Below, one piece after another: positions 1 through 64,000 of a stretch of DNA of 64,000 bases; position 1 is the first letter of the stretch, and each line of letters begins with the position of its first letter. The notes below the pieces were generated by a model. The model did no database searches, was not told the DNA's origin, and saw nothing but the letters and a program-made list of their open reading frames with translations. Position numbers and translations under genes: made by a program. Source of the DNA: Nocardioidaceae bacterium (lineage in GTDB: Bacteria; Actinomycetota; Actinomycetes; Propionibacteriales; Nocardioidaceae); NCBI GenBank assembly GCA_030655315.1, contig JAURVT010000042.1, forward strand, positions 62,001 through 126,000. Direction: 5' to 3'.

Positions 1-1
1 G

Positions 2-502
2 CACCGCACCGACGGTCTCGACCTCGCCCGCAGCATCGCGCGCGCCTACGCCGACCCGTCCGCGCGACGACCGGCCGCCCGCCGTGCGAGCACGCCGCGC
101 CGGCGCCGCCGCATCGACCCGTCGGCGTCCGGCGCCCACCCGGACGACCGCGACCCCCAGCTGCTCGACTCCACGATGGCCCGCCTCGTGGCCGAGCACG
201 GCTGGGCCACCGACGTGCGCGTCCATGCCCTGTTCGCGCGCTGGGACCAGATCGTCGGCGCCGAGATCGCCCAGCACTGCAAGCCCCAGCACCTCACCGA
301 CGGCGAGCTGCTCGTCCAGGCCGACTCCACCGCCTGGGCCACCCAGATGAGCCTGCTCGCCTCCACCGTCGTCCGCAGCCTCAACGACCGCCTCGGCGAC
401 GGCTCGGTGCAGCGCATCAAGGTCCAGGGCCCCCAGGCGCCGTCGTGGAAGCGCGGCAACCGTCGGGTCAAGGGGCGGGGGCCGCGGGACACGTACGGGT
501 AG
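2..502 (+). CDS. dciA: DUF721/DciA-family protein (5' end cut by window)
   Basis: The reading frame is open from base 2, so the start lies upstream of the window and 166 residues are visible. The visible N-terminal part reads GLDLARSIARAY, typical of the actinobacterial DUF721 family. A basic linker near residues 22-38 follows, then a globular part of about 100 residues with the WDQIVG and HC..HLTDGELLVQ features of the DUF721 domain. DciA-type proteins are known as loaders or partners of the replicative helicase DnaB, and in actinobacteria the gene normally lies between recF and gyrB. The gyrB gene does follow here, but after an intervening opposite-strand gene. Family membership is well supported; the helicase-loading role is carried over from characterised relatives. 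Confidence 0.9.
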   Translation, partial: HRTDGLDLARSIARAYADPSARRPAARRASTPRRRRRIDPSASGAHPDDRDPQLLDSTMARLVAEHGWATDVRVHALFARWDQIVGAEIAQHCKPQHLTDGELLVQADSTAWATQMSLLASTVVRSLNDRLGDGSVQRIKVQGPQAPSWKRGNRRVKGRGPRDTYG

Positions 503-633
503 GGGTGCTGTCGTGCCGCTGCGCCGGGTGGTTCCTCGCCCCGAGCGGATCGACAGCTGCTCGTGGCGAGGAAGGGCGCAGCGAGGACGGCGTGGGCGGC
601 CCGTCACGGTCGGGTGCGGCAGCCGGAGAGGGC

Positions 634-778
634 GCGTCTCGGTCTGCGAGACGGTCGCTGCCCGCGCCTCCACGAACCGTGGCAAACAGTCACCGACCAC
701 GGTGAATATGCCGCGTTTCGCAAGGTTTCCCGTGGTCGGTGCCGCGTCGGGGCCGGTCCGTCTCGCAGACCGAGACGC
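634..778. repeat. Nested inverted-repeat element between dciA and PAP2 gene
   Basis: The gap from 503 to 826 holds no convincing gene. It contains two nested perfect inverted repeats. The outer 21-bp arms are 634-654 and 758-778; the inner 12-bp arms (CACCGACCACGG and its complement) are 691-702 and 730-741. Each outer arm also folds on itself (GTCTCG and CGAGAC around five bases), and 670-682 is a further small hairpin. The flanking genes converge, so termination in both directions is one possible role. A diverged partial copy sits at 18187-18290. Confidence 0.75.
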
Positions 779-826
779 CCACCCGGCCGGCCCGCACGGC
801 AGCGACGGATCGACGAACCAGGACCC

Positions 827-1702
827 CTACGCCGCGTGCACCGACGCGAGCCGCGAGAACCACGCGACGGTGAGGGAGCAGGCGAGGCCGACGAGGCCGA
901 GGACGACGGCGGCGTCGGCGAAGCCGGACCAGCCGCCGAGGGGGCGGACGCCGAGGGCCACGAGGGCGACGCCGGCGACGAGCGAGCCGAGCAGGGAGAC
1001 GGCGGTGACCGAGGCGAGGTCGCGGGAGAAGGCGGCGCGACGGCGGACCGCGAGGGCGACGACCGCGGCCGACCCCCAGGCGAGGCTGACGGCGAGGGCG
1101 GCGAGGACGTCGCTGGGGCGGTGCCAGCCGGCGACGATCGTGGAGGCGCCGGTGAAGGTGACCGCGACGGTGCCGAGACCGACGACGAGGTGACGCAGCG
1201 AGCGGGGTGCGACGAGCAGCGCGGCGAGCACGATGGAGGCGACCACCGTGGTGTGGCCGCTGGGGAGGCTGTTGATCGCCAGGTTGCCGTAGTCGGGGCG
1301 CTCGAGCACCTGGCCCTTGAGCACCTGGGTGGTGACGTTGGCGCCCGCCACGACGAGGGCGGCCGCGGCGGCGGCGGCGTAGCGGTGCCGCAGCAGCGCC
1401 AGGCCCACGCAGACCAGGAGCGCGACGCCCGTGGTGAGGATCGAGATGTAGCCGAGCACGCTGAGCAGCTGCGCGACCGCGTCCTCGCGGGCGTAGACCG
1501 ACTCCATCGCGCTCTGGTCGAGCTCCTGACCGGTGCGGGTGTTCAGAGCCTCCTGCGCCACGACGACCAGGGCCGCGACCGACACGACCACGGTCGCCAC
1601 GGCCCACACCAGCACCGCCCAGCCACCGGGCCGGGCCACGTCCGGACGTGCCTGCGCACCCGCGGGGCGGGTCGGCGACGGTGGCGTGGGCGTGGTGGTC
1701 AC
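827..1702 (-). CDS. PAP2-superfamily membrane phosphatase
   Basis: This 291-residue integral membrane protein has about six hydrophobic segments. It carries the three PAP2 (phosphatidic acid phosphatase type 2) motifs in order: a K...ERP motif near residue 130, PSGH near 147, and GWHRPSDV near 192, whose His and Asp complete the active site. Relatives remove phosphate from lipid phosphates such as phosphatidate or undecaprenyl pyrophosphate at the outer face of the membrane; the substrate here is not known. The start is a GTG. A weak ribosome site is too close, but a -10-like CATCGT lies six bases upstream, so a leaderless message is plausible. The gene is inserted on the opposite strand between dciA and gyrB, which are usually adjacent. 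Confidence 0.85.
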   Translation of the reverse strand: MTTTPTPPSPTRPAGAQARPDVARPGGWAVLVWAVATVVVSVAALVVVAQEALNTRTGQELDQSAMESVYAREDAVAQLLSVLGYISILTTGVALLVCVGLALLRHRYAAAAAAALVVAGANVTTQVLKGQVLERPDYGNLAINSLPSGHTTVVASIVLAALLVAPRSLRHLVVGLGTVAVTFTGASTIVAGWHRPSDVLAALAVSLAWGSAAVVALAVRRRAAFSRDLASVTAVSLLGSLVAGVALVALGVRPLGGWSGFADAAVVLGLVGLACSLTVAWFSRLASVHAA

Positions 1703-1969
1703 ACCTCAACGATGCCCCATCTGCGCAAGCGTCGTCACGCCGACGGGCGGGGAGGTGACGGGTCTCCTGCGCGCGGTGGTCGCCCGCGCGGGGGCCGTCG
1801 CTCCTGCGGCCCTGCCTGGACGTCTCACGGCCCCCGGGTCGCGAGGGGGGCATCACGCGTAGGCCCGAAACGCCTCTCACGGGCCCTAGCGCGCCGCTGA
1901 GGGCCCCTCTGGCGATCGGGGAGCGCGATCCGCCGGGCCCGGATCCCCCTGAACGGACCCCAGGACCGG

Positions 1970-2174
1970 TATAGTGGACAGCGAAGGATCGCCTCACCCC
2001 ACGGCGGCCCGCCACCGCGCCCCGTCCGTCCGGCCAGCACCACGCCGAGCGGGCCCACGAGGCGCAGGAGCAGGGTCCGACCCGACGGCGGAGCGGTCCT
2101 CGCACACGTCCGGGCCCGACGGGTCCGGCGGTGCGCCCCCAGGGCGCACGCCGACGACCAGGAGGCCGCACCGC
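1970..2174 (+). promoter_or_regulatory. Probable gyrB promoter and long 5' leader
   Basis: A TATAGT -10 box at 1970-1975 is the best promoter match upstream of gyrB; I see no strong -35. Transcription from about 1982 would give a leader of roughly 190 bases before the GTG at 2175, which has an AGGAGG ribosome site at 2160-2165. The frame is open through this leader from a GTG at 1974, but that GTG overlaps the -10 box and the translation is low-complexity, so I treat it as untranslated. In the rest of the 1703-2174 gap I see only GC-rich sequence. Confidence 0.5.
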
Positions 2175-4286
<2,112 letters not shown>

Positions 4287-4412
4287 GGAGTGAGCGAGCG
4301 CCAGCGAGCGAGCCCCGCAAGATGTCGAGCAAAAAACACAGCTATCGACACCGTGGGCACCTGATCAACCGGCTGCCCAGCCACGTCGACGAGAACCGGA
4401 TAGGTAACCACT

Positions 4413-7046
<2,634 letters not shown>

Positions 7047-7061
7047 CGCTGTGGAGGCGCC

Positions 7062-8027
7062 ATGACGGACCGCAAGCCACAGGCCAGCGCGCCGACGTCA
7101 CCCCAGCAGTCGCAGCCCCGGGGCGCACAGCCCCCGCAGGCACCGCCCCAGCGGCCCCAGCCGAGCGGGTCCAACGGGTCGGGCCCGACGGGTGCGCAGC
7201 CACGGGGCGGCGCGACGCCGGCGTCAGGGTCGAACGGGACCACGAACGGGACCGCGAACGGCACCGGCCGGCCGTCGGCCCCGCGGGCACCGGGCGCGGG
7301 CGACCCGCCCACCGAGCAGATCCCCGCGGTCCGCCCCGGCACCGACCAGGGCACGGCCGAGAAGGCTCCGGCGGACGCGTCGTCGCGCCCGTCCGAGTCC
7401 ACCTCGAAGGTCGCGACCGCCGGATCGATCGCGGCCGAGTCCGACGCCCCCGACCGCACCCAGGCCATCCCCGTCGTCCGCGAGCCGCTGCGGGAGAAGA
7501 CGCCGTCCACCACCGGCTCGCCCGCACCCACGTCGTCCGACCCGGCCCCGACGTCGGACGACGACGCCACCGGCGAGAAGGAGACGGCCGCCAGCCGCCG
7601 ACGCCGCAAGCGCGAGCTCGCCGCCGCGGAGGCCGCCGAGGCCGAGGCCGAGCCGGTCAGCACCCGCAAGGCCCGGCTGCGCCTGGTGCGCCTCGACCCG
7701 TGGTCGGTGATGAAGACGGCGTTCGCGTTGTCCATCTCGCTGGCCATCGTCACGATCGTGGCGGTCACCCTGGTGTGGGCCGTGCTCGACCTCGCCGGCG
7801 TCTGGGACGCGATCAACTCCAGCGTCGCGACCATCCTGTCGGACAACGCCGACGCGTTCGACGTCACCGACTACGTCGGGTTCGGCCGCATCATCGGGTT
7901 CACCCTGCTGATCGCCGCCGTCAACGTCGTGCTCCTCACCGCTCTCGCCACCATCGGCGCCTTCCTCTACAACCTCTCGGCCAGCCTCCTCGGTGGCCTC
8001 GAGGTCACGCTGGCCGAGGACCACTAG
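7062..8027 (+). CDS. DUF3566 membrane protein
   Basis: This 321-residue protein has two parts. Residues 1 to about 200 are disordered, rich in Pro, Gln, Ser, Thr and Ala, ending in a basic run (SRRRRKREL). The DUF3566 domain follows, beginning RLRLVRLDPWSVMK near residue 205, with two transmembrane helices near 218-242 and 283-310 and a short loop between them. The gene lies 15 bases after gyrA and has a GGAGGCGCC ribosome site, so it is probably co-transcribed with gyrA. This position, immediately downstream of gyrA, is conserved in actinobacteria. The biochemical role is unknown. Family assignment rests on the C-terminal domain and the gene order. Confidence 0.9.
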   Translation: MTDRKPQASAPTSPQQSQPRGAQPPQAPPQRPQPSGSNGSGPTGAQPRGGATPASGSNGTTNGTANGTGRPSAPRAPGAGDPPTEQIPAVRPGTDQGTAEKAPADASSRPSESTSKVATAGSIAAESDAPDRTQAIPVVREPLREKTPSTTGSPAPTSSDPAPTSDDDATGEKETAASRRRRKRELAAAEAAEAEAEPVSTRKARLRLVRLDPWSVMKTAFALSISLAIVTIVAVTLVWAVLDLAGVWDAINSSVATILSDNADAFDVTDYVGFGRIIGFTLLIAAVNVVLLTALATIGAFLYNLSASLLGGLEVTLAEDH

Positions 8028-8039
8028 GTTTCACGTGAA

Positions 8040-8072
8040 CCCTCCGGTCCCCGCTTTGGAGGGGACCGAGGG
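8040..8072 (+). terminator. Stem-loop after DUF3566 gene
   Basis: CGGTCCCC (8045-8052) pairs with GGGGACCG (8061-8068) around an eight-base loop, and CCCT/AGGG extends the stem across one bulged C. It sits 13 bases after the DUF3566 stop and before the tRNA-Ile promoter, so termination of the gyrase transcript is likely. There is no T-run. Confidence 0.5.
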
Positions 8073-8103
8073 CGTGGGCTAGTGTTCTCTCGGTCCACCT
8101 CAC

Positions 8104-8178
8104 GGGCGTATAGCTCAGCTTGGTTAGAGCGCTTCCCTGATAAGGAAGAGGTCCCAGGTTCAAGTCCTGGTACGCCCA
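8104..8178 (+). tRNA. tRNA-Ile (GAT anticodon)
   Basis: GGGCGTA (8104-8110) pairs with TACGCCC (8171-8177), with discriminator A at 8178. The anticodon arm CTTCC-CTGATAA-GGAAG gives anticodon GAT. The T arm CCAGG-TTCAAGT-CCTGG is intact. CCA is not encoded. A -10 box TAGTGT lies at about 8080-8085. This tRNA and the tRNA-Ala downstream form the pair usually found after gyrA in actinobacteria. Confidence 0.97.
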
Positions 8179-8226
8179 CCGCACCACCCCGGTCCGCCGG
8201 GAACCGACCGTGTTGGAGGCCCGGCG

Positions 8227-8343
8227 ATGAAGAAGCTCCTCGCGCTCGCCGCGGCCGCGGGCGCCGCTCTCTGGGCAGCATCCCGCTCCCGCCAGGCCCA
8301 GGCCGAGAAGGACCTCTGGGCCGAGGCCACCGACACCGTCTGA
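8227..8343 (+). CDS. DLW-39 family microprotein (38 residues)
   Basis: This is a 38-residue reading frame between the two tRNA genes. It begins MKKLLALAAAAGAALWAA and ends AEKDLWAEATDTV. The C-terminal Asp-Leu-Trp motif identifies the actinobacterial DLW-39 family, named for this motif and its size of about 39 residues, with members at this same position near gyrA. The N-terminal half is a single short hydrophobic helix after two lysines, so membrane association is likely. A GGAGG ribosome site lies about nine bases before the ATG. The function is unknown. Confidence 0.85.
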   Translation: MKKLLALAAAAGAALWAASRSRQAQAEKDLWAEATDTV

Positions 8344-8370
8344 CACACCCGCACCACCCAGCACCACCGC

Positions 8371-8446
8371 GGGGCCTTGGCGCAATTGGTAGCGCACCTG
8401 CTTTGCAAGCAGGGGGTTAGGGGTTCGAGTCCCCTAGGCTCCACCA
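8371..8446 (+). tRNA. tRNA-Ala (TGC anticodon), CCA encoded
   Basis: GGGGCCT (8371-8377) pairs with AGGCTCC (8436-8442) with one G-T pair; discriminator A at 8443 and encoded CCA at 8444-8446. The anticodon arm CCTGC-TTTGCAA-GCAGG gives TGC. D and T arms are normal. Confidence 0.97.
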
Positions 8447-8529
8447 GAAGTGGCACCCGGACCTCGGGTGCAACCTCCGAAGCGCCCCGTGCGTCACACC
8501 GCATGACCACCTCTGACCTGGAGGCACAC

Positions 8530-9141
8530 ATGCGCGGCACCGCAGCACCTGTCCTGCTCGCCCTCGCCCTGCTGACGGGTGTCGCCGGCTGCGGCAGCCC
8601 GTCGTCGGACGGCACTGACCCGGCGACGTCGAGCCCGCCCACGACGCAGACGTCCGAGCCGAGCCCCTCCACGCCCGAGGCGAGCGGCCCGCCGTTCCCG
8701 GCGGACACCCGCGCCGACGACGGTGGCCAGGGCTCGGGCAACGGGCTCGGCGTGACCGGCGTGCGCGTCGCCCGACAGGACGGGTTCGACCGCGTCGTGT
8801 TCGACCTGGACGGCACCGGCACCCCGGGCTGGCGGGTGGAGTACACCGCCGAGCCGACGTCCGAGGGCTCCGGCGAGCCCGTGGCGATCGAGGGCGAGGT
8901 CTTCCTCCAGGTCGTCCTGCGGGGGGTCGGCATGCCTTTCGAGACCGGCATCGAGCCCTTCGGCGACGCCGACACGCGGGTGCCCGGCACCGGCACGACC
9001 GGGGTGGCCGAGGTCGCGCCCGGCGCCGTCTACGAGGGCGAGCAGCAGGCGTTCATCGGGCTGACCGGCACCCAGCGGCCGTTCCGCGTCTTCGCGCTCA
9101 CCGACCCCGTCCGGGTGGTCGTGGACGTCCGCGACGAGTGA
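8530..9141 (+). CDS. Secreted lipoprotein with AMIN-like domain
   Basis: This 203-residue protein starts with a lipoprotein signal: MRGTAAPVLLALALL, then TGVAGCGS with the lipobox cysteine near residue 21. A Ser/Thr/Pro-rich linker runs to about residue 65. The beta-rich domain that follows contains DGFDRVVFDLDG, RVEYTAEP and a closing DPVRVVVDVRDE. This pattern matches the AMIN-like domain found in actinobacterial lipoproteins, where AMIN modules are thought to bind cell-wall polymers. I chose the ATG at 8530 because GAGG lies five bases upstream and the signal peptide begins there. An alternative ATG at 8503 would add nine polar residues in front of it. The role is unknown beyond surface attachment. 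Confidence 0.8.
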   Translation: MRGTAAPVLLALALLTGVAGCGSPSSDGTDPATSSPPTTQTSEPSPSTPEASGPPFPADTRADDGGQGSGNGLGVTGVRVARQDGFDRVVFDLDGTGTPGWRVEYTAEPTSEGSGEPVAIEGEVFLQVVLRGVGMPFETGIEPFGDADTRVPGTGTTGVAEVAPGAVYEGEQQAFIGLTGTQRPFRVFALTDPVRVVVDVRDE

Positions 9142-9144
9142 GCC

Positions 9145-10599
9145 TCAGCGCACCGGGAGGGTGAGCCGGAACGTCGCACCGGGACCGCCGGGCACGACGA
9201 CGAGGTCGCCGCCGTGCGCGCGGGCGAGGCCCCGGGCGATCGACAGCCCGAGCCCGGCCCCGCCCCGGGCGCGGTCGCGGCCCGCGTCGAGGCGCACCAG
9301 GCGCTGGAAGATCCGCTCCTCCTCACCTGACGGCACGCCCGAGCCCGAGTCGGTCACGTCGACCACGGCACGCCCGTCGGCCGACGACGAGCGGACGCGC
9401 ACGTGCCCGCCGGGTCCGGCAGCGCGGGCGGCGTTCTCCAGGACGTTGCCCAGCACCTGGGCGAGACGGTCGGGGTCGGCCCAGACGGTGGCGTCGGTGG
9501 TCGTCTCGGACGTCACCTCCAGCGCGGCATGACGGGTCTGCGCCGCGTGTGCCGCCTCGGCGGCGGCCCGCGAGACGTCGACGACCTCCTGCTGGAGCGT
9601 GAGTCCCTCGTCGACGCGGGCAAGCAGCAGCACGTCGTCGACCAAGCGCCCGGCGCGACGGGCCTCGCGGACGAGCGCGACGGCGAGCTCCTCGCGTCCG
9701 TCGCGGTCCGGGTCGGAGCGGAGCAGCGTCTCGGCCGCGGCGCTCATGCCGGCGAGCGGGGTGCGCAGCTCGTGGGCGGCGTCGGACAGGAAGCCGCGCA
9801 TGCGGTGCTCGGCGTCGCGGGCGCGCCCCTCGGCCCCCTCCACGGCGTCGAGCGCCTCGTCGAAGGCCTCGGCGGTGCGTCCGAGCTCGGTGCGGGGACG
9901 GTCAGGACGCAGCCGGCGTCCGCGGTCGCCGGACGTGATCGACCGCGCGACGGCGGTCATCTCGTCGAGCGGTCGCAGCGAGCGAGCCACCACCCACCCG
10001 AGCAGGGCCGCGCTGACGAGCAGCGCCACGACCGACGCGACGAGGAGGACGACACGCAGCTGGTTGAGCGTGCGGTCGACGTCGCCCGCGTCGGCAGCGA
10101 GCTGGAGGGTCGAGCCGTCGTCCAGGCGGGTCGACGTGGTGAGCACGCTGCCGATCTGCGTCACCTCGGCGGCCTGGTCGGGAGGCGTGGGCGGGTCGGG
10201 GCCGTCGCGAGGTCCGTCGCGGCCTGGACCTCCGGGTGCGTCGGTGCTCGGGGTCTGCTCGATCTGCTCGGGCGTGGGCCCGGCGGCGACGACCTCGCCG
10301 CCTGCGGTGGTGAGCCGCACCGAGACGCCCTGGCCGGCGAGGCGGTCGACGAGCTGCTGGTCGCTCACCTCGCCGACGAGCGCCTGGGCGGTGTCGACGC
10401 GGTCGGTCAGGCGCTGCTCGAGGGTGCCGCGCAGCCGTGCACCGAGCACCAGGTCGACCGTCACCGCCAGCACCAGGAGCACGACGGCCAGCGTGCCGAG
10501 CACCGCGACGAACGTGCGGCGTCGCAGCGACGCGGTGCGCAGACCGCCGTGCGGAAGGTCGGGCGTGGACGGACGTCGTCGGGTCAGGGGGTGGCGCAC
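9145..10599 (-). CDS. Orphan sensor histidine kinase
   Basis: This is a membrane histidine kinase of 484 residues from the GTG chosen. The first transmembrane helix is near residues 28-50, with an extracytoplasmic domain of about 130 residues containing a Pro/Gly/Asp-rich stretch. The second helix is near 180-205, followed by HAMP, then a HisKA segment with the phosphorylated His in [14 protein letters not shown]. The HATPase_c domain has N box [14 protein letters not shown] and a [18 protein letters not shown] lid region. No response regulator is adjacent. The start at 10599 is supported by an AAGACT -10-like box six bases upstream and an 11-bp-period direct repeat just beyond. A longer frame from 10647 would run through that promoter. 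The signal sensed is unknown. Confidence 0.9.
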
Positions 10600-10605
10600 G
10601 TCGTC

Positions 10606-10638
10606 AGTCTTCCGGGCGGGGCTGAAGACCGCCTGAAG
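10606..10638 (-). promoter_or_regulatory. Kinase promoter with 11-bp-period direct repeat
   Basis: CTGAAG occurs at 10622-10627 and 10633-10638 on the plus strand, exactly 11 bp apart. On the minus strand these lie just upstream of an AAGACT -10-like box (10606-10611) and the GTG at 10599. Tandem hexamers with an 11-bp period are the usual target of OmpR-family response regulators, so the kinase gene is probably under control of such a regulator encoded elsewhere. Confidence 0.5.
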
Positions 10639-10746
10639 GGCACCCACCCACGACGGGCGTCCACCCCCGCAGATGGCCTAGGTTTGACCCGCCGCCCCCT
10701 CATCGACCAGAGCCAGTCCGGCGTGCCCGGACACGAGGAGCAACCC

Positions 10747-11832
10747 ATGTCACAGAAGGTCCGCGGAGTCGTCTCCCTCGCCAAGGGCGAGCCGGTGACG
10801 ACCACCACCATCGTCGTGCCCGACCCCGGTCCGGGCGAGGCCGTCGTGAAGATCCAGGCGTGCGGCGTCTGCCACACCGACCTGCACTACCGCGAGGGCG
10901 GCATCAACGACGAGTTCCCGTTCCTGCTCGGCCACGAGGCCGCCGGGATCGTGGAGTCGGTCGGCGAGGGCGTCGTCGACGTCGCGCCCGGCGACTTCGT
11001 GGTGCTCAACTGGCGCGCGGTGTGCGGCAACTGCCGCGCCTGCAAGCGCGGTGAGCCCTGGTACTGCTTCGACACCCATAACGCCACGCAGCCGATGACG
11101 CTCGAGGACGGCACTCCGCTGTCGCCCGCCCTCGGCATCGGCGCGTTCTGCGAGAAGACGCTCGTCGCCGCCGGCCAGTGCACCAAGGTCGACCCGTCGG
11201 CCTCGCCCGCGGCCGTCGGGCTGCTGGGCTGCGGCGTCATGGCGGGCCTTGGTGCCGCCATCAACACCGGCCACGTCACCCGCGGCGACTCGGTCGCCGT
11301 CATCGGCTGCGGCGGCGTGGGCTCGGCGGCCATCGCCGGCGCCCGCCTGGCCGGCGCCGGCACGATCATCGCTGTCGACGTCGACCCCACCAAGCTGGAG
11401 TGGGCCAAGGACTTCGGTGCCACCCACACCGTGAACGCCAAGGACGGCGACCCCGTCGAGGCGATCCAGGCCCTGACCGGCGGCTTCGGCGCCGACGTCG
11501 TCATCGATGCCGTCGGCCGTCCCGAGACCTGGAAGCAGGCCTTCTACGCCCGCGACCTCGCCGGCACCGTCGTCCTGGTGGGCGTCCCCACCCCCGACAT
11601 GACCGTCGAGATGCCGCTGATCGACATCTTCGGCCGCGGCGGCTCGCTGAAGTCGTCCTGGTACGGCGACTGCCTGCCCGAGCGCGACTTCCCGATGCTC
11701 GTCGACCTGTACCAGCAGGGCCGGCTCGACCTCGACCGCTTCGTCACCGAGACGATCGGCCTGGACGACGTCGAGGCCGCGTTCGACAAGATGCACGGCG
11801 GCAAGGTCCTGCGCTCGGTGGTCGAGCTGTGA
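10747..11832 (+). CDS. mscR: S-(hydroxymethyl)mycothiol dehydrogenase (formaldehyde detoxification)
   Basis: This 361-residue zinc alcohol dehydrogenase oxidises the formaldehyde adduct of mycothiol with NAD+, clearing formaldehyde (and S-nitrosomycothiol in relatives). The catalytic zinc ligands are Cys39 (ACGVCHTD) and His63 (GHEAAG). The structural zinc cysteines are 93, 96, 99 and 107. The NAD-binding motif is [10 protein letters not shown]. The C-terminal half contains [14 protein letters not shown], characteristic of the mycothiol-dependent subgroup. The ATG at 10747 has GAGGAG about five bases upstream, and a TAGGTT -10 box is at about 10679-10684. The metallo-hydrolase gene overlaps the stop codon by four bases, a pairing conserved in mycobacteria and relatives. 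It also implies that the host makes mycothiol. Confidence 0.93.
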
Positions 11833-12470
11833 GCGGCGAGGTGCGCATCGACCACGTCGTCACGAGCGGCACGTTCGAGCTCGACGGCGGCTCGTGGGAT
11901 GTTGACAACAACGTCTGGCTGATCGGCGACGACCACGACGTCATCGTCATCGACCCGGCTCACCAGGCCCCGCCGATCATCGACGCGATCGCCGGCCGCC
12001 GACTGACGACCGTCGTCTGCACGCACGGCCACAACGACCACATCGGTGTGGCCGGCGACCTCGTCGGCCAGCAGCCGGGCGTCCACGTGCTGCTGCACCC
12101 CGACGACCGGATGCTGTGGGACGACGTCTACCCCGACACCGCACCCAGCGGCGAGCTCGCGGACGGTCAGGAGATCACCGTCGGCGACGTGACGCTGACC
12201 GTCCTGCACACGCCCGGTCACTCCCCCGGCGCGGTCTGCCTGCACGCCCCGTCGCTCGGCACCGTGTTCTCGGGCGACACGCTGTTCAACGGCGGCCCCG
12301 GCGCCACCGGCCGGTCGTACTCGGACTTCGACACCATCATCGCGTCGATCCGCGACCGCCTGCTGACCCTCCCGCCCGAGACCGTCGTCCGCACCGGACA
12401 CGGCGACTCCACCACCATCGGCGACGAGGCCCCCCACCTCGACCGCTGGATCTCCGAGCACGACGCCTGA
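11829..12470 (+). CDS. MBL-fold metallo-hydrolase paired with mscR
   Basis: This 213-residue protein has the metallo-beta-lactamase fold. The metal motif is THGHNDHIG near residue 60, followed by [11 protein letters not shown] near 125, a bridging aspartate in FSGDTLF, and the last histidine in RTGHGDST. The GTG start overlaps the mscR stop (GTGA), indicating translational coupling. Because it is paired with a mycothiol-dependent formaldehyde dehydrogenase, it most likely hydrolyses S-formylmycothiol or another mycothiol thioester, by analogy with glyoxalase II and S-formylglutathione hydrolase. That substrate is inferred from context only. Confidence 0.85.
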
Positions 12471-12532
12471 CGGCCCGGGCATCCCGCCTGGCAGACGCCT
12501 GACGCGGGGACCGGACACCACAGCGACCAAAC

Positions 12533-12608
12533 ACCACGTGAACGAGGTACTTGGTGCGAAGCACGGTAGATCTACCGTGCTTCGCGTCACTTACCACGTT
12601 CACGTGGT
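12533..12608. repeat. Nested palindrome between mscR operon and glyA
   Basis: A 30-bp perfect palindrome (12556-12585, centre AGATCT) is enclosed by 12-bp arms ACCACGTGAACG (12533-12544) and its complement (12597-12608). The right outer arm is also a small palindrome (TACCACG and CGTGGTA around TTCA). The whole could extrude as one stem of about 35 bp. It lies 62 bases after the hydrolase stop and 45 bases before glyA, so it may terminate the upstream operon; no T-run follows. Confidence 0.85.
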
Positions 12609-12653
12609 AATTGGGCCACCGGCCGCAGCGCCGAGGACCGTTACGATGGGGGC

Positions 12654-13934
12654 ATGAGCAGCCTCAACGAGTCCCTCGCGTCGTTCGACCCCGAGGTGGC
12701 GGCGGCGATCGACGCCGAGCTGAACCGGCAGCAGTCCACGCTGGAGATGATCGCGTCGGAGAACTTCGCCCCGGTCGCGGTCCTGCAGGCCCAGGGCAGC
12801 GTGCTCACCAACAAGTACGCCGAGGGCTACCCCGGCAAGCGGTACTACGGCGGCTGCGAGTTCGTCGACGTCACCGAGACGCTCGCGATCGACCGGCTCA
12901 AGGAGCTGTTCGGCGCCTCTTACGCCAACGTCCAGCCGCACTCGGGCGCCACGGCCAACGCGGCCGCGATGCACGCCCTGATCCGGCCCGGCGACACCAT
13001 CATGGGTCTCGACCTCGCCAACGGCGGGCACCTCACGCACGGCATGAAGATCAACTTCTCCGGCCGGCTCTACAACGTCGTGCCGTACCACGTGCGCGCC
13101 GACGACCACCTGCTCGACATGGACGAGGTCCGCTCCCTCGCCCGCGAGCACAAGCCGCAGCTGATCATCGCCGGCTGGTCGGCCTACCCGCGCCAGCTCG
13201 ACTTCGCCGCCTTCCGCGAGATCGCCGACGAGGTCGGCGCGCTGCTCATGGTCGACATGGCGCACTTCGCCGGGCTCGTCGCCGCCGGCCTGCACCCCTC
13301 GCCGCTGCCCCACGCGCACGTCGTCACGAGCACCACCCACAAGACGCTCGGTGGCCCCCGCGGCGGCGTCATCATGACCAACGACGACGACGTCGCCAAG
13401 AAGATCCGCTCGGCGGTCTTCCCCGGCCAGCAGGGCGGTCCGCTCGAGCACGTCATCGCCGCGAAGGCCGTGGCCTTCAAGATGGCCGCCACCGAGGAGT
13501 TCCGCGACCGCCAGCGCCGCACCATCGAGGGTGCCCGGATCCTCGCCGACCGGCTGCTCGCCGACGACGCGCGCGCCGTCGGCGTCAACGTCGTGAGCGG
13601 TGGCACCGACGTGCACCTGGTGCTGGTCGACCTCCGCGAGTCCGAGCTCGACGGCCAGCAGGCCGAGGACCGCCTCCACGAGGCCGGCATCACCGTCAAC
13701 CGCAACGCGGTCCCCAACGACCCGCGTCCGCCGATGGTCACCTCCGGCCTGCGCATCGGCACGCCGGCACTCGCCACCCGCGGCTTCGGTGCCGAGGAGT
13801 TCGGCGAGGTGGCCGACATCATCGCCGCGGCGCTGCAGCCCGGTGACGTCGACCTCGAGAGCCTGCGCAAGCGCGTCACCGTGCTCGCCGAGGCCTTCCC
13901 GCTGTACCCCGACATCACGCCGTTCACCGCCTGA
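12654..13934 (+). CDS. glyA: Serine hydroxymethyltransferase
   Basis: This 426-residue PLP enzyme interconverts serine and glycine while charging tetrahydrofolate with a one-carbon unit. The PLP-binding lysine is in [13 protein letters not shown], near residue 231. Family signatures also include [30 protein letters not shown] and QPHSGATAN. Length is normal for the family. A TACGAT -10 box at 12642-12647 lies six bases before the ATG at 12654 and there is no ribosome site, so a leaderless transcript starting at the ATG is likely. The SURF1 gene follows after 11 bases and may be co-transcribed. Near the detoxification pair, one-carbon metabolism is a possible common theme, but a large palindrome separates them. 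Confidence 0.97.
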
Positions 13935-13945
13935 GACCGTCGCGC

Positions 13946-14776
13946 ATGCCGATCCGCCGTCCGTCCACGCTGCGGATCGTCCTGCGCCCGTCGCTGGTGG
14001 GGCTGCACCTGTTCGCCGTGGCGGCGCTGGTGTTCTGCATCGTGATGGGTTTGTGGCAGCTCGGCGTCTACGACTCGCGCCAGGCCAGTGAGCGGGCGGA
14101 CCGCCAGCAGGTGCCGAGGGTCGCGCTCGACGAGGCCCTCGACCCCGACTCCGCCTTCACGAGCACCGCCAACCACCGGCCGGTCGTCATCGAGGGCACC
14201 TACGGCCCGTCGGACGCCCAGGTCTGGGTCTCTGGCCGAGAGCTCGACGGCCGCGACGGGTACTGGCTCGTCGCCCCCGTGCTGACGGGCGCCACCGGTG
14301 ACGACGGACGCCCGCTCGCGATCGTCGTGGTCCGCGGCTTCTCCGACACCCCGGACGATCCGCCGCCCACCCCGGCCGGACGGGTCGAGCTGCGGGGCGT
14401 GCTCGAGCCCGGCGAGGCACGGTCGACGGCCGCCGCCCCGTCGCAGGACGGCGTGCTCGACGCCGTGCGGCTGCCGCTGCTCGCCAACGAGCTGCCCTAC
14501 GACCTGTACTCGGGCTTCGCGATCGTCACCGCACCCGAGCCCGCCGAGGGCACCGACCTCGAGACCGTGCCGCCACCACTGCCCGACGCGTCGTGGACCA
14601 CCGGTCTCACCAACCTCGCCTACACCCTGCAGTGGTGGGTGTTCGGCGCCTTCGCGGTGTTCATGTGGTGGCGGATGACGCGCGACGCCGTCTCGCGCAC
14701 CCACGCCGCGTGGGACGCCGAGGACGACGAGACCCACGCCACGGACGACGCCGTGACGGTCGACGCGCGCACCTGA
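13946..14776 (+). CDS. SURF1-family cytochrome oxidase assembly protein
   Basis: This 276-residue protein has the SURF1 layout: one N-terminal transmembrane helix (about residues 16-38), a periplasmic domain, and a C-terminal helix within LTNLAYTLQWWVFGAFAVF. The hallmark G-x-W motif appears as MGLWQLGVYDSRQA after the first helix, and HRPVVIEGTY and GRDGYWLVAPV are typical SURF1 features. Relatives help insert heme a into cytochrome c oxidase subunit I. The C-terminal tail is acidic. The gene lies 11 bases after glyA on the same strand. The oxidase genes themselves are not in this window. Confidence 0.87.
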   Translation: MPIRRPSTLRIVLRPSLVGLHLFAVAALVFCIVMGLWQLGVYDSRQASERADRQQVPRVALDEALDPDSAFTSTANHRPVVIEGTYGPSDAQVWVSGRELDGRDGYWLVAPVLTGATGDDGRPLAIVVVRGFSDTPDDPPPTPAGRVELRGVLEPGEARSTAAAPSQDGVLDAVRLPLLANELPYDLYSGFAIVTAPEPAEGTDLETVPPPLPDASWTTGLTNLAYTLQWWVFGAFAVFMWWRMTRDAVSRTHAAWDAEDDETHATDDAVTVDART

Positions 14777-14805
14777 TCCACCCGCGCCCTCGCTAGGCTG
14801 GGGAC

Positions 14806-15168
14806 GTGCACATGACCCTGCTGCGGTACCGCGTGATGGCCAACGTCGTGGGCGTCCTGCTCATCGTCCTCGTGGTCGTCGGCGTGCCGCTGAAGTACCT
14901 CGCTGCCGACGGCAGCGGCCCGCAGCACGCGGGTGAGTTCATCACCGAGTACCTCGGCGTGGCGCACGGCTGGCTGTACATGATCTTCCTGATCACCGCC
15001 GCGCTGCTCGCCCGCGCCGCGCGCTGGACGATCCCGTTCACGATCGCCACGCTGCTGGCGGGCACGATCCCGTTCGTCAGCTTCTGGAGCGAGCACCGCG
15101 CCACCCGTCACACCCGCGCCATCATGGCGCGCGGCGAGGACGGGCACGACGCGACCGCGCCGGCCTGA
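14806..15168 (+). CDS. DUF3817 small membrane protein
   Basis: This 120-residue protein has three predicted transmembrane helices, beginning RYRVMANVVGVLLIVLVVVG, then YLGVAHGWLYMIFLITAALL, then a third before SFWSEHRATRHT. This matches the DUF3817 family of small integral membrane proteins, common in actinobacteria; the Glu-Tyr-Leu-Gly-x-x-His-Gly region is its most recognisable part. The TAGGCT -10 box at 14794-14799 lies six bases before the GTG at 14806, which favours a leaderless GTG start over the ATG two codons later. The function is unknown. Confidence 0.82.
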   Translation: MHMTLLRYRVMANVVGVLLIVLVVVGVPLKYLAADGSGPQHAGEFITEYLGVAHGWLYMIFLITAALLARAARWTIPFTIATLLAGTIPFVSFWSEHRATRHTRAIMARGEDGHDATAPA

Positions 15169-15177
15169 CGGGCCGCG

Positions 15178-15870
15178 TCAGCGTCCGCTGAACGTCGCCC
15201 GGCCCGGGCCGTCGGCGAGGAACGAGGCCATCCCGCCCTGCATGTCGTCGGTGTCGTAGAGCGCTGCGGCGATCCGGGTGACCTCGGCATTGGCGCCGGC
15301 CACCCCGCCCGTGTCGGCGGCGTCGAGGACCTGCTTGGCGGCGGCGAACGCACGCGTGGGGCCGGACTCGAGGTGGGCGACGAGCGCGTCGAGCTCGGTG
15401 GCGAAGTCGTCGGCGGGCCAGACCCGGTTGACGACGTCCCAGCGCGACAGCGTCCCGGCGTCGTAGAGGTCGCCGGTCATCACCAGCTCCTTGGCGCGGC
15501 CGACGCCCGCGCGCGCGGCCAGACGCTGGGTGCCGCCCATGGTGGGCGTGAGACCGATGACGCGCTCGACCAGACCGAACCGCGCCCGATCGGAGGCGAC
15601 GACGAGGTCGCACGCGAGCGCCACCTCGAACGCCCAGGTGAGGCAGAGGCCGTGGGCGGCGAAGATGGTGGGGAACGGGAGCCGGGCGATGCGGTCGGGC
15701 AGCTCGAGCATCCGGTCGAACAGCACCTGGCCGGCCGCGGCGTCGGGCTGCGCGGCGAAGATCGCGACGTCGACGCCGGCGGAGACGACCTTGCCCTCGG
15801 CTCCGACGACCAGGACGCGCGGGGGGTCGGACTCGATCTCGTCGAGGGCGCGGTCGAGCGCCTCGTGCAT
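15178..15870 (-). CDS. Enoyl-CoA hydratase/isomerase family protein
   Basis: This crotonase-fold protein has 230 residues from the first ATG. Visible features are GKVVSAGVDVAIFAAQ (the CoA-ester binding site), LPFPTIFAAHGLCLTWAFEVALACD (the oxyanion-hole region, quoted here as positions about 69-93) and IGLTPTMGGTQRLAARAG. Family members hydrate or isomerise enoyl-CoA esters in beta-oxidation or amino-acid breakdown. The frame stays open above the ATG and encodes 27 more residues that look like a genuine family N-terminus ([20 protein letters not shown]). No ATG, GTG or TTG is present there, only CTG codons, one overlapping the stop of the upstream gene at 15949-15951. The true start may therefore be that CTG. 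The substrate cannot be told from sequence. Confidence 0.85.
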   Translation of the reverse strand: MHEALDRALDEIESDPPRVLVVGAEGKVVSAGVDVAIFAAQPDAAAGQVLFDRMLELPDRIARLPFPTIFAAHGLCLTWAFEVALACDLVVASDRARFGLVERVIGLTPTMGGTQRLAARAGVGRAKELVMTGDLYDAGTLSRWDVVNRVWPADDFATELDALVAHLESGPTRAFAAAKQVLDAADTGGVAGANAEVTRIAAALYDTDDMQGGMASFLADGPGRATFSGR

Positions 15871-15947
15871 CTCGAGGTCGTACAGGTTGAGCGGCGGCGC
15901 CGCGACGGTGAGCCTGGCGGCTCCACCGTCGCGGCGCAGGTCGACCG

Positions 15948-16517
15948 TCAGGACGCGCTCGGCGCGTCGGGGGTCGGGGTGCCGTTCGTCGCGGCCGGCT
16001 TGGGGGCCGGAGCCGGCGGCGGCGGGGGCGGCGGGGTGTAGGTGCTGCCGGCCGAGCCGCCACCGGTGAAGGTGCGGACGGCCCAGAACGCCAGGCCACC
16101 GAGGCCGACGACCAGGAGCAGCTTGGTGAAGCGGCGCTTCTTGGTGGGCGGGTCGACCAGACGCGTCTCGGCCAGACGGGTGTCGGCCAGGCGGGTCTTG
16201 CCCAGCGCCGCGGCGGCCGCGGGGCCGGCGGCGTGGAGGCGCTCGGCGGCGAGCTCGCGGGCCTCGGCGACCTTGGACGCACCGGCGTCGCGGGCGTCGT
16301 GCAGGCGGGCCGCACCGGCGTCACGGGCGTCGGAGACGTAGGGAGCGGCCGCGTCGCGGGCGTCCTTGATCTTCGGCGCGACCGCGTCGGCGGCGTCGTG
16401 CAGCTTGGGCGCGACGACCTCGGCGGCCTTGGTCGCCAGCTCGGTGGCCTCCTCCCACAGCTCGGAGGCGCGCTCCTTCACCTGGTCGGTCGTGGACTTC
16501 TTGCGCAGCAGCGCCAT
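15948..16517 (-). CDS. Repeat-rich membrane-anchored hypothetical protein
   Basis: This 189-residue protein has a basic N-terminus and then tandem alanine-rich amphipathic repeats (about residues 20-100) with variants of [18 protein letters not shown] every 11 residues or so, predicted as long helices. A single transmembrane helix ([18 protein letters not shown], near residues 133-150) follows, then a short outer tail containing seven consecutive prolines. The layout resembles the actinobacterial DUF5324/YtxH-like group, though I cannot confirm membership. The helical repeats recall LEA or apolipoprotein-type surface-binding helices. A GGAGGGTCAC site precedes the ATG. The downstream hydratase may be translationally coupled to it. 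The function is unknown. Confidence 0.75.
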
Positions 16518-16706
16518 CGTGACCCTCCTTCACGGGTGCCTCGTGGGCCCCGCGGTTGCGTCGATCGTCGCCACGACCCTACCCATCGGCGCGGACGGCC
16601 GCTCGCCCGGACGGTCGCAGGGCCCGGTGTGGCGGGACGTGACAGGATCGTGGGGCACATCCTTGTCCCCCCGCACGCCCATCTGCACGACCCGAGAGGA
16701 CCTCCA

Positions 16707-17231
16707 GTGGCTGACACGCTGACTGCGACGCTCAAGACGAACAAGGGCGACATCGTCGTCGAGCTCTTCCCGAACCACGCCCCCAAGACGGTCGACAACT
16801 TCGTCGGCCTCGCCGAGGGCACCACCCAGTGGACCGACCCCGAGACCGGCTCGCCCGGCAGCGGACCGTTCTACGACGGCGTCGGCTTCCACCGCGTCAT
16901 CTCCGGCTTCATGCTCCAGGGCGGCGACCGCCTCGGCACCGGCACCGGCGGCCCCGGCTACCAGTTCGGCGACGAGTTCCACCCCGAGCTGTCGTTCGAC
17001 CGTCCCTATCTGCTCGCCATGGCCAACGCCGGCCCGGGCACCAACGGCTCGCAGTTCTTCATCACCACGGTGCCCACGCCCCACCTGAACCGCAAGCACT
17101 CGATCTTCGGCGAGGTCAAGGACACCGAGAGCCAGGCCGTCGTCGACGCGATCGACAGCACGCCGACCGACCGTCGCGACAAGCCCGTCGAGCCCGTCGT
17201 CATCGAGTCGGTCCAGATCACCCGCGGCTGA
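16707..17231 (+). CDS. ppiA: Cyclophilin-type peptidyl-prolyl cis-trans isomerase
   Basis: This 174-residue cytoplasmic cyclophilin catalyses proline isomerisation during protein folding. Active-site and family motifs are [14 protein letters not shown] near residue 60, [18 protein letters not shown] near 103, and [12 protein letters not shown] near 130. It lacks a signal peptide. The GTG at 16707 has GAGAGGA eight bases upstream; a longer frame from 16233 runs antisense through the neighbouring gene and is not credible. This cyclophilin is followed by rhomboid and crgA in the same order as many actinobacterial origin regions. Confidence 0.95.
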
Positions 17232-17265
17232 AATAGCCCTCCACCACCCACGACAAGAGGCACGC

Positions 17266-18153
17266 ATGACCGAGCAGCAGGGCGCACCGGCGTCACGCCC
17301 GGCCCCGTTCTGCTACCGGCACCCCGACCGCGAGACGTACGTCGCGTGCCAGCGGTGCGGCCGGCCCATCTGCCCGGACTGCATGCGTCCGGCGTCGGTG
17401 GGGTTCCAGTGCCCCGAGTGCGTCGCCGAGGGCGCCAAGACGGTCCGCCAGCCACGCACCGTGGCTGGCGGGCTCGTCCCGCGCCAGGTCGGCCTGGTCA
17501 CCTACGTCCTGATCGGCCTGAACGTGGCCGCGTTCCTGGTCGAGCTCGCCACCGGCGGGGTCAACGGGACGTTCGTCCAGTGGGGCGCGATGCTCCCCCA
17601 GAGCGCGATCGACCCCGGGTCGGGCCAGCTGCTCCGCGGCGTCGCCGACGGCGCCTGGTGGCGGCCGGTCACCTCGGCCTTCCTGCACGCCAACATCCTG
17701 CACATCGCGTTCAACATGTACGCGCTCTACCTGTTCGGCCCGCTGCTCGAGCGCTGGCTCGGCACCGTCCGGTTCGTCGCCATGTACCTGACGTGCGCCG
17801 TGGGCGCCTCGCTCGTGGTCTACGTGCTGTCCAACCCGCTGTCGTTCGCGCTCGGCGCGTCCGGTGCCGTGTTCGGGCTGTTCGGCGTGGCGCTGGTGAT
17901 GATGCACCAGCGCAGCTACGACGTGCGCACGCTGCTGGTGCTGCTCGCCATCAACGGCGGCATCACGTTCCTCGTGCCCGGCATCAGCTGGCAGGCGCAC
18001 GTCGGCGGGCTCGCCACCGGCCTGGTGCTCGGTGCGGCGTTCGCCTACGCGCCCCGTCAGTCCCGCGGCCTGGTCCAGTGGGGCACCTTCGCCGCGCTGT
18101 GGGTCCTGATCGTGGCCGGTTACGTCCTGCAGACGATGGCCCTCAGCGCCTAG
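17266..18153 (+). CDS. Rhomboid-family intramembrane protease with N-terminal zinc finger
   Basis: This 295-residue protein begins with a B-box-like zinc-binding segment (CYRHPDRETYVACQRCGRP, then CPDC and CPEC, about residues 11-52). The rhomboid domain follows with six or seven transmembrane helices. The catalytic serine is in LGASGAVFGLFG, near residue 205, and the catalytic histidine is in SWQAHVGGLATG, near 247. The HANILHIAFNMYAL motif supplies the oxyanion region. Rhomboids cleave transmembrane segments inside the membrane; the natural substrate is unknown. The zinc-finger fusion is common in actinobacterial members next to ppiA. A GAGGCACGC sequence precedes the ATG. Confidence 0.92.
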   Translation: MTEQQGAPASRPAPFCYRHPDRETYVACQRCGRPICPDCMRPASVGFQCPECVAEGAKTVRQPRTVAGGLVPRQVGLVTYVLIGLNVAAFLVELATGGVNGTFVQWGAMLPQSAIDPGSGQLLRGVADGAWWRPVTSAFLHANILHIAFNMYALYLFGPLLERWLGTVRFVAMYLTCAVGASLVVYVLSNPLSFALGASGAVFGLFGVALVMMHQRSYDVRTLLVLLAINGGITFLVPGISWQAHVGGLATGLVLGAAFAYAPRQSRGLVQWGTFAALWVLIVAGYVLQTMALSA

Positions 18154-18186
18154 CTCGCCGTCGTCGCCGCGAGGTCGACGGACGAA

Positions 18187-18290
18187 GGACGCAGCGAGGG
18201 TGCGGTGGCAGCCCCGCCCGGTCGAGCCTCGGTCTTCGAGACGGCCGGAGTCCCGGTTCCCGCCGACCATGGCCCCGCTGGACCCACGGT
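18187..18290. repeat. Diverged copy of the 634-778 intergenic repeat
   Basis: Compared with the region around 570-702, this stretch shares GAAGGRCGCAGCGAGG (18184-18199) and CTCGGTCTKCGAGACGG (about 18228-18244, one mismatch), then a CCGACCATGG block resembling CCGACCACGG. The order and rough spacing are kept, but the second arm of the outer inverted repeat is missing. It looks like a decayed member of a dispersed intergenic repeat family. Confidence 0.5.
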
Positions 18291-18339
18291 CAGCCGGGAG
18301 AACCCCGCCGGCCCCCGCTGCGACGCAGAACCGCACCAC

Positions 18340-18414
18340 CCGTCCACAGGGCTGTCCACCGCTGTGAATGACAGCGGTGTGAGTTCTCCACACTGGGGAC
18401 AACCCTGTGGGTAA
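18340..18414. other. Cluster of DnaA-box-like 9-mers upstream of crgA end
   Basis: Five 9-mers resembling TTGTCCACA or TTATCCACA occur in 75 bp: CCGTCCACA (18340), CTGTCCACC (18352) and TTCTCCACA (18384) on the plus strand, TTGTCCCCA (394-402 of the 18 kb line) and TTACCCACA (18406-18414) on the minus strand. None is perfect; three have a single mismatch. A hairpin CCGCTGT-GAATG-ACAGCGG lies among them at 18359-18377. The surrounding gap 18154-18440 has no gene. Confidence 0.45.
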
Positions 18415-18440
18415 CTACATCGGTGTAAGTCGGTGCCGGA

Positions 18441-19088
18441 CTACTCCCACTTCATCGAGAAGCCGAACGCGGCCACGATGAAGCCCATGCCGATGACGAG
18501 GTTCCAGGAGCCGAGGTCGCTGTACCAGGGGATGTCGACGCGGTCCTGGGTGACGTAGAAGACCACGATCCAGGCCAGGCCGATGCCGGCGCAGACGAGC
18601 ATCAGGGGCGCGGCCCAGCGGTTGCCGATGACCTTCGGCTTGACGGGCGTGCGGCTCACCTTGGACTTGGTGGGGGCGTCGCCCTTGGCCGCCTTGGCGG
18701 GGTTGCCCGAGCGGGAGGCCTTGCCCTCCTTGAGGGCCTTCTTGTTGGCGGCCTTCTCGGCCCGGGTGCCGGTGGTGGTGCTCGCGGCGGCGACCTCGGC
18801 GGCGGTGGCGTCGGCGCCGTCGTCGTCCACCGGCTTCTGGGCCTCGGCCTCGCGGGCGGCGGCGGCCTTCTGCTCGGCCTGGCCCCCGGCGTAGCCCGAG
18901 GTGCGCGGGTCGGCCTCGGCGATGTCGCTGTGCTCGTCGCCGGTGGTCGCCTCGTCGTCGATCGCGTCGCCGTACTCCGAGGTCGCGTCGTCCTCGAGCG
19001 AGCCGGCCTCGCTCACGGACGCGTCGTCGTCGGACGTGCGGTCGACGACGTCGTCCTGCTCGTCGGGCCTCTGGTCGGGCTCGGCCAC
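18441..19088 (-). CDS. crgA: CrgA cell-division regulator with long acidic N-terminus
   Basis: CrgA coordinates FtsZ-ring and septal peptidoglycan assembly in actinobacteria. The conserved part is the last 90 residues or so: KSKVSRTPVKPKVIGNRW, a first transmembrane helix (PLMLVCAGIGLAWIVVFYVT), the loop IPWYSDLGSWN, and a second helix ending FGFSMKWE. Typical CrgA proteins are only about 85-95 residues. This one is 215 residues because of an N-terminal extension of about 125 residues, highly acidic first (many Asp, Glu and Ser) and then Ala/Lys-rich. I prefer the GTG at 19088 because GAGG lies ten bases upstream; another GTG at 19097 adds three residues. The minus-strand -10 box TACGCT is at 19171-19176. 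Confidence 0.9.
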   Translation of the reverse strand: MAEPDQRPDEQDDVVDRTSDDDASVSEAGSLEDDATSEYGDAIDDEATTGDEHSDIAEADPRTSGYAGGQAEQKAAAAREAEAQKPVDDDGADATAAEVAAASTTTGTRAEKAANKKALKEGKASRSGNPAKAAKGDAPTKSKVSRTPVKPKVIGNRWAAPLMLVCAGIGLAWIVVFYVTQDRVDIPWYSDLGSWNLVIGMGFIVAAFGFSMKWE

Positions 19089-19169
19089 CTTCTGCACACC
19101 TCACAACGCGGGTCCGCCGCGTCGCGACGGAGGGTCGGCTCTGTCTTGGACGGGGTCTCGTCCGTCGGC

Positions 19170-19176
19170 TAGCGTA
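19170..19176. promoter_or_regulatory. Overlapping divergent -10 boxes for DUF881 gene and crgA
   Basis: TAGCGT (19170-19175) reads rightward toward the DUF881 gene and TACGCT (19176-19171) reads leftward toward crgA. The two hexamers share five bases, so both genes could not easily be transcribed from here at once. Confidence 0.45.
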
Positions 19177-19222
19177 GTCCGGAGCGGGTGGAGCCGAGCA
19201 CCCGACCGGCCGGGGAGACGCG

Positions 19223-19969
19223 ATGGACGAGCAGGAGCCCGCACCGCCGGTCCACTCACGTCGGCGCAGCGACTGGCGCCTGGCGGTGCCGCTGGTCTTC
19301 GTGCTCACCGGGCTGCTGTTCGCCGCGAGCTCGCTGTCGGCCGGCGGCGGCGACCTGCGCCCCGTCGGGGCCGACCTCGCCGATCTCGTCCGCGAGCGCA
19401 CCGACCGCGTCGAGGCCAAGCGGACCGACGTCGTCACGCTGCGCGACGAGGTCGAGGCGATGTCGGGCCGGGTCGACACCGAGACGGTCGAGGAGCAGCG
19501 CGCGATCAGCCGCGGGCTGCGTCCCGAGGCCGGCTTCACCGACGTCTCCGGTCCCGGCCTGCGCGTCCGGCTCACCGACGCGCCGCGCGAGGTCGACGAG
19601 CCCGGGCTCGACCCCAACCTCCTCGTCGTCCACCAGCAGGACATCCAGGCGTTCGTCAACGCCCTGTGGTCCGGCGGCGCGAAGGCGGTCACGCTCCAGG
19701 GCCAGCGGCTCATCTCCACCACGGGCATCAAGTGCGTCGGCAACACCGTCGTGCTCGACGGCGTGCCCTACTCGCCGCCCTACGTGATCGAGGCCGTCGG
19801 CGACGTCGCCGACCTCGAGCAGGCGCTGCGCCGCTCGACCGCGGTGTCCACCTACCGCGAGTACGTGGTCCGCTACCGCCTCGGCCTCGCCGTCGAGCCC
19901 CGCGCCCAGGTCGACGCCCCCGCCTACGCGGGCGACGTCGACCTGCGGTTCGCGACCGTCGCCGACTAG
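19223..19969 (+). CDS. DUF881 family membrane-anchored protein
   Basis: This 248-residue protein has one N-terminal transmembrane helix (LAVPLVFVLTGLLFAASSL, about residues 19-37) and an extracytoplasmic domain. A coiled-coil-like segment (about 50-85) precedes the DUF881 core, with GPGLRVRLTDAPR, LLVVHQQDIQAFVNALW and GAKAVTLQGQRLISTTGIKC. DUF881 proteins occur next to crgA and pknB in many actinobacteria and are thought to act at the division site, but the role is unproven. The class E sortase and trpG genes often found next in this order are absent. The gene converges on pknB with six bases between stops. Confidence 0.9.
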   Translation: MDEQEPAPPVHSRRRSDWRLAVPLVFVLTGLLFAASSLSAGGGDLRPVGADLADLVRERTDRVEAKRTDVVTLRDEVEAMSGRVDTETVEEQRAISRGLRPEAGFTDVSGPGLRVRLTDAPREVDEPGLDPNLLVVHQQDIQAFVNALWSGGAKAVTLQGQRLISTTGIKCVGNTVVLDGVPYSPPYVIEAVGDVADLEQALRRSTAVSTYREYVVRYRLGLAVEPRAQVDAPAYAGDVDLRFATVAD

Positions 19970-19974
19970 TCTGC

Positions 19975-21780
19975 TCAGCCCTCAGGGAGCAGCGGCTCGG
20001 TCGGCACGTCGGTCGGGTCGGTCGGCTCGGTGGGCAGGGTGGGCTCGGCGGGCTTGCTCGAGACCGTCACGCTCACCGACGAGCCCGGGTTGACCTTGTC
20101 GCCGGCCTCGGGCGTCTGCGCCGAGACCTGGCCCGCCGGCTGCTCGGCCGAGGGGTCGTCGGGCGTGCGGCGGATCTCCAGCCCTGCGTCCTCGAGGGCC
20201 GTGGTGGCGTCCTCGATCGTCATGCCGACGACGTCGGGCACGTCGCTCTGGCCGTTGGAGACGGTGATCGTCACCGTCGAGCCGGGCTCGACGGTCGTGC
20301 CGCCGGCCGGGTTGGTGAACAGCACCTGGTTGCGCGGCGCGTTGTCGTCCTGGCGGGCGACCTCGACCTGGAGGCCGGCGGACTGCAGGGCGTCGCGCGC
20401 GTCGGAGGCCTGCTGGCCCGTGACGTTGGGGACGTCGACCGTCTCGGGCCCCGAGCTCACGACGAGGTCGACGCGGGTGCCCTCGTCGACGGTGGTGCCG
20501 GACTCGGGGTCGGACGACACCACGTCGCCCTCGTCGACGGACTCGGACGCCGCCTGGGTGACGGTGCCGCGGCCGAGGCCCTCGCTGTCGATCAGCCGCT
20601 CGGCGGCGGCCTGGTCGAGGCCCTCGAAGGACGGCACGACGACGGTCTGCGGCTGCGCCGCCTCGTCGGGGCCCATCTGGGTGTAGGCGTACGCCCCGAC
20701 GCCGATGAGCACGAGCAGCACCACGAGCAGCCCGATCCACAGGCCGCGCCTGCTGCGGCCCTCCTCCGCCGCCACGGGCTCGCGCCGCTGGACGGTGGTG
20801 GCGGCCGCGGGCACGGCCGCCCCGGCCACCTGCGTGGCCTGGTCGCCGGCGCCGTACATGGCCGCGGGCGCGGCGGTGGTGGCCGACACCTCGAGCCCGG
20901 CGACGGCGCGCTCGATGTCGGTCCGCATCTCCGCGGCGCTCTGGTAGCGCTCGTCGGTGCGCTTGGCCAGGGCCTTGGCGACGATGGTGTCCATCTGCCG
21001 CGTCAGCTCGGGGTTGATCGACGACGGGACGGGCGGCTCCTCGCGCACGTGCTGGTAGGCCACCGACACCGGGCTGTCGCCGACGAACGGCGGACGGCCC
21101 GTGAGCAGCTCGAACAGCAGGCAGCCGGTGGAGTAGATGTCGCTCCGCGCGTCGACCTGCTCGCCGCGCGCCTGCTCGGGCGAGAGGTACTGCGCGGTGC
21201 CGACGACGGCGGCGGTCTGCGTCATCGCCGAGGAGGAGTCCGCGATGGCGCGGGCGATGCCGAAGTCCATCACCTTGACTTGGCCCGACGGGGTCAGCAT
21301 GACGTTGCCGGGCTTGATGTCGCGGTGGACGATGCCCGCGCGGTGGCTGTAGTCGAGCGCGGACAGGATGTCGGCGGTGATCTCGAGGGAGCGCTGCGGC
21401 ATGATCTTGCGGCCGTCCTGCATCACCTCGCGCAGGGTCTGGCCCTCGACGTACTCCATCACGATGTACGGCAGCGCCTGGCCGTCCGGGCCCGTGGAGT
21501 CGCCGGTGTCGTAGACCGCGACGATCGAGGGGTGGTTGAGCGCGGCGGCCGACTGCGCCTCGCGGCGGAACCGGGCCAGGAAGGTCGGGTCGCTCGCGAG
21601 GTCGGTGCGCAGACGCTTGATCGCGACGGTGCGGCCGAGCCGGAGGTCGCGGCCGACGTGCACGTCGGCCATGCCGCCGCGCCCGAGCAGGCCGCCGAGC
21701 TCGTAGCGGTCGCCGAGGCGACCCGCGCCCGTCGCGGCCGAGTGCTCGCCGCCTCCGGGTGCTCCCGGGAACTCCGTCAT
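19975..21780 (-). CDS. pknB: Serine/threonine protein kinase with three PASTA domains
   Basis: This 601-residue transmembrane kinase controls cell-wall synthesis and division. The cytoplasmic kinase domain (about residues 26-285) has the glycine loop GRGGMADV, catalytic lysine in VAIKR, VHRDIKPGNVM and DFGIA, plus SPEQARGEQ in the activation region. A proline/alanine linker leads to a single transmembrane helix (LWIGLLVVLLVLIGVGAYAY, near 345-365). Three PASTA repeats follow, beginning VVVPSFEGLDQ, VDVPNVTGQQ and VPDVVGMTIE, which in relatives bind muropeptides. The tail is Pro/Thr-rich. Mycobacterial PknB has four PASTA repeats. No pknA lies between it and pbpA, so this may be the only kinase of the cluster. 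Confidence 0.96.
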   Translation of the reverse strand: MTEFPGAPGGGEHSAATGAGRLGDRYELGGLLGRGGMADVHVGRDLRLGRTVAIKRLRTDLASDPTFLARFRREAQSAAALNHPSIVAVYDTGDSTGPDGQALPYIVMEYVEGQTLREVMQDGRKIMPQRSLEITADILSALDYSHRAGIVHRDIKPGNVMLTPSGQVKVMDFGIARAIADSSSAMTQTAAVVGTAQYLSPEQARGEQVDARSDIYSTGCLLFELLTGRPPFVGDSPVSVAYQHVREEPPVPSSINPELTRQMDTIVAKALAKRTDERYQSAAEMRTDIERAVAGLEVSATTAAPAAMYGAGDQATQVAGAAVPAAATTVQRREPVAAEEGRSRRGLWIGLLVVLLVLIGVGAYAYTQMGPDEAAQPQTVVVPSFEGLDQAAAERLIDSEGLGRGTVTQAASESVDEGDVVSSDPESGTTVDEGTRVDLVVSSGPETVDVPNVTGQQASDARDALQSAGLQVEVARQDDNAPRNQVLFTNPAGGTTVEPGSTVTITVSNGQSDVPDVVGMTIEDATTALEDAGLEIRRTPDDPSAEQPAGQVSAQTPEAGDKVNPGSSVSVTVSSKPAEPTLPTEPTDPTDVPTEPLLPEG

Positions 21781-21853
21781 GCTGCACCCTCTCCTGCGTG
21801 TCGCACGTGACGTCTCACGCCTGCTGTCGTCGTCCGTCTGGTCATGGGCCGGG

Positions 21854-23326
21854 TCACCGGTCGAGCACCGCCTGCATCACGCTGCGCGCGATGGGGCCCG
21901 CGAGCCGGCCGCCGGAGATCTCCGGACGGGCGGTGTCGGTGGACTCCACCACGACCGCCACGGCCACCTGACGGTCGCCGGAGGTGGCGAAGGAGGTGAA
22001 CCACGCGTACGGCGGGCGGTCGCTGGTGGACTGCGCGGTGCCGGTCTTGCCACCGACGGTCGCGCCGCTGATCGCGGCCGAGCCGGCGGTGCCGTCCCGC
22101 ACGGTCTCGACCATCATCTGCTGCAGGCCGGCCGCGACGTCGCTCGAGACGGCCTCGCCGATGCGGTCGGGCTGGGTGCTGTCGAGCACGCTGAGGTCGG
22201 GGGCGCGGACCGTCGAGACGACGTAGGGGCGCATCAGGTCGCCGCCGTTGGCGATCGCCGAGGTGACCATGGCCATCTGCAGCGGGGTGGCCGAGACCTC
22301 GTACTGTCCGATGCCCGACTGCGCGAGCTGCGGCGCCTCGAGGTCGGTGCCCGGGCTCGAGGTGAACTGCGACGCGTTGGCCGGCAGCCCCTCCAGGTAG
22401 TCCTGGCCGAAGCCGAACTTGCGGGCCTGCTCGGCGAGCGCCTCCTGGCCGACCTGGCCGGCGAGGCTGCCGAACGTCACGTTGCACGAGACGGCGAGGG
22501 CACGCTCGAGCGAGATCCGGTCGCCGCCGCAGTTGCCGCCGCCCTCGTTGACCAGGCGGTAGGAGATGCCCGGGAACGACAGCGACGACCCGGCCTGGAC
22601 CTCGCTGTCGGGGTTGAGGTTCAGGTTGGTCATCGCCGCCGCGGCGGTGACGAGCTTGAACGTCGATCCCGGCGGCAGGATCTGCTGCGTCGCCCGGTTG
22701 ATCATCGGGTCGTTCTCGTTGGCCTGCAGCCGCTCCCACGCCTCGGTGGTGGCCGGCAGGTCGTGGCTCGCGAGCCGGTTGGGGTCGTAGGTGGGCTGCC
22801 CGGCCATCGCCAGGACGGCACCGGTCTCGGGGTCGAGCGCGACGACGGCGCCCTTGGCGTCGTCGCCGAGGCGCTCCAGGCCCTCGGTGGCGGCCTCCTG
22901 CGCGGCGCGGTCGAGGGTCAGCGACACGCTGCCGCCCTGCGGGGCGCGGCTGCCGATCAGGTCGACGACCCGGTTGACGAACAGGCGGTTGTCCGAGCCG
23001 GACAGGATGCCGTTCTGCGAGCGCTCGAGCGCGCTGCGCCCGTAGATGTAGGAGTAGTACCCCGTGAGGTTGGCCCAGAGCCGGCCCTCGGGGTAGCGGC
23101 GCTGGTACTCGAACTCGTCGCCGCTCGGAACGCTCTCGGCGATCGCCTTGCCGCCGACGAGGATCGCGCCGCGGTCGCGGGAGAACTCCTCGTCCATCAC
23201 CCGGCGGTTGCCGTTCTGCGCGTTGAGGCTGTCGGCCTCGACGAACTGCAGGTAGTTGGCGTTCAGCAGCAGCGCCACGAACAGGGCGAGGCAGCCGATC
23301 GCGAGCACGCGGATGGGCTTGTTCAT
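21854..23326 (-). CDS. pbpA: Class B penicillin-binding protein (PbpA/FtsI-type transpeptidase)
   Basis: This 490-residue protein crosslinks peptidoglycan. It has one N-terminal membrane helix (residues about 5-27), a dimerisation region, and a transpeptidase domain with the three active-site motifs: PPGSTFKLVT (catalytic Ser, near residue 224), SCN near 277, and GGKTGTAQ near 410. The ATG at 23324-23326 overlaps the end of rodA by four bases, so the two are translationally coupled. That fits the known partnership of a SEDS polymerase with a class B PBP. A much longer open frame upstream only reads through rodA in another frame. The gene is 73 bases upstream of pknB in the same direction. Confidence 0.95.
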   Translation of the reverse strand: MNKPIRVLAIGCLALFVALLLNANYLQFVEADSLNAQNGNRRVMDEEFSRDRGAILVGGKAIAESVPSGDEFEYQRRYPEGRLWANLTGYYSYIYGRSALERSQNGILSGSDNRLFVNRVVDLIGSRAPQGGSVSLTLDRAAQEAATEGLERLGDDAKGAVVALDPETGAVLAMAGQPTYDPNRLASHDLPATTEAWERLQANENDPMINRATQQILPPGSTFKLVTAAAAMTNLNLNPDSEVQAGSSLSFPGISYRLVNEGGGNCGGDRISLERALAVSCNVTFGSLAGQVGQEALAEQARKFGFGQDYLEGLPANASQFTSSPGTDLEAPQLAQSGIGQYEVSATPLQMAMVTSAIANGGDLMRPYVVSTVRAPDLSVLDSTQPDRIGEAVSSDVAAGLQQMMVETVRDGTAGSAAISGATVGGKTGTAQSTSDRPPYAWFTSFATSGDRQVAVAVVVESTDTARPEISGGRLAGPIARSVMQAVLDR

Positions 23327-24720
23327 CGCAGCTTCACCACCTGGGTCGCGTCCTCCTCGTCCAGCTGCACCACCGCGGGGGCAGGGCGCCGGCTCTGGTC
23401 GCTGATGCGGAGCAGCAGGGCGACGATGGCCCAGTTGGCGAGGATCGAGGAACCTCCGTAGGACAGGAACGGCGTGGTGAGGCCGGTGAGGGGGATCAGG
23501 CGGGTGACGCCGCCGACGACGACGAACACCTGCAGCGCGATCGACACCGCGAGACCGGCCGCGAGCAGCTTGCCGAAGCCGTCGCGGCAGATCAGCGCGA
23601 TGCGCAGGCCGCGCTCGACGATCAGCCCGTACATGAGCAGGATCGCCATCAGGCCGGCCAGGCCGAGCTCCTCGCCCATGGACGCGGCGATGAAGTCGGA
23701 GTACGAGTACGGGGTGATGTCGGGGGAGCCCTGGCCGAGGCCGCGCCCGAGCAGACCGCCGTGGGCCATGCCGTAGAGCCCCTGGATGATCTGGAAGTTG
23801 CGGTCGCGGTCGGCGAACGGGTCGAGCCACCCGTTGACGCGCACCTGCACGTGGCCGAACGTCAGGAACGCGAAGTACGCGCCGCCGAGGAACAGGGCCC
23901 CACCGACGACGAGCCAGCCCGGACGCTCGGTGGCCACGTAGAGCAGCACCACGAACAGGCCGAAGAAGAGCAGCGACGAGCCGAGGTCGCGCTGGAACAC
24001 CAGCACGCCGAGGCTGACGAGCCAGGCGGCGAGGATCGGACCGAGGTCGCGTCCGCGGGGGAGGTCGACGCCGAGGATGCGCCGGCCCGCGAGCGCGAGG
24101 GCGTCGCGCTTGACCACCAGGTAGCCGGCGAAGAAGATCGCCAGCGCGATCTTGGCGAACTCGCCGGGCTGCAGGCCCATCGGACCGAGGCGGATCCAGA
24201 TGCGCGCGCCGTTGATGTTCTGGCCGATCACCGGGAGCAGCGGCAGCACGAGCAGGACGAGCGCGACCAGGCCGAACGTGTAGGTCATCGACTGCAGGCG
24301 GCGGTGGTCGCGCACGACGAGCAGCACCGCGACGAAGCCGACGATGCCGAGCGCGGTCCAGATCAGCTGCTGGCTGGCGAAGGTGTTGGCGTCGGGGCCG
24401 GACTTGTCGAGCCGTGCGAGGTCGATCCGGTAGATCATCGCGAGCCCGAGGCCGTTGAGCGTGATGACGATCGGCAGCAGCACGGGGTCGGCGTACGGCG
24501 CGAACCGCCGGACCAGCAGGTGGGTGACGAGCGCGACGACGACGATCGCGCCGCCGAGCCGGTAGGCGAACGACGGCACCTCGCCGCTGACGCCGATGCC
24601 GACCGCGCAGTACGCGCCGATGGAGATGACGACCGCGAGGACGATCAGCAGCAGCTCGGCGTTGCGGCGCTTGCGGGGGGTGTAGGCGGGCACGGCGGCC
24701 TGGCCGGCGGGCGTGCTCAT
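23323..24720 (-). CDS. rodA: RodA/FtsW-family SEDS peptidoglycan glycosyltransferase
   Basis: This 465-residue protein has at least ten hydrophobic segments and the SEDS signatures NGARIWIRLGPMGLQPGEFA, FQRDLGSSLLFFG and GLTTPFLSYGGSS. The aspartate in QRDLG is the residue essential for glycan polymerisation in relatives. It acts with the downstream class B PBP in wall elongation. The ATG at 24718-24720 overlaps the stop of the phosphatase gene upstream (ATGA), and its own stop overlaps the pbpA start, so three genes are tightly coupled. The open frame continues far upstream through other genes, but only the part from 24720 has the membrane-protein composition. Confidence 0.95.
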   Translation of the reverse strand: MSTPAGQAAVPAYTPRKRRNAELLLIVLAVVISIGAYCAVGIGVSGEVPSFAYRLGGAIVVVALVTHLLVRRFAPYADPVLLPIVITLNGLGLAMIYRIDLARLDKSGPDANTFASQQLIWTALGIVGFVAVLLVVRDHRRLQSMTYTFGLVALVLLVLPLLPVIGQNINGARIWIRLGPMGLQPGEFAKIALAIFFAGYLVVKRDALALAGRRILGVDLPRGRDLGPILAAWLVSLGVLVFQRDLGSSLLFFGLFVVLLYVATERPGWLVVGGALFLGGAYFAFLTFGHVQVRVNGWLDPFADRDRNFQIIQGLYGMAHGGLLGRGLGQGSPDITPYSYSDFIAASMGEELGLAGLMAILLMYGLIVERGLRIALICRDGFGKLLAAGLAVSIALQVFVVVGGVTRLIPLTGLTTPFLSYGGSSILANWAIVALLLRISDQSRRPAPAVVQLDEEDATQVVKLR

Positions 24721-26033
24721 GCGGCCCCGTCGCACTCGCTGCCGGGGCTGCCCGCGGTGCTCGGGTCGGCGCAGCGGCTGGCGATCTCGCGCAGGTTGGC
24801 CACCGAGCGTCGCGCGTCGGCGAGGCTGGACGCCTCGATGCCCGTGCTCACCTGCTGCCGCCCGAAGGTGGGCAGGGTGGAGACGTCGAGCGTGGTGACC
24901 TCGTAGACGTGCTGGAGGTCGACCAGCGGCACCTCGGCCTGGACGCCGCGGAAGATGACCACGCGACCGTCGGACTCGGAGACGAAGTACTGGTCCTGCG
25001 ACCAGCCGTAGGCCAGCCGTGCCGCCACCGCGAGCACCACGACCACGAGCGCGAGGATGATGCCGGTCCGCAGCCAGCGCCACCGGCTGGGCACCTGCGG
25101 GGCGTAGCGCAGCGCCTCGGGGTCGACGTCGCCGTCGGCGGACCCGGCGGTGTCGTCGTCGTCGGTGGCCGGCACCGCGGGCTGGGACGCGGTGGAGGTG
25201 GTGTCCGAGCCGGGCGGGCGGGCCAGCTCGGCGGCGGCACCGACGAGCATCGGGCGTCCGTCGGCACCGGCGAGCGTGTCGTCGGCGGGTGCGTCGGCGG
25301 CCACCATCTCGGCGATGACGCAGGTGATGTTGTCGCCGCCCCCGCCGGCCAGGCTGCGCTGGACGATGTCGAGCGCGGCCTGGTCGATGGTCTCGGCGGA
25401 GAGCGCCTCGGTGATCTGCCCGTCGTCGATGTAGTCCGACACGCCGTCGCTGCACAGCAGGTAGCGGTCGCCCTCCTGCGGCTCGACGAGCGACAGGTCG
25501 GGATCGGAGTCGTCGGACCCCAGCAGCACCCGGATGATCAGCGAGCGGTGCGGGTGGGTGCGCGCCTCGGCGGGCGTGAGGCGTCCCTCGTCCACGAGCG
25601 ACTGCACGAACGTGTGGTCCTTGGTGATCTGGGTGAGCTCGCCGTCGCGCCAGCGGTAGGCGCGCGAGTCGCCGATGTGGGCGAGCGCGAACTGCCGTCC
25701 GTCCCACAGCATCACGACCAGCGTGGTGCCCATGCCCTCGGTGGCCGGCTGCGCCTCGATCACCTCGGCGAGGCGGTCGTTGGCCCGGTGGACGGCGCCC
25801 GCCACCGCCTCGGTGGCGTCGCCCTGCAGGTCGACGTCGAGGCGACGGACCACGCTGACGGCCTCGGACGAGGCGAGCTCGCCCGCGACGGCGCCGCCCA
25901 TGCCGTCGGCGAGCGCGAGCACCCGACCGCTCGCGAACGCGGAGTCCTCGTTGGTCGAGCGGCGACGACCGACGTCGGTCATCGCGACGTAGCGGTACGT
26001 GAGCGCGCCGGTGGGCGAGGGGGCCTGGGTCAT
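24717..26033 (-). CDS. pstP: PP2C-family serine/threonine phosphatase
   Basis: This 438-residue membrane phosphatase reverses phosphorylation by PknB. The PP2C catalytic domain (about residues 12-240) shows RSTNEDSAF, ALADGMGG (metal-binding Asp), GTTLVVMLWD, LAHIGDSRAYRW, LCSDGVSDYI and GGGGDNITCVI, which together supply the two-metal centre. A low-complexity Asp/Ala/Thr linker runs to about residue 300. One transmembrane helix (IILALVVVVLAVAARLAY) follows, then an outer domain of about 90 residues. The start codon is four bases after the fhaB stop. Order and orientation match the conserved fhaA-fhaB-pstP-rodA-pbpA cluster. Confidence 0.95.
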   Translation of the reverse strand: MTQAPSPTGALTYRYVAMTDVGRRRSTNEDSAFASGRVLALADGMGGAVAGELASSEAVSVVRRLDVDLQGDATEAVAGAVHRANDRLAEVIEAQPATEGMGTTLVVMLWDGRQFALAHIGDSRAYRWRDGELTQITKDHTFVQSLVDEGRLTPAEARTHPHRSLIIRVLLGSDDSDPDLSLVEPQEGDRYLLCSDGVSDYIDDGQITEALSAETIDQAALDIVQRSLAGGGGDNITCVIAEMVAADAPADDTLAGADGRPMLVGAAAELARPPGSDTTSTASQPAVPATDDDDTAGSADGDVDPEALRYAPQVPSRWRWLRTGIILALVVVVLAVAARLAYGWSQDQYFVSESDGRVVIFRGVQAEVPLVDLQHVYEVTTLDVSTLPTFGRQQVSTGIEASSLADARRSVANLREIASRCADPSTAGSPGSECDGAA

Positions 26034-26036
26034 CGG

Positions 26037-26522
26037 CTACTTCTGCAGCTCGACGACGGTCTTGCCCAGGCGCACCTCGGTGCCGAGGGCGATGGGCACG
26101 GGGGTGGTGATGCGCTGGCTGCCGAGGTAGGTGCCGTTGGTCGACCCGAGGTCCTCGACGAACCAGTCCTCGCCGTTGGTGGCGAACCGCGCGTGCCGCG
26201 TCGAGACGTAGTCGTCGTCGAGCCGGATCGCGGCGTCGGTGCCGCGTCCGAGGATGATCGGCTGGTCGGAGACCGGGACGCTCTGGCCGGCGTTGGGTCC
26301 CTGGGTGATCTGGAGCCGGCGCGGCTTGCCCCGGGCGGGCTTGCGGGCGCGTGGGGTCCGGGGGGTCTTGGCCTTGGCGACCTTGGGCGGGCGTCCGGCC
26401 TTGCCGGTCTCGACCCGGGCGCCGAAGATGTCGGACCGGATGACCGACACCGCCGACAGCACGAACAGCCACAGGACGGCGAGGAAGCCGAGCTTGATGA
26501 GGGTGAGGGTGATGTCGGACAT
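26037..26522 (-). CDS. fhaB: FHA-domain protein FhaB (FipA)
   Basis: This 161-residue protein has an N-terminal transmembrane helix (LIKLGFLAVLWLFVLSAVSV, about residues 8-28), a basic Pro/Lys/Arg-rich linker, and a C-terminal FHA domain that binds phosphothreonine. Key FHA residues are visible in IILGRGTDAAIRL, VSTRHARF and LGSTNGTYLG. In mycobacteria this protein links FtsZ and FtsQ and is phosphorylated by PknB-type kinases. The ATG at 26522 overlaps the fhaA stop (TGATG); a GTG one codon earlier is possible. It is the second gene of the leftward cluster. Confidence 0.94.
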   Translation of the reverse strand: MSDITLTLIKLGFLAVLWLFVLSAVSVIRSDIFGARVETGKAGRPPKVAKAKTPRTPRARKPARGKPRRLQITQGPNAGQSVPVSDQPIILGRGTDAAIRLDDDYVSTRHARFATNGEDWFVEDLGSTNGTYLGSQRITTPVPIALGTEVRLGKTVVELQK

Positions 26523-27253
26523 CACAGGCTCCCGGACCGAGCGGCGTGCGGGTTGCGCACGGTGAGGGTGGTGTTGCCGAGCAGGATCTGCGAGCCGTCG
26601 CGCAGCTCGGCCTCGGTGACGCGCTGGCCGTCGACGACGGTGCCGTTGGTGGAGCCGAGGTCGACGACGCGGACGCTGACGTCGCGGCTCGTCACCTCCA
26701 CGCGGATCTGCGCGTGCCGGCGCGAGACGCCGGGGTCGTTGATCCGCAGCTCGGCCTCGGACCCGCGTCCGAGCACCACGCCGGGGGGTGACAGCGGGTG
26801 CCGCACGCCGTTGACCTCGAGCACGACGGGGGCGCGGTGCACGGCGGTGTCGGTCATGCGCTGCCCGGCGACGGGCGTGACGACGGCGTTGGCCTGGCTG
26901 CGGATGCGGAACCGGCCGGTGCCGAGGTCGTCGTGCTGCTCGAAGCCGATGGTGAGCGGGCCGGCCAGCGTGTAGCTCTGCTCGGCGACGTGCTCGCGCA
27001 CCAGGTTGCCGAGCTCGTCCTCGAGGGTGCGGCCGTACGGCGCGAGTCGGTCGTGGTCGCTGGCCGAGAGCTCGACGGCGAAGTCGTTGGGCACCAGCAT
27101 CCGGCCGCGCGAGAGCACCTGCGCGTGGTTGTCGATCTCGCGCTGGAGGGCGGCGGCGATCTCGACCGGTTGCACGGCGCTGCGGAACGCACGGGCGAAG
27201 GCGCCGGTGACGACGTTCTCGAGGCGCTGCTCGAAGCGCTGCAGCACGCCCAC
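26522..27253 (-). CDS. fhaA: FHA-domain protein FhaA with N-terminal DUF3662 domain
   Basis: This 243-residue cytoplasmic protein starts with the DUF3662 domain (MGVLQRFEQRLENVVTGAFA onward, to about residue 115) and ends with an FHA domain (about 150-236: VVLGRGSEAELRI, VSRRHAQIRV, LGSTNGTVV). In mycobacteria FhaA binds phosphorylated MviN and restrains peptidoglycan synthesis. It is short compared with mycobacterial FhaA (over 500 residues), because the long Gly/Tyr-rich linker is almost absent here. The start is a GTG with GAGGAGGG about seven bases upstream. A TACGAT -10 box at 27318-27323 (minus strand) probably drives the whole fhaA-to-pknB operon. Confidence 0.94.
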   Translation of the reverse strand: MGVLQRFEQRLENVVTGAFARAFRSAVQPVEIAAALQREIDNHAQVLSRGRMLVPNDFAVELSASDHDRLAPYGRTLEDELGNLVREHVAEQSYTLAGPLTIGFEQHDDLGTGRFRIRSQANAVVTPVAGQRMTDTAVHRAPVVLEVNGVRHPLSPPGVVLGRGSEAELRINDPGVSRRHAQIRVEVTSRDVSVRVVDLGSTNGTVVDGQRVTEAELRDGSQILLGNTTLTVRNPHAARSGSL

Positions 27254-27479
27254 GGGGCCCTCCTCGTCACGGCATCGTCGTGCCCGCCCACGGGTCCGTG
27301 GGGCGGATGCTCGGTCGATCGTATCGGGCCGGGCCCGTCATCGTGGCGTTGCGCGCGGCCCGCGCGCTCAACAGGGCGTCAAGACCCTCACAAGCCTGTG
27401 CTCGCGGGCGTCCCGCACGGGTCCGTCGACCTACGCTGGACCACGGCCGCACCGCGGCCCGCTGCCCCGGAGGATCACG

Positions 27480-27851
27480 GTGTCGGACCCAGGCATGACC
27501 GCGGTCGTCGTCGAGGACGACCCCGACATCCGAGCCCTCCTCGAGGCCCTCCTCGCGCCGATGGGCTACACCGTCCACGTGGCCGCCGACGGTGCCGAGG
27601 CCCTGCGGCTGGCCGACCGCGTGCACCCCGACCTCGTCACGCTCGACCTCGGGCTGCCCGACATGGACGGCCTGGAGGTGGCCCGCCGCCTGCGGTCGCG
27701 CTGCGACGCCAGCCTGGTGGTCGTCTCGGCCAGGCCCGACGCGGAGTCCGTGGCCGCGCGGGCCGGCGTGGCCGTCGACGGCTTCGTGCTCAAGCCGTTC
27801 CGTCCCGCCGAGGTCCGCGAGCGGCTCCGGCAGGTGCTCGACGCGGCCTGA
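27480..27851 (+). CDS. Single-domain response regulator (receiver only)
   Basis: This 123-residue protein is a CheY-like receiver domain with no output domain. The acid pocket is VVVEDDPD, the phosphoacceptor Asp is in VTLDLGLPDMDG (near residue 57), the switch Ser is in LVVVSARP, and the conserved Lys is in FVLKPFRP. GGAGG lies seven bases before the GTG at 27480, and a TACGCT -10 box is at about 27431-27436; an ATG five codons in is an alternative start. It is tail-to-tail with a PAS histidine kinase, six bases apart, and is the obvious candidate partner. How it passes on the signal without an effector domain is not shown by the sequence. Confidence 0.88.
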   Translation: MSDPGMTAVVVEDDPDIRALLEALLAPMGYTVHVAADGAEALRLADRVHPDLVTLDLGLPDMDGLEVARRLRSRCDASLVVVSARPDAESVAARAGVAVDGFVLKPFRPAEVRERLRQVLDAA

Positions 27852-27857
27852 TCGCGG

Positions 27858-29492
27858 TCAGCGCGGTAGCCGCACCGTCACCGTCGTGCCGCGGCCGGAC
27901 TCGCTGCACACCGCGATCTCGCCGCCGTGCCCCTCGACGATGGCCTTGGTGATGACGAGCCCGAGCCCCACCCCGGGGATGGCCTTGCGCTCGACCTCGC
28001 GGGCCCGGAAGAACTTGGTGAACAGCTCGCCCTGCTCGTCCTCGGCGATCCCGATGCCGGTGTCGACGATGGTGATGACGGCCTCGTGGTCGTCGGGGTG
28101 CACGCGCGCGGTCACCGTGCCGCCGCCCGGCGTGTACTTGATGGCGTTGGAGAGCAGGTTGTCGACCACCTGGGCCACGCGGCCGGGGTCGAGCAGCATC
28201 GGGGCGACGGGCGTCAAGTCGGTGACGAGCTCGATGTCGGCGGTGTCGGCCGCCACGCGGGCCGAGTCCATCGCCCGTCGGACGATCTCGACGAGGTCGG
28301 ACTCCACCCGCTCGAGCCGCATCGTGCCGCCCTCGGCCTGCGCCGCCGAGAGCAGGTCGGTGACGAGGGCGAGCAGGCGGTCGGCGTTGCGTCCGACGAT
28401 CTCGAGGTGCCGGCGCAGCATCGGGGGCAGGGTCTCGTCCTCGTCGACCAGCTCGAGGTAGCCGATGATCGAGGTGAGCGGGGTGCGCAGCTCGTGGCTG
28501 ACCGACGCGACGAACTCGTCCTTGGCCTGCACGGCCAGCACCAGGTCGGTGACGTCGTGGTAGACCATCACGGCGCCGCGCTGCTGGCCGTCGGGACCGA
28601 TGATCGGCCGGCCGGTGACCGAGCCGGCGATCTGGCGACGCGGGTTGGCGCCGAACCAGAGCGTGCGGCCGCTGAACGACTCCCCCCGGCTCGCCAGCGC
28701 CGTCGGCAGCTGGTCGACGGGCACGGGGGTGGAGCGGTCGAGCTCGTAGACCGCGGAGTACTGGCCCGTGCGCTGGACCTCGCTCGCGCCGATCCGCGCC
28801 CGCAGCCGGTGCATCGCCGGGTTCATGACGGTGATGACGCCGTCGGGGTCGAGCACCAGCACACCGGCGTCGAGGGCCTCGAAGACCACGTCCAGGACCT
28901 CGGCGCTGTCGATCGCCTCCTCGGCCGCCGCGGCGAGCTCGCCGGTGCGCGCGGTCAGCACGTGGTGCTGGTCGTCCCACAGGTCACGGGCCACGCACAT
29001 GATGTTGGCGACGAGGAAGACCACGACCGGGACCGCGAAGTCGCCGGCGCGAGAGGTCTCGGGATCGCCCCCGATCTCGCTCAGCGCGGTGCCCACGGCG
29101 ACGGCCGCGGCGACCCCGGTGGCCGCGACCACGCCCGGCCAGCGCAGCTCCAGGCCCATCCAGGTGGCCGGGACCACCGCGACCAGGCTGACCGTCGACA
29201 GTGGTGGGCCGGAGTAGTAGAGGACGGCGATCGCCGCGATCGTCAGGACCGGGAGGACGGCCGACGCGGGCGCCGGCAGCCGGTGCCACGGCACCGCGAA
29301 GGCCGCGACGCCGCACACGAGCACCATCCCGAGGGCGAGGACCACGGGGAGCGTCGGGGTGAGGAGGCGCTCGAGCGCGACGACGGCGAGGACGCCGACG
29401 GTCGACGCGGTCTGCGCCAGGCGCACGCTGCGGTCGAGGTGGTGCCGCCAGACGCCGGCGAACAGGTCGGTGAACGGTGAGCGGGACTCCAC
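27858..29492 (-). CDS. Membrane PAS-domain sensor histidine kinase
   Basis: This is a 544-residue kinase. The N-terminal half has about six or seven transmembrane helices (residues about 20-185) forming a small MASE-like membrane sensor. A short coiled segment and a PAS domain (about 195-310, LDAGVLVLDPDGVITVMNPA) follow. HisKA has the phosphorylated His in SVSHELRTPLTSIIGY. The ATPase domain carries DNLLSNAIKYTPGGG, VDTGIGIAEDE and GVGLGLVITKAIVEGHGG. I chose the GTG at 29492 because GATAGT lies exactly six bases upstream, suggesting a leaderless transcript; an upstream GTG at 29507 is possible. The ligand is unknown. The receiver gene ends six bases from its stop. Confidence 0.9.
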   Translation of the reverse strand: MESRSPFTDLFAGVWRHHLDRSVRLAQTASTVGVLAVVALERLLTPTLPVVLALGMVLVCGVAAFAVPWHRLPAPASAVLPVLTIAAIAVLYYSGPPLSTVSLVAVVPATWMGLELRWPGVVAATGVAAAVAVGTALSEIGGDPETSRAGDFAVPVVVFLVANIMCVARDLWDDQHHVLTARTGELAAAAEEAIDSAEVLDVVFEALDAGVLVLDPDGVITVMNPAMHRLRARIGASEVQRTGQYSAVYELDRSTPVPVDQLPTALASRGESFSGRTLWFGANPRRQIAGSVTGRPIIGPDGQQRGAVMVYHDVTDLVLAVQAKDEFVASVSHELRTPLTSIIGYLELVDEDETLPPMLRRHLEIVGRNADRLLALVTDLLSAAQAEGGTMRLERVESDLVEIVRRAMDSARVAADTADIELVTDLTPVAPMLLDPGRVAQVVDNLLSNAIKYTPGGGTVTARVHPDDHEAVITIVDTGIGIAEDEQGELFTKFFRAREVERKAIPGVGLGLVITKAIVEGHGGEIAVCSESGRGTTVTVRLPR

Positions 29493-29630
29493 CGGTCCAC
29501 TATCCACCAGGAGGGCGCGATCGGCGTCGTCCGCGGGCGCGGCCGGTGGTCGGACCGCCGCCGGTCCCCTGTTAGACTCCCTCGGGTCGTGCGGTCAACG
29601 CCGGACGACGCATCTCAACCGTGGTGCCGC

Positions 29631-29716
29631 GCGCGGGTGGCGGAATGGTAGACGCGCTGGCTTCAGGTGCCAGTGTCCGAGAGGGCGTGGGGGTTCGAAT
29701 CCCCCCTCGCGCACCA
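29631..29716 (+). tRNA. tRNA-Leu (CAG anticodon), CCA encoded
   Basis: GCGCGGG (29631-29637) pairs with CTCGCGC (29706-29712) with one G-T pair; discriminator A, then encoded CCA at 29714-29716. The anticodon arm CTGGC-TTCAGGT-GCCAG gives CAG. A long variable arm (TGTCCGAGAGGGCG) is present, as in all tRNA-Leu. A TAGACT -10 box is at about 29573-29578. Confidence 0.97.
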
Positions 29717-29751
29717 CGGCCGGGTCGACAGTGGTCGACCGGCTCCCGAGG

Positions 29752-29774
29752 CTCCCAGGTCATCGACCTGGGAG
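29752..29774 (+). terminator. Stem-loop after tRNA-Leu
   Basis: CTCCCAGGTC (29752-29761) and GACCTGGGAG (29765-29774) form a perfect 10-bp stem with a three-base loop, 36 bases after the tRNA. TCTCGT follows rather than a strong T-run. Confidence 0.6.
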
Positions 29775-29942
29775 TCTCGTCACGTCCGGGAGCGTCCCGA
29801 CGCGTCCGCCGGTGAGGATCGGGCCGGGGGTCATCCGTCTGGCGCACCCGTGGGCCGTCGTCTCCTCCACGTGGTCGTGCGACAGGGGGCGATCGGGGCA
29901 ACTCCCCCCGTCTCGGGACGCATCGCTTCGATACTGACCGGC

Positions 29943-31520
29943 ATGACGCTGGCGCAGGTGGGCTGGGTGCTGCGCACGGCCCGCGCCCACGCGGCCGACC
30001 CCGACCTGCAGGTGGCGTCCCGGTTCGCCCAGGGCGGCGCGGGCGTGTCGCGGGTGAACCCGTCCCAGGTGACCCGCTGGGAGCGGGGGACGACGCCACC
30101 GTCCTTCGAGGTGGTCCGGCGGTACGAGACGCTCTGCGGCGTGACCCCCGGGCGGCTGGTCGCCGCCGTCGACCTCGTGCACCGCGACGACCAGCCGCTC
30201 GGTGCGCGGCCCCGCCTGCGCCGACCGTCGACCGCCGACCCGGTGGGCGAGGCCGAGCCGCTGCTCGAGCGGGCGCTGGCCCACGAGCCGATGACCGGCG
30301 CCGAGTGGGACGAGCTCTCGCTGCTCGTCGGGCGCCTCGACCAGGCGCTGATGCCGCCGTCGTTCTGGCGCACGCTGCTCGAGCGGGGGCTCGAGGAGAT
30401 GGACGTCAGCATCGGCGTGCCGTACCTGCAGCGGTCCGAGGCGATGGCGCGGCTCTGTGGCCACCCGCGCGCGAGGCCCGCGGCGCTCGACCTGGTGCGG
30501 GACGTGCTCACCGACCCCGCCGCCCAGGTCTACAGCGAGGCCGCGACGCTCGTGCAGTACTTCGAGCACCCCGGCGCGGGGGCGATGCTCGCCGAGTCGA
30601 TCAGGCGCCCGGTGTCGGCGAACGCGCTGCGGGCGTCGCTGCTCGCCGTTGCGGGGCTGCTGAGGGCGCGCCGGCTCGGCCCCGAGCAGGCCGTCTCGGT
30701 GGTCCAGGTGGCGCTCGCGCACTGCCGGGACCCCGGGCTGCCGTACCGCGTGCGCCGCAGCGCCGCCGACGTGCTCCGCGCGTTGTCCGACCAGGCGAGA
30801 CGGCGGATCGCGACGCAGCTGTCCCACCGCCCCGAGGACCTCGCCGTCGCGTCGATCGTGGCGGGCGGGGGCCCGGTCCCGCGGGAGACGAGGACCGCCA
30901 CGCGCGGCCGGATCGTCGAGCGCCTCACCTGGTCGCTCGGCGTCGGCGTCGACGACGACGAGCAGCTGGTCGACCTCCTGGACGGCCTGTCGACGCAGAC
31001 CAACGACGACCTGCGGTCCCACGCGCTGCACCTGCTGATGGTGCTGCCCTTCGGGCGCACCGTCGGCCACGCCTACGTCGGCGAGCTGGAGACGGCGGTC
31101 GTCGCCGGCGACGCGACGCGGGTGCACGAGGCGCTCGGGGTCCTGGTGTGCCTGGCCCCGGCGGACGACCTCCGGCTGCTCCTCGACCTCGCCGTGCGCG
31201 ACGCCGCCGTCGTCGGTGACCGCGACCAGGCGGCCGTCGAGGCCTGCTGGGCGGTGGGCAACGCCACGTTCGCCCCGCTCGACGTCGGCCTGGTCACCGT
31301 CCGGGTCCGCACGGCGGTCGACGCGGCCCTGCGGGGCGACCGTCCCGCGCCCCCGGCCCTGCTCAGCGGCTGGGCGTACGTGCTCGGACGGCTCGGCACC
31401 CTCGGCGACGCCGGCACCGGGGATCGTCCGGACGGACCCGACTCCGCGGCCTGGGACCGGGCGCGCGGGTGGTGGCAGGCGCTGCCCGTGCACGTCGCCG
31501 CCGCGGGTCGCGAGATCTGA
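29943..31520 (+). CDS. HTH (XRE-type) regulator with long HEAT-like C-terminal region
   Basis: This 525-residue protein has an N-terminal helix-turn-helix of the XRE class (VGWVLRTARA, then VNPSQVTRWERGTTPPSFEVVRRYE, cited here as residues about 30-60). Over 400 residues of alpha-helical repeats rich in Ala, Leu and Arg follow, with HEAT/ARM-like character (for example RPAALDLVRDVLTDPAAQVY and LRASLLAVAGLLRARRLG). There is no transmembrane segment. The ATG at 29943 has no clear ribosome site, but GATACT lies seven bases upstream, suggesting a leaderless message. The gene stands alone between tRNA-Leu and the flavin oxidoreductase pair. Large HTH proteins with repeat C-termini often sense peptides or protein partners; I cannot name a partner or target. 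Confidence 0.75.
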   Translation: MTLAQVGWVLRTARAHAADPDLQVASRFAQGGAGVSRVNPSQVTRWERGTTPPSFEVVRRYETLCGVTPGRLVAAVDLVHRDDQPLGARPRLRRPSTADPVGEAEPLLERALAHEPMTGAEWDELSLLVGRLDQALMPPSFWRTLLERGLEEMDVSIGVPYLQRSEAMARLCGHPRARPAALDLVRDVLTDPAAQVYSEAATLVQYFEHPGAGAMLAESIRRPVSANALRASLLAVAGLLRARRLGPEQAVSVVQVALAHCRDPGLPYRVRRSAADVLRALSDQARRRIATQLSHRPEDLAVASIVAGGGPVPRETRTATRGRIVERLTWSLGVGVDDDEQLVDLLDGLSTQTNDDLRSHALHLLMVLPFGRTVGHAYVGELETAVVAGDATRVHEALGVLVCLAPADDLRLLLDLAVRDAAVVGDRDQAAVEACWAVGNATFAPLDVGLVTVRVRTAVDAALRGDRPAPPALLSGWAYVLGRLGTLGDAGTGDRPDGPDSAAWDRARGWWQALPVHVAAAGREI

Positions 31521-31551
31521 GGGCTCCGTCGCCCGGGAATGTCTCAGCCGG

Positions 31552-31577
31552 TATGGTAGTTGAAGAGTTAACTACCA
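31552..31577 (+). promoter_or_regulatory. -10 box with overlapping inverted repeat before flavin oxidoreductase operon
   Basis: TATGGT (31552-31557) is followed by, and overlaps, the inverted repeat TGGTAGTT (31554-31561) / AACTACCA (31570-31577) with an eight-base spacer. The repeat covers the expected transcription start, the classic position of a repressor operator. It is strikingly AT-rich for this genome. No regulator gene of the MarR type lies next to it. Confidence 0.6.
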
Positions 31578-31619
31578 AGACCGGACTCGGGCCGGGCCAC
31601 GAGAAGGGGAGCCACCACC

Positions 31620-32732
31620 ATGCAGCTCGGAGTGTTCTCGGTCGGCGACGTGACGCCCGACCCCACGAACGGCACCGTCCCCACCGAGGGCGAGCGGATC
31701 GCCGCGATGGTCACGATCGCGAAGAAGGCCGAGGAGGTCGGTCTCGACGTCTTCGCGACCGGCGAGCACCACAACCCGCCCTTCGTCACGTCGTCCCCGA
31801 CGACGATGCTCGGCTACGTCGCGGCCCGGACCGAGCGGATCGTGCTGTCCACGTCGACGACCCTGATCACCACGAACGACCCGGTGAAGATCGCCGAGGA
31901 CTTCGCGATGCTCCAGCACCTCTCCGGCGGCCGCGTCGACCTGATGATGGGCCGCGGCAACACCGGGCCGGTCTACCCCTGGTTCGGCAAGGACATCCGC
32001 AAGGGCCTCGAGCTCGCGGTCGAGAACTACCACCTGCTCCACCGGCTGTGGCGCGAGGACGTCGTCGACTGGCAGGGGCGGCACCGCACGCCGCTGCAGG
32101 GCTTCACCGCGACGCCGCGTCCCCTCGACGGCGTGCCGCCGTTCGTGTGGCACGGGTCGATCCGGACGCCCGAGATCGCCGAGCAGGCCGCCTACTACGG
32201 CGACGGCTTCTTCCACAACCACATCTTCTGGCCGATGGAGCACACGCGCCAGATGGTCCGGCTGTACCGCGAGCGCTACGAGCACCACGGGCACGGCACG
32301 GCCGACCAGGCGATCGTCGGGCTCGGCGGCCAGGTGTTCATGGCCCGCAACAGCCAGGACGCGGTGCGGCAGTTCCGTCCGTACTTCGACCACGCCCCGG
32401 TGTACGGCGGCGGGCCCTCGCTCGAGGACTTCTCGCGCCAGACGCCGCTGACCGTCGGCAGCCCGCAGGAGGTCATCGAGCGCACGCTGACCTTCCGTGA
32501 GCACGTCGGCGACTACCAGCGCCAGCTGTTCCTCGTCGACCACGCCGGCCTGCCGCTGAAGACGGTGCTCGAGCAGATGGACCTCCTCGGCGAGATCGTG
32601 CCCGTGCTGCGCCGCGAGCTCGACGCGATGCGTCCGGCCCACGTGCCCGACGCGCCGACGCACGCGTCGCTCGTCGCGGCGCGCGACGCCGCCGCGGTCG
32701 TCGCGCCCGAGACGGTGGGGGCGCAGCGATGA
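31620..32732 (+). CDS. LLM-class flavin-dependent oxidoreductase (CE1758-like)
   Basis: This 370-residue bacterial-luciferase-like monooxygenase has the expected TIM-barrel features: GLDVFATGEHHNPPF near residue 44, VLSTSTTLITTNDPVKIAEDFAML (residues about 75-98), LSGGRVDLMMGRGNTGPVYPWFG (about 102-124), and HGSIRTPEIAEQAAYYGDGFF further on. It uses reduced FMN supplied by another enzyme. The FMN reductase gene overlaps its stop by four bases (ATGA), so the two form a two-component flavin system. AAGGGGA precedes the ATG. The substrate is unknown. An inverted-repeat operator covers the promoter. Confidence 0.88.
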   Translation: MQLGVFSVGDVTPDPTNGTVPTEGERIAAMVTIAKKAEEVGLDVFATGEHHNPPFVTSSPTTMLGYVAARTERIVLSTSTTLITTNDPVKIAEDFAMLQHLSGGRVDLMMGRGNTGPVYPWFGKDIRKGLELAVENYHLLHRLWREDVVDWQGRHRTPLQGFTATPRPLDGVPPFVWHGSIRTPEIAEQAAYYGDGFFHNHIFWPMEHTRQMVRLYRERYEHHGHGTADQAIVGLGGQVFMARNSQDAVRQFRPYFDHAPVYGGGPSLEDFSRQTPLTVGSPQEVIERTLTFREHVGDYQRQLFLVDHAGLPLKTVLEQMDLLGEIVPVLRRELDAMRPAHVPDAPTHASLVAARDAAAVVAPETVGAQR

Positions 32733-33340
32733 CGCAGCGCACGATCGCCGTCGTCGCGGCCGGCCTCGGTGCGCCGTCCTCCACCCGGTTGCTGGCCGAC
32801 CGGCTGGCGGCGGGGGTCGCGGACGCGGCCACGGTCCGAGGCCTCGACGGCCGGACCCCGGTCGTCGAGGTCCGCGACGTGGCCCACGAGCTGACCGACC
32901 GGCTGCTCACCGGGTTCGCGACGGGGACGCTCGCCGAGGCCCTCGCGACGGTGTCGGGCGCCGACGGCGTCGTCGCGGTGACGCCCGTGTTCAGCGCGTC
33001 GTACAACGGCCTGTTCAAGTCGTTCTTCGACGTCCTCGACGAGCACGCCCTCGCCGGCGTGCCCGTGCTGGCGGCGGCCACCGGCGGGAGCCCCCGGCAC
33101 TCGCTCGCGCTCGACCACGCGGTCCGTCCGCTGTTCTCCTACCTCGGCGCGCTGCTGGTGCCCACCGGGGTCTACGCGGCGTCGGCCGACTGGGGCTCGG
33201 TCGAGGACGGTGCCGCGCTGGCCCGGCGGGTCGAGCGCGCGGCCGGCGAGCTCGTCGACCTCGTCGCCGCCCGTCCCGCGCGGACCGTCGCCGACCCGTT
33301 CGCGGTCACCGACTTCGCGCGCCTGCTCGGGGGCCAGTAG
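32729..33340 (+). CDS. NADPH-dependent FMN reductase (CE1759-like)
   Basis: This 203-residue flavodoxin-fold reductase has the P-loop-like phosphate-binding segment VAAGLGAPSSTRLLAD and the FMN-ring region VAVTPVFSASYNGLFKSFFD, then PVLAAATGGSPRHSLALD, all features of the SsuE/FMN_red family. Its ATG overlaps the stop of the flavin monooxygenase, so it most likely supplies reduced FMN to that enzyme in fixed ratio. The C-terminus ends FAVTDFARLLGG. The next gene lies on the opposite strand with stops 17 bases apart. The family is clear; the electron donor preference (NADPH) is taken from relatives. Confidence 0.88.
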   Translation: MTQRTIAVVAAGLGAPSSTRLLADRLAAGVADAATVRGLDGRTPVVEVRDVAHELTDRLLTGFATGTLAEALATVSGADGVVAVTPVFSASYNGLFKSFFDVLDEHALAGVPVLAAATGGSPRHSLALDHAVRPLFSYLGALLVPTGVYAASADWGSVEDGAALARRVERAAGELVDLVAARPARTVADPFAVTDFARLLGGQ

Positions 33341-33357
33341 CCGGCTGCTCGGGTGGG

Positions 33358-34656
33358 TCAGCGGATTCGGAAGCGGGCGATCCGGGACACCGGGGTCGAG
33401 CCGATCCGGGTGAAGCCACCTGCGACCACGAGCCAGGGACCGATCACCGTCGCGCCGCTGATGCCGTTGTTGCGGGCGTCGTGGTTGCGCCCGCTGCCCG
33501 AGAAGTCGCTGCTGGGTGGCAGCCACCGGGTCTGGCGGCCGTCCGAGAGCCGGAAGAAGGCGCCCATCGTGCCGCAGCTGAATCGACCGCAGCCGCGCGC
33601 GTCCGTCACGGTGTTGGGGCCTCCGCGGTGCAGGCCGACGAACACCTGGTCCCTGACGATGGCGCAGACCTGGCCGTCACCGTCGATCTTGCGCGACCAC
33701 CCCTGCCGTCCGCTGCGACGGTCGACCGAGACGAGCCGGTTCTTCAGGCCGCCGGCGCATACCACGATGCGCTGGCGGCGCGTGTCGTGAGCGAGCGAGA
33801 GTGGGACCGTTCCGTCGTAGCGAGTACACCGACTGTTCTTGGCCAGCCTGGTCCTGAAATTCGACCGACTCGCCACGCTCCCGTTCCGAGCATTGATCCG
33901 GGCGAGGCCATGGTTTCTCGACACCGATCCGTCGGGTCCCTGCACGGAGTTGAAGAACCCGCCGACGTAGACCGAACCCGCGGCGTACAACGCGGTTCGG
34001 ACTCCGCCGCAGCTCCCGCGCACCGCCCACCGGACCTTTGCGGTGGAAGGGGAGACGCTTCGAAGCGTGGCGCTCGCGGCGACGAGGATCTGACGAGGCG
34101 CGGCGGAGATGTCGGACACCGCAGCGGCTGAGGGAAGCTGCCACCGGTCGACACGGACGCGGAGTCCGTCCCCGCGCGGGGTGACCTCGACCATCGCCGT
34201 GCGTCGCCGGACCGATCCGAGCACGCGGGTGAACGAGCCCCCGAGGTAGACCTTGGCCGATCGACCACCGGCGGTGGGGCGGCACAACGCGGTCTGGACG
34301 AACCCCGCATCAAACCGATCACCCGACTTCTTGCCTCGCCTGCCGGAGACGGTCACCCGGCCGAGGGCCCGTCCAGAGTCCGCATCGACGAACCAGACCC
34401 GCGCAATTCCCGGCCGGGCCCGAGCGGCGGTGTACTGGGTGATGTCGCCCGTGACCACGAGGACGCGGCGTCCCCCGATCCGGCAGGAGTCGAGGGCACC
34501 GCCGTTCTGACCAGTGAGCGCGCCGAAGGGCGACGGGGTGCTGGACACCGGCGCGGCACCGCGGGGCGTGGGCGCGCTCGGTGCGGCCGATGCCGATCCC
34601 GGCGAGAGTCCGAGGACGAGGAGAACTCCGCAGAGCAGGGCGAGAAGGCGCGACAT
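33358..34656 (-). CDS. Secreted beta-propeller-like protein of unknown function
   Basis: This 432-residue protein has a Sec signal peptide (MSRLLALLCGVLLVLGLSPG, cleaved near ASA-AP at about residue 27). The mature part is made of repeated beta-rich blocks of about 45 residues with the pattern KVYLGGSFTRVLG..RR, SVYVGGFFNSVQG, WLVVAGGFTRIGSTPV. This recurring GGxFxxxxG is typical of delta-60/PQQ-like propeller blades. Several cysteine pairs suggest disulfides. The ATG at 34656 has GGAGG seven bases upstream. Codon use is slightly less GC-biased than in its neighbours. It sits beside secreted nuclease genes but on the opposite strand from endonuclease I. I see no catalytic motif, and substrate binding is a guess. 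Confidence 0.75.
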   Translation of the reverse strand: MSRLLALLCGVLLVLGLSPGSASAAPSAPTPRGAAPVSSTPSPFGALTGQNGGALDSCRIGGRRVLVVTGDITQYTAARARPGIARVWFVDADSGRALGRVTVSGRRGKKSGDRFDAGFVQTALCRPTAGGRSAKVYLGGSFTRVLGSVRRRTAMVEVTPRGDGLRVRVDRWQLPSAAAVSDISAAPRQILVAASATLRSVSPSTAKVRWAVRGSCGGVRTALYAAGSVYVGGFFNSVQGPDGSVSRNHGLARINARNGSVASRSNFRTRLAKNSRCTRYDGTVPLSLAHDTRRQRIVVCAGGLKNRLVSVDRRSGRQGWSRKIDGDGQVCAIVRDQVFVGLHRGGPNTVTDARGCGRFSCGTMGAFFRLSDGRQTRWLPPSSDFSGSGRNHDARNNGISGATVIGPWLVVAGGFTRIGSTPVSRIARFRIR

Positions 34657-34763
34657 CGGGGTCCTCCGGCAGGGCGTCGCCGGGGGCGTCCGGCGAGCGA
34701 ACACTATGCGAAGTCCAGGCCTCCCGCGGTTTGATCCGCCCGGGTCGCGGGTACTGCCTGCCC

Positions 34764-35555
34764 ATGCACACGACCCCCTCACGCCGACCGCACCTGCGGC
34801 GGCTCGGCGCGCTCCTGGCCGCCGTCGGACTCACCACCACCCTCGCGGCGACGCAGGCGCTCCCCGCGCAGGCCGCCGACTACTACGACCCGGTCTCGGG
34901 GCTCTCCGGCGCCGCGCTCGAGTCCGGGCTCCACGACCTGGTCGACGGCAACCGCACGCTGTCGTACGCCCAGGTGTGGGACGGCCTCAAGGCCACCGAC
35001 CAGGACCCCTCCAACGCGAGCAACGTGCGGCTGCTCTACTCCGGGACCTCGCGCGCGAAGTCCGCCAACGGCGGCAGCACCGGTCAGTGGAACCGCGAGC
35101 ACGTCTGGGCCCAGTCGCACGGCGACTTCGGCACCTCGGCCGGCCCCGGCACCGACCTGCACCACCTGCGCGCCGCCGACGTCGGCGTCAACGGCACCCG
35201 CGGCAACAAGGACTTCGACGACGGCGGGTCGTCGGTGTCGGCGGCGCCGGGCAACTTCACCGACAGCGACTCCTGGGAGCCGCGCGACGCCGACAAGGGC
35301 GACGTCGCGCGGATGATCCTCTACATGTCGGTCCGCTACGAGGGCGACGACGGCCGTCCCGACCTCGAGGTCAACGACCGGGTCTCCAACGGCTCGGCCC
35401 CGAACCACGGGCGGCTCTCGGTGCTCAAGCAGTGGCACGCCGAGGACCCGCCCGACGCCTTCGAGCGCCGCCGCAACGAGCTGATCTTCAGCACGTACCA
35501 GGGCAACCGGAACCCCTTCGTCGACCACCCGGAGTACGTCGAGTCCATCTGGTGA
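34764..35555 (+). CDS. Secreted endonuclease I (EndA/NucM family)
   Basis: This 263-residue nuclease has a twin-arginine-like or long Sec signal (SRRPHLRRLGALLAAVGLTT, cleaved near AQAAD at residue about 38). The mature enzyme carries the His-Me finger motif WNREHVWAQSHG (catalytic His), then DLHHLRAADVGVNGTRGNKD, which binds the metal, and the C-terminal NRNPFVDHPEYVESIW typical of the family. It cuts DNA (and often RNA) nonspecifically outside the cell. TACTGC lies six bases before the ATG, so a leaderless start is plausible. A strong stem-loop follows the gene. Together with the next two genes it suggests use of extracellular DNA. Confidence 0.93.
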   Translation: MHTTPSRRPHLRRLGALLAAVGLTTTLAATQALPAQAADYYDPVSGLSGAALESGLHDLVDGNRTLSYAQVWDGLKATDQDPSNASNVRLLYSGTSRAKSANGGSTGQWNREHVWAQSHGDFGTSAGPGTDLHHLRAADVGVNGTRGNKDFDDGGSSVSAAPGNFTDSDSWEPRDADKGDVARMILYMSVRYEGDDGRPDLEVNDRVSNGSAPNHGRLSVLKQWHAEDPPDAFERRRNELIFSTYQGNRNPFVDHPEYVESIW

Positions 35556-35579
35556 CCACCTGACCCTCCACGTCGGGCA

Positions 35580-35610
35580 CGGCCCCAGGATCGTCACGAT
35601 CCTGGGGCCG
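35580..35610 (+). terminator. Strong stem-loop terminator after endonuclease I gene
   Basis: A perfect 15-bp stem (CGGCCCCAGGATCGT at 35580-35594 and its complement 35596-35610) is followed by TTCGCTTCT. It lies 24 bases after the stop and is the best intrinsic terminator in the window. Confidence 0.8.
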
Positions 35611-35653
35611 TTCGCTTCTCCCGGCGGTGCCTCATCCGCCGGGGCCGGACGCG

Positions 35654-35690
35654 ACCGTGCCCCCGCACGTCGGACGTCCGGGGGCACGGT
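35654..35690 (-). terminator. Stem-loop after the secreted nuclease gene
   Basis: ACCGTGCCCCCG (35654-35665) pairs with CGGGGGCACGGT (35679-35690) around a 13-base loop. It lies 14 bases beyond the stop of the leftward nuclease gene, opposite the endonuclease I terminator, so each convergent gene has its own stem-loop. Confidence 0.65.
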
Positions 35691-35703
35691 GGGGCGGAGA
35701 AGG

Positions 35704-38517
35704 TCAGCGGCAGCTGACCCCCGCGTAGGACAGCGTGTAGGTGCGGCTGGCGGGGTTGCCGTCGTTGTAGGCGTACGTGCGGACGCTCGCCTGACCGGCC
35801 GGGACCACGCGCCTGCCCGTGGCGAACAGCGCGTACGCGGCGCGACGGGGCGCGATGCCCGGTCGGGTCGTGGTGCCGTACGGGGTGGTCAGCCGGACGT
35901 TGTCCAGCCGACCGGCGCCGTCGTTGTAGGCGTAGACCGCCACGTGGGCCCTCGGACCGATGCAGAACGCGCGCGCCGTCGCCCTGACGGTCGGGGCGGG
36001 CGGCGTGGGCCGGACCGTCCCGAACCCGACGACCACCGGGTCGTGGTCGCTGGAGCGGAAAGGCGACTCGTCGTACAGGTTCGTCGCGTTGTAGTTGAAG
36101 CGGCTGTACTCGTTCGCGATCGGCTCGACCGAGTTGATGTTCCAGACGTCGAGGCCGGTCACCTTCGCGGCGGCCGCGGGCGAGGCGTAGACGTGGTCGA
36201 GCGAGCCCACCTGGCCGTCGAAGAGGTAGGTCTCGTCGGCGTCGTAGCGGCTCTCGAGGTCGACGTACCCGGCGTCCTTCAGGATCTGCACCGGGTCCTC
36301 GGCGGAGTAGGAGTTGAAGTCGCCCGAGAGGAACAGCTGGTCGGTGCCGGCCTCGGCGGAGAACTGCTTCGCGAACTCCACCAGCGCCGTGGCCTGACGG
36401 TTGCGCGAGGCCACGGACCCGCCCTGGCCGTCTCCGGTGTCGGCGTCGTCACCGTCACCGCTGCCCTTGGACTTGAAGTGGTTGACGATCACGGCGAAGC
36501 GGTCGGCGGCCGTCCCACCCGTGGGGACGAACGTCTGGGCCAGCGGCTCGCGGGCGTTGGCGAAGGCGGGCGACCCGACGAGCACCTTCGAGGCGCCGAC
36601 CGTGCTGACCTTGGCCTTGCGGTACACGAAGGCGAGGCGGATGACGTCCTGGTCGGCCGTCGGGGGCAGCACGGCGGGCGAGCGCACGTAGTCCCAGACC
36701 TGGCTGCCGGCAGCCTCGTTGAGCGCGGCGGTGAGCGTCGCCAGGGCGGCGTCGCGGTCCTGGCCGAACACCACGGAGTTCTCGATCTCCTCGAGCCCGA
36801 CGACGTCGGCGCCGAGCGCGTTGATCGCGGTGACGATCTTGACCTCCTGGCGTGCCAGGTTGGCCGCGTCGGCGGCGCCTCTCGGGCCGCTCCCGTCGGC
36901 GCAGCGGTTGACCGTGATCTTGTTGCCGTCGCGGTCGGTGTAGTAGGTGCAGGTGGTGCCCGCGCTCGCCGCGTAGTCCTCGCCCGTGGTCGGGAAGTAG
37001 TTGAGGACGTTGAAGCTGGCGATCTTCACCCGGCCGCCCACGTCGGCGGGCGCCGAGGTCCGCGTCTGCTCGAAGGTGGCGGGCTGCACGGCGTCGGCGT
37101 TGGCGGCCGTCAGCTGCTCGGTGGGCTGGAAGTTCCAGCCGTCGAAGCGGTAGTCCAGGATCACCGGCTCGGTGAACGTGACCGCGGCGCCGACGCGCAC
37201 CTGGGTGCCGGCGGCCAGGTACGGCAGCGGGATGCCCTTGTTGGCGGCGGAGTTGAAGTTGGTGGTCGCTCCGTCGTCGAGCGTGACGGCACGCGCCGCG
37301 TTGTCGGCGGCCTGCGCGGCGGCCTCGGGGCTGCCCGGACGGGCGACCTCGGTGGGTGCGACGAGCGGGGTCGTGCCGGACGCGAGCCCGAGCGAGCCGA
37401 AGTAGTTGGTGTCGTAGTTGTCGGCGATCGTGTAGTCGCCCTGCGGCGCGACGAGCATGCCCTCGAGCGACTCGCGCTGGGCCTCGGTGCGCGGGTAGGC
37501 CACCGTCGCGGGCTTGACGGCCGCGGCGGGCTCGTCGAGCACGCGGAACGACGCCAGGCTGACCTGGGTCTGGCCGTTGAACTCCCCGGCCGTGCCGGTC
37601 ACCTCGACGTGGTCGCCGACCCTCGCGCCGGACGCGAGGGCGTCACCGAAGACGAACACGCCGTCGGAGGCGCGCTGCGTCGACAGGTCGACGTCGCCGC
37701 CGGTGCCGGCGGTCTGCACGAACGCGCCGCGGAACCCGCCGGTCGGGTAGGCGGCGGTGACCACACCGGTGGTCGTGACGACGGTGCCGGCCAGGGGCGT
37801 GGTGTCGCCGGTGCCCTGGATCTCGGCGATCGTCGCGTCCTGCGGGTCGGGCTCGGGCTCGGGGTCCGGGTCGGTGCCGCCGCCGGCGCTGTTGGCGGGC
37901 GTGATCGTCGCGGAGAGAGCGAAGTCCGTGGCGTTGTCGTCGGTGTCCCTGCCGTCGGCCGCGCGGTTCAGCGAGCGCACGTCGGTGTTGCCGGTGGGCG
38001 GGGTGGCGGCCCTGGTCTCGAAGGTGTTGGACGAGCCGTAGCCGAGCAGGTCGACGACCGAGCCGCTGCCCGTCAGCGACCCGGTCGGCAGCGTGACGGC
38101 GCCCGAGGTGCGCACCAGGGCCAGGGTGCCGTTGGTGCCGCTCGGGTTGATGCTGCCGCTCGCGTCGGGGGTGGGGAGCGCGGCGCCGTTCGTGCCGTTG
38201 CTGCCACCGGCGACGAGGTAGTGCCCCCGGGCCGGGACCGAGCCGCTGAGCGTGACCGGGTTGGTGCCCGCCCCGGTGCCGGTGGCCGAGCGGTACTGCA
38301 GCGACCAGCCGGTCACGTCGACCGGTGCCGACGTCGGGTTGTAGAGCTCGACGAACTTGTTGGTGTAGGCGGCGCCGGCGCTGCCGCCGGACAGGTACGC
38401 CTCGCTGATGACGACGCCGGTGGCGTCGGGCGCCGCGGTGGCCGCCGAGACGGGCAGGGCGGCGAGGGCACCGGCGACGAGCGCCAGCGACGTGCCGAGA
38501 CGGGGGAGGGATCTCAT
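35704..38517 (-). CDS. Large secreted nuclease: LTD, OB-fold, EEP nuclease and C-terminal repeat domain
   Basis: This 937-residue protein has a signal peptide (cleaved near ATAAPD, residue about 29). A lamin-tail domain (LTD, about 32-165: VVISEAYLSGG, VELYNPTSAPVDVTGWSLQY) comes next, then an Asp/Pro/Glu linker and a YhcR-type OB-fold (about 227-335). The endonuclease/exonuclease/phosphatase domain runs from about 495 to 835, with KIASFNVLNYF, VVGLEEIEN, VNHFKSKG, LSGDFNSY, SLDHVYAS and SSDHDPVVVGF supplying the metal and catalytic residues. This matches the ExeM/NucH extracellular nuclease type. The last 90 residues form a separate beta-rich domain that also occurs twice in the neighbouring 5'-nucleotidase. 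No sorting signal is visible. It probably degrades DNA outside the cell. Confidence 0.92.
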   Translation of the reverse strand: MRSLPRLGTSLALVAGALAALPVSAATAAPDATGVVISEAYLSGGSAGAAYTNKFVELYNPTSAPVDVTGWSLQYRSATGTGAGTNPVTLSGSVPARGHYLVAGGSNGTNGAALPTPDASGSINPSGTNGTLALVRTSGAVTLPTGSLTGSGSVVDLLGYGSSNTFETRAATPPTGNTDVRSLNRAADGRDTDDNATDFALSATITPANSAGGGTDPDPEPEPDPQDATIAEIQGTGDTTPLAGTVVTTTGVVTAAYPTGGFRGAFVQTAGTGGDVDLSTQRASDGVFVFGDALASGARVGDHVEVTGTAGEFNGQTQVSLASFRVLDEPAAAVKPATVAYPRTEAQRESLEGMLVAPQGDYTIADNYDTNYFGSLGLASGTTPLVAPTEVARPGSPEAAAQAADNAARAVTLDDGATTNFNSAANKGIPLPYLAAGTQVRVGAAVTFTEPVILDYRFDGWNFQPTEQLTAANADAVQPATFEQTRTSAPADVGGRVKIASFNVLNYFPTTGEDYAASAGTTCTYYTDRDGNKITVNRCADGSGPRGAADAANLARQEVKIVTAINALGADVVGLEEIENSVVFGQDRDAALATLTAALNEAAGSQVWDYVRSPAVLPPTADQDVIRLAFVYRKAKVSTVGASKVLVGSPAFANAREPLAQTFVPTGGTAADRFAVIVNHFKSKGSGDGDDADTGDGQGGSVASRNRQATALVEFAKQFSAEAGTDQLFLSGDFNSYSAEDPVQILKDAGYVDLESRYDADETYLFDGQVGSLDHVYASPAAAAKVTGLDVWNINSVEPIANEYSRFNYNATNLYDESPFRSSDHDPVVVGFGTVRPTPPAPTVRATARAFCIGPRAHVAVYAYNDGAGRLDNVRLTTPYGTTTRPGIAPRRAAYALFATGRRVVPAGQASVRTYAYNDGNPASRTYTLSYAGVSCR

Positions 38518-38583
38518 CGGGTGTGCTCCAGGGAGAGGGGGGAGGAACCAGGAGGAAGCGGACGGCCGGCGACGCGACCGTCA

Positions 38584-38633
38584 GAGCTGTCGGTGCCTCG
38601 ACGCCCTATAGGGCGTTGAGGCACCGACAACTC
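38584..38633. terminator. 50-bp hairpin between 5'-nucleotidase and nuclease genes
   Basis: Twenty-five bases on each side of the centre at 38608/38609 pair with two mismatches (GTGCCTC-GACGCCC and GGGCGT-TGAGGCAC form the core). It starts nine bases after the nucleotidase stop. There is no T-run; it may end the nucleotidase transcript, since the downstream nuclease gene begins only 67 bases further on. Confidence 0.6.
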
Positions 38634-38641
38634 GTGGGTCG

Positions 38642-41248
38642 TCAGCGGGCGGGGAAGGAGACGGGGAGCTCGCGGTAGTAGCCCCGGCCGTCGACGTACT
38701 TGTAGGCCGCGACCACGCCCCGGCTCGCGCGGGTGGAGGCCTTGCCGGTGGGGACCACGAAGTAGGCGGCCTTGCCGGGCTTGACCTGCCGGGCGGCGGA
38801 GTCGCCGACCGCGGTCTTGAGGCGGACGCTGACGGCCTGCGCGCCGCGGTTCACGTAGTACCCGGTCAGGTAGACCTTCCCGTGGGCGCGGTAGCTGTTG
38901 CCGTTCGCGACGCCGCGCGGGGCGACGGTCGCGGTCAGCGCCGAGTACGGCGCGTCGTAGACCTTGTAGTAGCCCTGGCCGCCGACGTACTTGTACGTCG
39001 CGACCTTGACGACCCCGGCCGGCACGGTGCCCCGGCCGGTGCGGAACTCGTGGTACGCGGCCTTGCCCGGCGCGACCTTGGAGAACTTCTTTGTGGTGCC
39101 GTCCGGCAGGGTGAAGCGGACGTCGAGCGGCACCGTGTCGGTGTTGCGGGCGTAGGCGGCCACGACGACCGTCTCGGTCCTGGTGTCGGCCTTGGACCGC
39201 GCGTTCACCTGCGCCGACGGCGGGCCGGTCTCGGGAGCCGGGGCGGCGGTGACGGCGAGCGGCACCCGCACCACGGTCCCGCTGGGCGCGGCGGTGAGGA
39301 CGAGCGTCGCCGCCCCGGCCGCGGCCGAGGCCGGGACGGTGAGCGAGACGTCGGCCGCGCCGGCGCTCACCGGGGTGCTGCCGAGATCGGTGGTGGTCCC
39401 GCCCTGGACGAGCTGCGCGGTCACGGAGGTGTTCGCCGGGCTCCCGGCGGACGTCAGGTCGAGCCTGGACAGCGCGACCGTGGTGGCCGCACCGGCCTCG
39501 ACGGTGGTGGGCAGCGCTCCCGCGGCGACGGCGCGGCGCGCGAAGGACGGCTCCAGGCCGGGGTTGGCCTTCAGGTAGGCGACCCAGCCGTCGAAGTCGA
39601 CCAGCCCGGAGTCCTGCGGGTTCGTCCCGTCGCGGAACACCCGGAAGTTGTCGCCGCCCTGCTGCAGGAAGCTGAAGGTGCCGACGCGGTAGCCCCGGGC
39701 CGGGTCGACGGGCTCGCCGCCGATGCTGAGGGACGTGACGTGCGAGCCCTGCGCGGCGGCGGGGTCGTAGGTGTAGGAGACGTTGTCGGACAGGCCGAGC
39801 TGCAGGAACGCGCGCGAGGGCACCGTGCCGTCGGCGTTGGTCTGCCACTGCTGCTCGAGCATCGTCTTCAGCTGTGCGCCCGTGAGGGTGGTGGTGTTGA
39901 GGTTGTTGGCGAACGGGAGGACGTTGTTGGCCTCCTCGGCCGTCACCGGCCCCGCGTCCAGGTCGGCCCGCAGGCCACCGGGGTTGACGACGCCGATCTC
40001 GGCGCCGCCGAGGCGCTCGGGGGCGAGCGTGTCGCGCAGCGCGTTGCCCACCAGGTTGCCCAGCGTGGACTCGCTGGCGCGGTCGTCGAGGTTGGTGCCC
40101 AGCTGGGCCCGGGTGATGGCGGCGTCGGTGGACCCGACCTGGACGCTGCCGATCTCCTTCGCCTTCGCCACGGCGGCGTCGACGATGCGCTTCACGTCCG
40201 CGAGCACCGGGTACTGGCCGATGAGCGTGGCCGGGGCGACGTTGGCGATCCGCTTGACGTTGCCCTTGGTGTAGCCGGTGACGTCGCCGGTGTCGGGGTC
40301 GACGCTGAGCTTGATCTGGCCGACGTTGTCGCCGTAGCTGCCGGTCTGGACGATCGGACGGGTGCCCGTGCCGCCGGGCACCGGGCCGTCGAACGCGTAC
40401 TCCTTGTGCGTGTGGCCGGTGAAGATCGCGTCGACCTCGGCCGAGGTCTGCGTGGCGATCTTCGCGAAGACGCCGCCGCGGGCGATCTCGGCGTCGATCG
40501 TGCCGACGCCGGTGGTGCTGTCGCCGCCCGCGCCCTCGTGGTACTCCGCGACGACCACGTCGGCCTCGCCGTTGGTGGCGTCGCCGTCGGACAGCTCCTC
40601 GGCCACGCGGTTGACCGCGTCGACCGGGTCGCCGAAGTCGAGGTCCGCGATGCCGTCGGGCGAGACCAGCGCCGGCGTCTCCTGCGTGATGGCGCCGATG
40701 ACGCCGACCGTGACGCCGTTGACGTCGAAGGTCTCGTACGCCTTCAGGGCCGGCGTGGTGGTGCCCTTCTGGTACACGTTCGCGCCGAGGTAGCTGAAGT
40801 CGGCGGCCGGCTCGACGCGGTCGGTCAGGTCGCTGGAGCCGCGGTCGAACTCGTGGTTGCCGACGGCGCTCGTCCGCAGCTTCAGCGCGTTCAGCACGTC
40901 GATGGTCGGCTGGTCCTGCTGCGACGACGAGGCGTAGAGCGAGGCGCCGATGTTGTCGCCGGCGGACAGGAAGAGCGTGCTGGCCGCACCGGACTCGGCG
41001 CGCAGCTTCTCGATCGTCGCGGCGAAGGTCACGGTGCCGGAGTAGGTGGTGACGCCGTTGGCCGTGGCCGCCGCCTCGGGGGCGATGCGGCCGTGGAAGT
41101 CGTTGATGTTCAGCAGGTTCACCGTGACGGGGTCGGCGGCCTGCGCGGGGGAGGAGACGGCCAGGACCGTCAGGGGGGCGGCGACGAGGGCGACGACCGC
41201 GGCGAGCGCCGTCGTCCTCCGCGTCCGGTGGGGGGCGGGATGCGGCAC
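38642..41248 (-). CDS. Secreted 5'-nucleotidase/2',3'-cyclic phosphodiesterase with duplicated C-terminal domain
   Basis: This 868-residue enzyme of the UshA/NadN type has a signal peptide (to AQAAD, residue about 38). The metallophosphatase domain (about 40-330) has NINDFHGRI, SAGDNIGAS, GNHEFDRGS and GHTHKEYAF as metal ligands. The 5_nucleotid_C domain (about 350-540) binds the substrate base, with NPGGLRADLDAG and EANNVLPFANNL. An Ig-like segment (about 590-680) follows, then two copies of a 90-residue domain (about 681-772 and 773-868), both ending in a TYKYVGGQGYYK-like motif. It would release phosphate and nucleosides from nucleotides made by the neighbouring nucleases. GAAGGAG precedes the ATG. 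Confidence 0.93.
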   Translation of the reverse strand: MPHPAPHRTRRTTALAAVVALVAAPLTVLAVSSPAQAADPVTVNLLNINDFHGRIAPEAAATANGVTTYSGTVTFAATIEKLRAESGAASTLFLSAGDNIGASLYASSSQQDQPTIDVLNALKLRTSAVGNHEFDRGSSDLTDRVEPAADFSYLGANVYQKGTTTPALKAYETFDVNGVTVGVIGAITQETPALVSPDGIADLDFGDPVDAVNRVAEELSDGDATNGEADVVVAEYHEGAGGDSTTGVGTIDAEIARGGVFAKIATQTSAEVDAIFTGHTHKEYAFDGPVPGGTGTRPIVQTGSYGDNVGQIKLSVDPDTGDVTGYTKGNVKRIANVAPATLIGQYPVLADVKRIVDAAVAKAKEIGSVQVGSTDAAITRAQLGTNLDDRASESTLGNLVGNALRDTLAPERLGGAEIGVVNPGGLRADLDAGPVTAEEANNVLPFANNLNTTTLTGAQLKTMLEQQWQTNADGTVPSRAFLQLGLSDNVSYTYDPAAAQGSHVTSLSIGGEPVDPARGYRVGTFSFLQQGGDNFRVFRDGTNPQDSGLVDFDGWVAYLKANPGLEPSFARRAVAAGALPTTVEAGAATTVALSRLDLTSAGSPANTSVTAQLVQGGTTTDLGSTPVSAGAADVSLTVPASAAAGAATLVLTAAPSGTVVRVPLAVTAAPAPETGPPSAQVNARSKADTRTETVVVAAYARNTDTVPLDVRFTLPDGTTKKFSKVAPGKAAYHEFRTGRGTVPAGVVKVATYKYVGGQGYYKVYDAPYSALTATVAPRGVANGNSYRAHGKVYLTGYYVNRGAQAVSVRLKTAVGDSAARQVKPGKAAYFVVPTGKASTRASRGVVAAYKYVDGRGYYRELPVSFPAR

Positions 41249-41303
41249 GGGGGCTCCTTCACGGGCATCGCGTCAGGGGCGCGACGTCGGGCAACTCGGC
41301 GAC

Positions 41304-41359
41304 CATACCCACGTGAACCGGTCCACAAACATGTCCGAGTTGGTAACAATATGGTGAAA
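41304..41359 (-). promoter_or_regulatory. Candidate promoter of the 5'-nucleotidase gene with possible PHO box
   Basis: On the minus strand TATGGT (41304-41309) is preceded by TTTGTG at 16-base spacing. Further upstream TTTCACC (41353-41359) and TGTTACC (41342-41348) lie 11 bp apart, the repeat period of actinobacterial PhoP sites (consensus GTTCACC). The first matches 6 of 7 bases, the second only 4. Confidence 0.3.
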
Positions 41360-41426
41360 TTCCTTCGTCCTGACCGTGTCCGGACGGGAGCATCTGCGTC
41401 CCTGGCCGCCCCCTAGGCTCGGTCGG

Positions 41427-42068
41427 GTGCCCTCCGAGTCGTACCGCGTCCCCGCCCGCGACGGCGAGGCGACCGTCGAGGTGCGGCGCTCGCGGTTCCT
41501 CGCACGGGTGGTGCGGGTGCAGGACGACGCCGCGGTGCGGGCCGTCGTCGAGGCGGTGCGTGCCGAGCACCCCGGCGCGCGGCACCACTGCTCGGCATCG
41601 GTGGTCGGGCCGACCGGTGACGAGCGCCGCGCCCACGACGACGGCGAGCCCGCCGGGACCGCCGGTGCGCCGATGCTCGAGGTGCTCGCCCGGTCCGGCA
41701 CGAGCGACGTCGTCGCGGTCGTGAGTCGCTGGTTCGGCGGCACCCTGCTCGGCGCCGGCGGCCTCGTCCGCGCCTACGGGGAGGCGACCGCCGCGGCGCT
41801 CGCGGCCGCGGGCACCCGGGAGCGACGCCGCCTCGTCGAGCTCACGGTGCAGGTGCCGCCCGCGGACGCCGCCCGGCTCGAGCACGAGCTGCGCGCCGAC
41901 GGCGCGTCCGTGCTCGGGACCACCTGGGGCACCACCGTCGACCTCCTGGTGGCGGTGCGCGAGACCCACGTCACGGCCGTGCAGGGACGGGTCGCGGCCT
42001 CGACGTCCGGGACCGGACGGGTGGTGCGGGCGGGCACGCGGTGGGTCGACGGGCCCGTCACGCCCTGA
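41427..42068 (+). CDS. IMPACT/YigZ-family protein
   Basis: This 213-residue protein has the UPF0029/IMPACT N-terminal domain: RRSRFLARVVRV, HPGARHHCSASVVG and the signature DDGEPAGTAGAPMLEVL, then SRWFGGTLLGAGGLVRAYGEA. A C-terminal DUF1949-like domain of about 70 residues follows. Bacterial YigZ proteins crystallise as nucleic-acid-binding-like folds, and some relatives act in translation control, but the bacterial role is not established. TAGGCT (41414-41419) lies seven bases before the GTG at 41427, so the start is very likely leaderless; the longer frame from 41376 would run through that promoter. It stands alone between a divergent nucleotidase and the siderophore flavoprotein. Confidence 0.9.
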   Translation: MPSESYRVPARDGEATVEVRRSRFLARVVRVQDDAAVRAVVEAVRAEHPGARHHCSASVVGPTGDERRAHDDGEPAGTAGAPMLEVLARSGTSDVVAVVSRWFGGTLLGAGGLVRAYGEATAAALAAAGTRERRRLVELTVQVPPADAARLEHELRADGASVLGTTWGTTVDLLVAVRETHVTAVQGRVAASTSGTGRVVRAGTRWVDGPVTP

Positions 42069-42118
42069 GCCCTCCGCGCCGATACGCTGGGGCCCCAGCC
42101 CTTCGAAGGTGAGCCACC

Positions 42119-42955
42119 GTGCCCGAGTTCCTGCGTCAGACCGTCGACACCTTCCGCAAGGCCACCGCACCGGCGCGGGCCGAGATGAACCTGCGCGCCC
42201 GTCGCGAGCAGTTCGCGATCACCCTCACCGCGGTGACGGACGTCCACGAGAACCTGCGCCGCCTGACGTTCACGTCGCCCGCGCTGGCCGACTTCGTCCC
42301 GACGGGCCCGGACGAGCAGTGCGCGCTGCTGCTGCCCCCGTCGGGCCAGGCGCTGCGCCTGCCCGACCTGCAGACCGCGAGCGTGCGGCACGCGCTGGCC
42401 GCGCTGCCGGTCGACGCCCGCCCGCTGCTGCGCTGGTACGTCGTCCGCGCGCACCGTCCCGAGGCCGCCGAGATCGACGTCGACGTCGTCCTGCACGAGG
42501 ACGGCCCCGGCTCGGACTGGGCCCGCTCGGTCGAGATCGGCACCCAGGTCGGCTTCCGCGCCGGCTCGTCGGGCTACCGGCCCCCGTCGTCGCCCACCCG
42601 TCAGCTGCTGGTCGCGGACGAGACCGCGCTGCCGGCGCTCTCGGTGATCCTGGAGCAGATGCCGCTGCAGGAGCAGCCCATCCACTCCATCGTCGAGGTG
42701 CCGTCGGCCAAGTACCGCCTCACCATCGACACGCCGTACCCGGTCGAGTGGGTCTACCGGAACCAGGGCGAGCCCGGCTCGCGCGCGGCCTACGCCGTCA
42801 AGACGAGCCCCGTCGACGACCTCGGCTACGCCTGGGTCTGCGGCGAGGTGGGCCTGGCGACCGGCATCCGCAAGTACCTCGTCAAGGAGCGCGACGTCGA
42901 CCCCGCCGCCATCTTCTTCTCCGGGTTCTGGAAGAAGGGCACCCCCGCCGGCTGA
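42119..42955 (+). CDS. Siderophore-interacting FAD-binding protein
   Basis: This 278-residue protein has an N-terminal FAD-binding barrel (FAITLTAVTDVHENLRRLTF, then LRWYVVRAHRPEAAEIDVDV, cited as residues about 35-125, with W-Y-V-V-R as FAD contact). A C-terminal NAD(P)H-like SIP domain has LLVADETALPALSVILEQMP and YAWVCGEVGLATGIRKYL. Members of this family reduce ferric siderophores in the cytoplasm to release iron. The start is a GTG with AAGGTGAG upstream, and a TACGCT -10 box is at about 42083-42088. No siderophore transporter is next to it, and no iron-regulator box was recognised. Confidence 0.9.
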   Translation: MPEFLRQTVDTFRKATAPARAEMNLRARREQFAITLTAVTDVHENLRRLTFTSPALADFVPTGPDEQCALLLPPSGQALRLPDLQTASVRHALAALPVDARPLLRWYVVRAHRPEAAEIDVDVVLHEDGPGSDWARSVEIGTQVGFRAGSSGYRPPSSPTRQLLVADETALPALSVILEQMPLQEQPIHSIVEVPSAKYRLTIDTPYPVEWVYRNQGEPGSRAAYAVKTSPVDDLGYAWVCGEVGLATGIRKYLVKERDVDPAAIFFSGFWKKGTPAG

Positions 42956-42996
42956 GCGGTCCCTGGCATCCCGGCCGCCCGGACCGCTCGGTCGGG

Positions 42997-43545
42997 CTAG
43001 AGGGCGCCCAACCGCCTGAGGGTGTCCCGCACGTGGTCGAGGGAGCCGCCGTGGGCGAGGCCGGTGATGTCGTCGAAGTAGAGGCCGTCGCCGATCAGCT
43101 GGACGGTGCGGGCGAGGGAGTCGTCGCCGAGGTGCTCGGCGAGCACCTCGAACCAGCCCTGGCGCAGGCGGGCCATCGTGTCGCGGGCCCGCTGGCCCTC
43201 GGGGGAGCCCGGTGACTCCTGGGCGATGCGCGCCGCCGCGATGAGGGCGCGGTCGAACGGGCTGCCGGTGTCGACCGAGGTCTGCAGGTAGAAGTCGACG
43301 GGGCCGCACTCAGCCGTGCGCATCCGGGCGACGTCGGCGTCGCCCATCTCGTGGATGCGCGCGAGCATGCCGGCGACGAGGTCGTCCTTGCTCGGGAAGT
43401 GGTAGAGCAGGCCGCCCTTGGACACCTCGGCGGCCGAGGCCACCGCGTCGAGCGTGGCAGCGCGGCTGCCGCCGTCCTTGAGCAGCGTCTCGAACGCGTC
43501 GAGCAGGCGGTCCCTGGTCGAGGTCTGGGTGCCCGCCGCCGTCAT
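42997..43545 (-). CDS. TetR-family repressor, divergent from DHA2 exporter
   Basis: This 182-residue protein has an N-terminal TetR helix-turn-helix (STRDRLLDAFETLLKDGG, AATLDAVASAAEVSKGGLLYHF, here residues about 9-56) and an alpha-helical ligand-binding part. I place the start at the ATG 43545 because TACTGT lies seven bases upstream on the minus strand (leaderless); a GTG three codons earlier overlaps that -10 box. It is divergent from a multidrug-type exporter with two identical repeats between them, so it very likely represses the exporter and itself, responding to a compound that is exported. The C-terminal part resembles TetR members annotated near MFS pumps. Confidence 0.9.
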   Translation of the reverse strand: MTAAGTQTSTRDRLLDAFETLLKDGGSRAATLDAVASAAEVSKGGLLYHFPSKDDLVAGMLARIHEMGDADVARMRTAECGPVDFYLQTSVDTGSPFDRALIAAARIAQESPGSPEGQRARDTMARLRQGWFEVLAEHLGDDSLARTVQLIGDGLYFDDITGLAHGGSLDHVRDTLRRLGAL

Positions 43546-43599
43546 GGTCCCCACAGTAGTCGGCCCGCGGTGTCCGACGTCACCGCGAAACGATTCGTA

Positions 43600-43652
43600 C
43601 TGTACCGGCTGGACGGTCTAGCATGGGGGGGTTGCTGTACCGGCTGGACGGT
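43600..43652. promoter_or_regulatory. Paired TetR operators upstream of DHA2 exporter
   Basis: CTGTACCGGCTGGACGGT occurs twice without mismatch, at 43600-43617 and 43635-43652, 35 bp apart. Each copy contains the inverted half-sites ACCG-GCTGGA-CGGT. The rightward -10 box TAGCAT (43619-43624) sits between the copies, so binding would block the exporter promoter and lie close to the repressor promoter. Confidence 0.8.
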
Positions 43653-43705
43653 GCAGCGCTCTCGAGGCGACAGGCCCCGACTCGGACCGTGAGGAGGTCA
43701 GCAGG

Positions 43706-45283
43706 ATGAGCGACGTCGACGTCCGCTCCGTGCGCGCAGGTGGTGTCCCGCCCGAGCGCGACGAGCGAGCAGGAGTGCGCGGCTGGGCCGGGCTCGTGGT
43801 GCTGATGCTCCCGGTCCTGATGGTCAGCATGGACAACACCGTGCTGGCCTTCGCCCTGCCCGAGATCAGTGCCGAGCTGTCGCCGTCGGGCACCGCGCTG
43901 CTCTGGGTGGTCGACATCTACGCCCTGATGCTGGCCGGGCTGCTCGTCGCGATGGGCTCGCTCGGCGACCGCGTCGGACGTCGCCGTCTGCTGCTCGTCG
44001 GCGCCGTCGGCTTCGGCGTCGTCTCGGTCGTCGCGGCCTACAGCCCCAACGTCGAGACGCTGATCGCGTCGCGCGCCATGCTCGGCGTCTTCGGCGCCAC
44101 GCTGATGCCGTCGACCCTGTCGCTGCTGCGCAACATCTTCCGCGACCGCACCGAGCGCCGGATGGCCATCGCCACCTGGGCCGCGGGCTTCTCCGGCGGT
44201 GCCGCGCTCGGCCCGATCATCGGCGGCTGGGTGCTGGGCCACTTCTCCTGGGGCGCGATCTTCCTGATCAACGTCCCGGTGGTGCTCGTGCTCGTCCCGC
44301 TGGCGCTGTGGCTGCTGCCGGAGTCGCGCGACCCCAACCCGGGCCCGGTCGACCCCACGAGCATCGCCCTCTCGCTGACGACGATGCTGCCCGCGACCTT
44401 CGCGATCAAGCACCTCGCCGGCCACGGCGTCGACGAGCAGACCATCGCGGCGGTGGCCGTCGCGATCGCGAGCGGCTGGACGTTCGTGCGGCGCCAGCAG
44501 GCCCGCGCGGCGCGCGGCAAGAGCCCGCTGATCGACGTGAGCCTGTTCGCCGACCGCGTGTTCACCGGCGCGCTCGTGTCCAACCTGCTCAGCATCATGG
44601 GGCTCGCGGGGTTCTTGTACTTCGCCTCGCAGTTCCTGCAGCTCGTGGTCGGCATGGAGCCGATGGAGGCCGCGCTGGTGCTGGTGCCTGGCCTCGTCGC
44701 GACCATCGCCGCCGGCTTCCTGGCCGTGCGGATGGTGCGCGTGCTGAGCATCCGGGTCCTGGTGTCGGGCAGCTTCGTGCTGTCGGCCTCGGGCTACGCG
44801 ATCGCGGCCTTCGTCGGCGACGTGCCGACGGCGGCCTCGCTGCTCGTCGCGTTCACCGTGATGGGCATCGGCATCGGGCTGGCCGAGACGCTGACCAACG
44901 ACGTCATCATCGCGACGGTCCCGGCGAGCAAGTCCGGTGCCGCCTCGGCGATCTCGGAGACCGCCTACGAGATCGGTGCCGTGCTCGGCACGGCCGTCCT
45001 CGGCGGTCTGCTGACGGCGACCTACCGCGCCGGCGTGATGATCCCGTCCGACGTCGGACCGGTCGACACGGTGCGCGCCCAGGAGACGCTGGGATCGGCC
45101 CACCAGGTGGCCGCGGGCCTCGGCGACGAGGGCGCGATGCGACTGCTCTCCTCGGCGCACGCGGCCTTCGACCTCGGTGTGCAGCGCACCTCCGCGGTCG
45201 CGATCGGCGTCGCGCTGCTGGCCGCGTTCGTCGCCTTCCGCACCCTGCGCGGCGCCGACGTGGCCACCACCAACCACCAGTGA
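43706..45283 (+). CDS. MFS transporter, DHA2 (14-helix) drug exporter
   Basis: This 525-residue membrane protein has about 14 hydrophobic segments. Motif A appears as GSLGDRVGRRRLLL (near residue 84), the DHA2 signature MDNTVLAFALPEI is in the first helix, and motif C-like GGAALGPIIGGWVLG is in helix five. This places it with QacA/SmvA/LfrA-type proton-driven exporters of cationic or dye-like compounds. The ATG at 43706 has GAGGAGG-type sequence upstream. A TetR gene is divergent, with two operator copies covering the promoter, so expression is probably induced by a substrate. A palindromic repeat lies ten bases after the stop. Confidence 0.93.
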   Translation: MSDVDVRSVRAGGVPPERDERAGVRGWAGLVVLMLPVLMVSMDNTVLAFALPEISAELSPSGTALLWVVDIYALMLAGLLVAMGSLGDRVGRRRLLLVGAVGFGVVSVVAAYSPNVETLIASRAMLGVFGATLMPSTLSLLRNIFRDRTERRMAIATWAAGFSGGAALGPIIGGWVLGHFSWGAIFLINVPVVLVLVPLALWLLPESRDPNPGPVDPTSIALSLTTMLPATFAIKHLAGHGVDEQTIAAVAVAIASGWTFVRRQQARAARGKSPLIDVSLFADRVFTGALVSNLLSIMGLAGFLYFASQFLQLVVGMEPMEAALVLVPGLVATIAAGFLAVRMVRVLSIRVLVSGSFVLSASGYAIAAFVGDVPTAASLLVAFTVMGIGIGLAETLTNDVIIATVPASKSGAASAISETAYEIGAVLGTAVLGGLLTATYRAGVMIPSDVGPVDTVRAQETLGSAHQVAAGLGDEGAMRLLSSAHAAFDLGVQRTSAVAIGVALLAAFVAFRTLRGADVATTNHQ

Positions 45284-45292
45284 CGACCCTCC

Positions 45293-45363
45293 CGTCCGCG
45301 ATCTGATGGCACGGCGGGGTTCCCGGTCACCGGGAACCCCGCTAACCCGTCGGATCGCGGACG
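45293..45363. repeat. Palindromic element, copy A, at convergent gene ends
   Basis: Outer arms CGTCCGCGATCTGA (45293-45306) and its near-complement (45350-45363, one mismatch) enclose a 29-bp hairpin (45314-45342; 13-bp arms GCGGGGTTCCCGG). It lies between the MFS stop and the stop of the convergent carbonic anhydrase gene. A second copy with the same inner and outer arms is at 58889-58963, also between convergent genes, so a two-way terminator or mobile palindrome is likely. Confidence 0.85.
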
Positions 45364-45385
45364 AGGGGGGTGCGGCGGGGGAGGG

Positions 45386-45910
45386 TCAGTCCTCGGCGCG
45401 GTGCCAGTCGCGGATGTCGAGGTAGCCCAGGCCGTTGGCGCGGACCGCCTCGATCTCCTCGTCGGTGAGCTCGCGACGGACCTTGCCGGGCACGCCGGCG
45501 ACCAGGGACCGCGGCGGGACGACGGTGTCCTGCAAGACGACGGCGCCGGCGGCCACCATCGAGCCCTCGCCGACCACGGCGCCGTTGAGCACGGTCGCGT
45601 TCATGCCGATCAGGCAGTCGTCCTCGACGGTGCAGCCGTGGAGGACGGCTCCGTGGCCGACCGACACGCGCTTGCCGAGCGTCAGCGGGTGGCCGTCGTC
45701 GACGTGGCCGACGCAGCAGTCCTGCACGTTGGAGTCCTCGCCGATGACGATCGGGTTCTTGTCACCCCGGAGCACGGCGTTGTACCAGAGGCTCGCGCCC
45801 GCCTCGAGCGTCACGTCGCCGACGACGACGGCGCCGGGCGCGATCCAGGCGGTCTCGTGGACGACGGGGGCGGAGCCGTGGGCGGGGCGGACGATCGGTT
45901 CGGCGGTCAT
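45386..45910 (-). CDS. Gamma-class carbonic anhydrase family protein
   Basis: This 174-residue left-handed beta-helix protein has hexapeptide repeats such as VVVGDVTLEAGASLWYNAVLRGD, here residues about 28-50. Metal-ligand histidines appear in CCVGHVDDGHPLTLG, VSVGHGAVLHGCTV. This is the YrdA/PaaY-like gamma-carbonic anhydrase group. Some members hydrate carbon dioxide, others have unknown activity; activity here is unproven. TACGGT lies seven bases before the ATG at 45910 (minus strand), so it is leaderless. The SoxR-type palindrome at 45946-45967 lies just upstream of this promoter, between it and the divergent soxR gene. Confidence 0.9.
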   Translation of the reverse strand: MTAEPIVRPAHGSAPVVHETAWIAPGAVVVGDVTLEAGASLWYNAVLRGDKNPIVIGEDSNVQDCCVGHVDDGHPLTLGKRVSVGHGAVLHGCTVEDDCLIGMNATVLNGAVVGEGSMVAAGAVVLQDTVVPPRSLVAGVPGKVRRELTDEEIEAVRANGLGYLDIRDWHRAED

Positions 45911-45945
45911 GCCTGGAACCGTAGCGGCTCCTTGGCGGCCCCGAT

Positions 45946-45967
45946 GACCTCGACTATGGTCGAGGTC
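45946..45967. promoter_or_regulatory. SoxR-type operator (perfect dyad with TATG centre)
   Basis: GACCTCGAC (45946-45954) and its complement (45959-45967) flank TATG. The inner 18 bp have CCTC...GAGG ends in the same geometry as the enterobacterial SoxR box. The site is 17 bases before the soxR GTG and 23 bases upstream of the carbonic anhydrase -10 box. Confidence 0.75.
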
Positions 45968-45983
45968 GACGGACGGAGAGCCG

Positions 45984-46442
45984 GTGCCCGACGACCACGT
46001 GGCCGCACGACTGAGCGTCGGCGAGGTGTCCGAGCGCAGCGGCGTCGCGGTGTCGGCCCTGCACTTCTACGAGCGCCGCGGCCTGATCGCCGCGGAGCGC
46101 ACGAGCGGCAACCAGCGGCGCTACCGGCGCGACGTGCTCCGGCGGATCGCGCTGATCCGGATCGGCCAGCGCGTGGGGATCCCGCTGGCCGAGATCCGCG
46201 AGGCGCTCGACTCCCTGCCCGGCGGTCGGACGCCGACCCGTCGGGACTGGGAGCGGCTCTCGCGGCAGTGGCGCGAGGACCTCGACACCCGGATCGCCGC
46301 GCTGCAGGAGCTGCGCGACGACTTCACCGGCTGCATCGGCTGCGGATGCCTCTCGCTGCGGACCTGCACGGTCTACAACCCGGGCGACCGGCTCGGTGGG
46401 GACGGCCCCGGGCCGCGCCGGCTGACGGTGCGCGGGGACTGA
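45984..46442 (+). CDS. soxR: Redox-sensitive MerR-family regulator SoxR
   Basis: This 152-residue protein has the MerR DNA-binding domain ([26 protein letters not shown], then [14 protein letters not shown]), a dimer helix, and a cysteine cluster [12 protein letters not shown]. Its cysteines 117, 120, 122 and 128 show the C-x2-C-x-C-x5-C spacing that holds the [2Fe-2S] cluster in SoxR. In actinobacteria SoxR responds to redox-active compounds and controls a few oxidoreductase or exporter genes. The GTG at 45984 has GGACGGAGAG upstream. The dyad just upstream matches a SoxR box, so autoregulation and control of the divergent carbonic anhydrase gene are both possible. An MFS exporter lies one gene further away. 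Confidence 0.93.
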
Positions 46443-46455
46443 CGGTCCGCGGGCG

Positions 46456-47043
46456 TCAGGGACGCGGGTCGGGCGACACGGGCGACGGCGCGTCCACGCC
46501 GAGGAGGGCGGCGCGCGCCATCGAGGTGAGCAGCGTGCGCATGGTCGTGTCGCCGAGGCGGGCGCTGTGCGGGGTGGAGTTGAGCAGGCCGAAGGTCGCC
46601 TGCACCGCCGCGCGCGCGGCGCCGCGGTCGAGGCCGGGCCTCAGCTCGCGCACGACGTCCACCCACGCGTCGACGTAGTCCAGCTGCAGGGTGCGGACGG
46701 TGCGCCGGCTCTCTGCGTCGAGGTTGGCCCAGTCGCGGTCCTGCACCACGATCAGCGCGGGCCGGGTGAGCGCGAAGTCGAGGTGCCAGGCGATCAGGGA
46801 CTCCAGGGCCTCGCGAGGGCCGTCCGACGACGCCACGCGGGCGCGGCCCTCGTCCCGCAGCTCCTCGCTGATGCCGATGAGCATCTGCGCGAGGACGGCG
46901 TCCTTGCCCGCGAAGTGGCGGTAGAGCGCGGGGCCCGAGACGCCGCACGCGGCACCGATGTCGTGGACCGAGACCCCGTGGAACCCGCGGTCGGCGAACA
47001 GCACCGCCGCGGTGTCGAGGATCTGCTGCTTGCGGTCCACCAC
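46456..47043 (-). CDS. TetR-family regulator, candidate controller of the leucine-degradation genes
   Basis: This 195-residue protein has a TetR helix-turn-helix (DRKQQILDTAAVLFADRG, then VHDIGAACGVSGPALYRHF) and a C-terminal domain with LRPGLDRGAARAAVQATFGL. It resembles TetR proteins found beside acyl-CoA carboxylase/HMG-CoA lyase operons in other actinobacteria (my recollection; not checked). I place the start at the GTG 47043 because TAGGCT lies seven bases upstream on the minus strand, implying a leaderless transcript. The long upstream extension to 47229 is then untranslated. It is separated from the carboxylase operon by one regulator gene. Confidence 0.88.
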   Translation of the reverse strand: MVDRKQQILDTAAVLFADRGFHGVSVHDIGAACGVSGPALYRHFAGKDAVLAQMLIGISEELRDEGRARVASSDGPREALESLIAWHLDFALTRPALIVVQDRDWANLDAESRRTVRTLQLDYVDAWVDVVRELRPGLDRGAARAAVQATFGLLNSTPHSARLGDTTMRTLLTSMARAALLGVDAPSPVSPDPRP

Positions 47044-47084
47044 GGGCGCGAGCCTACTGCCGGGTCGGCCACCAGGACGTGAGA

Positions 47085-47131
47085 AGGGCCCGTGGCCGGA
47101 TGCGGTGCGGGGCATCCGGGCCACGGGCCCT
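47085..47131. other. Long imperfect hairpin upstream of the TetR gene
   Basis: AGGGCCCGTGGCCGGATGC (47085-47103) pairs with 47112-47131 with a single bulged G. It lies in a divergent region, 29 bases upstream of the TetR -10 box, so it is not in a normal terminator position for either flanking gene. Confidence 0.55.
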
Positions 47132-47227
47132 GGAACGTCGGAGTTCTCGGGTCTCCGAGCGCGTGCCGCCGGTCGTACGGGGGACGAGGACCGGTGACCT
47201 GGACAAATATGCCACGTTCGGGTCAAC

Positions 47228-47250
47228 ATGTCGTGTCTACTTTACGACAT
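47228..47250 (+). promoter_or_regulatory. Inverted repeat before TrmB/LuxR-like gene
   Basis: ATGTCGT (47228-47234) and ACGACAT (47244-47250) flank a nine-base AT-rich centre containing TACTTT. This is the most AT-rich stretch of the intergenic region and lies 34 bases before the ATG, so it probably covers the promoter. Confidence 0.45.
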
Positions 47251-47283
47251 GGCGACGATGCGCCGCCGGACGCGGAGGTCGCC

Positions 47284-48264
47284 ATGAGCGTGCTGCTCGG
47301 CCTGGACGAGCCGGAGAGCCTGGTCTACCGGTTCCTCGTCTCGCAGGCCACCGCGACGCTGGACGACGTCGTCGCCGAGGTACGGCGTCCCGCGGCCGAG
47401 GTGACGGCGGTGGTCGACCGTCTCGTCCAGCGCAGCGTCGTGGTCCGGCACGCCGACGGGTCCACCGTGTCGGCGGCGCCGCCGGCCCAGGCGCTCGGCG
47501 CGGTGGTCGCCGACCGCCAGAGCGAGCTGCGGGCCGCCCAGGCCGAGCTCGACACGCTCGGCGAGCTCTACCGGACGGCGTCGTCGGGCCGCTCGCTCGC
47601 GGGGCTCGTCGACGTCCTGCCGGGCCAGGAGGCCGTCCACACGCGGTTGCTGCAGCTGCAGGAGTCGGCCGAGGACGAGTGGCTCGCCGTGGTGCGTCCG
47701 GGCGCGACCCTGCACACCCCGCGCAGCGGCGAGGCCGCCGTCCGCGCCCGGGCCCGCGGGGTGCGCAACCGGATCCTCGCGGCGCGGGAGTTCGTGGAGT
47801 CCTCGCCGCTGCTGTCGGCGGTGGTCGAGGCCGACCGGACGTCGCCCGGCATGACGGTCGTGCGGGTCCGCACCGCGCTCCCCGCCGCGTTCCTGGTCTT
47901 CGACCGGCGTGCGGCGATCATCCCCGTCCGTCCGACCAACCGGCGCTCGGACACCGGCGCGCTCGTCGTGCACGAGGGCCCGCTGCTCTCCGCGCTCGTC
48001 CATCTCTTCGAGCTGCTCTGGGAGGGTGCCGACCGGGTGGTCCCGAGCGACGTCGACGCCGCGTCCGGCGGCGCGGACCTCGACCCGCTCGACCGCCGGA
48101 TCCTGTCCCTCGTGCACGCCGGCATGACCGACCGCGCCGCCGGCGCCGAGCTCGGCCTGTCGATGCGGACGATCCAGCGGCGCATGCGCGACCTGATGGA
48201 CCGCAGTGCCACCGAGACCCGCCTCCAGCTCGGCGCCGCCGCCGTCCGTCGCGGCTGGCTCTGA
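47284..48264 (+). CDS. TrmB-like/LuxR-type transcriptional regulator
   Basis: This 326-residue protein has an N-terminal TrmB-like winged helix (VYRFLVSQATATLDDVVAEV, residues about 14-33, then AAEVTAVVDRLVQRSVVVRH). A central phospholipase-D-like or ligand-binding region of about 170 residues follows. A C-terminal LuxR-type helix-turn-helix ends it (LDRRILSLVHAGMTDRAAGAELGLSMRTIQRRMRDLM, cited as residues about 274-310). This two-HTH architecture is common in actinobacteria and poorly characterised. The ATG at 47284 has GGAGG six bases upstream. It is transcribed toward the carboxylase operon but is separated from it by 153 bases and a strong palindrome. Its target is not known. Confidence 0.82.
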   Translation: MSVLLGLDEPESLVYRFLVSQATATLDDVVAEVRRPAAEVTAVVDRLVQRSVVVRHADGSTVSAAPPAQALGAVVADRQSELRAAQAELDTLGELYRTASSGRSLAGLVDVLPGQEAVHTRLLQLQESAEDEWLAVVRPGATLHTPRSGEAAVRARARGVRNRILAAREFVESSPLLSAVVEADRTSPGMTVVRVRTALPAAFLVFDRRAAIIPVRPTNRRSDTGALVVHEGPLLSALVHLFELLWEGADRVVPSDVDAASGGADLDPLDRRILSLVHAGMTDRAAGAELGLSMRTIQRRMRDLMDRSATETRLQLGAAAVRRGWL

Positions 48265-48387
48265 CCCGCCCCGCCCCGCCCGTCCCACGATTCCCAGGTA
48301 GGCACGGTCTTCCGACGCCACCACGGAGAGCTTCCCGGGTGTGCGTCGGTCCTCCGTGCCCGGTGGTGCGGGAGTGACCCCTGGACA

Positions 48388-48415
48388 CCAGATGTTAACG
48401 ATCGTTAACATCTGG
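48388..48415. promoter_or_regulatory. 28-bp perfect palindromic operator of the carboxylase operon
   Basis: Half-site CCAGATGTTAACGA (48388-48401) is followed directly by its exact complement (48402-48415). The -10 box TAACAT (48406-48411) lies inside the palindrome, six bases before the leaderless ATG at 48418. A repressor bound here would fully block transcription. The TTAACGATCGTTAA core fits a TetR-family target. Confidence 0.9.
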
Positions 48416-48417
48416 GC

Positions 48418-49962
48418 ATGCGCACCCTCGTCGACGACCTCCGCTCCCGTCTCGCGCAGGTGCGGCTCGGTGGGCCCGAGCGGGCGCGCGAGCGTCACGT
48501 CGGGCGCGGCAAGCTGCTGGCCCGCGACCGGGTGGACCGGCTGCTCGACCCCGGCTCGCCGTTCCTCGAGGTGGGCGCGCTCGCCGCGACGGGGATGTAC
48601 GACGACGCGGTGGCCAGCGCGGGCGTCGTCGCGGGGCTGGGATCGGTCCGCGGCCGGATCTGCGTCGTGGTGGCCAACGACGCGACGGTCAAGGGCGGCG
48701 CCTACTACCCGATGACGGTCAAGAAGCACCTCCGCGCGCAGGCGATCGCGGCCGAGAACCGGCTGCCGTGCCTGTACCTGGTGGACTCCGGCGGCGCGTT
48801 CCTGCCGATGCAGGACGAGGTCTTCCCCGACCGCGAGCACTTCGGGCGGATCTTCTTCAACCAGGCGCAGATGTCGGCGCAGGGCATCCCGCAGCTGGCC
48901 GCCGTGATGGGCTCATGCACCGCCGGCGGCGCCTACGTGCCGGCGATGAGCGACGAGACCGTCATCGTCCGCGAGCAGGGCACGATCTTCCTGGGCGGCC
49001 CGCCGCTGGTGAAGGCGGCCACCGGCGAGGTGGTCACCGCCGAGGAGCTCGGGGGCGGCGACGTCCACGCCCGGCAGTCGGGCGTCGTCGACCACCTCGC
49101 CGAGGACGACGACCACGCGCTCGCGATCCTGCGCGAGATCGTCGGCACGCTCGAGCGCCCGACCCCGCCGAGCCTGCGACGTCACGAGCCCCGTGAGCCC
49201 GAGCTCGACCCCGAGGGCCTCTACGACGTCGTGCCCACCGACGCGCGCACCCCCTACGACGTGCGCGAGGTGCTGGCCCGCGTCGTCGACGCCGGGTCGC
49301 AGCACGAGTTCAAGCCGCTCTACGGCGAGACCCTGGTGTGCGTCTTCGCCCGCATCGACGGCTACCCGGTAGCGGTGCTGGCCAACAACGGGATCCTGTT
49401 CAGCGAGTCCGCGCTCAAGGGGGCGAACTTCATCGAGCTGGCCAACCAGCGCGGCGTGCCGCTCGTGTTCCTGCAGAACATCAGCGGCTTCATGGTCGGC
49501 CGCAAGTACGAGGCGGGCGGCATCGCCAAGGACGGCGCCAAGCTGGTCACCGCCGTCGCGTCGTCGGTGGTCCCGAAGCTGACGGTCGTGATCGGCGGCT
49601 CCTACGGCGCCGGCAACTACGGCATGTGCGGACGTGCCTACGACCCCCGCTTCCTGTTCATGTGGCCCAACGCGCGGATCTCGGTGATGGGCGGCGAGCA
49701 GGCTGCGTCCGTCCTGGCCACGGTGCGGCGCGACGGCCTCGAGGCCCGGGGCGAGTCGTGGTCGTCCGAGGACGAGGAGGAGTTCAAGGCCCCCGTCCGC
49801 GCGCAGTACGAGCACCAGGGCTCGCCCTACTACTCCACCGCGCGGCTGTGGGACGACGGCGTCATCGACCCCGTCGACACCCGCCGCGTCCTCGCGCTCG
49901 GCCTGGCCGCCGCCGCGTGCGCCCCCGTGCCCGAGCCGCGCTTCGGCGTCTTCAGGATGTGA
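48418..49962 (+). CDS. Acyl-CoA carboxylase carboxyltransferase (beta) subunit, probably methylcrotonyl-CoA carboxylase
   Basis: This 514-residue carboxyltransferase moves carboxyl from biotin to an acyl-CoA. The acyl-CoA site region has [21 protein letters not shown], cited as residues about 27-47, then [21 protein letters not shown], about 117-137. The biotin-side oxyanion motifs are [13 protein letters not shown] and [20 protein letters not shown], about 395-414. The AFLPMQ.EVFPDR and [11 protein letters not shown] features match methylcrotonyl-CoA carboxylase beta chains better than propionyl-CoA carboxylases, and the HMG-CoA lyase downstream supports that choice. The ATG is leaderless, six bases after TAACAT. 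The biotin carboxylase subunit follows after five bases. Confidence 0.93.
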
Positions 49963-49967
49963 GCCCG

Positions 49968-51875
49968 ATGACCCCCACCCCCTTCACCACCGTGCTGGTC
50001 GCCAACCGCGGCGAGATCGCGCTGCGCGTCGTCCGTGCCGTGCGCGAGGCCGGCCTGCGCAGCGTCGCGGTCTACTCCGACGCCGACGCGGGCGCTCCCC
50101 ACGTGCTCGCCGCCGACGAGGCCGTCCGGCTCGGGCCCACGCCGGCCGCGGAGTCGTACCTCAGCATCGACGCGGTGCTCGACGCCGCGCGTCGCTCGGG
50201 CGCCGACGCCGTGCACCCCGGGTACGGCTTCCTGTCCGAGCGCGCGGCGTTCGCCCGGGCGGTCGCCGACGCCGGGCTGGTCTTCATCGGCCCGTCGGCC
50301 GACGTGATGGACCTGATGGGACGCAAGGACCACGCCCGGGCCGTGGCCGAGAGGGCCGGCGTGCCGGTGACCTGGCGCTACGAGATCAGCGCCGACGGGC
50401 ACGGGGCCGACGTGCCCGCGGACGCCTACCCGGTGCTGGTCAAGGCCGCGGCCGGCGGCGGCGGCAAGGGCATGCGCGTCGTGCGGGCGCCGGGCGAGCT
50501 CGACGCCGCCCTGGCGGCCGCACGTCGCGAGGCGGCCTCGGCGTTCGGGGACGACACGCTGCTCGTCGAGCAGTACGTGCAGGACGGGCGGCACGTCGAG
50601 GTGCAGGTGTTCGGCGACCACCACGGCACCGTCCTCCACCTGCTCGAGCGCGACTGCTCGGTGCAGCGGCGGCACCAGAAGGTGCTGGAGGAGGCACCGG
50701 CGCCCACGATCACCCCGGCGACGCGCGAGCGCCTGCTGACGTCGGCGGTCTCGCTGGCCCGCGAGGTCGGCTACGTGGGCGCCGGCACGGTCGAGTACCT
50801 CGTGTGGGGCCACGGCGACGACGAGCGGCTCGCGTTCCTCGAGATGAACACCCGGCTCCAGGTCGAGCACCCCGTCACCGAGGAGGTGACCGGCCTCGAC
50901 CTCGTCCGCTGGCAGCTCGACGTCGCCGCCGGCCTCCCGCTGCCGATCACGCAGGACGACGTGCGGTGCGACGGCCACGCCTTCGAGGCCCGGGTCTACG
51001 CCGAGGACCCCGGTGCGGGATTCCTGCCCCAGGCGGGCACGCCGTCGGTGGTCCGGTGGCCCGCGGGCGTGCGCGTCGAGACCGCGCTCGAGGCGGGCCA
51101 GGAGGTCGGCACCGCGTACGACCCGATGGTCGCCAAGGTCGTCGTCCACGGCGCCGACCGCGAGTCGGCCCGCCGGGCGCTGGTCGCCGCCCTCGACGGC
51201 TGCGCGGTCGTCGGGCTCACCACCAACCTCGGGTTCCTCAGACGCCTGGCGGCCTCGGACGCCTGCCGCGACGCAGCCGTGCACACCGCGTGGCTGGACG
51301 GCGACGCGGCCGAGCCCCTCGTGGCGCGTCCGCCGGTGCCGGCCGGCGTGGGCGCCGCGGCCGCACGCGCCTGGGTGCGCACCGAGCTCGGCACCGGACC
51401 GCTCGACCCGGGCCCGTTCGCGACGCGCGACGGCTGGCGCGCCGGCGGTCCCGCGGCTGACGTCAGCGTGGTGCTCACCGACGTCGACGGGCTCACCCGG
51501 GCGCACCGGGTGCCGCTCGCGGAGGTCGACGCCCCGGGCGCCGTCGCGTCCCGGGTGCGGGACGACCTCGTGACCGTGGTCGTCGAGGGCCAGGACTGGG
51601 AGTTCGTGCTGCCCGGAGCACGTCGCTCCGCGCAGGGGGCCGCCGGCGACGCGGACGTCGTCTCGCCGATGCCGGGCACCGTGCTCGACGTCGGCGTGGA
51701 GGTGGGCGCCGAGGTCAGGGCCGGCGACGTCCTCGGTGTCGTGGAGGCGATGAAGATGGAGCTCGCCCTGAAGGCGCCGCACGACGGCGTGGTGGCCCTG
51801 GTCGGCGCGTCGGTCGGCGACCAGGTGCCGCTCGGGCACCTGCTGTTCCGCGTCGACGCGGAGCCCGGCGCATGA
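49968..51875 (+). CDS. Acyl-CoA carboxylase biotin carboxylase/biotin carrier (alpha) subunit
   Basis: This 635-residue protein contains an N-terminal biotin carboxylase (VLVANRGEIALRVVRA, the ATP-grasp loop AAAGGGGKGMRVV near residue 165, and EMNTRLQVEHPVTE near 295). A middle BT-type region of low conservation follows, then a biotinyl domain with VVEAMKMELAL, whose Lys carries biotin. It carboxylates biotin with bicarbonate and ATP for the upstream carboxyltransferase. The ATG at 49968 is five bases after the previous stop, and its own stop overlaps the HMG-CoA lyase start (ATGA). Together these encode the fourth and final steps of leucine degradation around 3-methylglutaconyl-CoA; the hydratase and dehydrogenase are not in this operon. 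Confidence 0.93.
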   Translation: MTPTPFTTVLVANRGEIALRVVRAVREAGLRSVAVYSDADAGAPHVLAADEAVRLGPTPAAESYLSIDAVLDAARRSGADAVHPGYGFLSERAAFARAVADAGLVFIGPSADVMDLMGRKDHARAVAERAGVPVTWRYEISADGHGADVPADAYPVLVKAAAGGGGKGMRVVRAPGELDAALAAARREAASAFGDDTLLVEQYVQDGRHVEVQVFGDHHGTVLHLLERDCSVQRRHQKVLEEAPAPTITPATRERLLTSAVSLAREVGYVGAGTVEYLVWGHGDDERLAFLEMNTRLQVEHPVTEEVTGLDLVRWQLDVAAGLPLPITQDDVRCDGHAFEARVYAEDPGAGFLPQAGTPSVVRWPAGVRVETALEAGQEVGTAYDPMVAKVVVHGADRESARRALVAALDGCAVVGLTTNLGFLRRLAASDACRDAAVHTAWLDGDAAEPLVARPPVPAGVGAAAARAWVRTELGTGPLDPGPFATRDGWRAGGPAADVSVVLTDVDGLTRAHRVPLAEVDAPGAVASRVRDDLVTVVVEGQDWEFVLPGARRSAQGAAGDADVVSPMPGTVLDVGVEVGAEVRAGDVLGVVEAMKMELALKAPHDGVVALVGASVGDQVPLGHLLFRVDAEPGA

Positions 51876-52819
51876 CGCGACCGCCCCGCCTGCCCGCCGT
51901 GGTGCGCGACCCGTCCCTGCCGGAGCGGGTGACGATCTACGAGGTCGGCGCGCGCGACGGCCTGCAGAACGAGTCCGGGCTCGTGCCCACCGACGTCAAG
52001 GTCGAGCTGGTGCACCGGCTCGTGGCGGCGGGGCTCCCGGTCGTCGAGGCCACCAGCTTCGTGCACCCCCGGTGGGTGCCGCAGCTCGCCGACGCGGCCG
52101 AGGTGGTCGCGCGCCTCGACCTCGAGGGACCCGTCCCGCTGCCGGTCCTGGTGCCCAACGAGCGGGGTCTGGACCGTGCGCTGGAGGCGGGCTGCCGGCA
52201 CGTGGCGGTGTTCGCCAGCGCCACGCAGACGTTCGCCGAGCGCAACCTCAACAGCTCGCTCGACGCGCAGATGGAGATGTTCGGGCCGGTGGTCCGTCGG
52301 GCCCGCGAGGCCGGCGCTGACGTGCGGGCCTACGTCTCGATGTGCTTCGGCGACCCCTGGGAGGGACCGGTCGACCCCGGCCAGGTGGTGCGCGTCGGGC
52401 GGCAGCTGCTCGACCTCGGTGCGTCCCAGCTCTCGCTCGGCGACACGATCGGCGTGGGCACCGCGGCCCAGGTCGGATCCCTCGTCGACGCCTTCGCCGC
52501 CGCAGGCACCGGGGTGGAGCGGCTCGCGATGCACTTCCACGACACCTACGGCCAGGCGTTGGCCAACGCCTACGCGGCCCTGCGCGCCGGGGTCACCACG
52601 CTCGACGCGTCGGTCGGCGGCCTGGGCGGCTGCCCCTACGCCGAGAGCGCGACCGGCAACCTCGCCACCGAGGACCTCGTGTGGATGCTCGACGGCCTCG
52701 GCATCGAGCACGGCGTCGACCTCGACGCCCTCGTGGCCACCAGCACCTGGATGGCCGGCCACCTGGGCCGTCCCAGCCCCAGCGCGGTCGTCCGCGCGCT
52801 CAGCGGTGGGCCGGGGTGA
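51872..52819 (+). CDS. Hydroxymethylglutaryl-CoA lyase
   Basis: This 315-residue TIM-barrel enzyme cleaves HMG-CoA into acetoacetate and acetyl-CoA, the last step of leucine breakdown. Signatures are VTIYEVGARDGLQNES near residue 20 (metal and catalytic Arg/Asp), VEATSFVHPRWVPQLADA, FHDTYGQALANAY (metal His), and the active-site loop VGGLGGCPYAESATGN with the catalytic Cys. The ATG overlaps the stop of the biotin carboxylase subunit by four bases, indicating translational coupling. Its stop lies inside the 3' end of the convergent membrane-protein gene (20-base overlap). Confidence 0.95.
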   Translation: MTRPPRLPAVVRDPSLPERVTIYEVGARDGLQNESGLVPTDVKVELVHRLVAAGLPVVEATSFVHPRWVPQLADAAEVVARLDLEGPVPLPVLVPNERGLDRALEAGCRHVAVFASATQTFAERNLNSSLDAQMEMFGPVVRRAREAGADVRAYVSMCFGDPWEGPVDPGQVVRVGRQLLDLGASQLSLGDTIGVGTAAQVGSLVDAFAAAGTGVERLAMHFHDTYGQALANAYAALRAGVTTLDASVGGLGGCPYAESATGNLATEDLVWMLDGLGIEHGVDLDALVATSTWMAGHLGRPSPSAVVRALSGGPG

Positions 52820-53381
52820 CGCGACGGGCGCCCGAGACGCCGAGCAGGCCGTTGATGCCGGTGACGCCGCACACCAGGTCGATCACCGCGGCCATGCCCC
52901 AGGCGGTCGCCATCACCTGGAACCAGTCCGTGCCCTCGATGACGGCGACGGCGCTCGAGTCGTCGATCTCGACCGGGCTGAACCACCACGGGTCGCCGGC
53001 GGCGACGCTGAGCACGACGAACATCCCGAACGCCACCAGGTAGGTGGTCTCGCGGAGCACCAGCGCCTGGCGCGGCGTGCTGGACACCCCGTCCAGGCGA
53101 CGCACGAGGAGCCGACCGACACCGAGCGGCGTCGCGAGGTAGGCCACCAGCGACAGGTGCACGAGCTCGGGCCCGCGGACGGCGACGTCGACGACGGCGG
53201 CCGCACCGGCGACCAGTCCGACGGCCACGACGCGGCGCAGCCACGGCTCGCTCGCCTCGCGACGGCCCAGCAGGTACCGCTGCGCGAAGGTCCAGGCGAC
53301 GACGGCCCAGTAGAGGGCGGTGAGCGCGTAGAGGTGCGGCGAGCGGGCCAGGAGCTCCAGCACGTAGGCGAGGTCGATCAT
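52800..53381 (-). CDS. Membrane protein of unknown function, divergent from TetR
   Basis: This 193-residue protein has about five hydrophobic segments (YALTALYWAVVAWTFAQRYL; VVAVGLVAGAAAVVDVAV; LSLVAYLATPLGVGRLLV; TTYLVAFGMFVVLSVAAG; VMATAWGMAAVIDLVCGV). A loop GDPWWFSPVEIDDSSAVAV is conserved-looking. I do not recognise the family. AAGGAGA precedes the ATG at 53381. It is divergent from a TetR gene with a triple repeat between them, so it is almost certainly the target of that repressor, suggesting an inducible transport, efflux-accessory or lipid-related role. The last 20 bases overlap the HMG-CoA lyase gene on the other strand. Confidence 0.75.
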   Translation of the reverse strand: MIDLAYVLELLARSPHLYALTALYWAVVAWTFAQRYLLGRREASEPWLRRVVAVGLVAGAAAVVDVAVRGPELVHLSLVAYLATPLGVGRLLVRRLDGVSSTPRQALVLRETTYLVAFGMFVVLSVAAGDPWWFSPVEIDDSSAVAVIEGTDWFQVMATAWGMAAVIDLVCGVTGINGLLGVSGARRVTPAHR

Positions 53382-53418
53382 CGTCGTCTCCTTGTCGTCG
53401 GGGTGCCGGGGTTGGCAC

Positions 53419-53456
53419 GGCGTACTAGTACAGCGTGCTAGTACGCCGTGCTAGTG
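53419..53456. promoter_or_regulatory. Triple 13-bp-period repeat operator between membrane protein and TetR
   Basis: CGTACTAGTA (53421), CGTGCTAGTA (53434) and CGTGCTAGTG (53447) repeat at exactly 13-bp steps. The first two also form an inverted repeat, GGCGTACTAGTAC (53419-53431) against 53435-53447 with one mismatch. The TetR -10 box TAGTGT (53452-53457) overlaps the third copy, so the site can block both divergent promoters. Confidence 0.8.
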
Positions 53457-53464
53457 TCAACCCC

Positions 53465-54091
53465 ATGACGACCCAGCAGTCCACGTCCCGCCGCGAGCAG
53501 GTGCTGGAGGCGGCCCGCGACCTGGTCGCCGAGGGAGGCCTGGGCGCGGTCACCGTGCGCGCCGTCGCCGCCCGGGCGGGCATCGGGGCCAGCACCATGC
53601 GGCACTACTTCCCGACGCAGCGCGACCTGCACCGTGCCGTCGTCGAGGGCGTGCTGGACGCCCAGCTGGACGGCCGACGGATCACCGACGCTCGCGTGGC
53701 CCCGGCCGGCCGGCTGACCGAGTGCCTCGCGCAGCTGCTGCCGTCCGACCAGGCGCAGGTCGGCGCGCTCGACGCGTGGTTCCTCATGTACGCCGCCGCC
53801 ATCGGCCCCGAGGCCTCGCTGCTCGGGACGCAGGTGCTCGAGCAGGGCTCCGACGTGGCACGCGAGCACGTGACGCAGTGGTGCGACGTCCTGGCCGACG
53901 AGGGTGCGCTCGCCGTTCCCCGTCGGGACGCCGTCGACGTGGCCCTCACCGTGGTCGACGGCCTGTGCCTGCAGCTCCTCACCCCGGGGACCGCGCTCGA
54001 CGTCCCCCGGGCGCACGCCCTGCTGGGACTCGTCGTCGGCTCGTTGGTGCGCTCAGCACCGTCCGTTCAGGACGAGGCGGAGGTGACCTGA
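53465..54091 (+). CDS. TetR-family transcriptional repressor
   Basis: This 208-residue protein has a TetR helix-turn-helix (REQVLEAARDLVAEGGLGAV, then VRAVAARAGIGASTMRHYFP) and an all-helical C-terminal domain with the AcrR/BetI-like TVVDGLCLQLLTPG. The ATG at 53465 is seven bases after TAGTGT and lacks a ribosome site, so it is leaderless. The operator overlaps its own -10 box, indicating autorepression, and the divergent membrane protein is the likely second target. The last 25 bases overlap the convergent EcsC gene. Confidence 0.9.
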   Translation: MTTQQSTSRREQVLEAARDLVAEGGLGAVTVRAVAARAGIGASTMRHYFPTQRDLHRAVVEGVLDAQLDGRRITDARVAPAGRLTECLAQLLPSDQAQVGALDAWFLMYAAAIGPEASLLGTQVLEQGSDVAREHVTQWCDVLADEGALAVPRRDAVDVALTVVDGLCLQLLTPGTALDVPRAHALLGLVVGSLVRSAPSVQDEAEVT

Positions 54092-54774
54092 CCGCGTCGG
54101 TCGCGGAGCTCGCGGGAGACGTACTGGCCGATCTGGTAGGTCGACATCGCGTCGCTGGCGGCACCCACGCCCCCGCCGAGGAGGGGGATGCGGCGGCCGA
54201 CGAAGGTGGCCATCCGGCGTCCGCCGACCTTGCCGACGAGCTCGGTGGTGACGGCGCCGGCCACCTGCTCGTCGAGGGCGGGGTCGTGGACGGGCGACGT
54301 GGCGAGCGCCATCGGCGGCGCGGGCAGCTTGCGCTTCTTGACGAGCTCGTCGACGGTGTCCTCGCCCAGCAGGCAGGCCAGGATCGCGTTGCGCACGCGG
54401 GGGTCCTCGAGGTCGTAGCCGCGCAGGTGCGCGATGCCTGCCGCGAGGTGGCACTGCAGGACGGCCACACCGGCGATGTTGGCCGGGATGGTGACGGCCA
54501 TGGTGGCCAGGCCGCCGAGGTTGGTCACGAAGCCCTGCGCGCCGGCCAGCTTCACGTGCATCGAGATCAGGTCCTTGACGGCCTTCTCGACGTCGCCGCC
54601 GGCGAGCGTGCGCTTGTGGTCGGCGGACTCCGCGGCCGCCTTGACCGGGCCGACGCCGTCGATCGCCCGCTCGAGCACCGACCGCACCCAGCCCGACGTC
54701 AGGCGCGGAGCCATCCGCTTGCTGACGCTCTGCGCCGCGCTACGTCCCACACCCACTGCTGCCACGTCCTCCAC
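54067..54774 (-). CDS. EcsC-family protein
   Basis: This 235-residue protein has the EcsC layout: an amphipathic N-terminus, a hydrophobic hairpin (FVTNLGGLATMAVTIPANIAG, cited as residues about 84-104), HLAAGIAHLRGYDLEDPRVRNA and a C-terminal glycine-rich segment RIPLLGGGVGAASDAMST. EcsC proteins are associated with ABC transport or protein secretion in Bacillus, but actinobacterial members have no defined role. I chose the GTG at 54774. A TAGGCT -10 box about 14 bases upstream lies inside the longer frame from 54810, which argues against the longer start. It converges on the TetR gene with a 25-base overlap. Confidence 0.85.
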   Translation of the reverse strand: MEDVAAVGVGRSAAQSVSKRMAPRLTSGWVRSVLERAIDGVGPVKAAAESADHKRTLAGGDVEKAVKDLISMHVKLAGAQGFVTNLGGLATMAVTIPANIAGVAVLQCHLAAGIAHLRGYDLEDPRVRNAILACLLGEDTVDELVKKRKLPAPPMALATSPVHDPALDEQVAGAVTTELVGKVGGRRMATFVGRRIPLLGGGVGAASDAMSTYQIGQYVSRELRDRRGQVTSASS

Positions 54775-54862
54775 GTCGTCGGGTCTCCAGCCTAGGGCGT
54801 GGGTGCGCAACCGGCGGGGCGAGCGCCGCGCCGCGGGCGTGCACCCGCGCTACGGTGCGGCG

Positions 54863-55864
54863 ATGGCCCCCGTGACGCGCTGGTCGCAGGTGTGGTCCAC
54901 CCGGACGTGGCGCGACGGCGCGACCGCCTGGATCGACGACGTCCTCGCCGGCCACCGGGTCATCCGCACCGGCGACGTCGAGCAGCCGCGCGTCCGGCCG
55001 TGGTCCACCCAGCTCGTCGCGCCGACGGACGTCGGTCCCGTCTGGTTCAAGGCCGACGCGCCGCACATGGCTCACGAGCCGGCGCTGGTCGCGGCGCTCG
55101 CCGACCTGCTGCCGCGTCGCGTCCGCGCCCCGCTGGGCATCGACCCGGCCCGGGGCTGGATGCTCTCGCTCGACGAGGGACCGCGCCTCGACGCCACCCC
55201 GGTCGACGACGACACCTGGTGCGCCCTCGCCCACGACGCGGCGACGATGCAGCGCGCGCTCGTCGACGCGGGCGACCGGCTGCTCGCGACGGGGCTCCCC
55301 GACCTGCGGCCGGTGCGGCTCGCGGCGGCCGCGGACGACCTCCTGCAGACGTTGTCGGCGCTCCCGGCCGACCACCCCAGCCACCTCGACGCGGGCCTGC
55401 TGGAGCGGGTGCACCGCCGGACGCCCCGGCTCGCGGACGCGATCAGGACCCTCCGCGAGGGCGCCGTCCCGGCGAGCCTGCAGCACGGGGACCTGCACCC
55501 CGGCAACGTGTTCGCGCGGCGCGAGCCCGGCGCGGCCCTGCGGGTCTTCGACTTCGGCGACGCCCAGTGGGCGCACCCGTTCGAGGTGCTGGTCGTCCCC
55601 GTGCGGGTCGCCACCGAGGAGCGGGGGCGCGCGGCGGCGGCCCGGCTCGTCGAGGCCTACCTCGAGGTCTGGGACGACCTCGCCCCGCGTGCCGAGCTGC
55701 ACCGACTGGTGGCGGCGGCGCGGCGGGTCCACCCGGTGCCGCGGGCGACGACCTGGTGGAGGGCCACGGTGATGATGACCGACGAGGAGGTCGCCGTCCA
55801 CGGCGGGCTCGCGCGCGCCTGGATCGACCGGCTCGTCGACGACGACGCCCCCGAGCCGCCCTGA
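54863..55864 (+). CDS. APH-family phosphotransferase (protein-kinase-like fold)
   Basis: This 333-residue protein belongs to the aminoglycoside phosphotransferase/choline kinase superfamily. The catalytic loop is ASLQHGDLHPGNVFARRE, near residue 210 (Asp and Asn), and the metal-binding motif is VFDFGDAQWAHPF near 235. The N-lobe has no canonical glycine loop but contains GPVWFKADAPH with a possible ATP-binding Lys. Such proteins phosphorylate small molecules; antibiotic resistance should not be assumed from the family alone. TACGGT (54851-54856) lies six bases before the ATG at 54863, so the transcript is leaderless. Ten bases separate its stop from that of the convergent neighbour. Confidence 0.85.
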   Translation: MAPVTRWSQVWSTRTWRDGATAWIDDVLAGHRVIRTGDVEQPRVRPWSTQLVAPTDVGPVWFKADAPHMAHEPALVAALADLLPRRVRAPLGIDPARGWMLSLDEGPRLDATPVDDDTWCALAHDAATMQRALVDAGDRLLATGLPDLRPVRLAAAADDLLQTLSALPADHPSHLDAGLLERVHRRTPRLADAIRTLREGAVPASLQHGDLHPGNVFARREPGAALRVFDFGDAQWAHPFEVLVVPVRVATEERGRAAAARLVEAYLEVWDDLAPRAELHRLVAAARRVHPVPRATTWWRATVMMTDEEVAVHGGLARAWIDRLVDDDAPEPP

Positions 55865-55874
55865 CCCGGCCGGC

Positions 55875-56636
55875 TCACTCCAGCAGGCGGACGTCCTCGC
55901 GGTACAGCTCCTGGGCGGCGAACAGCACGTCCCCGCCGAGCAGGAACGGCACCAGCTCGGGCGAGAGCTCGACCTCGACCGGCTCGCCGTCGTTCTCGGC
56001 GTCCTGGCCCACCGGGACGTCGACGTAGACCGTCAGGCCGACGACGGGCTGCAGGCCCGGCATGGCCCGGAAGGCGTCGATGCCGAGCCGCTGGGCGACC
56101 TGGTGCATGGCCTGGGCGACGCTGGTGACGTCGCGGTCGACCGCGGGCTCCTCGCCCGGCGCGAGGTTCTCCAGGTAGGCGCGTCGGCCGGCCTCGAGCA
56201 CCGCGGCCGGGCTGTTCACCACGTAGTCGTGGCGGTGGGTGACCGCGACGATGTGCAGGTCGTCCTCGGACTCGATCGGGTTCGCCGCGGCCAGCTCCTC
56301 AAGGCTGAAGTCACCGGTGGGCTGGGCGTCCTCCCCGGTGGGCGGGGCGTCCGGCCACGGGTCGGACCCGACCGGGTGGTCGTCCTCGTCCTCGATCGGC
56401 CACAGCGGGCTCAGCTGCCCGGTCAGCTCCCACTGCGCGTCGGCGTACTCCTGGCACGCCGACAGCAGCACCGCGTCGGCCTCGGCGACGGTGTCGACGT
56501 CGTCCGGCCCGGCCTCGGCGATGGCCGTCGCGTGCGCGGCGACCACGGCGGTCATCGTCTGCGCCGCGGCGCGCACCCGCGTGCGTGCCTCGTCGGTCCA
56601 GGGGGTCGTCTCGTCCGCTCCGGTGTCGTCGCTCAT
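55875..56636 (-). CDS. Acidic conserved hypothetical protein
   Basis: This 253-residue, strongly acidic soluble protein has three visible parts: an N-terminal helical region (about 1-75, Ala/Asp/Glu-rich), a low-complexity Asp/Pro linker (PIEDEDDHPVGSDPWPDAPP, about 79-98), and a C-terminal alpha/beta region (about 120-253) containing LHIVAVTHRHDYVVNSPAAV and MPGLQPVVGLTVYVDVPV. I recognise no family. There is no signal peptide or membrane helix. TAGTCT lies seven bases before the ATG at 56636, so the transcript is probably leaderless, which also confirms that start. It is divergent from aat. Confidence 0.75.
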   Translation of the reverse strand: MSDDTGADETTPWTDEARTRVRAAAQTMTAVVAAHATAIAEAGPDDVDTVAEADAVLLSACQEYADAQWELTGQLSPLWPIEDEDDHPVGSDPWPDAPPTGEDAQPTGDFSLEELAAANPIESEDDLHIVAVTHRHDYVVNSPAAVLEAGRRAYLENLAPGEEPAVDRDVTSVAQAMHQVAQRLGIDAFRAMPGLQPVVGLTVYVDVPVGQDAENDGEPVEVELSPELVPFLLGGDVLFAAQELYREDVRLLE

Positions 56637-56731
56637 GCCGGCCAGACTAGGACGTGCGCGGGCAGGTGGCGTGCCCCGGGCGGCGGGTGCAAATCGGGCG
56701 CGGCAGGTCCAGGTCGTCCTAAGGTCGGCCC

Positions 56732-57406
56732 ATGAGCCGTGCGACCGACGTCCCCGAGTCGCGGTGGGAGTTCGACCCGCGCTCGTGGCCGCGCGACGAC
56801 TGCGTCGCCCTCGGGGCCGACCTCGAGCCGGGCACCGTGCTCGCCGCCTACCGCGCCGGGGCGTTCCCGATGCCGATCGACGGCGTCGAGCCGATGGCCT
56901 GGTGGTCGCCGATGGAGCGCGGCGTGCTGCGGCCGGGCGACCTCCAGGTGAGCCGGTCGCTGCGCAAGTCGTGCCGCAGGTACCAGATCACCGTCGACCG
57001 CGACTTCGACGCCGTGGTGCAGGGGTGCGCCGACCCGTCCCGGCCGGGCGCGTGGATCGACGAGCAGGTGGCCGAGGCGTACGGGCGGCTGCACCGCCTC
57101 GGCTGGGCGCACTCGGTCGAGACCCGCGACGCCGACGGCACCCTCGTCGGCGGTCTCTACGGGCTCGCGATCGGCGGCCTGTTCGCGGGGGAGTCGATGT
57201 TCCACCGGGCGACCGACGCGTCCAAGGTCGCGCTCGTCGGCCTGGTCGACCTGCTCGACGACGAGCACGCGTCGCGGCGGCTCGTCGACGTCCAGTGGCG
57301 CACCACCCACCTGGCCACGCTCGGCATCGCGACCGTGCCGCGGCGTCGCTACCTGCGCACCCTGCGCGGCCTGCTCGACGTCCCGCTGCCCGCCGTCTGG
57401 GGATGA
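56732..57406 (+). CDS. aat: Leucyl/phenylalanyl-tRNA-protein transferase
   Basis: This 224-residue enzyme adds Leu or Phe from charged tRNA to proteins starting with Lys or Arg, marking them for ClpS/ClpAP degradation (N-degron pathway). Family motifs are AYRAGAFPMPIDGVEPMAWW (residues about 36-55), GAWIDEQVAEAYGRLHRLGWAHSVE (about 106-130), and GLYGLAIGGLFAGESMFHRATDASK (about 143-167). The length is normal. TAAGGT lies six bases before the ATG (56720-56725), so the transcript is leaderless. The HU gene follows with its own promoter. Confidence 0.96.
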   Translation: MSRATDVPESRWEFDPRSWPRDDCVALGADLEPGTVLAAYRAGAFPMPIDGVEPMAWWSPMERGVLRPGDLQVSRSLRKSCRRYQITVDRDFDAVVQGCADPSRPGAWIDEQVAEAYGRLHRLGWAHSVETRDADGTLVGGLYGLAIGGLFAGESMFHRATDASKVALVGLVDLLDDEHASRRLVDVQWRTTHLATLGIATVPRRRYLRTLRGLLDVPLPAVWG

Positions 57407-57559
57407 GGACGGGCCACGGTGGTGCGGACGTGACGCATGGGGCCCGTGGGGTGGCTTCGGCGGGGAAAACGCGCGAAACACCGGGCCCGGGCGGGTGTCG
57501 GCCCCGATGGTTGGCATACTGGGCCGCGCTTCTGTCATCGATCGTCGGAGGAATCTCCC

Positions 57560-57838
57560 GTGAGCATCAACCGCAGTGACCTCGTAGCCCTGCTGGCAGA
57601 GAAGGCAGGCACGAGCAAGACCGACGCCGACGCGGTGCTCAGCGCCTTCGGTGACGCGCTGATCGAGTCGGTCGGCAAGGGCGAGAAGGTCCAGATCCCT
57701 GGTCTGCTGACCGTGGAGCGCGTCGAGCGCGCCGCCCGCACCGGCCGCAACCCCGCGACCGGCGAGACCCTCGACATCCCCGCCGGCTTCGGCGTCAAGG
57801 TCACCCCCGGCAGCAAGCTGAAGGCCGCCGTCAAGTGA
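57560..57838 (+). CDS. HU-family DNA-binding protein (short form)
   Basis: This 92-residue protein is a complete single-domain HU: MSINRSDLVALLAEKAGTSK, then FGDALIESVGKGEKVQIPGL and the beta-arm signature ERAARTGRNPATGETLDIP. It bends and compacts DNA. The long Lys/Ala/Pro tail that defines mycobacterial HupB and streptomycete HupS is absent; the protein ends GSKLKAAVK. The GTG at 57560 has GGAGGAA seven bases upstream, and a CATACT -10-like box at about 57515-57520 gives a leader of about 33 bases. The 153-base gap before it shows GC-rich short inverted repeats but no other gene. Confidence 0.95.
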   Translation: MSINRSDLVALLAEKAGTSKTDADAVLSAFGDALIESVGKGEKVQIPGLLTVERVERAARTGRNPATGETLDIPAGFGVKVTPGSKLKAAVK

Positions 57839-57959
57839 TCCCCGCCCGGCGGGGCTGAGGCCGCGCCGGACGCACCACGACCAGACCGGTCCCACCCCCC
57901 GGGGTGTGGCCGGTCTCGTCGTTCCCCCACCGACGACGCCGGTCGGGCACACTGGGCAG

Positions 57960-58847
57960 GTGCCCGAGCTGCCCGAGGTCGCCGCCCTGGTCCGCGACCT
58001 GCGTCACCGCCTCGGCGTCGACGGCGACGCCGAGCCCCGCGCGGTCGTGCGCGTCCACCCCGTCGCCATCAGCGCGCTGAAGACCTTCACCCCGCCGCCC
58101 GACGCGCTGCAGGGGGTGCTGGTGGACGACGTGCAGCGGCACGGCAAGTTCCTCGACATCTCCGCCGGCGGCCTACACCTGGTGATCCACCTGGCGCGCG
58201 CGGGCTGGTTGCGGTGGAACGAGTACATGTCGCCCACGCCACCCCGGATCGGCAAGGGGCCGCTCGCGTTCCGCGTGGTGCTCGACGACGACTCGGGGTT
58301 CGACCTCACCGAGGCCGGCACCCGCAAGGGGCTGGCGGTCCACGTCGTCCGCGACCCGTCCGAGGTCCCGGGCATCGCCAGCCTCGGCCCCGACCCGCTC
58401 GACGCGGCGTTCACGCAGGAGGCGTTCGGCGACATCCTGCGCGGCGCCGGTCGTGCGCAGGTCAAGGGCGTGCTGCGCCAGCAGGGCACGATCGCCGGCA
58501 TCGGCAACGCCTACTCCGACGAGATCCTGCACGTCGCACGGATGTCGCCGTTCAAGCCCGCGTCGGCCGTCGCGGACGACCCCGAGATGCTCGCCGGGCT
58601 CTACGCCGCTGTGGAGGAGACGCTGCGCGACGCGATCGCGCGCACCGACGGCATCGCGGCCGCCGACCTCAAGCGCGAGAAGAAGGCCGGCCTGCGCGTG
58701 CACGGCCGCACCGGCCAGCCGTGCCCGGTGTGCGGCACGGCGGTGGCCGAGGTGTCCTTCGCGGACTCCTCGCTGCAGTACTGCCCCACGTGCCAGACCG
58801 GTGGCAAGCCCCTCGCCGACCGCCGCACGTCCAAGTTCTTGAAGTAG
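57960..58847 (+). CDS. Fpg/Nei-family DNA glycosylase
   Basis: This 295-residue enzyme excises oxidised bases. The mature protein begins PELPEVAALVRDL after the initiator, giving the catalytic N-terminal Pro and the following Glu of the Fpg/Nei family. The catalytic Lys is in HGKFLDISAGG. The helix-two-turn-helix region includes VLRQQGTIAGIGNAYSDEIL. A C-terminal zinc finger CPVCG...YCPTCQTGGK completes the DNA-binding site. The first residues after PELPEV and the linker to the zinc finger differ from standard MutM, so I leave the Fpg/Nei choice open. The GTG at 57960 is six bases after CACACT, consistent with a leaderless start. Confidence 0.92.
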   Translation: MPELPEVAALVRDLRHRLGVDGDAEPRAVVRVHPVAISALKTFTPPPDALQGVLVDDVQRHGKFLDISAGGLHLVIHLARAGWLRWNEYMSPTPPRIGKGPLAFRVVLDDDSGFDLTEAGTRKGLAVHVVRDPSEVPGIASLGPDPLDAAFTQEAFGDILRGAGRAQVKGVLRQQGTIAGIGNAYSDEILHVARMSPFKPASAVADDPEMLAGLYAAVEETLRDAIARTDGIAAADLKREKKAGLRVHGRTGQPCPVCGTAVAEVSFADSSLQYCPTCQTGGKPLADRRTSKFLK

Positions 58848-58888
58848 CAGCTCCTCGAGTAGCCCGGCCCGGCCGCACCCGCACCTCC

Positions 58889-58963
58889 CCCGTCCGCGAT
58901 CCGATGGGTTCGCGGGGTTCCCGGGCCCCGGGAACCCCGCCAGGTCATCGGATCGCGGACGGG
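58889..58963. repeat. Palindromic element, copy B, at convergent gene ends
   Basis: Outer arms CCCGTCCGCGATCCGATG (58889-58906) and complement (58946-58963, nearly perfect) surround a 29-bp hairpin (58912-58940; 14-bp arms GCGGGGTTCCCGGG). The inner stem and outer-arm core are the same as in copy A at 45293-45363. It lies between the glycosylase stop and the convergent rhodanese stop. Confidence 0.85.
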
Positions 58964-58970
58964 AGGGACG

Positions 58971-59285
58971 TCAGACCAGCGGACGGCCCGCGCGCTCCCA
59001 GGCGAGGATGCCGCCCTCGAGGTTGACGGCGTCGACGCCCGCCTGCTGCAGGTAGGCCGTGGCCTGGGCCGAGCGTCCGCCGACCTTGCAGTAGACGAGC
59101 ACCTGGCCGTCGCGGGGGACCTCGTCGAGGCGCCCGGGCAGCTGGCCGAGCGGCACGTGCACGGCCCCCTCGAGGTGGCCGCTCGCCCACTCGTCGTCCT
59201 CGCGGACGTCGAGCACCACCAGCCCGGCGGGCAGCGGGGTGGGGAGCTGGTCGACGGTCACGGTGGGGATGCTCTGGTCGCTCAT
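58971..59285 (-). CDS. Single-domain rhodanese-like protein
   Basis: This 104-residue rhodanese domain has the active-site loop VYCKVGGRSAQAT with catalytic Cys near residue 66, preceded by VLDVREDDEWASGHLEGAVHVPL (residues about 24-46) and followed by VNLEGGILAWERAG. Such GlpE/PspE-like proteins transfer sulfane sulfur, for example from thiosulfate to cyanide or thiols. The ATG at 59285 is six bases after a CACGAT -10-like box, suggesting a leaderless message. The gene stands alone on its strand between the palindromic repeat and the Pro/Gln-rich membrane-protein gene. Confidence 0.93.
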   Translation of the reverse strand: MSDQSIPTVTVDQLPTPLPAGLVVLDVREDDEWASGHLEGAVHVPLGQLPGRLDEVPRDGQVLVYCKVGGRSAQATAYLQQAGVDAVNLEGGILAWERAGRPLV

Positions 59286-59383
59286 GGCACCATCGTGTCA
59301 CTGCGGCGCGTCACTGCGGGTCCCGTGCCCTAACCTCCGAGGGTGGGCGCGGCGTCGCGGTCACGGCGCAGCTTGGAGGACAG

Positions 59384-60316
59384 ATGTCGGGTCAGCAGTC
59401 CGGTCCGCCGCAGGGCGGCGGGTGGCAGCAGCCGGGGCAGGGTCGACCGGGTGCGCCCGGGCCCGGCCAGCAGCAGCCCCAGGGATGGGGACAGCCCGCC
59501 GGGTGGGGCCAGCAGCCGCCCTCCCCGCAGGGATGGAGCACCCCGTCCACGCCGCCGGGTCGTCGCTCCTCCGGTCGCGGGGGCGCGCTGCCCACCGTCG
59601 CGGTCGTGGCCACGCTCGTCTCGGCCCTCGTCGCGCTCGTCTACGGCGGCTACGCGATCATCGCCCGCCGCGGCATCTTCGCCGACCTCGCCGACAACGC
59701 GTCGGTCTCGGTCGACGACGCCTCGCGCAGCGACACCGTCAACGGCCTGCTCCTCGCCATCACGCTCGTGGTCGTCCTCGCGACGATCGCGGTGTGGGTG
59801 GCCACGCTCGTCGTCGCCCGCCGGGGACGCAACGCGCTCGGGCTCGGGGGACTCGGCCTCGTGGGCGTGGGCGCGATCGCCGCGCTCGTCGGCGGCTTCC
59901 TCAGCTCCGGCGTGGAGAACGTCGACGACGCGGGCACCGCCGCCACCGGCTACGTGCTGGTCGGCGTGGGCTTCGTGCTCGTGGCGCTCGGCAACCTCGT
60001 CGGGGCCGCGGGCCTGCGGCAGGGTGCGCCCGCGCCCTCGGCCGGTCCCGGTGGCGACGACCGCCTCGGTGGGTCCGGCTTCGGGGACGGCCGGCCCCAG
60101 CAGCCGCAGGGCTACCAGCCCGGCCAGGCCTCGGGCTGGTCGCAGCAGCCGCCGCAGCCGCAGCAGCCTCCCGGCCCGGCCCAGGACCCGGGTCGGTCGT
60201 GGGGCCAGCAGCCCCCCGGTCCCGGTGCCGGCCGTCCGCCGCAGCAGGGCGGTTGGGGCCAGCCGCCCGGCGGTCAGCAGGGCGGGCCCGGCGGGTGGGG
60301 GCCTCCTCCGCGCTGA
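59384..60316 (+). CDS. Pro/Gln-rich four-helix membrane protein
   Basis: This 310-residue protein has a membrane core between two disordered, Pro/Gly/Gln-rich arms. The N-terminal arm (1-65) and C-terminal arm (about 215-310) repeat variants of QQPPGPGQGWGQ. The core (about 66-212) has four hydrophobic segments: LPTVAVVATLVSALVALVYG, LLLAITLVVVLATIAVWVAT, GLGLVGVGAIAALVGGFL and GYVLVGVGFVLVALGNLVGA. I recognise no family; proteins with this layout are common in actinobacteria and are often called DUF4190-like or hypothetical. GGAGG lies eight bases before the ATG, and a TAACCT -10 box is at about 59329-59334. Confidence 0.78.
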   Translation: MSGQQSGPPQGGGWQQPGQGRPGAPGPGQQQPQGWGQPAGWGQQPPSPQGWSTPSTPPGRRSSGRGGALPTVAVVATLVSALVALVYGGYAIIARRGIFADLADNASVSVDDASRSDTVNGLLLAITLVVVLATIAVWVATLVVARRGRNALGLGGLGLVGVGAIAALVGGFLSSGVENVDDAGTAATGYVLVGVGFVLVALGNLVGAAGLRQGAPAPSAGPGGDDRLGGSGFGDGRPQQPQGYQPGQASGWSQQPPQPQQPPGPAQDPGRSWGQQPPGPGAGRPPQQGGWGQPPGGQQGGPGGWGPPPR

Positions 60317-60344
60317 ACAGCCGGCTCCTTGAGCCGATCTGGAT

Positions 60345-60369
60345 GTTTGCCCACGGTCGGACCGGGGAA
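60345..60369 (+). promoter_or_regulatory. Possible alternative-sigma (SigB/SigF-like) promoter
   Basis: GTTT (60345-60348) and GGGGAA (60364-60369) are separated by 15 bases, close to the GTTT-N14-16-GGGWA pattern recognised by actinobacterial SigB/SigF-type factors. It lies 43 bases upstream of the RsbW-like gene, where no TAnnnT -10 box is obvious. Confidence 0.4.
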
Positions 60370-60411
60370 TCCTCCCGGGGTCAGACACCCCTCTTCGGGA
60401 CGGGGGCTTCT

Positions 60412-60819
60412 ATGGGTGACGGCTCCAGCACCGCTTGCCAGGTGCCGTTCGCGCCGCAGTCGGCGCGCTCGGTCCGCCGCAGCCTCGCCGAGTACCTCGA
60501 GCAGCGTCGCGTCCAGCAGGGCGTGATCGACGACGTGCTCGTCGTGGCCAGCGAGCTGGTCTCCAACGCCATCCGGCACGGCCGTCCGACCAGCGACGGC
60601 ACCTTCGGCGTCGCCTGGCGCCTGGACGGTCCCGACCTCGAGCTGACCGTCCGCGACGCGGGCGAGCACGGCGACAGCACGATCGCGGCGCGTCCGCCGT
60701 CGAGGATCGCGAGCGACGGCCGGGGGCTGGCCATCGTGGCCGCGCTCTCGAGCCGGTGGTGGGTCGAGGACCCTCCGGGCACGGCGGTGCACGCCCGCAT
60801 CCCCGTGCTCGCGGTCTGA
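60412..60819 (+). CDS. RsbW-like ATP-binding protein (HATPase_c_2)
   Basis: This 135-residue single-domain GHKL ATPase resembles the anti-sigma factors RsbW/SpoIIAB: N box VVASELVSNAIRHGRP near residue 47, G1 box LTVRDAGEHGD near 81 and G2 region SDGRGLAIVAALSSRW near 103. Such proteins bind and inhibit a sigma factor or phosphorylate an anti-anti-sigma factor, but many actinobacterial copies are orphans. The ATG at 60412 is only weakly supported by ribosome-site sequence. A possible stress-type promoter lies upstream. DUF5926 follows 86 bases on. No anti-anti-sigma or sigma gene is adjacent. Confidence 0.88.
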   Translation: MGDGSSTACQVPFAPQSARSVRRSLAEYLEQRRVQQGVIDDVLVVASELVSNAIRHGRPTSDGTFGVAWRLDGPDLELTVRDAGEHGDSTIAARPPSRIASDGRGLAIVAALSSRWWVEDPPGTAVHARIPVLAV

Positions 60820-60905
60820 TCCCCTCGGGCCCACGTCGACGCGCCGGTGGTTGACTGGTCGTCCCGTCGGCGCGACGACCGCGCCGCACCAGTCGAGGGA
60901 GTCCC

Positions 60906-61757
60906 ATGGGCAAGAAGTCGCGACGCCGCGTCAAGGCCGAGAAGCCCGCACGCCGGCCGTACGTCGCGCGCACCTTCGAGGGCCTGCCCGCCGAGGGCGA
61001 CTGGGTCGCGCTGCGCGAGATCGTCCCCGCCGCGTCGGGCACCCTCGCCCTCGCCGACGGGCGCGAGATCGTCGTCGCGTCGCTCCTGCCCGGCGGCGTC
61101 GCCGGGCTCGTGCGCCCGGACGGCACCGTGTGGCTCGGGCTGCAGGTGCAGCACAACTACGGCGACATCAGCCGCGACCTCGCCGCCGTGGTCGAGCAGG
61201 GCCTGGCCGGTGAGCCCGGACGCGAGCTGTCCCTGGCCGCCGACCCGGGCGACGGCCCCCGGCTGCAGGACCTGGTCGCCCCCGACGCCACGTTCGAGGT
61301 CACCGTCCACGACGGGTTCGAGTACTGGGTCGACGAGGCGGACGCCTCGGAGCCGGCGCTCGCCCAGGCGCTCGAGGCGGCCAACGAGTCGATTGCGCCG
61401 ACCGTGCGCCTGACCGGCGTCGAGGGCGCCTACTGGACGCAGATGGGCAACCGCCGCTTCCTGCGCTGGGCGCAGTCGCACGACGAGGGCCCGCTGCTCG
61501 ACGCCCTCGCGCGCCTGCACGCCGCGGGGACCTCCTCCCTCGGCGAGGGCACCCGGCTGATCGGCATGTTCCGCTCGCACGCCCTGCTCGTCCCGGTCTG
61601 GGACCTCGACGACGAGGTGACCGCCGACGACCTCGAGGCTCCCGCGCGCGCGTTCGCGGACCGGCTCGAGCCGCTGCTGTCCGACTCGTCCGACCTCACC
61701 GCGGAGGAAAGGTCCGCTAGGTCCGGTCTGACCAACCGTCAGCTCACGATCCGGTGA
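60906..61757 (+). CDS. DUF5926 family protein
   Basis: This 283-residue protein begins with a basic tail (MGKKSRRRVKAEKPARRPYV), then VARTFEGLPAEGDWVALREIVPAAS, cited as residues about 20-44, a family hallmark. A second conserved region includes GLQVQHNYGDISRDLA and GAYWTQMGNRRFLRWA. It matches the actinobacterial DUF5926 family, usually encoded beside the RsbW-like ATPase as here. The N-terminal basic segment in longer relatives precedes a SEC-C zinc motif, which is absent here. GAGGGAG lies just before the ATG. The function is unknown; the basic N-terminus suggests nucleic-acid or ribosome contact. Confidence 0.85.
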   Translation: MGKKSRRRVKAEKPARRPYVARTFEGLPAEGDWVALREIVPAASGTLALADGREIVVASLLPGGVAGLVRPDGTVWLGLQVQHNYGDISRDLAAVVEQGLAGEPGRELSLAADPGDGPRLQDLVAPDATFEVTVHDGFEYWVDEADASEPALAQALEAANESIAPTVRLTGVEGAYWTQMGNRRFLRWAQSHDEGPLLDALARLHAAGTSSLGEGTRLIGMFRSHALLVPVWDLDDEVTADDLEAPARAFADRLEPLLSDSSDLTAEERSARSGLTNRQLTIR

Positions 61758-61785
61758 GATCTGGCACGCATCACGACGCGATCTG

Positions 61786-61862
61786 TTGCCAGTAGATGAA
61801 TTCGTAACTAATCTCGTGGGTATCCCGGTCGTCGTTGTATCCCCCGTCAGCGACGGCCGGGA
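61786..61862 (+). promoter_or_regulatory. Orphan sigma-A-type promoter followed by a stem-loop
   Basis: TTGCCA (61786-61791), 17 bases, then TAATCT (61809-61814) is one of the best promoter matches in the window. It lies in a 127-base AT-rich gap between convergent genes. A 12-bp stem (TCCCGGTCGTCG, 61823-61834, with 61851-61862, one G-T pair) follows at once. A 20-codon frame from GTG 61816 to TAG 61878 is open but unsupported. A short untranslated RNA of 40-60 bases is possible. Confidence 0.4.
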
Positions 61863-61884
61863 CCCCCAACTGCCGTAGGTCCTC

Positions 61885-63114
61885 TCAGGCGGGCAGCGGG
61901 TCGCGGAGCACCGGGCATGACATGCACCGAGGCCCGCCCCGGCCCGAGCCGAGCTCGGAGCCCGAGAGCGCCACGACCTCGATGCCGCTGGACTCCAGGC
62001 GCGCGTTGGTCTCGACGTTGCGCTCGTAGGCCACCGCGATCCGCGGTGCGATCGCGAGCGTGTTGTTGCCGTCGTCCCACTGCTCGCGCTCGGCCGTGAC
62101 GGGGTCGAGCCCGGTGTCGATGAGGTGCAGGCGGTCGATGCCCATCGCCCGGGCCGCCGCGGCGAAGAACGAGTCGGGCTCGCTGACCCGCAGCGGCGCG
62201 GACGGGTCGTCGTCGGCCGTCACGGTGAACGCCTGCAGGGTGTCGGCGACGTTGGGGTACATGACGACGGTGTCGACGTCGACCATCGTGACCACGGTGT
62301 CGAGGTGCATGGTGGCCCGCTCCTGCGCGATCGGGACGGCGAGCACCGTCTCGGCCAGGCCGTGGGCGAACAGCTGCTGGGCGAACCGCTCGACGCCGGC
62401 GGGCGTGGTGCGCTCGCCGACGCCCATCGCCACCACGCCCGGCGCGAGGTGCAGCACGTCGCCGCCCTCGACGTGCTCGAGTGCGGCGCCGTGCATCCGC
62501 TCGATGCCGGCGAAGCGCGGGTGGAACCGGTAGATCAGGTCGGTGATCTGGGTCTCGCGCTCCCGGGCGGGCATCGCGAGGCTCGTGACGGCGACCCGGT
62601 CGCGCAGCCAGAGCGAGGAGTCGCGGGTGAACAGCAGGTTGGGCAGCGGGTCGACCAGGAAGTCGTCGTGGGCGAGCAGGCTCGTCACGATCGTGCGCAG
62701 CCCGGTGAGCTCGTCGTTGCGCAGCCCCGCGGTCATCACCTGCGCGAGGCCGGCGGCGTCGAGCTCGCCGAAGGTGCTCGCGAGGTGCGACCGCACGGTG
62801 TCGCCGAGCCGCAGCCCCGACGTCACGCCGGCCACCGCGGCGGCCCGCGCCTCGGGGTCGGCGAGCGCACCCTCCAGCAGCTCGACCAGGTAGAGCACCT
62901 CGACGCCGTGCCCGCGCAGGGCCTCGGCGAACGCGTCGTGCTCGTCCTGCGCGCGGTCGACCCACGGGATCCCGTCGAACAGCAGCGAGTCGTTGTTGCG
63001 GGGCGTCAGGCGCTTCAGCTCGGCGCCGGGCCGGTGCAGCATGACGGTGCGCAGACGACCCACCTCGCTGTCGGCTCCGGTGGTGGCGGCCAGGTCGACG
63101 GTCTCCGTGCTCAT
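61885..63114 (-). CDS. arcA: Arginine deiminase
   Basis: This 409-residue enzyme converts arginine to citrulline and ammonia. Catalytic and substrate motifs are [12 protein letters not shown] near residue 155 (substrate Asp), [26 protein letters not shown] (catalytic His region), and the C-terminal [10 protein letters not shown] containing the nucleophilic Cys near residue 400, preceded by GGPRC. The ATG at 63114 is six bases after TACGCT on the minus strand, so the transcript is leaderless; an upstream ATG would run through the promoter. The ornithine transcarbamylase, carbamate kinase and antiporter genes of a full arginine-deiminase pathway are not adjacent. Confidence 0.95.
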
Positions 63115-63161
63115 CGCTGCAGCGTAGAGCGTGCCCGTGACGGCGTGGTCCCGGCGCGACG

Positions 63162-64000
63162 TCAGCCGGTGCCGTCGATCATCAGCCGGTGGTAGGTCGC
63201 GAGCACCTGCGAGGCGACCGCGTCGTCGGTGGGCAGCGTCTCGGCCGCCACGAGCGAGCGCGAGCGCATGGACGTGGCGAGGCCCGGCTCGTCGAGCACG
63301 CGGGCGATCGCGAGGGCGAGCGCGTCGACGTCGCCCGGCTCGACGAGCATCGCGCCCTCGCCGCTGAGCGCGGCGATGCCGCCGACGTCGGAGGCGACGA
63401 GGGGGGCCGCCGCGCGCAGCGCCTCGGCGACGGCGAGCGGCACCCCGTCCCACAGGCTCGGGACGACGACCACGTCGGCGGCCTGGAGCAGGTCCGGCAC
63501 GTCGGTGCGGTGCCCGAGGAAGCGGACGGGCGCGTCGAGCGCGGCGGCCTGCCGCTCGAGCTCGCCGCGGCGCGGGCCGTCGCCGGCCACCAGGAACAGC
63601 GGGCGCGGCTGCCGATCGACCATCTGCGCGGCGGCGTCGACCAGCACGTGGTGGCCCTTGTGCCGCACCAGGCGGCCGACGCACAGGACGATCGGGCGTC
63701 CCGACGCGAGGGGGTCGCGCTCGGGGCGGGGGTCGAGCTCGGCGCGCATGGACGTGCGCGACCGGGGGGCGCGGCCGAGGATCGGCGCGCTCGGCACCAG
63801 CACCCGCACGTCGCGGGCGCCGTGGCCGCGGGCGCGCTCGGCGAGGTCGTCGGCGACGCACAGCACCGCCTCGGCGCGGCGGGCCACGAACCGCTCGATC
63901 GCCCGCGACGGGCCGTGCACCACGCGCGGCAGCCCGTGGTGCCAGGTGACCACCAGCGGACGGGGGCGCGCGGTCGCGAGGCCCGCGACGGCTCCCGCGC
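63162..64000 (-). CDS. GT4-family glycosyltransferase (5' end beyond window)
   Basis: The frame stays open to the window edge, giving 279 visible residues; the sequence before MVTWHH continues as [18 protein letters not shown], typical for the loop that joins the two Rossmann domains. The C-terminal domain has [76 protein letters not shown] (residues cited only by motif) and the E-x7-E element ([11 protein letters not shown]). It transfers a sugar from a nucleotide donor, probably in cell-surface glycan or glycolipid synthesis. The acceptor cannot be told. The start codon lies beyond position 64000. Confidence 0.92.

Follow-up and report, generated by a model that had tools for sequence, protein, structure and literature searches.

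We conclude that the nuclease and the 5′-nucleotidase encoded next to each other in the window (the entire 64,000 nt stretch of DNA analysed) end in an unnamed, probably Ig-like accessory module which, as judged from sequence, occurs widely at the C-terminus of enzymes secreted by actinobacteria, for the most part glycosidases. Neither of the family libraries tested, Pfam and NCBIfam, has a name for it. On balance, we lean slightly towards this domain being a non-catalytic retention module appended to the C-terminus of secreted enzymes; the retention itself, a polyanionic ligand and a part in nutrient scavenging are all things that we infer.

The two carrier enzymes and their copies of the domain are listed in Table 1, with the copies placed in the window by profile matches. 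The nuclease scored 575 bits against NF033681 (cut-off 300), which assigns it to the ExeM/NucH family, and its matches to PF00932 and PF03372 both exceeded their own Pfam cut-offs. The nucleotidase is of the UshA/CD73 type and matched many 5′-nucleotidase structures; its Metallophos and 5_nucleotid_C domains were found above cut-off in Pfam (PF02872, 124 bits; PF00149, 30.1 bits). Inspection of both translations showed an LPXTG motif followed by a hydrophobic helix and a basic tail at the end of neither protein. The endonuclease I gene is convergent to the nuclease gene and represents a third secreted DNase gene, giving a small extracellular DNA-degradation locus. Endonuclease I likely shares a pathway with the nuclease and the nucleotidase, namely the use of extracellular DNA. 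Between the stop codon of the nucleotidase and the start of the nuclease lies a near-perfect palindrome of 40 bases (38589-38628), present as a single copy in the window.

Table 1. Secreted enzymes of the locus and domain copies within them (window positions).
Feature	Position	Strand	Length	Remarks
Secreted endonuclease I	34581..35555	+		PF04231, E 1.2e-35; domain copy absent
ExeM/NucH-family extracellular nuclease	35704..38517	-	937 aa	Signal peptide, lamin-tail domain, EEP nuclease, C-terminal domain
Domain copy of the nuclease	35707..36003	-		Residues 839-937; Cys 852, Cys 936; net charge +10
Secreted 5′-nucleotidase	38642..41248	-	868 aa	Metallophosphatase and 5_nucleotid_C, one Ig-like region (~590-672), two C-terminal domain copies
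Nucleotidase domain copy 1	38927..39223	-		Both cysteines absent; charge about +7
Nucleotidase domain copy 2	38645..38923	-		Reaches the stop codon; both cysteines absent; charge about +12

The initial annotation had aligned, by eye, the end of the nuclease with two successive blocks that close the nucleotidase. The open reading frames are as it gave them, the motifs it quoted are present in the blocks, and homology was confirmed by local alignment: the nuclease copy, covering roughly its last 95 residues, shares 40% identity with copy 1 over 98 aa (score 143, Z 18) and 29% with copy 2 over 91 aa (score 89, Z 9), while copies 1 and 2 are 35% identical over 77 aa (score 102, Z 12). None of 2000 shuffles matched any of the three pairwise scores (shuffle means of about 32, maxima of 59–68). 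Structure prediction, which the initial annotation had also proposed, gave one fold throughout, with AlphaFold2 placing seven strands in identical order in all three copies. Mean pLDDT was 93 for the nuclease copy, for which the run was based on four sequences only, and 86 for the nucleotidase tandem, with loci from whole-genome searches excluded from these predictions. In Foldseek, the best match reached an E-value of 3.9e-3 and a TM of about 0.55, with none at E ≤ 1e-3. The three blocks are copies of one all-beta, probably Ig-like domain of about 93 residues. A profile search of the window genome detected these three copies only, besides one extra candidate with an E-value of 0.45.

Family libraries were searched for a name. 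Against Pfam, none of 26 diverse copies scored above a curated cut-off; with E-values of up to 10 admitted, the copies returned scattered chance matches only, and a weak match to the phospholipase C C-terminal domain (PF05506, E 0.045) appeared in two of the 26. The window copies had no match in NCBIfam. PDB sequences yielded no firm match, with designed Ig proteins as the sole matches, and no relative of the domain was detected in viral contigs and phages. The initial annotation had not recognised the module as a named domain, and its absence from Pfam and NCBIfam agrees with this. In its predicted all-beta architecture of seven strands, with an Asn located at the end of a strand as well as a PG turn, the domain resembles Ig-like accessory domains (Big, CARDB, NPCBM-associated), in which these two features are common. 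It differs from them in lacking a Pfam match, in its conserved N- and C-terminal Cys pair and in being almost always the last module.

The first copy outside the window was found at the end of a GH127 arabinofuranosidase of Micromonospora in one public-genome scan. A four-row profile then detected the domain in 36 of the 395 genomes sampled from the class, with up to 12 copies per genome. Essentially no other carrier was found among 342 genomes of the window's own family, where the profile gave weak matches only. Four of these relatives (E 4e-4 to 0.01) were followed up with an iterated profile, which returned nothing in three and a partial match of 37 residues in one. Of 48 whole proteins, 19 have GH43, which makes it the most frequent catalytic domain, and GH95, GH20, GH59 and sugar dehydrogenases also occur; related copies were found on GH39, on a subtilase and on another ExeM/NucH nuclease. 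Since the secreted enzymes scanned as hosts come from a wide range of unrelated catalytic families, the domain itself is not catalytic. The initial annotation had held that neither enzyme family normally carries the module. This applies to the nucleases and nucleotidases retrieved from family- and order-level relatives, in none of which the domain is present, but not to a distant ExeM/NucH nuclease (L079, 1294-4269), which has a homologue; here, a divergent copy separates the nuclease from RTX calcium-binding repeats.

Among 96 distinct copies, 92 end no more than two residues from the stop codon. The non-terminal exceptions are the first tandem copy of the nucleotidase, one copy in front of CBM5/12 (two modules), one in front of RTX and one ending 6 residues short. 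A processed sorting signal was considered and rejected: the terminal position fits, but the tandem copies and the copies preceding CBM5/12 and RTX speak against cleavage at the domain. Of the 96 copies, 90 have two cysteines, one near the start and one at the end, and six, among them the two nucleotidase copies, have neither; no copy has one alone. That the cysteines are always paired or absent points to a disulphide. The conserved residues are mostly Gly, Asn and Pro; those that are Asn or Gly look structural in nature and mark no binding site. Extreme C-terminal position, paired cysteines and this kind of conservation would suit an inert cap or spacer, i.e., a disulphide-closed Ig-like domain which shields the C-terminus from proteolysis and has no ligand. 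However, we regard such a cap as improbable, because the close linkage to one downstream gene family and the charge remodelling on the window enzymes (both described below) suggest a specific interaction.

In a phylogenetic tree, the three window copies and five others form a divergent subgroup on long branches, which splits from the 88 canonical copies with support of 95/86. As the bootstrap is unsettled and the window copies are long-branched, only this split of 8 versus 88 was used, and with caution. The window copies are strongly basic (+7 to +12, Table 1) compared to the canonical ones (mean −0.8, SD 3.6, maximum +5, n = 88), a pattern spotted post hoc, and the enzyme bodies which carry them have charges of −44 and −33. 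In addition, there are 10–11 aromatic residues in each window copy, as compared to 4.8 on average in the canonical ones. Canonical glycosidase copies are not basic and, therefore, charge is not a family-wide mechanism. Both basicity and aromatic content could indicate a substrate-binding module for DNA or glycan, in which case the terminal hairpin of the window copies, being basic and rich in Tyr, would bind DNA and raise the local substrate concentration. Nucleic acids or nucleotides are the substrates of both enzymes, and a related copy precedes CBM5/12 modules in one locus (L062). Nevertheless, a 5′-nucleotidase does not need to bind polymeric DNA, and among the carriers glycosidases predominate, whose copies are neutral and which often possess CBMs already. 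We thus consider a substrate-binding role rather unlikely.

The tails of orthologous enzymes bear on retention. In related genomes, orthologous nucleases and nucleotidases have Ig-like repeats, LPxTG, RTX, other domains or nothing in place of the domain. The last 100 residues of the closest nucleotidase orthologues are basic (+10 to +33) and not homologous to the domain, and nuclease tails with Ig-like repeats in relatives range from −3 to +25. In close relatives, the orthologous enzymes frequently end in Ig-like tails which are basic yet unrelated to the domain. Hence, the tail position is interchangeable and often basic in the window lineage. On the other hand, a basic tail is not essential, as the nucleases of some relatives have no tail or one that is acidic or near-neutral. 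ExeM/NucH nucleases and UshA/CD73-type 5′-nucleotidases with C-terminal anchors (GG-CTERM, LPxTG) are comparable in their catalytic families and in a tail able to hold the enzyme at the surface; the tail of the window enzymes differs in being this domain and not a transmembrane, sortase or RTX tail. Two further observations concern these relatives. In several family relatives, the ExeM/NucH nuclease and the 5′-nucleotidase are fused, nuclease first, in one frame of 1327-2485 aa (L091, L096, L098, L116, L118; relatives G030, G034, G005); the window has separate genes in the opposite order. In one family related at the order level, a stop codon directly follows LP(S/R/Y)TG(V/A) in nucleases and nucleotidases, which lack the hydrophobic helix required by a sortase signal. 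This was seen at five of five loci checked (L094, L097, L124, L125, L126), where the other frames held no continuation.

Gene neighbourhoods were compared in other genomes. On plasmids of Clavibacter and Cellulosimicrobium, genes for domain-carrying enzymes adjoin genes for a secreted protein of about 210 aa and for a DUF916 protein. Of 35 genomes searched, 27 contain DUF916, and 15 of 64 DUF916 matches have a domain copy no more than 6 kb away (0.63 expected). A profile of the ~210-aa protein gave 43 strong matches, 25 of which have a domain copy no further than 1 kb away. With the loci used for building the profile excluded, 20 of 38 strong genes remain within 1 kb, all downstream and on the same strand (0.15 expected). 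Members of this family are located directly 3′ of the enzyme genes (L066, L068, L071, L074, L076, G513), and more distant homologues adjoin DUF916 genes without the domain. The ~210-aa protein obtained no family name from our searches, and the Pfam WxL family matched neither it nor the domain. The recurrent row of enzyme, ~210-aa protein and often DUF916 suggests an actinobacterial surface-complex cassette.

This order, recurring in many genomes, raises the possibility of a docking module, in which the domain is recognised by two proteins encoded next to it, one small and secreted and the other a membrane protein with DUF916 (WxLIP-type), as in the csc/WxL clusters of Lactobacillus. It is further supported by DUF916 (WxLIP_PGBD) being found in 27 of 36 domain-positive genomes versus 55 of 359 others (raw counts, uncorrected for kinship) and by a proposal for Firmicutes in which DUF916-DUF3324 proteins act as surface binders of WxL proteins (PMC10599100). 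The WxL/WxLIP csc clusters of Lactobacillus and Enterococcus share with these genomes the row of a secreted enzyme that has a dedicated C-terminal domain, together with a small secreted protein and a DUF916 membrane protein, as well as the link to carbohydrate use (PMC1534035, PMC10599100), to which csc clusters have been tied (PMC1534035). In contrast to them, domain and small protein have no Pfam WxL match, the one DUF916 protein scanned lacks a match to HBD (DUF3324), and the window genome has no DUF916 match. Profile searches found neither partner in the window genome, both are absent from G390, G501 and G715, genomes with other copies of the window subgroup, and several genomes with canonical copies also have no strong partner. 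A text search joining DUF916, glycoside hydrolases and Actinobacteria returned nothing beyond a honeybee-gut genome paper. As a general explanation, we rate docking as quite conceivable, if somewhat short of an even chance; the canonical copies, taken by themselves, are likely to dock to a surface complex.

The initial annotation had offered surface anchoring or the binding of DNA or glycan as possible roles; neighbouring genes in other genomes and the replacement tails of relatives favour retention. Because their partners are missing, the window copies more likely attach electrostatically, to wall polymers or DNA, than dock. The window nuclease and nucleotidase together would convert extracellular DNA to nucleosides and phosphate. 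A strongly basic, Tyr-rich beta-sandwich tail may hold each acidic enzyme on a polyanionic surface, which could be a cell-wall polymer or the DNA itself, so that products would be set free near the cell. Tentatively, and with rather low confidence, we propose that the domain is the docking end of an undescribed, WxL-like enzyme-display system comprising the ~210-aa protein and DUF916, and that the window lineage moved it to DNA-scavenging enzymes as a basic tail without partners.

Thus, a recurrent C-terminal module on actinobacterial secreted hydrolases is nameless in the family libraries tested. Its link to a small secreted protein and to DUF916 offers a testable route to how actinobacteria may keep polymer-degrading enzymes at their surface, and the linked row of three genes could be a new surface-display system. 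In the window, the same module is found shifted to a nuclease and a nucleotidase, with its charge altered.
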